This document shows positions 1-28,241 of a stretch of DNA of 28,241 nucleotides, piece by piece. The translations under genes were made by a program, and so were the position numbers. Source of the DNA: a virus; IMG/VR virus record IMGVR_UViG_3300046655_000409, positions 1-28,241 of that record; one strand, written 5' to 3'. Positions within the stretch are counted from its first letter, which is position 1, and each line of letters begins with the position of its first letter. Below the pieces are notes generated by a model, which made no database searches, was not told where the DNA came from, and worked only from the letters and a program-made list of their open reading frames with translations.

Positions 1-231
1 TTAGAACAAATTAATCATTTAGAAACATATCAATGTGCAATGGCAGAACGCAATATGCTTCAAATGGTTGACGGCGACTGTGATACTGCTATCGGATCAA
101 TTACAGGACGTATCGGTGACATAATTTCACTTGAAGCATACAATTACGAAAATAATAAATCTGTAAAAATGCAATCTAAAGCAATTGATTATCTTAATCT
201 AGGCGAATTAGCTGGTAATAAAATAAAATGA
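1..231 (+). CDS. hemC: Hydroxymethylbilane synthase (porphobilinogen deaminase), 3' part only
   Basis: The reading frame is open from base 1, so only the last 76 residues are present and the true start lies upstream of the window. HemC joins four porphobilinogens into hydroxymethylbilane in the tetrapyrrole (heme) pathway in the cytosol. The visible part matches the family's C-terminal region: an INHLETYQ stretch, then MAERNML, then DGDCDTAIGS, the loop whose cysteine (codon at 79-81) carries the dipyrromethane cofactor; bacterial HemC has AERAM and GGCQVPIG there. A beta-strand-rich segment and a short final helix with LGELAGN follow, as in the cofactor domain. It overlaps the next gene by four bases (ATGA), so it belongs to a packed phage operon and acts as an auxiliary metabolic gene. 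The substrate-binding and catalytic domains 1 and 2 are outside the window, so full activity cannot be judged. Confidence 0.85.
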   Translation, partial: LEQINHLETYQCAMAERNMLQMVDGDCDTAIGSITGRIGDIISLEAYNYENNKSVKMQSKAIDYLNLGELAGNKIK

Positions 232-449
232 ACAACGAAGACGACTTACACACACAATTAGTACAAGCATATTTAGAATATTTTAAGGCAAACGAATGGT
301 GGGAAAGAAAAAACTCAGTTAGAGCATATTCTGCCGTTCAAAAGGCAACAAGAGAAATACGTAGAATAGCAAAAGAACGAAATACTGAAATAAAAGAGAT
401 ACAAAAAGACTATAAAATCAAGTTTAAAGGCAAACAATACAAGGATTGA
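228..449 (+). CDS. Small charged helical protein, function unknown
   Basis: This 73-residue protein starts inside the stop of the hemC-like gene (ATGA overlap), which supports the ATG at 228. It is rich in Lys, Arg and Glu and looks wholly helical. Features include a YFKANEWWERKNSVRAY segment near residues 18-34 and a REIRRIAKERNTEIKEI amphipathic helix at about 42-58. From memory, small proteins with a similar 'ER-SVRAY...REIRR' pattern occur in marine T4-like phages without a known function. I do not assign one. A nucleic-acid-binding or protein-adaptor role would fit the charge, but that is inference. No membrane segment or signal peptide is present. Confidence 0.7.
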   Translation: MNNEDDLHTQLVQAYLEYFKANEWWERKNSVRAYSAVQKATREIRRIAKERNTEIKEIQKDYKIKFKGKQYKD

Positions 450-459
450 TAAACATTGT

Positions 460-909
460 ATGAATTGGACATATAAAGGCAACGAAGTTACAGAAATACC
501 AGATGAGTATGAAGGCTTTGTTTACTTAATAACCAATCTTACTAATAATCAGAAGTACATAGGCAAAAAATTAGCAAAATTTAAAACTACTAAGCCACCA
601 TTAAAAGGCAAAAAGAATAAACGTAGAGGCTACAAAGAAAGCGATTGGAAATCTTACTGGGGCAGCTCAGATAGACTAAACGCAGACGTAGCAGCATTAG
701 GCGAAGACAAGTTTACAAGAGAAATACTATACCTATGTAAAGGCAGGGGCGAAATGTCCTATATCGAAGCAAGAGAACAGTTTGATAGGCGTGTACTCGA
801 AACAGATGAATACTATAACGGTATTATTAATGTTAGAGTAGGTGGATCAGACAAATTGCGGCAGGCATTATTAGAACAACAAATCCAGGCAAAACAATCT
901 AACACATAA
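460..909 (+). CDS. GIY-YIG family endonuclease, putative (Seg/homing-like or repair-type)
   Basis: The 149-residue protein opens its nuclease domain at about residue 20 with GFVYLITNLTNNQKYIGKK. This holds the two halves of the GIY-YIG signature (here VYLI and YIG) separated by the usual turn. A basic KKNKRRGYKESDWKSYWGSS stretch follows; the YWGSS element is typical of phage GIY-YIG nucleases. Next is a helix with EILYLC, and a conserved acidic position in the YIEAREQFDRR helix could serve as the metal-binding Glu. There is no separate DNA-binding tail beyond about residue 140, so it is close to a bare catalytic domain. It lies 10 bases after the previous gene and directly before a 463-base non-coding stretch. 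It could be a free-standing homing endonuclease that favours inheritance of this locus, or a small phage DNA-processing nuclease; the sequence does not decide. Confidence 0.8.
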   Translation: MNWTYKGNEVTEIPDEYEGFVYLITNLTNNQKYIGKKLAKFKTTKPPLKGKKNKRRGYKESDWKSYWGSSDRLNADVAALGEDKFTREILYLCKGRGEMSYIEAREQFDRRVLETDEYYNGIINVRVGGSDKLRQALLEQQIQAKQSNT

Positions 910-1339
910 GGTTAGCGGGCCAGTTTAAAATGCCGCCGTGGAAAACGTATCCGTATAGGAACACACGTACATATTGATTGACACTCCAGAGAGTGGAAGC
1001 CACCAAACAAATTGGGCTCACTAGTTGATATAGATTGAATGTTAGCAGTCGAAAAACACAAACACAGTACATAAAAACTCTTTAGCAATAGGAACGAAGC
1101 GAGAGGTAGCGTAAGCGATGTCGACGTAGGTTGGGAAAGGTCAGAGCCCATTGTACTTTGTGTATAAACAATTACCTACTTCCAATGTCTCGGCTGCAAG
1201 CATGACTCACATGAAGCATATTTTGAGATTAGATGGGACCGTAACAGGTTCCGTCTGACTGAAACGATCTACATGAAACTATTACTTCACATTCGTTCAG
1301 TTAAAAAGAAAGAATATAGTTTGAGCGTTAGCGAAAACT

Positions 1340-1360
1340 TATATCTACGAAGTAGATATA
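1340..1360 (+). repeat. Perfect 9-bp inverted repeat next to a late promoter
   Basis: TATATCTAC and GTAGATATA flank a three-base GAA loop, a perfect hairpin with no mismatch. No T-run follows, so it is not a normal intrinsic terminator. It touches the late-promoter-like box at 1360-1367. It could protect an upstream RNA 3' end or serve as a protein-binding operator. Confidence 0.6.
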
Positions 1361-1367
1361 CTAAATA
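1360..1367 (+). promoter_or_regulatory. T4-type late promoter, variant (ACTAAATA)
   Basis: ACTAAATA is a two-mismatch form of the T4 late consensus TATAAATA. In T4 the start site lies six bases after the last A, which here is base 1373, exactly the A of the next ATG. No Shine-Dalgarno sequence precedes that ATG, so the mRNA would be leaderless. Confidence 0.55.
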
Positions 1368-1372
1368 TATAC

Positions 1373-1933
1373 ATGAAGCTTAATGATATATTAACAGAAT
1401 CACAATTAGATGAGTTTATTCCTTTAACTAAACAAGGAAGAATGATTCGACGTGCTGAAAAAGCAGGAGCAGCTGATCTACAAGCTACTGCGAATAAATT
1501 ATTACAGCAATACGCAGCACATCTTGGAACACAACAGAAAAAAGTTAATACTTCTGACTATGATGATCTGTTTGATTTCTTAAAAAGAAAAAAAGTTGAT
1601 TCATCTGATATAGATACAACACCTCCTATTAATGCAAAGCGATTAAAAACTATATTTTTAGCAAAATCTAAACAAGCTATGGCTCCTACTCAGTCATCTG
1701 GACAAAAAACGCCTAGCAAAGAACCTAAACAACCTACAGCAAAGGCAAGTAGCGCATATATGTCAACTAAAAATGCTGCATTAAAGTTAAGTTCAAAAGA
1801 ACAACGTAGATTAATAGCTCAATTACAAAAATCTGTTGATAAATCAGCAAAGCCTAGAAAGAAAGATACTGTTGTAGACAAAAACTTTGATAAAAGTCAA
1901 CGTTTAAGTCAATATGGTAAAGTTGGCAAGTAA
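1373..1933 (+). CDS. Unknown phage protein, basic, low-complexity middle
   Basis: This 186-residue protein starts with MKLNDILTESQLDEF, a form of N-terminus common among phage structural or internal proteins. Residues 17-75 look helical, with an R-R-A-E-K-A-G-A-A-D stretch. A Pro/Ser/Lys/Gln-rich flexible region follows at about 105-128, then a basic helix (SSKEQRRLIAQLQKSVDKS) and a Lys-rich tail. There is no recognised domain, membrane segment or signal peptide. A late promoter ends six bases before the ATG, implying late expression without an untranslated leader. The stop codon abuts the stop of the minus-strand gene with no base between them. A virion-internal or DNA-associated role is possible from the charge but is inference. 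Confidence 0.7.
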   Translation: MKLNDILTESQLDEFIPLTKQGRMIRRAEKAGAADLQATANKLLQQYAAHLGTQQKKVNTSDYDDLFDFLKRKKVDSSDIDTTPPINAKRLKTIFLAKSKQAMAPTQSSGQKTPSKEPKQPTAKASSAYMSTKNAALKLSSKEQRRLIAQLQKSVDKSAKPRKKDTVVDKNFDKSQRLSQYGKVGK

Positions 1934-2146
1934 TTAGAAGAACGGTAGTCCACTTTTCTTAGTAGTTTCCATATTATTTTTAACAATACCACTAATTATT
2001 TCTCTATCTTCAGGAGATAGTGAAAATGCTTCCTCGAGATTACAACCTCCTCGCATAAACCATGCTAATTGTATAACTTCGTGCTTTAATTGTTTTTGTT
2101 CTTCTTTCAATTTCTTATCTTCTGCTAGAATTTCAGCCAGATTCAT
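1934..2146 (-). CDS. Small protein downstream of gp26-like gene, function unknown
   Basis: The 70-residue protein has a Glu/Lys-rich helix at residues 5-25 (EILAEDKKLKEEQKQLKHE), then the segment VIQLAWFMRGGCNLEEAFSLSPEDREIISGIVKNN. It is encoded on the minus strand 11 bases after the gp26-like gene and is surely co-transcribed with it. Tail genes often come with a small assembly partner in this position; in T4 the hub-assembly factors gp26, gp28 and gp51 act together. No direct match can be claimed, so a tail or baseplate assembly helper is inference. Its stop abuts the stop of the opposing plus-strand gene. No strong Shine-Dalgarno is visible, so translational coupling to the upstream gene is likely. 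Confidence 0.7.
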   Translation of the reverse strand: MNLAEILAEDKKLKEEQKQLKHEVIQLAWFMRGGCNLEEAFSLSPEDREIISGIVKNNMETTKKSGLPFF

Positions 2147-2157
2147 TGAAAGAAGTT

Positions 2158-3048
2158 TTATTCGAAAAAATTTGATTGATCAAATGTAATAGGAATTTGA
2201 AAAGTTTTTGGAGCTCCAGCTTTTTGCTCGTCTTCTGTAGTGTTTACTGTCATAGGCTCTAATTCAAATTGTGATCTTTGAGTTTCTAAGTGCTCTTTAA
2301 CGCCAGTATAGAAAGTTTTATCTGAATTTTTAATAAATTCGTCTATGTGACCTCTATTTGTTACATTTTGATCTTCAACACGTATGCTTACTACACTTTT
2401 ACACAACATATCGATAGTTAGTGCAGTTAATTTTGAGAAACTTTCATTAAACTTTGACATCTTTTCACTATCAGGAACAGTATCGTCATTAACTAGATTA
2501 AAGATACGCTGTTCTTCAAATGTTTTTAAACTACTTTCAGTAAACTCTTTATAAGTCAATGGTCGAATCGTTACTCCTAGCCCATTAATCATACTTTCAG
2601 AGTCAAATTTATTAGATAATAGTTTATTAAGTAATTGTCTAAGGTCAACAGTATAGTCTTTCTCTATTCCTGCACCTGGAATTTTAGTAGTTAGTGTTAG
2701 TTCTTCGCCATATGTTGCAACTCGAATGCCTACAAGTACTGCATCAAGATCAATACTTGGCATATGCCATGGATCAATTATAGAAGGAATACAACTCTTT
2801 ATTACATCAACAGTTGCTTGTCCATTTAACAACGCATCTGGTGTTTTAATAGTAATTTCGTCTTTGGCAGTCATTGGAAACACTGGAAGTTCACCGTTAT
2901 CAGGTAATTCAAGTGTGCCCTCAGGGTAAAACTCGCCTTTACTAGGCAATGTTATGTATACTTTAGGTTGTCTGAAGTATTTTTGCAGCGGATTAGGCTG
3001 AAAATCTTGATTATTTCCCTGAAATGCGTTGGGGTCGAACTCTGGCAT
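2158..3048 (-). CDS. gp26-like: Baseplate hub protein, T4 gp26-like (T4_baseplate family)
   Basis: The protein reads ...KYFRQPKVYITLPSKGEFYPEG..., then LPVFPMTAKDEITIKTPDALLNGQ and VIKSCIPSI..PW.MPSIDLDAVLVGIRVATYGEEL. This conserved core is found in T4-like marine phages in proteins annotated as baseplate hub subunit gp26. In T4, gp26 takes part in central hub assembly. I start it at 3048, not at the upstream in-frame ATG at 3060, because GGAG at 3057-3054 is a well-placed Shine-Dalgarno for 3048 and nothing usable precedes 3060. That gives 296 residues, longer than T4 gp26 (about 208). It is transcribed opposite to the tape measure gene, from a late promoter at 3095-3088. The Asp/Glu-rich C-terminal half is less conserved. 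The family assignment is from recall of the core motif. Confidence 0.7.
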   Translation of the reverse strand: MPEFDPNAFQGNNQDFQPNPLQKYFRQPKVYITLPSKGEFYPEGTLELPDNGELPVFPMTAKDEITIKTPDALLNGQATVDVIKSCIPSIIDPWHMPSIDLDAVLVGIRVATYGEELTLTTKIPGAGIEKDYTVDLRQLLNKLLSNKFDSESMINGLGVTIRPLTYKEFTESSLKTFEEQRIFNLVNDDTVPDSEKMSKFNESFSKLTALTIDMLCKSVVSIRVEDQNVTNRGHIDEFIKNSDKTFYTGVKEHLETQRSQFELEPMTVNTTEDEQKAGAPKTFQIPITFDQSNFFE

Positions 3049-3059
3049 GGTAATCTCCA

Positions 3060-3067
3060 TATAAATA
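3060..3067 (+). promoter_or_regulatory. T4-type late promoter TATAAATA for the tape measure/portal operon
   Basis: This is an exact TATAAATA followed by C. The predicted start is base 3073, giving a leader of about 49 bases before the TTG start at 3122. Its first base lies in the alternative upstream ATG of the minus-strand gp26-like gene. Confidence 0.75.
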
Positions 3068-3087
3068 CAATGTAAAGTATATATCTA

Positions 3088-3095
3088 TATTTATT
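3088..3095 (-). promoter_or_regulatory. T4-type late promoter AATAAATA for the gp26-like gene pair
   Basis: On the minus strand 3095 to 3088 reads AATAAATA, one mismatch from consensus. The predicted start is base 3082, about 34 bases before the ATG at 3048. It faces the plus-strand promoter at 3060, so the two transcripts would overlap by about 10 bases (3073-3082). Confidence 0.6.
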
Positions 3096-3121
3096 AAGTG
3101 TGCAGTTTATAGGAATTAGGG

Positions 3122-6100
3122 TTGGCAGAAGAAATTGAAATTGGTAATTTTGGCAAAGGGGGTGTTGCTAGTGAAGAAACGTTAAAGGATCTTCTCAAAG
3201 CAATTGAGCATCTTGCTAAAAAAGAAGGATTCGACCCTAAAAAGTCAGCAGATAAAGCAAAAAAGCTTGCAGATGCTTTTGATAAAGGTATTGACGTTGT
3301 AACTGACCATAGAGATGCACTAAATGAAAATACAAAGTCTGTAAAGCGTAATACAAGTGTACTAAGCAAGAGCTTAGGTGTACTTGGAGTTGGTATTGTT
3401 GCTATAGGTACAAGTTTAAGTAATTTTACTAAGGAACTTATCGATGGCGGCAGTAGTTTAACTGATTTTACAAAGCATATACCGATATTTGGTAGTACTA
3501 TTGCAGGGTTAACTGGATATTTTGACGATACTCTAGACAGTTTTAGAGAAATATCCCGTGTAGGCGGTTCAATGGGCAACAGTTTAGAAGAAGTAAGACG
3601 CAGTTCAGCTCAATTGTTTATGACTTTAGATGAATTTACAGGATTTGTTAAAGGAAATTCTAAAGAGTTGTCAACATTTGGTGGAACTGTTACACAAGGT
3701 GTGCGCAGAGTTACTGATTTGCAAAAAGCACTAGACGAAACTACACGTAATCAGCTTTTAAATATGGGTTTAACATTTGAAGACATCAACGAGTCACTTA
3801 TGAGATATGCTATACTTGACAGAGCAGGGTCAAGGACTAGACAAATAAATGATGCTCAGCTTGCTTTAAATGCAGCAAGTTATGCTAAAAGTTTAAGCAC
3901 ACTTTCAAAATTAACAGGTGAAGAAATAGATTCACTTGAAGCAAAAGCTGCTGCTAATCAAAATGATGTTGCTTTCCAAATGGCAATGTCTAAAATGGAT
4001 AAAACTGAAAGAGAAAAAGTTCGTGCTGGTATGGCTGAAGTTGCTGCTCTATACGGCGATACTGGAGCAGAGTTTTATAAACAGCAAATATTAGGTATAG
4101 GTCCTGTAACTGATGCAACTGCTATGTTAGCAGCAGGGCTTCCGGGTATTGCAGAACAAATAAAACTTACAGCCGCATTAACAAGAGATGCAAATACTGA
4201 TATGGAATCTTTTGAATCAGGGTCAATTGATAGATTTGTAGCAGGTGTTAAGGCAGCAGCAGCATCTTCAGATGATTTAGAGGGGTTATTAACAGTTGCA
4301 GCCGCAGGCATGGACGGGCCTGGTAAAGAATTAGCATTAATTTTACAATCTATGGGCAAGAATTTTACTGATTATATGGATAACGGTATTTTTGACGAGA
4401 AAAGATTAAGAGATGATCTTGAAAACGCTAAAAAAGAATCTAATTCTAGAGACGGTACAACGAATGCGTTAGTTACTTTTAATCAAGCTATCAAGAATGC
4501 AAGAAAAGAAATTACAGAAAACTTTATTGATAGTGGAGTGTTTAGTACAATATCAGAATCAGTAGAAAGTGTTGCAAGTTTACTAGGATCTGAAGGACTT
4601 ACTACTGCACTAAAAGATATAGTAATAGGTATTACTGACTGGACTGAAAGTTTTATTACTACCTTGAACATTGACGGATTTAAATCAGCAATGGATATGT
4701 TGTGGACAGATATTACGCAAGTGATTAAAGATTTCTTTATGGGTGTTACTGCTGATGAACAGAAACAAAGAGCGTTAGATGATAAAGCTAGAGTTGAATC
4801 TCAACTTTTAAAAGTTTTAGATAAACAAAATGAACAAGTGCAAATACTAACATCTTCAACAGATAATAAAACAATAGCAAAAGCGGCAGAAGAACAAGCA
4901 AGATTAGAAAAACAATACCAAATACTTGAAGAAAAGAAAGCATCTCTAAATAAAGAACTAGAGAAGGATCAGTATGTAGACAAAGACGGCGCACTATCTT
5001 CAATAGGAAGTATAATTAAAGATTCAATTGACGGAAGTTTACTTAACATTAAGCCATTTAAAACAAATGAAGCCGGTCAAACAGAAGATGGGTTACTTCT
5101 TAGTGCCGAGACTAAGGCAGCTATTAATAATCTATTTGGCGAAAACGGTACATTAATGGACGAAGTTGGAACAGTTATTGTAGCTGGGTTTACTGGTTTG
5201 TTTCTACTTCCAGCTGTTGTATCAGGTGTAGCAGCAGGAATTACAGCAGGACTTGGAACAGCATTAGCAAGCGCATTCTCAGGAAGTGGAGGACTACCTT
5301 CTGGGTTAGAAGAATTTACAGGTAAAGATGGAAAAACAAGAGTAAGAGATAAAACATCTAAAAAAATAGCAGCGGATCCAAGAAAACTTAAAGCACCGGC
5401 AGGCACTAAATTTCTAGAAGGATTTGGCAAAGGCGGCTTATTGGGCGGCGCAGCTAGAGGACTATCAGTTTGGGGAAGCCCTGTTGGAGCAAAGGCAGTA
5501 ATAGGTGCTGCTGCTCTTGGAGCAGCAATAGCTGCATTAGCAACAGGTATAGGTGCAGGCGTATGGGTACTAGGAGAAAGTTTTGGTACATTTTCTGAAA
5601 ATATGAAAAAGTTTGAAGACTTAAACGGAGAAAAATTAAAAACAGTAGGTCAAGGTATGAGAGCTGTAGGCTTAGGTATAGGCACACTTGGAGTAGGTAA
5701 AGTAGCAGACGGTTTAGGAAACTTTATACAAGGCATAGGCGGCTTCTTAGGAAATCTATTTTCAGTTGCTAGTGGTAAGGGAACACAAAAATCAACTTTT
5801 GAGTTACTAGAAGAATTCCAAGGTATGGACATTGATAGTGCTACTATTAAAACAAAAGCAGAAGCACTACAAGCATTTGCAACAGGAATGAATACGCTAG
5901 GAGCAGGTTTAAAATATGAAGGCCTAGCAAACTTTTTTGACGGGGTATCGAGTTTCTTCTTTGGACAAGATACAGATCCATTTAAAGAAATTAAAGAATT
6001 TGGATCTACAAAATTTGAAAGCAAGTTTCTTGAAAATAATTTAAAAGTATTAGAATCATTTAGTACAGGCATGAGCACATTATCTCAAGTTAATAATGGC

Positions 6101-6571
6101 GAAACGGTAGATTATGATAGTATCGTTGCATTAAAAATAAATCTACAGAAACTAGGTGATGTAAAAGGATTAAAAGGAACAGCAGAAGGAATTGCTGAAC
6201 TTGCTAATATTGCTAATGTAAAAACTAAATTAAATGATTTAGCATCTGCAGATATTGTAGGAATAACAAATACAGCTGAAGCACTTAAAGAATTAGCCGA
6301 TGCGTTTATCGAATTAAACAAAGCACTTGCAGATAAGAATAGCGGCATGTTTGAAAGCGGAGTTAGTACTGCATCGCTTCTTAATGAAGGTAAATTTAAT
6401 CTAGGCAGCGGATCAGGTCTAACTGAGGAAACAGTAAAAGAGTTAAATAGTTTATTAGAGAAAATAGAAGAACATACTAGATGGTCTAGCAGATATAATA
6501 AGACAATGTCTAAGAACATGGCAGGTATAGCTAATAATAATCTTGCTGACGGAAATATAACGAGCCCGTAA
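3122..6571 (+). CDS. Tail tape measure-like protein (large structural tail protein)
   Basis: At 1149 residues this is a typical tape measure length. Several features fit that role. Hydrophobic Gly/Ala-rich segments lie at about 85-102, 684-716 and 790-820, as seen in proteins stored in the tail tube and ejected toward the host membrane. A predicted coiled coil spans about 545-617 (KARVESQLLKVLDKQNEQ... QARLEKQYQILEEKKASL). The rest is helical and Ser/Thr/Ala-rich, with repeated FKSAMD/LKDLA-type helices in the C-terminal third. The start codon is TTG at 3122, preceded by AGGAATTAGGG; no in-frame ATG is near. It is the first gene of the late operon beginning at the 3060 promoter and lies 12 bases before the portal gene. 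T4 itself uses the shorter gp29 as tape measure; no close sequence match to gp29 is claimed. Confidence 0.7.
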   Translation: MAEEIEIGNFGKGGVASEETLKDLLKAIEHLAKKEGFDPKKSADKAKKLADAFDKGIDVVTDHRDALNENTKSVKRNTSVLSKSLGVLGVGIVAIGTSLSNFTKELIDGGSSLTDFTKHIPIFGSTIAGLTGYFDDTLDSFREISRVGGSMGNSLEEVRRSSAQLFMTLDEFTGFVKGNSKELSTFGGTVTQGVRRVTDLQKALDETTRNQLLNMGLTFEDINESLMRYAILDRAGSRTRQINDAQLALNAASYAKSLSTLSKLTGEEIDSLEAKAAANQNDVAFQMAMSKMDKTEREKVRAGMAEVAALYGDTGAEFYKQQILGIGPVTDATAMLAAGLPGIAEQIKLTAALTRDANTDMESFESGSIDRFVAGVKAAAASSDDLEGLLTVAAAGMDGPGKELALILQSMGKNFTDYMDNGIFDEKRLRDDLENAKKESNSRDGTTNALVTFNQAIKNARKEITENFIDSGVFSTISESVESVASLLGSEGLTTALKDIVIGITDWTESFITTLNIDGFKSAMDMLWTDITQVIKDFFMGVTADEQKQRALDDKARVESQLLKVLDKQNEQVQILTSSTDNKTIAKAAEEQARLEKQYQILEEKKASLNKELEKDQYVDKDGALSSIGSIIKDSIDGSLLNIKPFKTNEAGQTEDGLLLSAETKAAINNLFGENGTLMDEVGTVIVAGFTGLFLLPAVVSGVAAGITAGLGTALASAFSGSGGLPSGLEEFTGKDGKTRVRDKTSKKIAADPRKLKAPAGTKFLEGFGKGGLLGGAARGLSVWGSPVGAKAVIGAAALGAAIAALATGIGAGVWVLGESFGTFSENMKKFEDLNGEKLKTVGQGMRAVGLGIGTLGVGKVADGLGNFIQGIGGFLGNLFSVASGKGTQKSTFELLEEFQGMDIDSATIKTKAEALQAFATGMNTLGAGLKYEGLANFFDGVSSFFFGQDTDPFKEIKEFGSTKFESKFLENNLKVLESFSTGMSTLSQVNNGETVDYDSIVALKINLQKLGDVKGLKGTAEGIAELANIANVKTKLNDLASADIVGITNTAEALKELADAFIELNKALADKNSGMFESGVSTASLLNEGKFNLGSGSGLTEETVKELNSLLEKIEEHTRWSSRYNKTMSKNMAGIANNNLADGNITSP

Positions 6572-6583
6572 GGAAAACAAAAA

Positions 6584-8329
6584 ATGTCTTGGAAAAAATA
6601 TTTTACACCAGTACCGACTGTAAATAACCCTAGCGGAAGTTATAGTCCATTCAGTAATCGCAATTCTGGTAGTATGCCCGGACCTGCTAGATCAAACTAT
6701 TCAAGTTATTTGCCTGATGTATATGTTGGTACACCTAATCGTGTTGAACGTTACGGTCAGTACAACACAATGGATCTTGATTCAGAAGTTAATGCTGCAT
6801 TAGATATCCTTGCAGAGTTTTGTTCTCAACTTAATGAACAAAACGGTACACACTTTATAACTGAATTTAATAAAAAGGCAACAAATACTGAAGTTACAAT
6901 ACTTGCACAATATCTAAAGCAATGGTGTAAGATACAAAAATTTGATACACGTATGTTTAGAATACTACGAAATGTATTCAAGTATGGCGATCAGATCTTT
7001 ATTAGAGATCCCGAAACTAGAAAATGGTTTCATACTGATCCGTCTAATGTAACAAAAATTATTGTTAACGAATCAGAAGGCAAAGTTCCTGAACAGTATG
7101 TTGTAAAAAACTTTAATGTAAATTTTGTAGATATGGTTGCAACAACTCCGTTCGATACCAACGGTAACGTAACAGGTGGCGGCAGCGGACATCTAACTGG
7201 CGGTGTTAGAGGAATGGTTGGTAATAATCCAACTAACAACGGCAACCGTTGGCAAAATGAAGAAAATGAAATTACAGTCGATGCAAAACATGTGGTGCAT
7301 TTAAGTTTATCAGAAGGCTTAGATAAAAATTATCCGTTTGGTAATTCACTACTGGAAACTGTATTTAAAGTATATAAACAAAAAGAATTACTTGAAGATG
7401 CGATTATTATCTATCGTGTTCAACGTGCTCCTGAGCGCAGAGTATTCTACGTTGATGTGGGTAACATGCCATCACACCTTGCTATGCAATTTGTGGAGCG
7501 TGTAAAGACCGAAATTCACCAAAGAAGAATCCCATCGGCGACTGGAGGAGGGCAAAATGTCATAGACAGTTCTTATAATCCTCTGTCAATTAACGAAGAC
7601 TACTTCTTTCCACAAACGGCTGAGGGCCGTGGTTCTAAAGTTGAAACATTACCAGGTGGAACTAATCTAGGAGAAATTGATGACCTTAGATACTTTACTA
7701 ACAAGTTAGTCCGAGGCTTGCGTATTCCTTCAAGTTATCTGCCTACTGGTGCAGATGATGCAAGTAGTCAATATAACGACGGTAGAGTAGGAACAGCATA
7801 CATTCAAGAATTAAGATTTAATACATATTGTGAACGTTTACAAGGGTTAGTTGCAGAGCAGTTTGATACTGAGTTTAAACGTTATGTATTAGAAAAAGGT
7901 GTAAACATAGATACAAATATGTTTGAACTTAAATTCCAACCACCGCAAAACTTTGCAAGTTATAGACAAAGTGAAATTGATAATGCACGAGTGCCTACAT
8001 ATACACAAATGGCAGCACTACCTTATATTTCAAATAGATTTGCTCTTGATAGATTCTTAGGCTTGTCAGCTGAAGAGATTGCAGAAAATGAACGTCTATG
8101 GCGTGAAGAAAATGAAGAAACACTTGAACCAACAGCAACTGACGCAGGTGGTGAAATGCGTGGCGCTGGTATAAGCGGCGCTGGCATAGAAGGTGACTTA
8201 GGTGGGATTGAAGATGTAGCTGATGATGGCGAAGCACCGATACAAGGCTCAGAAGGTGATTCACCTGAAACTGCAACAGGCGATTCGCCAATGCCAGGCG
8301 GCGGAGCAAATGCTGAGCAAACGATATAA
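6584..8329 (+). CDS. gp20: Portal vertex protein of head (gp20)
   Basis: This is a 581-residue protein (T4 gp20: 524). Conserved portal segments are plain: NTMDLDSEVNAALDILAEF near residue 60, HVVHLSLSEGLDKNYPFGNS and LLETVFKVYKQKELLEDAI, then IYRVQRAPERRVFYVDVGNMP, VERVKTEIHQRRI, a DYFFPQTAEGRGSKVETLPGG segment, and LVRGLRIPSSYLPTG. These define the dodecameric ring through which DNA enters and leaves the head and which starts prohead assembly. The last 60 residues are a Gly/Glu/Asp-rich acidic tail absent from T4, like those of marine relatives. It lies 12 bases after the tape measure gene, with AAGGAAAAC before the ATG. Its stop codon lies inside the next late promoter. Confidence 0.97.
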   Translation: MSWKKYFTPVPTVNNPSGSYSPFSNRNSGSMPGPARSNYSSYLPDVYVGTPNRVERYGQYNTMDLDSEVNAALDILAEFCSQLNEQNGTHFITEFNKKATNTEVTILAQYLKQWCKIQKFDTRMFRILRNVFKYGDQIFIRDPETRKWFHTDPSNVTKIIVNESEGKVPEQYVVKNFNVNFVDMVATTPFDTNGNVTGGGSGHLTGGVRGMVGNNPTNNGNRWQNEENEITVDAKHVVHLSLSEGLDKNYPFGNSLLETVFKVYKQKELLEDAIIIYRVQRAPERRVFYVDVGNMPSHLAMQFVERVKTEIHQRRIPSATGGGQNVIDSSYNPLSINEDYFFPQTAEGRGSKVETLPGGTNLGEIDDLRYFTNKLVRGLRIPSSYLPTGADDASSQYNDGRVGTAYIQELRFNTYCERLQGLVAEQFDTEFKRYVLEKGVNIDTNMFELKFQPPQNFASYRQSEIDNARVPTYTQMAALPYISNRFALDRFLGLSAEEIAENERLWREENEETLEPTATDAGGEMRGAGISGAGIEGDLGGIEDVADDGEAPIQGSEGDSPETATGDSPMPGGGANAEQTI

Positions 8330-8332
8330 ATA
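8325..8332 (+). promoter_or_regulatory. T4-type late promoter TATAAATA overlapping the gp20 stop codon
   Basis: An exact TATAAATA includes the TAA of gp20 (8327-8329). The predicted start, six bases on, is 8338, exactly the A of the next ATG; no Shine-Dalgarno is present. The mRNA would be leaderless. Confidence 0.75.
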
Positions 8333-8337
8333 ATACT

Positions 8338-8586
8338 ATGATACTAAGAGAAATATTTTATTTTGATAACGAAACTGTAGAGCCTGTAGAGGATGATCGC
8401 TACGAGCCTGAACATGATGTGTCACCTGTTGACTATGATGACACAAGAAAAACTAGATTAACTCTTAAACAAATTAATAGAATTAGAAAAGCATCTGATT
8501 TACACGCAGAAGAAAAGAAAAAAGATCTCGAGTTTGTAAGACAAATGTATGGAATGGCAGCAAACGCAGCAGCTGAAGGTGTCTAA
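8338..8586 (+). CDS. Prohead core protein candidate, T4 gp67-like by position
   Basis: The protein is 82 residues, about the size of T4 gp67 (80), in the same place directly after the portal gene. It has an acidic N-terminal third (YFDNETVEPVEDDRYEPEHDVSP) followed by a basic amphipathic helix (RKTRLTLKQINRIRKASDLHAEEKKKDLEFVRQMYGMA) at residues 37-74. The RLTLKQINRIRKAS...VRQMYG pattern recurs, as far as I recall, in marine T4-like phages after gp20. A role in the internal scaffold core of the prohead is inferred from position and charge, not from identity to gp67. Its stop overlaps the next start by one base (TAATG). Confidence 0.65.
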   Translation: MILREIFYFDNETVEPVEDDRYEPEHDVSPVDYDDTRKTRLTLKQINRIRKASDLHAEEKKKDLEFVRQMYGMAANAAAEGV

Positions 8587-9365
8587 TGGCCAAGCTAGAC
8601 AAGTCAAAGTATTCTAAAGAAGAATACAGACGTCTCAAAGAACAACGTAAAATTGATAAAGCTAGAGAGCGTATTGCAAAGCAAAGTGCAATAGAACGTA
8701 GTAAGCCACAACCTACTCCTACATTAATAAAAATACAAGAACATGCACAAGAACTTGTTGAAGAAGATGTTGCAGGAGTTCGGAAGGCATTTATAATAGG
8801 CAACGGTATGAGTCGAAAAGGTATTCCTTTAGAACCTTTAAGAGCCTTTGGTAAAACATACGGGTGCAATGCAATTTATAGAACATTTGATCCTGATTAT
8901 TTAATTGCAGTAGATACTAGAATGGTTTTTGAAATTACAAAAGCAGGCTGGCATTTAACAAGACCTCTATGGACAAACCCTAATCGCAGTTATCGCAATA
9001 TGACACATCTTAATTTGTTTGATCCGAGCAAAGGATGGAGTAGCGGTCCAACAGCATTATGGTTAGCTAGTCAGCATAAACATAAAATAATTTATATATT
9101 GGGTTTTGATTATAAAGGATTAGATGACGGTAGATTTGTAAATAATGTTTTTTCAAGTACACCAAATTATAAAAAATCCGGTGACAGAGCAACATTTTAT
9201 GGCAATTGGCTTAAACAAACAGTGATTACTGTAAAAGAAAACCCCAATATTCAATATGTAAGAGTAATTGAAAAAGAAGGCTTTATTCCGCCCGATTTGG
9301 TAAATATTGATAATATAAAACACATTACCGTTGACGATTTTAAGAATCGCCACGGATTAATGTAG
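8586..9365 (+). CDS. Glycosyltransferase-like protein with GT42/sialyltransferase-type fold signature
   Basis: This is a 259-residue protein. Residues 1-45 form a highly charged Lys/Arg/Glu helix. A Rossmann-like domain begins at 67 with KAFIIGNGMSRKGIPLEPL (GNGxS nucleotide-binding loop) and TYGCNAIYRTFDPDYLIAVD (residues 91-110). A second conserved block follows: GWSSGPTALWLASQHKHKIIYILGFDYKG (150-178) and a NNVFSSTPNYK segment. The order GNGxS, CNxxY, SGxxAxxxA, IYxxGxDY resembles Campylobacter CstII-type GT42 sialyltransferases and related DUF115/MptE-like proteins. Donor and acceptor cannot be told, and catalytic activity is not shown; no clear catalytic His was identified. It is translationally coupled (TAATG) to the gp67-like gene, so it is made with the prohead genes and could modify a virion protein. 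It could instead be a non-catalytic structural derivative. Confidence 0.65.
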   Translation: MAKLDKSKYSKEEYRRLKEQRKIDKARERIAKQSAIERSKPQPTPTLIKIQEHAQELVEEDVAGVRKAFIIGNGMSRKGIPLEPLRAFGKTYGCNAIYRTFDPDYLIAVDTRMVFEITKAGWHLTRPLWTNPNRSYRNMTHLNLFDPSKGWSSGPTALWLASQHKHKIIYILGFDYKGLDDGRFVNNVFSSTPNYKKSGDRATFYGNWLKQTVITVKENPNIQYVRVIEKEGFIPPDLVNIDNIKHITVDDFKNRHGLM

Positions 9366-9423
9366 TCAGATAACTAAAAATCTTGCAAATAATGGCCGTT
9401 TCAGGCCTATTTCGTGTAAATAG

Positions 9424-9431
9424 AGTAAATA
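9424..9431 (+). promoter_or_regulatory. T4-type late promoter, variant (AGTAAATA), and structured leader
   Basis: AGTAAATA predicts a start at about 9437 and a 49-base leader to the ATG at 9486. The leader holds the hairpin ATACCG(TGCAAG)CGGTAT at 9445-9462. A weaker GGCC hairpin at 9394-9406, without a T-run, lies between the preceding stop and this promoter. Confidence 0.55.
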
Positions 9432-9485
9432 ATATTGACAGCCCATACCGTGCAAGCGGTATTTATTTTATTACAGGAGAAAACA

Positions 9486-10571
9486 ATGGCAGATCGTAGT
9501 AAATTTGAAGAAATGCTTGAGCTACTTGTCAACGAAGACAAAGAAAGAGCGCAAGAACTATTCCACGAGATTGTGGTAGAAAAATCAAGAGATATTTATG
9601 AGTCACTACTAGAGGACGAAGAAGTTGAAGAGTCAGACGAAGAAGTTGATGAAGCAGCTGACGAAGAAGTAGATGAGTCAGAAGAAGAACTAGACGAAGC
9701 AGACGAAGAAGTAGATGAGTCTGATGATGAGCTAGAAGAAGGTTTTGATCTAGATGAATTTGAAGTAGAAGCAGACCCAATGATGATGGGCGGCGATCCA
9801 GCAGATGAATTAAGTGATCTAGACGGCGACGACGAAGCAGGCGACGACATGGACATGGACATGGGTGACGAAGGCGACATGGCTGATCGTGTTGAAGATC
9901 TAGAAGATGAATTAGAAAAACTAAAAGCAGAATTTGATTCAATGATGAACGATGATGACGCAGGCGACGAAGAAGAAGCAGGCGACGACATGGACATGGA
10001 CATGGATGACGAAGAGCCAGAAGAAGAAGGTTATGCATTTGAAGCAGCAGACGAAGAAGTTGAAGAAGCAGCAGATGAAGATCTTGAAGAAGGCAAAATG
10101 AAAGATTCACTAATTGGTGATTCAGAAAAAATGTCAAAAGCAGAATTTGCTAAAAAACACGGCAAAGAAGCAGCTGACGAGCATTATGAATCAGCAAAAA
10201 CTGCAGGCGAGCAAATGCGCGAGTATGTAGAAAAAGTTGCTCCAGCTAAAATGGGTGACGATGGTGCAAACACAAAATCATCTGTAGCAGGTCCAAATGA
10301 TATGGGCGGAACAAGCGCAAACATTTTACGTGGCGATACTGAAAACAGTGGAGAAGCTGGCGCAGGATCAAAAATAAAAGGTTCAGCACTTAATGACCAA
10401 AACCCAAAAGACATGAACACTAAGAACATTAACGTTCCTGGTGGTAAAGCTGGCAAAACAGGATTTAAAAAATCTGAGCCAGGACACGGCGCCGAGAAAA
10501 AAGGTAAGCCGGGAACTGAGGACAAGGCAGCGACAAGCACACTTAACAAAGTAAGCACTCGCGCTAAGTAA
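9486..10571 (+). CDS. Acidic prohead core protein, gp68-like by position
   Basis: I start it at 9486, where ACAGGAGAAAACA gives a clear Shine-Dalgarno; a longer frame from a TTG at 9435 would begin at the predicted transcription start and inside the leader hairpin region. The 361-residue product begins MADRSKFEEMLELLVNEDKE and ELFHEIVVEKSRDIYESLL (helical), a conserved start in marine T4-like phages. Residues 38-95 are almost pure Asp/Glu with DEEVDE-type repeats. Two GDDMDMDM repeats follow, with a coiled-coil segment (DRVEDLEDELEKLKAEF) between them. The last third is Gly/Lys/Ser-rich and basic. It precedes gp21 and is best read as an internal scaffold/core protein of the prohead. At two to three times the length of T4 gp68 (141 residues), the equivalence is positional. 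Confidence 0.7.
   Translation: MADRSKFEEMLELLVNEDKERAQELFHEIVVEKSRDIYESLLEDEEVEESDEEVDEAADEEVDESEEELDEADEEVDESDDELEEGFDLDEFEVEADPMMMGGDPADELSDLDGDDEAGDDMDMDMGDEGDMADRVEDLEDELEKLKAEFDSMMNDDDAGDEEEAGDDMDMDMDDEEPEEEGYAFEAADEEVEEAADEDLEEGKMKDSLIGDSEKMSKAEFAKKHGKEAADEHYESAKTAGEQMREYVEKVAPAKMGDDGANTKSSVAGPNDMGGTSANILRGDTENSGEAGAGSKIKGSALNDQNPKDMNTKNINVPGGKAGKTGFKKSEPGHGAEKKGKPGTEDKAATSTLNKVSTRAK
9834..10005 (+). repeat. Two identical 31-base direct repeats inside the acidic core gene
   Basis: Bases 9834-9864 and 9975-10005 are identical, encoding EAGDDMDMDM in the same frame, 141 bases apart. A third, partial GCAGGCGACGA copy starts at about 9960. The exact DNA identity, in a gene where synonymous change is easy, suggests recent duplication or slippage. 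Confidence 0.85.
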
Positions 10572-10588
10572 TCAAGACAGGGCATTAG

Positions 10589-11209
10589 ATGAACAACTAT
10601 TTACGAGAGCATTTGACATTCGATCAAGCACAAATTGTGCTTGAGAATGCCAACGAAGGCAAAGATCTTTATATGAAAGGTATTTGCATTCAAGGTGACG
10701 TCCGAAACGCTAATCAGCGAGTATATCCTGTTGCAGAAATAGGCAGGGCTGTCAAAACGCTCAACGATCAAATCCAAAACGGATTTACCCCTCTCGGAGA
10801 GGTTGATCATCCAGATGGCTTAAATATTAACCTAGACCGTGTATGTCTCATGATTGAAAGCATGTGGATGGACGGTGCTAATGGTTATGGAAAACTAAAA
10901 GTATTACCAACTCCGATGGGACAACTAGTTAAAACTATGCTTGAAGCAGATGTTAAACTAGGTGTTTCGTCAAGAGGAGCAGGTGAAGTTGACAGCAACG
11001 GTAATGTTGCTGACTTTGAAATTATCACTGTGGACGTTGTGGCTCAGCCCAGCGCCCCCGGTGCTTACCCAACACCAATCTACGAACAATTATTAAATGC
11101 TCGTGGGGGTATGAAGGCATATGAACTAGCACAGGCAACAAAACACGATGACAAGGCACAAAAATATCTTAAGGAATCGCTGATTAACATAATCAGCAAA
11201 CTCCAATAA
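10589..11209 (+). CDS. gp21: Prohead core protease (gp21)
   Basis: The protein is 206 residues (T4 gp21: 212). Conserved serine-protease segments of the phage prohead protease family are present: NANQRVYPVAEI near 40-51, PLGEVDHPDG with the candidate catalytic His at residue 74, GYGKLKVLPTPMG at 99-111, LGVSSRGAGEV with the candidate nucleophile Ser at 127 or 128, and DFEIITVDVVAQPSAPGA at 142-159. It cuts scaffold, core and capsid proteins after LxE/IxE sites so that DNA can be packaged, and then removes itself. It lies 17 bases after the acidic core gene and 14 before gp22. The Shine-Dalgarno is weak, so coupling to the gene before it is likely. Confidence 0.95.
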   Translation: MNNYLREHLTFDQAQIVLENANEGKDLYMKGICIQGDVRNANQRVYPVAEIGRAVKTLNDQIQNGFTPLGEVDHPDGLNINLDRVCLMIESMWMDGANGYGKLKVLPTPMGQLVKTMLEADVKLGVSSRGAGEVDSNGNVADFEIITVDVVAQPSAPGAYPTPIYEQLLNARGGMKAYELAQATKHDDKAQKYLKESLINIISKLQ

Positions 11210-11223
11210 TAGGAGGACAATTA

Positions 11224-12321
11224 ATGTTGGACGCACTGAAAACACTTTTTGAAAACGATGTTGTTTCGGAAGAAATCAGAGCTGAAGTTGAGGAAGCTTG
11301 GAATGCGAGGATCGTTGAGAATCGCCAACAAGTAACCGCTGAACTACGTGAAGAGTTCGCACAGAAGTACGAGCACGACAAAAATACAATGGTGGAAGCT
11401 ATTGATCAAATGTTATCAGAAGGCTTAGCAAGTGAAATTGCTGAGTTTGCTGAAGATAGAAAGCAACTAGCAGAAGCTAAGGCAAAATATGCTGTAGCAA
11501 TGCGTGAAAATGCTGATCTATTAAAATCATTTGTTGTAGATCAGTTACAAGGAGAAATTCAAGAACTTAGAGCAGACAAAGCAGCAATGGCTGAGTCTTA
11601 TGCTAAACTTGAAGAGTTCGTTGTAGAACAACTAGCTTCAGAAATAACAGAGTTTCATGAAGACAAAAAAGATTTAGCAGAAACAAAAGTACGCTTAGTA
11701 CGTGAAGCTAAGTCACACTTGGCTAAAGTTAAAACTGACTTTATCCAAAGAAGTGCTACACTAGTATCTGAAACAGTTGCAAAGACTCTTACTAAAGAGA
11801 TCGGCGCACTAAAAGAAGATATCAATGTCGCACGTAGAAACGACTTTGGTCGTAAAATATTTGAAGCATATGCAGCTGAATATACTAATTCATATTTGAA
11901 TGAAAAAACTGAAACTGCAAAACTACTAAAAGTTCTTGATAATAAAAATCAACAACTAGCAGAAGCTAAAAAGTATGCTACAAAAGCAATTGCTATTGCA
12001 GAATCTAAAGAAGCAGAGAAACAAAGACTTCAAGAATCAGCAACAAGAGCAGCAAAAATGAATGATCTTCTTGGACCTTTAAGTAAGGACCAAAGAGAAA
12101 TTATGACAGACTTACTGGAATCAGTACAAACACCAAGACTAGAATCTTCGTTTGAAAAGTACCTACCATCAGTTATTGATAGTAATACTCCAGCAAAGCA
12201 AAAGGCACCACTAACAGAGGCAAAAGAAGTAACAGGCAACCGTGAGCAATCACAAACAAGTAGTAAACAAGCAGACGACGGAAATGTCATTGACATCAAG
12301 CGTCTTGCTGGATTAAATTAA
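11224..12321 (+). CDS. gp22: Prohead scaffold protein (gp22)
   Basis: The 365-residue, strongly helical, Glu/Lys/Ala-rich protein sits between the protease and the capsid gene, as gp22 does in T4 (268 residues there). AGGAGG at 11211-11216 fixes the start. The central part holds a degenerate repeat: 59-89, 102-127, 132-157 and, weaker, 173-203, each with the pattern V-x-x-x-L-x-x-E-I-x-E-F-x-E-D-x-x-x-L-A-E. The segment NDFGRKIFEAYAAEYTNSYL (205-224) and the C-terminal KYLPSVI region are the kind of conserved blocks seen in marine gp22. It forms the inner scaffold around which gp23 assembles and is later degraded by gp21. The extra repeats probably explain its length relative to T4. Confidence 0.9.
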   Translation: MLDALKTLFENDVVSEEIRAEVEEAWNARIVENRQQVTAELREEFAQKYEHDKNTMVEAIDQMLSEGLASEIAEFAEDRKQLAEAKAKYAVAMRENADLLKSFVVDQLQGEIQELRADKAAMAESYAKLEEFVVEQLASEITEFHEDKKDLAETKVRLVREAKSHLAKVKTDFIQRSATLVSETVAKTLTKEIGALKEDINVARRNDFGRKIFEAYAAEYTNSYLNEKTETAKLLKVLDNKNQQLAEAKKYATKAIAIAESKEAEKQRLQESATRAAKMNDLLGPLSKDQREIMTDLLESVQTPRLESSFEKYLPSVIDSNTPAKQKAPLTEAKEVTGNREQSQTSSKQADDGNVIDIKRLAGLN

Positions 12322-12331
12322 GGAGATTATT

Positions 12332-13513
12332 ATGTCGGAACTACTAGAAAGTCGCTGGCAGGATACGAAAACAGCACTTCTTGAAGGCCTAGGTGGCAAC
12401 AAGAAAAGCGTAATGGCAGCAACATTAGAAAATACTCGCAAGTATCTTTCAGAAACTGCTACAGCTGGTGCTACATCTGCCGGTAATGTCGCAACACTAA
12501 ACCGTGTAATCCTTCCAGTGATTAGACGTGTTATGCCAACAGTTATAGCTAATGAGCTAGTTGGTGTTCAACCTATGACTGGACCAGTTGGTCAAATCCA
12601 CACACTAAGAGTACGTTATGCAGATAGCATTTCTACAGGTGGTGGCACAGACGTAACAGCTGGCGAAGAGGCTCTAAGCCCATTCAAAATTGCTGAAGCT
12701 TATTCAGGAAACGAAGGTAACCCAGGTACTGCTGATGTAACAGCAGCTATGGAAGGTGTTGCTGGTAACAGAATGAGTATTCAAATCTTGAAACAAACTG
12801 TGGAAGCAAAGTCACGCAAGCTATCAGCTCGTTGGACTTTTGAAGCAGCTCAAGATGCTCAGTCACAGCATGGTATTGATGTTGAAGCAGAAATAATGGC
12901 TGCTCTAGCACAAGAAATTACTGCTGAGATTGATCAAGAAGTTTTAGCTTCTTTAGCTTCACTAGCTGGCACTGCGGTTGAAACATACAACCAAGCAGCA
13001 GTATCAGGTACAGCTACATTTGTTGGTGACGAACATGCAGCACTTGCAGTTCAAATCAACCGCGCATCAAACCTAATCGCTCAGCGTACACGCAGAGGCG
13101 CAGGTAACTGGGCAGTTGTTTCACCATTCACACTTACACTTCTACAGTCAGCAACTACTTCGGCATTTGCTCGTACTACAGAAGGTACTTTTGAAGCACC
13201 AACAAACACTAAAATGGTTGGTACACTAAACAACGCAATGAAAGTATATGTAAACACATATGCATCAGATGCATCACCAGTACTTATTGGGTACAAAGGT
13301 ACAAGCGAATCAGACGCAGCAGCGTTTTATTGCCCGTACATCCCACTAATGAGTTCAGGTGTTGTTCTAGATCCAGGCACATTTGAGCCAACAGTATCGT
13401 TCATGACTCGTTATGGATATGTTGAGCTAACAAATACTGCTTCGTCTCTAGGTAACGCAGCTGATTATCTAGCAAAAGTTGCAATTGATAATTCAAATGT
13501 AAGCTTTAGCTAA
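12332..13513 (+). CDS. gp23: Major capsid protein (gp23)
   Basis: AAGGAG at 12321-12326, overlapping the gp22 stop, gives a strong ribosome site as expected for the most abundant virion protein. At 393 residues it is shorter than T4 gp23 (521). Typical segments are LNRVILPVIRRVMPTVIANELVGVQPM and GPVGQIHTLRVRY near 55-95, KSRKLSARWTFEAAQD near 155-180, and the C-terminal SFMTRYGYVELTN region. The sequence KYLSE followed by TATAGAT at residue 41 fits the LxE cleavage rule of gp21, so the mature subunit likely starts at Thr42. The missing length compared with T4 would lie mostly in the insertion domain, judged from length only. A strong terminator lies 24 bases downstream, ending the operon. 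Confidence 0.97.
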   Translation: MSELLESRWQDTKTALLEGLGGNKKSVMAATLENTRKYLSETATAGATSAGNVATLNRVILPVIRRVMPTVIANELVGVQPMTGPVGQIHTLRVRYADSISTGGGTDVTAGEEALSPFKIAEAYSGNEGNPGTADVTAAMEGVAGNRMSIQILKQTVEAKSRKLSARWTFEAAQDAQSQHGIDVEAEIMAALAQEITAEIDQEVLASLASLAGTAVETYNQAAVSGTATFVGDEHAALAVQINRASNLIAQRTRRGAGNWAVVSPFTLTLLQSATTSAFARTTEGTFEAPTNTKMVGTLNNAMKVYVNTYASDASPVLIGYKGTSESDAAAFYCPYIPLMSSGVVLDPGTFEPTVSFMTRYGYVELTNTASSLGNAADYLAKVAIDNSNVSFS

Positions 13514-13536
13514 GTTTTAGTTAACACAGATAAAGG

Positions 13537-13562
13537 ATAGGCGCTACGGCGCCTATTTTTTT
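13537..13562 (+). terminator. Strong intrinsic terminator after gp23
   Basis: A perfect 8-bp stem ATAGGCGC/GCGCCTAT closes on a TACG loop bounded by C and G, an extra-stable UNCG-type tetraloop. Seven Ts follow (13556-13562). It ends capsid-operon transcripts and insulates the RNA gene behind it. Confidence 0.93.
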
Positions 13563-13584
13563 GACTTTTTTTCTAATAAAATGG

Positions 13585-13612
13585 TTGACATTGTCTGTAG
13601 AGATGTTATATT
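13585..13612 (+). promoter_or_regulatory. Sigma70-type promoter with extended -10
   Basis: TTGACA at 13585-13590 is a perfect -35 box. TATATT at 13607-13612 is a near-perfect -10, the spacer is 16 bases, and TG at 13604-13605 makes it an extended -10. Predicted start is near 13619-13620. It is unlike every other promoter in this window, which are late-type boxes without a -35. Confidence 0.85.
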
Positions 13613-13618
13613 AGTTAC

Positions 13619-13834
13619 ATAACGAAGACGACGGTTTACGTTAGATGGTGACTGAAGCGATGTCGGTAGACGGCATCAAGGTAATGTAGAAGAACCTTAG
13701 CGGGTTAGTTTAGCGACTGCATACATGTTCCGGGTTTATTGCACGAGTCTACTTGTGCCCGGTTGAAGGTAATAAGTAATTCCTTCCTATCACATTATAA
13801 AAGGCCTGTTCTTAACTGAGCAGGTCTTTTTTTT
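13619..13834 (+). ncRNA. Structured non-coding RNA of about 215 bases, family not recognised
   Basis: The region lies between a strong sigma70-type promoter and a strong intrinsic terminator and holds no credible reading frame. In order, it can form TAACG/CGTTA (13620-13643), GATGTCG(GTAGA)CGGCATC (13659-13677), AAGGT/ACCTT (13678-13698), and a long stem-loop. In the last, CCGG pairs with CCGG around a 7-base bulge and GCACGAG(TCTA)CTTGTGC (13730-13762). The terminator stem follows. It does not look like a tRNA (no T-loop GGTTCRA pattern), a tmRNA or 6S RNA as far as I can tell by eye. A host-type promoter would allow transcription before the phage late switch. It could be a trans-acting small RNA targeting host or phage mRNAs, a protein-sequestering RNA, or a cis element of the packaging or assembly region. 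Which of these it is remains unknown. Confidence 0.8.
13802..13834 (+). terminator. Strong intrinsic terminator of the RNA gene
   Basis: GGCCTGTTC (13803-13811) pairs with GAGCAGGTC (13818-13826), including two G-U pairs, around a TTAACT loop; flanking As pair with the first Ts. Eight Ts follow (13827-13834). The last T is also the first base of the next late promoter. Confidence 0.92.
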
Positions 13835-13841
13835 ATAAATA
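13834..13841 (+). promoter_or_regulatory. T4-type late promoter TATAAATA fused to the terminator T-run
   Basis: An exact TATAAATA followed by C. The predicted start is base 13847, one base inside the ATG at 13846, with no Shine-Dalgarno; the transcript would be leaderless or start at the adjacent A. Confidence 0.75.
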
Positions 13842-13845
13842 CATC

Positions 13846-14250
13846 ATGCAGGATGAATATGTATCTGCATTTTACGATGTAGTACAAGAAACCAGACAAC
13901 ATACTGGTATTGAGTTACCAGAATCTATTGAGCACTATGTGGTTATCCTTTTAGCGAGCCATATGGATAAAACAGACTTTCTTCCTAATAACTCATTTGC
14001 ACAAACATTTTTACAAATGACTCGCACTAGTGATGCTAAAACTCTCGGCGATACATGTTTATTTGTAACAGGTATATTTCCTAATTATGGTATTGATGTA
14101 AATTATTATTCAGATATAGGTAAAACTAGTTATAGCACCGTTGCTAATACACTAAATGGCGAATTATTTTCTACTTTAAGCGTACATTTTGACATTGTTA
14201 GAGATTTTATAAATTGTATTCCTAACAAACGAGATAAATACTTAGTCTAA
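13846..14250 (+). CDS. Unknown late protein of 134 residues
   Basis: The sequence holds MQDEYVSAFYDVVQETRQHTGIEL, a helical YVVILLASHMDK segment at about 27-38, SFAQTFLQM, and GDTCLFVTGIFPNYGIDVNYYSDIGKTSYSTVAN at about 65-98. From memory, bacterial conserved hypothetical proteins share a 'GD..LF..G.FP...........YY...G...Y' pattern; I cannot name the family or a function, and treat the resemblance as weak. There is no signal peptide or membrane segment. The gene stands alone between the RNA-gene terminator and the next late promoter, which lies inside its own last codons. Late expression therefore follows from context, but whether it is a virion protein is unknown. Confidence 0.75.
   Translation: MQDEYVSAFYDVVQETRQHTGIELPESIEHYVVILLASHMDKTDFLPNNSFAQTFLQMTRTSDAKTLGDTCLFVTGIFPNYGIDVNYYSDIGKTSYSTVANTLNGELFSTLSVHFDIVRDFINCIPNKRDKYLV
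14233..14240 (+). promoter_or_regulatory. T4-type late promoter GATAAATA inside the 3' end of the preceding gene
   Basis: GATAAATA followed by C, one mismatch from consensus. Predicted start is near 14246, giving a 69-base leader to the ATG at 14315. Confidence 0.65.
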
Positions 14251-14314
14251 AAGTGCTTCGTAAGAAGACTTATGCGGACCCACCGCGTAGACCTAGAACG
14301 TCAAGGAGAAAACA
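14246..14314 (+). promoter_or_regulatory. Structured 5' leader with two hairpins
   Basis: CTTC(GTAA)GAAG at 14256-14267 has a GNRA tetraloop, and ATGCGG(ACCCA)CCGCGT at 14272-14288 is a 6-bp stem with one wobble. AAGGAG lies eight bases before the ATG. Such hairpins may protect the mRNA 5' end. Confidence 0.5.
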
Positions 14315-14773
14315 ATGGGAAGACCATTAAACAAACGACTATTTGCAGATGCTACTACAGGCCCAGGTGCCGGCGATGAAATTAAAGTAAACTTTCACGA
14401 CGGAGCTGGAGTAAAAGAAGGCTTTATTGTAAAACAAAAAGGATCTAAAAGATTTGTATGTTCAGAAACAGGAACATCTGATACTGTTCATACTTGTGTA
14501 CTAACAACTGGTAAACTACCAGCAGCACTAGTAGCAGGCGAAATGTCAATATCATTTAAAATGGATGATGAAGAAACATACACAGTAAGTAAAATTGCTG
14601 GACGTAAAGCTACATTGTCAGCACCAAGTGCAACAGGGTCAAACGCATATGACGGCGCAAGCGTAGCATGGAACTTTGCAACATCACTAGCAGACGGCGC
14701 AGCACAAGTTGAAGAAGCTGGTGCAGATGACATTGCTAACTTAGATGATGATGATTTCACTGAAGACGCATAA
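14315..14773 (+). CDS. Putative virion structural protein (MGRPLNKR type)
   Basis: This 152-residue protein begins MGRPLNKRLFADATTGPG and continues with a beta-rich middle: EIKVNFHDGAGVKEGFIVKQ, then KGSKRFVCSETG, then GEMSISFKMDDEETYTVSKI. It ends in a strongly acidic tail (DDIANLDDDDFTEDA). Proteins with this start and with KQKGS-x-RF-V segments occur, as I recall, in cyanomyovirus virions, but no precise role is known. A good Shine-Dalgarno (AAGGAGAAAAC) resembles that of the acidic core gene. It leads a run of at least five genes with gaps of 14 bases or fewer, so it is probably made in step with the fibre and tail genes. Confidence 0.7.
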   Translation: MGRPLNKRLFADATTGPGAGDEIKVNFHDGAGVKEGFIVKQKGSKRFVCSETGTSDTVHTCVLTTGKLPAALVAGEMSISFKMDDEETYTVSKIAGRKATLSAPSATGSNAYDGASVAWNFATSLADGAAQVEEAGADDIANLDDDDFTEDA

Positions 14774-14783
14774 GGATTGAGTA

Positions 14784-15152
14784 ATGACTAGACCTGTTAA
14801 TGTTTTTGGAACAGTAGTAAACTATCTAAAAGATTTAATAGTAACAGTCAAGATTGGTTGTGCTAAGGTTTCTCCGTTTGGTGTTATCTTAGCACAAATA
14901 TCAGATACAAAATTCAAAGTTCAAGATGATCTTGGAAATGAAGGAATATGCACACTTGTTAATAAAAGAAACAGTGAAGATTTAGAAGAAGATGAAATGA
15001 CAATAAAAGGGTTAGTGACAAATAATGTTAATTTTGTTTTAATCTCAAAGGTAATAAAGGATATTATGTTTGATTTTAAAAATACAAGATATCATTTTAC
15101 TATAGATCACGATTCAACGTCTAATATTCTTTTATTGACAGAAAGAGGGTAA
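14784..15152 (+). CDS. Unknown small late protein, probable virion component
   Basis: The 122-residue protein looks all-beta: VFGTVVNYLKDLIVTVKIGCAK, then VILAQISDTKFKVQDDLGNEG, then MTIKGLVTNNVNFVLISKVI, then NTRYHFTIDH. No family is recognised. It lies 10 bases after the previous gene, with AAGGATTGAGTA before the ATG, and three bases before the next start, so it belongs to the same late operon. Structural or fibre-accessory function is inferred from context only. Confidence 0.7.
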   Translation: MTRPVNVFGTVVNYLKDLIVTVKIGCAKVSPFGVILAQISDTKFKVQDDLGNEGICTLVNKRNSEDLEEDEMTIKGLVTNNVNFVLISKVIKDIMFDFKNTRYHFTIDHDSTSNILLLTERG

Positions 15153-15155
15153 TTT

Positions 15156-16172
15156 ATGTCAAAGTTTTTAAAAGTAATAGACGGAGATTATAAAATATCA
15201 GTTGAACCTGGACGAGAGATTTCTCTTAACACAGGGCTTGAAACTGGTACAGTACGAATTAGTGGAGACTTAGTAGTCGAAGGTAATACGGTTACTGTTC
15301 AATCTGAAAATTTAACTGTTAGAGACAATGTTATTGTAGTTAATCAAGGTGAAACAGGATCCGGAGTTACAGGTAGTGCTACTGCTGGTGCTCCAAACTC
15401 AAGTGGTATAAGTATTGACCGCGGCGGTTTTAGTGATGCTTACATTTTATTTGATGAAAATGTAACTTGGTTAGATCCGGGCGATGATGAAAATCCTGAT
15501 ATTGATGTAACACCTCGAAGTGGTGCGTTTATATTACGTGACGATATTGGAAACTTAATAGGTTTAAAAACAAACAGTATTGTTACTGGAGGCGGAAATT
15601 TATTTTTAATCAGCCAAGGATCAGGAGTACTAAGTGTTGAAGGCACTGTTAACTATGAAAGTAACGTTACACAAGACGATCACATACCAAATAAAAAATA
15701 TGTTGATGATGCTGTTTTAGGTTTCGTTGGTATTAGACGTATTGCGTCAGGTGATGAGTTTATCGGAAGTGGTATTACATACGTTGAAGCACTATCAAAG
15801 GACGTTGCTATTGGTAACCTTGAAAGTTTTGTTGAATTTAAGATTGATAATGTATCTTTAGCATACTTTTACGATGATAGAGCAGAGATTGATGGCGTAA
15901 AAATTCAAGATAATCAGATTACTACTGTATCATCAGGTATTGACTTAGTTCTTAAACACACAAGTAACCAAAGTGTATTAATTGATAACAATCTTGCAAT
16001 TAAAGAACTTCCAAATCCATTACTTGTTCCAGCAACACCAACTGATGGCGTAAAGATTTACGCAAGTGATCAGTCAATTGGTGGTACAGGTATATACTTT
16101 GTTAACAAAGAACAAACAAGAGACGAGTTAGTGAGTAGAAGTAAATCTATTCTATACGGAATTATATTTTAA
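15156..16172 (+). CDS. Tail fibre/virion structural protein with beta-repeat
   Basis: This is a 338-residue beta-rich protein. The N-terminal part has GTVRISGDLVVEGNTVTVQ, then SENLTVRDNVIVVNQGETG and a GISIDRGG segment, a pattern common in marine T4-like fibre and structural proteins. Residues 240-277 hold a module (IDGVKIQDNQITTVSSGIDL) also found in the 1511- and 454-residue proteins downstream. A KKYVDDAV motif at about 177-184 is a frequent fibre chaperone or hinge-like element. It ends DELVSRSKSILYGIIF, again a typical ending in this group. AGAGGG before the ATG supports the start. It likely forms part of a trimeric fibre or baseplate decoration; which part is unknown. Confidence 0.75.
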   Translation: MSKFLKVIDGDYKISVEPGREISLNTGLETGTVRISGDLVVEGNTVTVQSENLTVRDNVIVVNQGETGSGVTGSATAGAPNSSGISIDRGGFSDAYILFDENVTWLDPGDDENPDIDVTPRSGAFILRDDIGNLIGLKTNSIVTGGGNLFLISQGSGVLSVEGTVNYESNVTQDDHIPNKKYVDDAVLGFVGIRRIASGDEFIGSGITYVEALSKDVAIGNLESFVEFKIDNVSLAYFYDDRAEIDGVKIQDNQITTVSSGIDLVLKHTSNQSVLIDNNLAIKELPNPLLVPATPTDGVKIYASDQSIGGTGIYFVNKEQTRDELVSRSKSILYGIIF

Positions 16173-16186
16173 AAAGGTAAAAGACA

Positions 16187-16546
16187 ATGGCAATTAAAAG
16201 CGTTCAAATCGGAGTAGAAGATACAGAATTACTTGAAGTTCCAGCAGGTATTAGATTTGCTGTTACTGTAATTATGATTTGTAATACATCCGAACCAGAT
16301 CCAGCAGATCCAGATGCAAATGCAGCAGCATTTACAATGCATTTTGTAAAAACTGGAGACCCAATTAGTGATCTAAACACAGTAATTAAAAGTTTACCGT
16401 TACCAGCAGGTGAAACATTTACTTTTGATACAGAAAAAATAATTATGGAGCAATTTGATAAAATTGTTATCAATGGTGATTATCCAGAGGGCGGAGATTC
16501 ATCTGCTAATTATCTTTCAGCAACAACAAGCTTCTTGGAACTATAA
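16187..16546 (+). CDS. Small virion-associated protein, function unknown
   Basis: This 119-residue beta-sandwich-like protein starts MAIKSVQIGVEDTELLEVP and contains GIRFAVTVIMICNTSEPDP, then MHFVKTGDPISDLNTVIKS and LPLPAGETFTFDTEKIIME. This layout resembles small head or tail decoration-type proteins of marine phages, in which a hydrophobic strand is followed by a Pro/Asp loop. It shares one base with the next start (TAATG), so the two are translationally coupled. No named family is claimed. Confidence 0.65.
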   Translation: MAIKSVQIGVEDTELLEVPAGIRFAVTVIMICNTSEPDPADPDANAAAFTMHFVKTGDPISDLNTVIKSLPLPAGETFTFDTEKIIMEQFDKIVINGDYPEGGDSSANYLSATTSFLEL

Positions 16547-17067
16547 TGAAATATTTAAAACGACAATCTACAAGTAATAAAACACCATTAGGAAATGCAG
16601 TTGTGTTCGATGTTAACGAACAAGTTGTAATGGACACAAAAAGAGTAATGCTTATACCAAAAGGTACAGAAGCAGAAAGACCTGTGACTCCTAATAATGG
16701 TCATATGAGATATAATACAACTTCTGAAGAATTTGAATCATATCAAGATAGTGCTTGGAGAAAAGTTCGTTTTAAAGAACCAAGAGCAATTGTTCAACAA
16801 ACATTCAGTGGACACGATGGTACTGAAACAACCTTCGGTCCACTTGACAACCAAGATGCAGATTTTACTGCACCTGATAGTGCGCAAGCAATGTTAGTTC
16901 TAATTGAAAATGTATTTCAGTTAGCAACAACAAATTATACACTTACGCAAAGTGATGGGACATTAACAGGACCGAATGGCCCGTATGCAGCCGGCTGGTA
17001 TATTGTATTTTCATCAGCTGTTCCAATCGGCAAAGATGTAACTGTACTACATAACTTTAACAAATAA
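16546..17067 (+). CDS. Putative virion structural protein with a GHMRYNT fibre-type motif
   Basis: The 173-residue protein carries RPVTPNNGHMRYNTTSEEFE and SYQDSAWRKVRF at about 46-77. This is a motif found widely in phage fibre and structural proteins, where a short strand-turn-strand precedes a W. The second half (QQTFSGHDGTETTFGPL ... AMLVLIENVFQLATTNYTLT ... VPIGKDVTVLHNF) resembles small beta-sandwich domains that bind fibres. It is coupled to the gene before it. Base 17067 ends this five-gene run; the next gene has its own late promoter. Confidence 0.7.
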   Translation: MKYLKRQSTSNKTPLGNAVVFDVNEQVVMDTKRVMLIPKGTEAERPVTPNNGHMRYNTTSEEFESYQDSAWRKVRFKEPRAIVQQTFSGHDGTETTFGPLDNQDADFTAPDSAQAMLVLIENVFQLATTNYTLTQSDGTLTGPNGPYAAGWYIVFSSAVPIGKDVTVLHNFNK

Positions 17068-17088
17068 CTTATCTTTTTTCTATTCTAC

Positions 17089-17096
17089 GATAAATA
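17089..17096 (+). promoter_or_regulatory. T4-type late promoter GATAAATA
   Basis: One mismatch from consensus, 22 bases after the preceding stop. The predicted start is near 17102. Confidence 0.65.
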
Positions 17097-17101
17097 ATAT
17101 T

Positions 17102-17217
17102 AATGAGGCGTAGCTATGAGGGCTAATCTTCAGGACAAACTGTGGTCAACCCGCAAAGAACCGTAACCAAGCGGATGAGAAAGTGGTTGGTGGGACAGGA
17201 TCCCCGGGGGAAGAGTA
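17102..17217 (+). promoter_or_regulatory. 116-base structured leader of the 1511-residue fibre gene
   Basis: This leader looks more GC-rich than the genes around it and has no reading frame. Possible stems are TAGC/GCTA near 17112-17126, TAACCA (17164-17169) with TGGTTG (17184-17189), and GGGA/TCCC near 17192-17204. A purine-rich GGGGGAAGAG just before the ATG would bind ribosomes. It could be a translational control leader. Confidence 0.5.
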
Positions 17218-20200
17218 ATGGCTGTAGGGCGTATTTCAGGTCAGGTCTTGAAGAGTGAGTTATCACGAGATGGAGTTGATGTATTTTTTAACAACGAGAA
17301 CGGAGACCCCGCATTATTATATCTATCAGTAGACGACAGCAGAGTTGGAATTAACAACAGTTCGCCAAATGCTGATTTTGATATTACCGGAGAACTAAGA
17401 AGTACAACTGCAATATTTCAAACTAGCTTACAAGTAGCTGATATCTTTATGGATACTACAACTATCAGTACTACTAGTGGAAATTTAGTTCTTACTCCTG
17501 CAACTTCAACAGACGAAATACAACTTAATAGTGATGTAACTACATCAGCAAACTTAACAGTAGATAACAATATAACTTCTACTAATGGAACTATTACTGC
17601 ACCTAATATTGATATCGGCCAAGTTAGTATAACTGAAGACGGCGCTGGTAATACAACTATTACAGCTAGTGCAGGCGGCATTGTTGTTACTGCTGGTAGT
17701 GGCGAAAGTATAGATTTAAACAACGATGTAAACATTGACGGAGATTTATCTGTAACGGGAAGTACACAAATTGATATCAATCTAAATGTTGACGGCATAG
17801 TAAGTACTCCGCAAGTAGATACAGGTAGAGTTGAGATTGACGAAAATATGTTACTCAATCAAAACACTATACAGATACTTTCTAATGATACTGATTTAAG
17901 ATTACAAGCAGGACCGATAGGTACTGATCCTTTTGGAAATCCTAATGAAGACACACAAATTAGACTTTTAAGTAAAACAACTATTATTAAAGGACTAAAC
18001 ATTCTTGGCACTGATGCGTTTATTAATATTGATGATAAACTTTTAATTGACGATAATACTATTTCTAGTGTTACTAATGATATCGACATTTCAGCTGGTG
18101 CAGGTGATAGTACGTCAGTTGCTAATTTAAATTTAACATCAGCAATTGATACAAATATTACTGCTACTGACGGCGACATTAATATTAGTACACAAGGAGA
18201 TGATAGTACTGTACATTCAATTAACTTTTTAGGTACAACTATAACCTCAGAGCCTGCTGTGTTTAGAGATTCAATTAAAGCTGAAGTTGAAGTTGATGTT
18301 CCTGATTTAAGAGTAGAAAGAATTGGCAATAGACCTAATGACGGAGATATACAAATTACCTCTAGAGATAGATTAGGTGTTGAAACTACGTTTATTGATT
18401 TAGTTGGCAGAACAGAACTTATAGGCGATTTTACACAAGCAGACGGATTTGATATGTTCCTTGACAGACTTGATGTAAACAATATAAGAATTGACGATAA
18501 TAGTATTACTACTACAAGCGGAAACTTGTTTATTAATCCTACTGACGGAAGTATTGTTGACATAGGTAAAGATGTCAACATAGCTACACAGGTTACAGTA
18601 CCGGATGTAATTTCAACAAATAGTATCCAAGGTGTACTAATGGATATTGATAACATTCAAATAGACGGTAATGAAATTAAATCTACTAGTGGACATATAA
18701 ATGTTTATACTCCAACTCCTGCTACTGACTTTGTAAATATTTTTACTAACTTAGAAGTAGACGGTAACATTCACGCTACTGGTTCAATTACTGCTGATGG
18801 TGATTTAGTTTTAGGTGATCAAAATACAGACAATATTACTTTTAATGCAGATGTAAACAGCGATGTTCTCCCAAATATAAATGCAATATCATCTTCTCCC
18901 GACTCAACTGCTGTGATAGGTTTTGATTTAGGTTCTGAAACAAAATATTGGGATACAATGTATCTTAGACATTTTGACTTAAATGGATATGAAGTAAGAG
19001 ATGTTAATAACGATCATTCTACATATTCTGCATCAGCAGCTAAAGATGTAAACTTAATTACAGAAGGCGGCATGATTAGATATTTTGAAGAAAATCTTGC
19101 TACTAACCGAGGTGATAACATTCCAATGGGCTTTCCGGAGGATAGTGTTTATAACGACGGAGCATTTTTTCTAAGTGCTAATACAGAACAAAATGGTGTA
19201 CCTAAAGAAGATATTATTGACGACAAAACTTTTATTGCAGAAGCAATTGACTTATTAAACGAGTCTATGAATAATATTAGAAACAATACATTTATTAGAG
19301 ATATTGATGCTGCTACACCGGCACCGGCAGCAGCAGGTAGTGGCCAAACATTTACACTTAATTTAAATGTAGACGGTGAATATAATAGAGTAGAAGTTGA
19401 CTGGGATGTAAACAATAGATTTGAATATATTAAATCTCTTATCGAAGGTGCTGGCGGAACGTATAATGTTCCATCAGGCGCACATGATAGTGTATATGTA
19501 GGAACTAATCCGTCTACTGTATCTTTTGTTTATGATGCTCCGCTAGGGGGCTTGTTTACTGTAAAAGTTACAGTAAGAAATACAAATGCTCAAGTTCCTG
19601 GCAGTGCAGGCACCGATAGTGATTTACTACAAGAAAATTTAATTCTAGTTTACACACAAGATCCAGTAATGGGATATAATTTATACAGAAGTACAAGCGG
19701 CGGAAGTATACTTTCAGGAAATAATCTATATGTTATAGAAGGTAATTCTTTAGCATTAGAAAACATAACAACTAACACAGGTCCTGATTACGGTTTAGAT
19801 AACACAGTTACATATACTGTAAACTGGGGTGACGGAATTACTGAAACAATTACACCAGACGATACTGAAGATGGTGGATCAGGAGGTCCTAGACTTGCAC
19901 ATACATGGCTAGACGGAACACAAACAGGAACTGGTAATAGTACTGTAACATTAACTATGACAGATCATCAATCATGTGATCCAAATATTCTTCCTTTAAG
20001 TACATCTAAAACTTTGAAAGTATATGAAAATGATCCTGTTGATCCTGATGGCCTAAGTACTAAAACTATTTCATTTAGTGGCGGCACTGGTAATGCTAAC
20101 CTTTGTGCAAATTTTACTAACAATGATGTAAATTTAGCAACTAGTTCTGTTGCAGGCACATCGCTTCCGAGAACTGTATCAACATCAGGTACAATTAAAA

Positions 20201-21753
20201 CAACTACATTTACTAATTACTCTTATGCTGAGACTGGACAAGAATCAGACTACTATGACGGTTTAATTCCTGCTCCGGTATTAACTGCTGAAGTAAATGG
20301 AGTTACTGCTGGCACAAGAACTTTTAGTAATTCAGCAAGCACTAACAGCGGTAGTAACTTTGCTTTAAAAATAGATGCACAGAGTGATTATAATCTGTTA
20401 AATGCAAACGGCGGATCAACATCTTTTTCTAATAGTATTTTTTATCCTAATGCTTTCTTTGGTTATAGAGCTCACGTAGAAGAAACAGCAAGTGCAGTTC
20501 CGTTTGGTTTATGCACATACCAATTACGTCACGATGTAAATGGTGATACAAATTTAGTTGAATTTGTAAAGGACGATGTAAACTCAGTTCCGGTTATTAC
20601 AGCAGGAACAGTTATCGAAAACAACGCAGGAACATATAGATATATTTCTGGTATACCTTATTATAACTCAGGAAATCCAACGTTAACATTAACAGGCATA
20701 ACAGTACAAAACTGGATAGGCCAAGCATACTTGAATAGTTCTCAAATTGTTCAAGCAAATTCAGATACATCAACTAGCCCCGAAAGCCAAACTGGGCAGG
20801 CTATTACACAAACATATTACAACTATTCAACAATTGAGGGCACAGTGTCTTTATTAGATGGCAGCGGCAATCCTTTTGCTGATAGTGGCAAAACAACAGG
20901 TTATGTATTAGACGATCTTACACTTCCTATTGTTACAAGCAGTAGAAGGACTATTGATTCAGTGCGTTATAGAATTCGAAATTTAAATGGTTACTCGTCG
21001 TACAGACAAGAAACTAGTATACCAATTGCATTACATACATCAGGACAATATGGTATTAGTGAAATTGCAATTGATGTTGCAAGTGGTTTAGGAAATGGCG
21101 TTTACACAGATGATGCAATTAGAATACATGATTTTGATACTGACCCTGTAGACAACCCGGTATACACTAGTTCAACAAATTTTTATACAAATGACGTTTA
21201 TACAGAAGGTACCGATTCAGGAATATCAGCAGCAGGCGGAATTGCAAATATTAGAGAAGCAATTATTAGACTAGGCGAAATCGAACACAATGTAGAAGAC
21301 TATACAAATTATCTTCCATTAGGTCCTGATCTTAATACTGCAACAAGAGCAAATACACAATACTTTACAATGGCATTCCGTAGACGAGTTGTTGCTAACT
21401 TTGCAATTAATATTACAGCACCTAGTGGTGTTGCTGGCGTATGGATAGCAGCACCAGGTACAGCAATCGACAACGGTAGTAGTTTAAACGGCTGGTTAGA
21501 TTGTTCTACACAATATGCTGGTGCAGGTGTTCCAGGTGCTATAGATGGAAATGCAGGCGGTACTGGTAACGGATCAGACGGTTGTGCAATCACAGGTGCT
21601 GATAGAATAATACCAAATCAATCATTATCAGGCGGATATGATATGACACTAGGTAGCGAAAATATGAGTAACGCTCAAGACAATGTTGTTCTTGTAAGAA
21701 TAGCATTATCGTCAGGGCAAAGCGTTACATCGTTAAACATAGGGCAGACATAA
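17218..21753 (+). CDS. Large tail fibre/virion protein with beta-repeats and PKD-like domain
   Basis: The 1511-residue product starts MAVGRISGQVLKSELSRDGV, with VGINNSSPNADFDITGEL at about 42-59, a known start of marine T4-like structural proteins. Residues 70-510 carry at least five degenerate beta modules of the form IDxNxIxSTSGxIxhxP (near 74, 205, 275, 420 and 477). Residues about 720-830 and 835-930 look like Ig/PKD-type beta-sandwiches; the second has VNWGDGITETI at about 867, close to the PKD signature. The C-terminal 130 residues (TQYFTMAFRRRVVANFAIN, GVAGVWIAAPGTAIDNGSS, GSENMSNAQDNVVLVRIAL) form a block recalled from cyanophage proteins. It may be a trimeric fibre or whisker involved in host attachment. 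One base separates its stop from the next ATG. Confidence 0.8.
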   Translation: MAVGRISGQVLKSELSRDGVDVFFNNENGDPALLYLSVDDSRVGINNSSPNADFDITGELRSTTAIFQTSLQVADIFMDTTTISTTSGNLVLTPATSTDEIQLNSDVTTSANLTVDNNITSTNGTITAPNIDIGQVSITEDGAGNTTITASAGGIVVTAGSGESIDLNNDVNIDGDLSVTGSTQIDINLNVDGIVSTPQVDTGRVEIDENMLLNQNTIQILSNDTDLRLQAGPIGTDPFGNPNEDTQIRLLSKTTIIKGLNILGTDAFINIDDKLLIDDNTISSVTNDIDISAGAGDSTSVANLNLTSAIDTNITATDGDINISTQGDDSTVHSINFLGTTITSEPAVFRDSIKAEVEVDVPDLRVERIGNRPNDGDIQITSRDRLGVETTFIDLVGRTELIGDFTQADGFDMFLDRLDVNNIRIDDNSITTTSGNLFINPTDGSIVDIGKDVNIATQVTVPDVISTNSIQGVLMDIDNIQIDGNEIKSTSGHINVYTPTPATDFVNIFTNLEVDGNIHATGSITADGDLVLGDQNTDNITFNADVNSDVLPNINAISSSPDSTAVIGFDLGSETKYWDTMYLRHFDLNGYEVRDVNNDHSTYSASAAKDVNLITEGGMIRYFEENLATNRGDNIPMGFPEDSVYNDGAFFLSANTEQNGVPKEDIIDDKTFIAEAIDLLNESMNNIRNNTFIRDIDAATPAPAAAGSGQTFTLNLNVDGEYNRVEVDWDVNNRFEYIKSLIEGAGGTYNVPSGAHDSVYVGTNPSTVSFVYDAPLGGLFTVKVTVRNTNAQVPGSAGTDSDLLQENLILVYTQDPVMGYNLYRSTSGGSILSGNNLYVIEGNSLALENITTNTGPDYGLDNTVTYTVNWGDGITETITPDDTEDGGSGGPRLAHTWLDGTQTGTGNSTVTLTMTDHQSCDPNILPLSTSKTLKVYENDPVDPDGLSTKTISFSGGTGNANLCANFTNNDVNLATSSVAGTSLPRTVSTSGTIKTTTFTNYSYAETGQESDYYDGLIPAPVLTAEVNGVTAGTRTFSNSASTNSGSNFALKIDAQSDYNLLNANGGSTSFSNSIFYPNAFFGYRAHVEETASAVPFGLCTYQLRHDVNGDTNLVEFVKDDVNSVPVITAGTVIENNAGTYRYISGIPYYNSGNPTLTLTGITVQNWIGQAYLNSSQIVQANSDTSTSPESQTGQAITQTYYNYSTIEGTVSLLDGSGNPFADSGKTTGYVLDDLTLPIVTSSRRTIDSVRYRIRNLNGYSSYRQETSIPIALHTSGQYGISEIAIDVASGLGNGVYTDDAIRIHDFDTDPVDNPVYTSSTNFYTNDVYTEGTDSGISAAGGIANIREAIIRLGEIEHNVEDYTNYLPLGPDLNTATRANTQYFTMAFRRRVVANFAINITAPSGVAGVWIAAPGTAIDNGSSLNGWLDCSTQYAGAGVPGAIDGNAGGTGNGSDGCAITGADRIIPNQSLSGGYDMTLGSENMSNAQDNVVLVRIALSSGQSVTSLNIGQT

Positions 21754-21754
21754 G

Positions 21755-23119
21755 ATGGCAATTGCAGACGAACAGAAGTTAGACTTTCTTTGGAAAAAAA
21801 TCGGTTATGGTTTTTCAAAGACTGACGTAAATGGTATTAAGGCAGCGGTCAACGAAAGTATACCTAGTCCGTTATTACTTAGAGGTGATACTATTTGGGT
21901 TGACTCAGATATTATCCCAAGTAGTATTCCAGTTGTTAATATTGAAAATCTTGTTGATGTTTATAGTGATGCAGGTGCTAATGTTGATGATACAGTTGAA
22001 TGTGAAGAAGATATTACTGCATCACCGAGACGTACTTGGAGAACAATTGAAACTGATAGCACGCCGATAATAAATTGGATACCTCCAGAGTTTGGATCTA
22101 CATATCAAATTAAAGTTTATATAGATAACCCAGGAGCAGCAAATCCACAAACTACTGGTACACAAATATTTGCTGCTGGTAGTGGTAATAATGACGAATG
22201 GTTCTTTGATTATAAATCAGGAATCTTAAATTTCATCGGAGATAATTTACCTAGTCAACTTACTGGTAGTAAAGTAATTTACATAGCTGGAGCAAACTAT
22301 GTAGGAGAGTTCGGAGTCAAAGGTGACAGAGCTGTCCTTGGTAATATTGAAATAGAGAATAACGAAATATCTGCACTTAACCTAAATGGTGACATTAACT
22401 TAATTGCTAATGGACCCGAGGGTGCAGTACAAGTTCAACAAAGTAATTTAAATGTTGAAGAAAATTTTAATGTTGAAGGAATTGCAAACTTCAACAATAC
22501 TACAGATTCTACTGGCGCAACTTCTGGATCGGTTGTAGTAGATGGAGGAGTAGGCATCGCAAAGAAATTATATGTAGGAGACGATGCCTACTTCTCTCGT
22601 AGATTAGAAGCAAAACATGTTATGCTTTACAGTTTATCCGTTTATGACGAAAGTGTAGATAGAGATATTTTGTTTGGCATTGAACAACTACGTGATGCAA
22701 TTAACAATAACGAAAATTTAGCACTTGGTGAAGGATCACTTGTAAACTCTGCACTAGACGGTGAGTTAAATATTGCTATTGGTAATAATACCGGTAGTGG
22801 ACTTACTGAAGGTTGGTTTAATGTAATCATTGGACACAATACTGGAAACAGTTTAACAGTAGGTAGCAACAATATAATAATTGGTAACTATACAAATCCT
22901 TCTTCAAAAGATGCTAACAACGAAGTTACAATAGGTAACGAGCTAATAAGCAAAGTAAGAATACCCGGAGTTGATTTTGAAATTGACGAAGGCAAGGTTG
23001 TTATTGGCAACGAGGGCACAGATTTTGAAGAAAATCTAGTCGTTAACGGCGATGCAACTGTAACTAACTTGTTTACAGCAAGAAGAATCGAAGGCGATAT
23101 TGACGGAGGAAGTTTCTAA
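21755..23119 (+). CDS. Tail fibre protein with YadA-like beta-roll repeats
   Basis: The 454-residue protein has a globular N-terminal domain (1-180, MAIADEQKLDFLWKKIGYGF...). The beta module IEIENNEISALNLNGDINL is shared with its neighbours at about 198, followed by GSVVVDGGVGIAKKLYVGDD near 258-277, a strand element common in phage fibres. Residues 320-390 hold repeats of the type N-IAIGNNTG-SGLTEG-W-FNVIIGHNTGNSL, then NNIIIGNYT. This NxxIGxxTG spacing matches YadA-head-like left-handed beta-rolls of trimeric adhesins and fibres. It lies one base after the 1511-residue gene, so the two are made together and may form one fibre assembly. Receptor binding is inferred. Confidence 0.75.
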   Translation: MAIADEQKLDFLWKKIGYGFSKTDVNGIKAAVNESIPSPLLLRGDTIWVDSDIIPSSIPVVNIENLVDVYSDAGANVDDTVECEEDITASPRRTWRTIETDSTPIINWIPPEFGSTYQIKVYIDNPGAANPQTTGTQIFAAGSGNNDEWFFDYKSGILNFIGDNLPSQLTGSKVIYIAGANYVGEFGVKGDRAVLGNIEIENNEISALNLNGDINLIANGPEGAVQVQQSNLNVEENFNVEGIANFNNTTDSTGATSGSVVVDGGVGIAKKLYVGDDAYFSRRLEAKHVMLYSLSVYDESVDRDILFGIEQLRDAINNNENLALGEGSLVNSALDGELNIAIGNNTGSGLTEGWFNVIIGHNTGNSLTVGSNNIIIGNYTNPSSKDANNEVTIGNELISKVRIPGVDFEIDEGKVVIGNEGTDFEENLVVNGDATVTNLFTARRIEGDIDGGSF

Positions 23120-23223
23120 AAACCGTTATTATCCACTATTACAGATCGAAATCCCCAAAAAATTATATATACACATAATTGGTAGTTAAATTAGCATAAA
23201 ACTAACCAAAAAATGTCGCATTT

Positions 23224-23231
23224 GATAAATA
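23224..23231 (+). promoter_or_regulatory. T4-type late promoter GATAAATA in the 168-base gap
   Basis: The predicted start is near 23237, giving a 51-base leader that ends in AGGGGAACGATTAT before the ATG at 23288. The upstream part of the gap (23120-23220) is A-rich; I see only a weak bulged stem near 23180-23207. Confidence 0.65.
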
Positions 23232-23287
23232 GAATTGTGTTTATAAACTACATACATAATACACAGTCTGCATAGGGGAACGATTAT

Positions 23288-26200
23288 ATGTCAACAATAA
23301 GACTCAAGAGAAGTGCTGAGCCGGGTAAAGTCCCATCCATTGAACAACTAGAACTAGGCGAAGTAGCTGTCAACACACATGACGGCAAAATGTTTATGAA
23401 AAGAGACCAAAGTGGTAACTTTGCTATAAAAGAATTTGGCGCAAGAGACGCCGCAAGTAATGTGTTTTACGTAACACAAGACGGATCTAACACCAACGAT
23501 GGTAAAACAATAGGAGACGCATTTGCGACTATTGACCATGCTTTAAAAAATATTCCAGAGGGATCAACATTATACGTAAAGGCTGGACAGCACACAGTTG
23601 ACAATCCAGTTAAACTTCCAGCATTTGTTGCTATTGTTGGTGACTCACTTAGAACTACATTTGTACAACCAAAAAATCCAGCAGAGGATATATTTTGGGT
23701 TAACAACGGTTGTTTCCTTAAAGATATGCGCTTTAATAACTACATTGCACCTAGTGCAGCAGTTTCGTTCCCCCCAGATGGAAGCGCAGGATCAATTATG
23801 TGTTCACCGTATGTACAGAACTGTACATCATATACTACAACTGGTACAGGTATGCGAGTTGACGGATCAGTTGTTACTGGTCTACGCTCAATGGTTGTTG
23901 ACGCCTATACACAGTACAACCAGGGTGGTATCGGTGTGCATCATCTTAATAGAGGTAACACGCAGCTTGTTTCGATCTTTACAATCTCATGTGATATTTC
24001 AATTATGTGTGAAAGCGGAGGCTTTTGTTCACTAACTAACTCAAACACATCATTTGGTAACTACGGACTTATTTCCGACGGTTATAGTGAAGCACTATTT
24101 GGTGCAACAGCTGGTGCTAACATCAGTAGAAACTCGATGTTTATGAATGACCTAGTAACGGTTCCATTTATCCAAAACGCATCTGTGTTTAGTGGTACTG
24201 GTGAAGTTTATACAATTTCAGAAGCTACTCCGATTAAAGTCGGACAAGGTGTTGTAACTGGTCCGTCATTAGGCCAAGAAGATAGTGATTTAGTATTTGC
24301 TAGAGAAAGAATTTTAGCTAATAGAGAAGTAATTCAAAGATCAACAGTTGACTTTGTAAAAGATAACTATCAAACAGGCGGCGAGTTTGACGAAGCCAAA
24401 TGTGCTAGAGATAGTCAACTTATACTTGATGGTGTAGGTTTTGATGTTGCACTAGATACAAACTTTAACAGTGTTTATAATGGTATTTCTTATCAAAGAG
24501 CAAATGCTAAATTTGTTATTAATGCACAGTTTGAAGCAACAAAAGGCGCTATTGATTTCTTAAAAGCTGAAACAGCAGCTTTACTAAGCGGTACTTCATT
24601 AACTAGAGCCAATGCAGGATTTGACGATGTAAAAGGAATTCTTGACGGTGGTGTAATAAGCACTACAGTTCCAGGAGATGGCGTAGCTGACGCACTTACA
24701 TTTAGTTCAGCACTAGGTGTAACAGACGGTATAAATGCTAGAACAATTTTACAAGCAAATATTGCATTCTTACAAGCTGAAGTAATTGCATTTAATGATG
24801 CGTATAATGCAGCAGCAATTGCAGCTGATCCAACCGGCGCAACTACAGTAGTTTACGACCAAGCAAAATGTCAAAGAGATGTACAATACATTGTAGATGC
24901 TCTTTCATATGACGCACAGTATGGCGGCAATAGCGCAACAGTATCAGCTATGAATTCCTACATTGTTGGTACAGCAATTGATCAACTTCCAGCAGATCAA
25001 AGAGATCTTACTGCTGATTCATATGCTCACTTAGCAGATATGGTTGCAGCAATTTTAACTGATCCGTCAGTTGATCCTGGTACTAAATTAGGTGCTGGTA
25101 GTCCAGTTGACCCGTCAGTAACTGCTGCATCTCGTTCAAGTGCAATTGAAACACTTGTTGATACATTTGCAGGAGTATTAATTGACGATGCAACCCCAGC
25201 GCCAGCGAGCACGCCAACTGCAACTATTCCAGCAGTAGTAACTCCAAATGTTACAACATTAGGTGTAGCAGCAGAGTTTACAACATCACAAACTGCAATC
25301 ACAAATGCGTCTGCACAAATTGTAGATGATGTAATTGCATTTGTTAACCAAGAATATAATTTCTCTTTCAACCAAGAAAAGTGTGCAAGAGATTTACAAG
25401 AAATAATCAATGCAGCTAAAACTGATGCTGTTACAAATTCGTTGTATAACCAAACCGTAGTTGGTTTGACATACACAATGGAAAGTAGTGCTTATCTACT
25501 TAACTTACAAAAAACACAAACCGCAGCAGGTATTCAATATGCTAGAGATTTAGTTACAGCAGACGGTAATTTTACAGATGCTACAGACAGAACTGAATTT
25601 ATTAGTGCTGTAAACGAAGTAATTAACATATTAAATACTGGAACTCCGACAGTTGACTTAACTGGAGGCACGTTTGCAACTAACTTCCCAGTAAGTACTG
25701 ATTATTCTGGTCAGACTGATAGAGCAGCCGCAGCTAAAGCAATAATAGACAGTATACCTACTTTACAGAGTAATGCTACAACTTTCTTACAAAATGGTAA
25801 TGCAGCAACAGCTTTTGATTTTAGTACTCAAGCTGCAGAGTTTTCTGGATTAGCCGGTAGTGGTACTGTTTCATCAAATGAGCTAATATCAGTATATCAA
25901 GATATGCAAAGAGATGGAACATATACTAAGTGTCAAAGAGATATAGCTTATCTAGCACAAGCAGTAGCATTTGATACAATGTACGGTGGTAACAGTGCAA
26001 CTATACGTGTAGCAAAATCATACTTTGTAGGTGCAATTGCAGGTGATGACGATACTGAAATAGCGCAACTAGGTGGCGGACAAAAGCTTGCAACACTTGC
26101 ACTATATGTACAGTTAGCTACAGATCTTGCCGCGCAGGTGACAGCCGCTGGTCACAATGCTGGACTTGGTTCAGGCACAGGCGAATCAAAATCACTCAAC

Positions 26201-28241
26201 CAATTAATTGCAGTTGTTACTGATCATATTGACGCAGACGGTGTAGCATTAGCTACTTTAGATCCAGTTATACTTGATGGCGTAAATGATCCTGCCGAAG
26301 TAACAACACGTACTGAAATTGAAGCAGTTGACGACGAAGCGATTAACGATACAATATTCTATCTACAAGATGCATTTGTACTACTAGATTTTAATGAGTC
26401 CAAGTGCTACAGAGATACAGGTATCATTATTGATGCTGTTGTAGATGATATGGTCTTAGGAACAAACTATAAATCAGTAGTTTCTGGTAGAACATATTCA
26501 ATGGATTCAGCAGCACTTGTTATTGCAGATCAAAAAGTAGAAACAATAGCAGCATTAAATCACGCAAGAGACGAAGCACTAGGATTTATTAATGACTTTT
26601 CGTCTAACGCTTCAAAAGTTACAGCATACAATAGAGTACAATCAAACTTTAATCTAATTACTGATTTAATTAACAAGTCAGAGTATGCATTTAAAACATT
26701 TACAGTAGTAGACGCAGAATACAATCCAACAGCTGTCGGCAACTATGGTAGTACTGCTACTCCTGCAAATAGAGTTATGACATTAACAATTGGTCAGCAT
26801 AGTTTTACAGCAACAGATACAGTTGTAATTGCTCCTAATAGTTTAACATTCCAGTGTTATTCAAGCGATGATAATGAGTTCCAAACTATTACACATCCAA
26901 GAGAAGTAGCAGGCCAAAGTGCAGATCCAGATGCAGTATCTCCAGGATCAGATCCAGCATTTGAAACTCCAGTTTCAATTGTTGCAGTTACAGATACTAC
27001 AATTACAGTAGATGTTGGTGTAAATACTGGCGTTGGTAATGTTGAGCATACATTTATTAGTGCTACAGCAAATGGTATAACATATGGTAATTCGTTTATT
27101 AACTATCCAATGCCAACAAATGTTCTACCAGAAATAAACAGAGCGTTTACAAACATCAAGAAAAACAAAGCATATTTGATCGAAGAAGCAGTTGCTCATA
27201 TCGATCAAAACTATCCATTACTAGGATATGACAGAGGAACATGTGAAAGAGATATCGGTCTTATAATTGACGCTGTGTCATACGATGCAATGTTTGATTC
27301 AAACTTCCGTTCAATTACAGCTGGTAAATCATATCTAAGAGGTGTTATACAAGTTATAGCAGGCGATGTACTTGTAGATGAAACAACTACTACAACAGGT
27401 ATTACTGGTACACTATTAACAATGGATCCGACTGCTACAGTAGTAAACCCAGGTGACGAATTAACAGTTCTACCAACTGAGCAAAAACTTGCAACATTAG
27501 AATCATTTAGAAAACTAAGAGATTTACTTGTTCAAATTACATTTGATAATGACACAAAAGCACGTATAGTAGATCGTATGGATCTTATTATAGACATTGT
27601 ACAAGATGGCGAATCAGTAATTCCAGCAGTAAGTATTCCTACAGCAGATATTACATCTAACGACACATCAAACTATACAACAAACTTTAATGCAACTGGT
27701 GTTCCAGAAACACTTTCAAACATTGAAAATTCTAGAGATTTTATTGTTGCAGAAACAAAAGCGTTTATTGATAGTAACTTCCCAGCATTGTTGTCAACTG
27801 ACGCTAACGGTAATATTGTTCGAGATTATAATGCAGGCGACAAATGTGAAAGAGATGTAGGACTTATACTAGATGCACTAAAATATGACTTAACATATGG
27901 CGGCAATATGGAAACCTTAATAGCTGGTAAATCATATTTCTCAGACGTTGTTTCGTCAGCAGATGGTCCAGTTGATTTATTAGGTTCACGTTCAGTAAAC
28001 ATAGATATTGTTAACGCTGGCGGTATTCAGTTAATTAATCCAATTACGATTACAACAGCTATTAAACACGGCTTAGTTGACGGCGCACAAGTAACACTAC
28101 TAGACATTAGTGGTGTTGTTGAGCTAACAGGTAAAACTTTCTTTGTTAAGAAAGTAAGCGACACAGTATTTGAAGTATATGATGATGCAGCCCTAACAAC
28201 TCCACTAGACGGTACTACTGGATTTACAGCATATGCTAACT
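23288..28241 (+). CDS. Giant tail fibre/spike-like protein, 5' part (open at window end)
   Basis: The frame is open from 23288 to the last base, at least 1651 codons, and the 3' end is missing. The start MSTIRLKRSAEPGKVPSIEQ and GEVAVNTHDGKMFMKRDQSG is a virion-attachment type seen in marine T4-like fibres. Residues about 58-320 look like a pectate-lyase-type beta-helix (VFYVTQDGSNTNDGKTIGDA, FATIDHALKNIPEGSTLYVK, then repeated strands NCTSYTTTGTGMRVDGS and GGFCSLTNSNTSFGNYGLIS), as in tailspikes. From residue 360 on, seven modules occur around a C-x-R-D motif (residues 372, 528, 699, 882, 1040, 1319, 1520), each followed by ILDAxxYD and often YGGNS. It is probably a trimeric fibre or baseplate-attached spike for host recognition. 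Enzymatic activity of the beta-helix is not shown. Confidence 0.85.
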   Translation, partial: MSTIRLKRSAEPGKVPSIEQLELGEVAVNTHDGKMFMKRDQSGNFAIKEFGARDAASNVFYVTQDGSNTNDGKTIGDAFATIDHALKNIPEGSTLYVKAGQHTVDNPVKLPAFVAIVGDSLRTTFVQPKNPAEDIFWVNNGCFLKDMRFNNYIAPSAAVSFPPDGSAGSIMCSPYVQNCTSYTTTGTGMRVDGSVVTGLRSMVVDAYTQYNQGGIGVHHLNRGNTQLVSIFTISCDISIMCESGGFCSLTNSNTSFGNYGLISDGYSEALFGATAGANISRNSMFMNDLVTVPFIQNASVFSGTGEVYTISEATPIKVGQGVVTGPSLGQEDSDLVFARERILANREVIQRSTVDFVKDNYQTGGEFDEAKCARDSQLILDGVGFDVALDTNFNSVYNGISYQRANAKFVINAQFEATKGAIDFLKAETAALLSGTSLTRANAGFDDVKGILDGGVISTTVPGDGVADALTFSSALGVTDGINARTILQANIAFLQAEVIAFNDAYNAAAIAADPTGATTVVYDQAKCQRDVQYIVDALSYDAQYGGNSATVSAMNSYIVGTAIDQLPADQRDLTADSYAHLADMVAAILTDPSVDPGTKLGAGSPVDPSVTAASRSSAIETLVDTFAGVLIDDATPAPASTPTATIPAVVTPNVTTLGVAAEFTTSQTAITNASAQIVDDVIAFVNQEYNFSFNQEKCARDLQEIINAAKTDAVTNSLYNQTVVGLTYTMESSAYLLNLQKTQTAAGIQYARDLVTADGNFTDATDRTEFISAVNEVINILNTGTPTVDLTGGTFATNFPVSTDYSGQTDRAAAAKAIIDSIPTLQSNATTFLQNGNAATAFDFSTQAAEFSGLAGSGTVSSNELISVYQDMQRDGTYTKCQRDIAYLAQAVAFDTMYGGNSATIRVAKSYFVGAIAGDDDTEIAQLGGGQKLATLALYVQLATDLAAQVTAAGHNAGLGSGTGESKSLNQLIAVVTDHIDADGVALATLDPVILDGVNDPAEVTTRTEIEAVDDEAINDTIFYLQDAFVLLDFNESKCYRDTGIIIDAVVDDMVLGTNYKSVVSGRTYSMDSAALVIADQKVETIAALNHARDEALGFINDFSSNASKVTAYNRVQSNFNLITDLINKSEYAFKTFTVVDAEYNPTAVGNYGSTATPANRVMTLTIGQHSFTATDTVVIAPNSLTFQCYSSDDNEFQTITHPREVAGQSADPDAVSPGSDPAFETPVSIVAVTDTTITVDVGVNTGVGNVEHTFISATANGITYGNSFINYPMPTNVLPEINRAFTNIKKNKAYLIEEAVAHIDQNYPLLGYDRGTCERDIGLIIDAVSYDAMFDSNFRSITAGKSYLRGVIQVIAGDVLVDETTTTTGITGTLLTMDPTATVVNPGDELTVLPTEQKLATLESFRKLRDLLVQITFDNDTKARIVDRMDLIIDIVQDGESVIPAVSIPTADITSNDTSNYTTNFNATGVPETLSNIENSRDFIVAETKAFIDSNFPALLSTDANGNIVRDYNAGDKCERDVGLILDALKYDLTYGGNMETLIAGKSYFSDVVSSADGPVDLLGSRSVNIDIVNAGGIQLINPITITTAIKHGLVDGAQVTLLDISGVVELTGKTFFVKKVSDTVFEVYDDAALTTPLDGTTGFTAYAN
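24401..27847 (+). repeat. Seven C-x-R-D modules in the giant spike-like protein
   Basis: Cys codons at 24401, 24869, 25382, 25931, 26405, 27242 and 27845 each begin C-x-R-D followed by four to six residues and a D-A-x-x-x-D helix. Copies 2, 4 and 7 add YGG-N. Spacing is 156-279 residues. All are in the same frame; the copies have diverged, so this is an old protein-level repeat. Confidence 0.85.

Follow-up and report, generated by a model that had tools for sequence, protein, structure and literature searches.

Is the structured RNA that lies behind the capsid gene of a marine T4-like phage a gene in its own right, or is it the leader of the gene that follows? The DNA analyzed here (the window, 28.2 kb at its full length) is a piece of the head and tail region of such a phage, in which the portal, head maturation protease, and major capsid genes were recognized by PHROGs (table 1). 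The preliminary description of this DNA had proposed that a structured RNA gene, free-standing and served by a host-type promoter, lies behind gp23. We found that this proposal was borne out by a conserved promoter and terminator, compensatory base changes, varying neighborhoods, and an empty site in a relative. The stretch behind the capsid gene is thus strongly supported as a real stand-alone RNA gene.

The Transcription Unit in the Window

The promoter before the RNA has the TTGACA, the 16-nt spacer, and the extended −10 that had been reported, with 11 of 12 matches to a sigma70-type site. No other site in the window combined 11/12 or more matches with an extended −10, and Markov shuffles of the entire window contained a mean of 0.05 such sites. 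The statement that all other promoters were of the late type was nearly right: T4-type late motifs, (T/G/C)ATAAATA, were present at seven positions (plus strand, 3060, 8325, 13834, 14233, 17089, and 23224; minus strand, 9600), and the one other sigma70 site with 11/12 matches, at 18461, is without the TG and within a 1511-aa ORF. The transcript start at 13619 is an estimate from the promoter position, 7 nt past the −10. Both the separate terminator that cuts off gp23 and the RNA's own terminator with its eight Ts were found again by a terminator scanner. The RNA's terminator is followed by a late promoter and then by the 134-aa ORF, which had no PHROG match and looks leaderless. Further on, a sub-threshold match to the freshwater-2 RNA (RF02980; 14254-14317, 38.5 bits vs. 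a cut-off of 49.9, E = 2.4e-4) is placed as the leader of a 152-aa ORF at 14315, and full freshwater-2 matches occurred in three relatives (L004, L005, and L060).

Table 1. Features of the window around the RNA, with the capsid-region genes upstream
Feature	Position	Strand	Evidence or remark
Portal gene	6584-8329		Upstream of gp23
Head maturation protease gene	10589-11209		Upstream of gp23
gp23 major capsid protein gene	12332..13513	+	PHROG 138 major head protein, E 1.4e-98; upstream neighbor of the RNA
gp23 intrinsic terminator	13532..13561	+	Terminator scan
Sigma70-type promoter, TTGACA-16-TATATT, TG-extended −10	13585..13612	+	11/12 matches
−35, TTGACA	13585-13590	+	Sequence
Extended −10, TGTTATATT	13604-13612	+	Sequence; spacer to −35 of 16 nt
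Predicted transcript, divergent manA RNA with terminator	13619..13834	+	Fold z −2.75; RF01745 match; R1 match
P1, 5' hairpin, UAACG-A-AGAC, loop GACG, GUUU-A-CGUUA	13620..13643	+	Sequence, MFE
P2, long-range closing helix, 5' strand GAUGG	13644..13648	+	Pairs with 13787-13791
P8, arm CCGG...CCGG, inner stem GCAC/GUGC, loop GAGUCUACUU	13730..13762	+	Sequence
Pseudoknot strand UACUU in the P8 loop	13750..13754	+	Complement of AAGUA 13774-13778
P9, hairpin GAAGG/CCUUC; loop holds pseudoknot strand AAGUA 13774-13778	13765..13786	+	Sequence
P2, closing helix, 3' strand CUAUC	13787..13791	+	Pairs with 13644-13648
Intrinsic terminator of the RNA	13799..13834	+	Stem 13799-13830, eight T 13827-13834; terminator scanner
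Late promoter, T4-type, TATAAATA, for the next gene	13834..13841	+	Motif
134-aa ORF, downstream neighbor	13846..14250	+	ORF

Family Identity and Fold

At the gathering threshold, Rfam gave no match in the window, and neither a tRNA nor a tmRNA was found. A permissive Rfam scan (401 nt) aligned the manA model (RF01745, positions 1-192 of 192) with 13621-13796 at 44.3 bits (E = 2.6e-10), the runner-up having an E value of 0.02. The score falls below the RF01745 gathering cut-off of 55.2 bits, which is an annotation rule and not a structural feature. Among 50 contigs with a related gp23, RF01745 matched 18, once each; five were above the cut-off (top score, 79.9 bits), and the above-cut-off relatives in other gp23-neighbor contigs scored 55.5-79.9 bits. 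We also built a model, R1, from 46 uncultured-phage sequences, leaving out the window's subtype and all Rfam sequences. R1 matched the window at 13620-13794 (58.5 bits, E = 4.7e-17) and recovered 17 of the 18 cyanophage-type manA copies tested, with E values up to 3e-7; these were P-SSM2, P-SSM4, ACG-2014f, and 14 of 14 further copies (12 cyanophage records and two genome-assembly contigs). The copy of S-CREM1 was missed, though RF01745 scores it at 96.6 bits, and R1 gave no match in Syn9, S-PM2, and S-RSM4. Moreover, the groups were bridged by intermediates (L011, L030, L032, L036, L042, L073, and L080). Considering the full-length RF01745 match, the two-way recovery by R1, and these intermediates, membership of the window RNA in the manA family is secure despite the sub-cut-off score. 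Since the RNA is to be called manA, the earlier view that it belonged to no known RNA family was wrong by that description's own test, a search against Rfam; it was a remote member, found by the permissive scan.

On the same comparison, the window RNA is a short, divergent manA subtype. It shares with RF01745 the 5' hairpin, the closing helix, the conserved junction residues, the 3' hairpin, and the position of the pseudoknot, and full-length models matched in both directions. It differs in its length (175 nt vs. about 205 nt in the common type, the difference being a reduced central domain), in its sub-cut-off score, and in being a separate transcription unit and not a 5'-UTR element. In 15 cyanophage genomes, RF01745 gave a single match above the cut-off per genome, and manA-type RNA was single-copy in the genomes checked. 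Neither the window RNA nor one common relative had a BLAST match among phage isolates; thus, DNA similarity alone would miss the manA family. A 16-base manA core gave 75 hits in 84,980 genomes. A cellular origin of manA was considered and rejected: of 27 of these genomes scanned with RF01745, two matched, and both matching contigs are probably phage. One copy is in a 189-kb contig of the Prochlorococcus single cell AG-418-C09 (L355), and the other in a 15.7-kb contig of the marine MAG SP107 (L356), which has a late-type promoter motif and an ORF that we take, by eye, to resemble a 2OG-Fe(II)-oxygenase. The contigs are cyanophage-like, and these two "cellular" GTDB genomes probably contain phage DNA.

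The 216-nt RNA had a predicted folding energy of −66 kcal/mol, compared with a mean of −53.4 for shuffled sequences (z = −2.75). The "four hairpins" first described were a rough picture. That the RNA is structured was confirmed, but in the fold that evolution supports, a 5' hairpin is joined by a long-range helix that closes the RNA, by several inner helices, and by a pseudoknot between two loops. Compensatory base changes in related phages, on which the preliminary description had made its reading depend, were abundant. In the 46-sequence alignment, double changes occurred in 38 of 56 pairs and 94.9% of cells paired; the covariation score was 0.462, compared with 0.193 in shuffled alignments (0 of 500 reached 0.462) and at most 0.12 with the partners slid. 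In alignment A2, all five pairs counted in P1 varied on both sides, and the strongest covariation was in the outer helix of P8. The pairs of P9 also varied on both sides across relatives. Family-wide, 49 of 52 pairs showed double changes, including all five pairs of P2, in an alignment that was fitted to the model and so leans towards it. Another alignment, A1, placed the P-SSM2 row wrongly and was left out of the counts. The loops of P8 and P9 were complementary in 45 of 70 distinct relatives (shuffled mean 17, maximum 30), a count that must allow for a shift of the pseudoknot strand by one column in some groups; the pseudoknot is apparently truly missing from six sequences of one group (L043-like).

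Promoters, Terminators, and Neighborhoods of the Relatives

Relatives were gathered by pattern and by gp23 neighborhood, which yielded 82 distinct complete sequences, P-SSM2 among them. For the promoter test, 105 unique loci were chosen by the RNA core motif and not by promoter. Of these, 94 had a sigma70 site with 10 or more of 12 matches, compared with 1.4% of 697 shifted control positions; its distance from the core was nearly constant (35-37 nt in 97 of 105), and the TG was found in 80. The 13 stand-alone cyanophage-type copies all had sigma70 sites of 10-12 of 12, seven of them perfect. In 7 of these 13, the upstream terminator and the promoter were fused, the −35 lying inside the terminator hairpin. 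Fused sites, with TTGACA within the terminator hairpin and the terminator's T-run as the promoter spacer, were seen in P-HM1, MED4-213, S-SSM5, P-RSM4, P-RSM6, P-TIM68, P-SSM2, and the MAG contig L356.

A terminator followed the RNA within 95 nt in 59 of the 82 relatives. Under this limit 23 were without one, and several of these run on into further conserved RNA. Terminator stems began 8-14 nt past P2 in 47 of 49 distinct terminators (one at 24 and one at 66). A late-type promoter motif occurred within 200 nt of the RNA in 67 of 82 relatives, and in most relatives a late promoter stands after the RNA.

The neighborhoods were diverse. gp23 was located within 1.2 kb upstream in 65 of 82 relatives, a share that is inflated, as part of the set was fetched via gp23. 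The RNA was present in 24 of 68 gp23 contigs, most of which are fragments, so absence from a contig does not mean absence from the phage. The RNA lies directly behind the capsid gene in P-HM1, S-SSM5, P-RSM4, MED4-213, and MbCM1 (annotated as gp24 in MbCM1). These five resemble the window in position and in having a sigma70-type promoter with TTGACA at the 5' end of the RNA, but their RNA is longer, and in the first four the −35 lies within the gp23 terminator hairpin, whereas in the window the two are separate. Elsewhere, manA was found behind pstS (P-SSM4 and P-SSM3), between regA and purL (P-SSM2), before gp32 (P-HM2), behind ferredoxin (petF; P-SSM7), before talC (P-RSM6), and followed by an opposite-strand gene (P-TIM68). 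In two of these, about 15-30 nt lie between the end of the RNA and the start of purL (P-SSM2) or talC (P-RSM6), with no separate hairpin terminator.

In S-CREM1, ACG-2014f, S-B43, and RN05-S, manA stands in a tRNA array, a few bases away from the tRNA gene on either side, and a tRNA-Gly follows the RNA in one uncultured relative (L044). The four tRNA-array copies belong to the same family by RF01745 or R1, but no promoter of their own was seen beside the RNA, and they would have to be cut out together with the tRNAs. The T4 tRNA cluster contains stable non-tRNA RNAs of unknown function beside its tRNAs. Compared by description only, these are similar in being phage-made, in lying beside tRNAs, and in belonging to a T4-like phage.

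At the site of the window itself, one relative (L222) carries the common RNA type and another (L010) carries no RNA. In the latter, gp23 is followed after 70 nt by a homolog (83% identical) of the 134-aa ORF, and the identical late motif precedes it at equal spacing. Since L010 has the same neighbors without the RNA, the RNA is, on this comparison, a removable cassette at the site.

Other RNA elements were observed nearby. A glutamine riboswitch aptamer (RF01739) was found behind gp23 in L004 (6048-6095, 50 bits) and was recognized there by eye in L006, L007, L056, and L080; it stands either ahead of the manA-type RNA or in place of it. About 40 nt 3' of the manA-type RNA, a second conserved and apparently structured RNA was found with the core CACCAGAGTAGATGCACC, closed by a helix of the GTGTTTTAGTATACAC/GTGTATACTAAAACAC type whose strands vary in step (e.g., L263, about 2455-2560). 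All 18 contigs bearing this core also hold manA-type RNA (L154, L206, L221, L257, L263, and 13 more), and the second RNA had no Rfam match in the two contigs scanned. Some 100 nt past this RNA, 10 contigs carry a third conserved element (TCCGAACTGTAACAAGAAAGGA...; e.g., L154:4023, L206:10246, L221:8660, and L357:9012). The arrangement of these elements behind the manA-type RNA suggests a noncoding RNA operon.

Gene or Leader, and What the RNA May Do

Were the RNA a cis-acting leader or riboswitch, its fold would sense something and control terminator read-through into the next gene. The Rfam type of manA is Cis-reg, the copies just before purL and talC are compatible with a leader there, and Weinberg et al. 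(2010), who described the family in association with mannose, nucleotide, ibpA, and photosynthesis genes and already suspected the pseudoknot, drawing it with a question mark, rated it as cis-regulatory and likely a riboswitch (PMC2864571). The cis-regulatory assignment was met throughout the searched literature (PMC2864571, PMC9964418, PMC12197685, and PMC7657543), the label being repeated in phage annotation papers and in a 2025 review; no paper treating manA as a separate gene was found in that literature, a search which most subscription journals lay beyond. Nevertheless, the terminator stems overlapped the P2 closing helix in 0 of 49 cases, and an antiterminator search found no excess complementarity between terminator and RNA (6.4 vs. 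6.8 shuffled). Thus, no switch is visible, and none of the 49 terminators forms an expression platform that excludes the aptamer, as it would in transcriptional switches. Transcription restarts at late promoters after the RNA, copies lie between tRNAs, before an opposite-strand gene, or among changing neighbors, and the empty site keeps its downstream gene. Judged by position, the window RNA is not in the 5' UTR or cis-regulatory location of the family description. Based on position, own promoter, own end, and the lack of a visible switch, a cis-regulatory leader is unlikely as a general rule.

A base-pairing small RNA, directed at mRNAs of the host or the phage and folded chiefly to be stable, would fit the size, the sigma70 promoter, and the terminator. 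We regard it as quite unlikely, considering that nearly the entire RNA is a covarying fold with junction and loop residues conserved across phages of different hosts, and that no single-stranded seed both long and conserved was seen. The phi29 packaging RNA is of similar size, and a capsid- or packaging-associated RNA of that kind would agree with the place behind gp23 in the gp23-enriched set of relatives and in the five cyanophage records. It is very improbable, as other genomes place the RNA away from head genes (gp32, pstS, petF, and tRNA arrays) and many close relatives, mostly fragments, are without it at the gp23 site. A short protein-coding gene deserves next to no credit: compensatory base-pair changes occur throughout, length changes are not multiples of three, and the ORFs annotated over the RNA (T4-GC 428, 524, 569, and 570) differ between records. 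These small ORFs overlap manA in P-SSM4 (PSSM4_169.1), S-SSM5 (SSSM5_127), P-HM1 (PHM1_121), and P-HM2 (PHM2_011/012), and the hypothetical proteins are probably spurious.

We therefore favor, with a probability of roughly three in four, a free-standing noncoding RNA gene that is transcribed by the host polymerase and acts in trans. Under its principal sigma factor, the host RNA polymerase would transcribe about 215 nt from the RNA's own promoter. The body of the RNA would be closed by the long-range helix and locked by the loop-loop pseudoknot, and the transcript would stop at its own terminator, insulated from the late capsid genes on both sides. In the infected cell, this stable, structured RNA would most likely work in trans by binding a partner of host or phage origin. 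Our first guess for this candidate partner is the machinery of translation or of RNA processing, since the RNA adjoins tRNA genes in some phages. Transcription by the host polymerase is what we infer; the promoter type suggests an early or continuous timing, and the argument for action in trans is one from position.

What is new here is the apparent stand-alone gene status of the family, not the family itself. An orphan riboswitch candidate since 2010, manA has been filed for sixteen years as a gene-leader switch, and it appears to have been misfiled as cis-regulatory. The window subtype extends it to many uncultured T4-like phages missed by the Rfam cut-off. For the family as a whole, we find the arguments evenly balanced on whether it may form a new functional class of structured RNA, encoded by phages and acting in trans, which the host polymerase makes as soon as infection begins, which is cut from tRNA precursors in some phages, and which is sometimes joined with further undescribed RNAs in one noncoding operon. 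P-HM2 carries manA (4771-4969) and infects a cultured host, Prochlorococcus MED4, and RNA-seq of this infection exists (PMC5082946); the read counts of spurious ORFs over manA in published RNA-seq are a possible proxy for the RNA. If manA is truly a separate RNA gene, hunts for a ligand via the downstream genes would have been misdirected, and the question would become the trans role of a widespread marine phage RNA.
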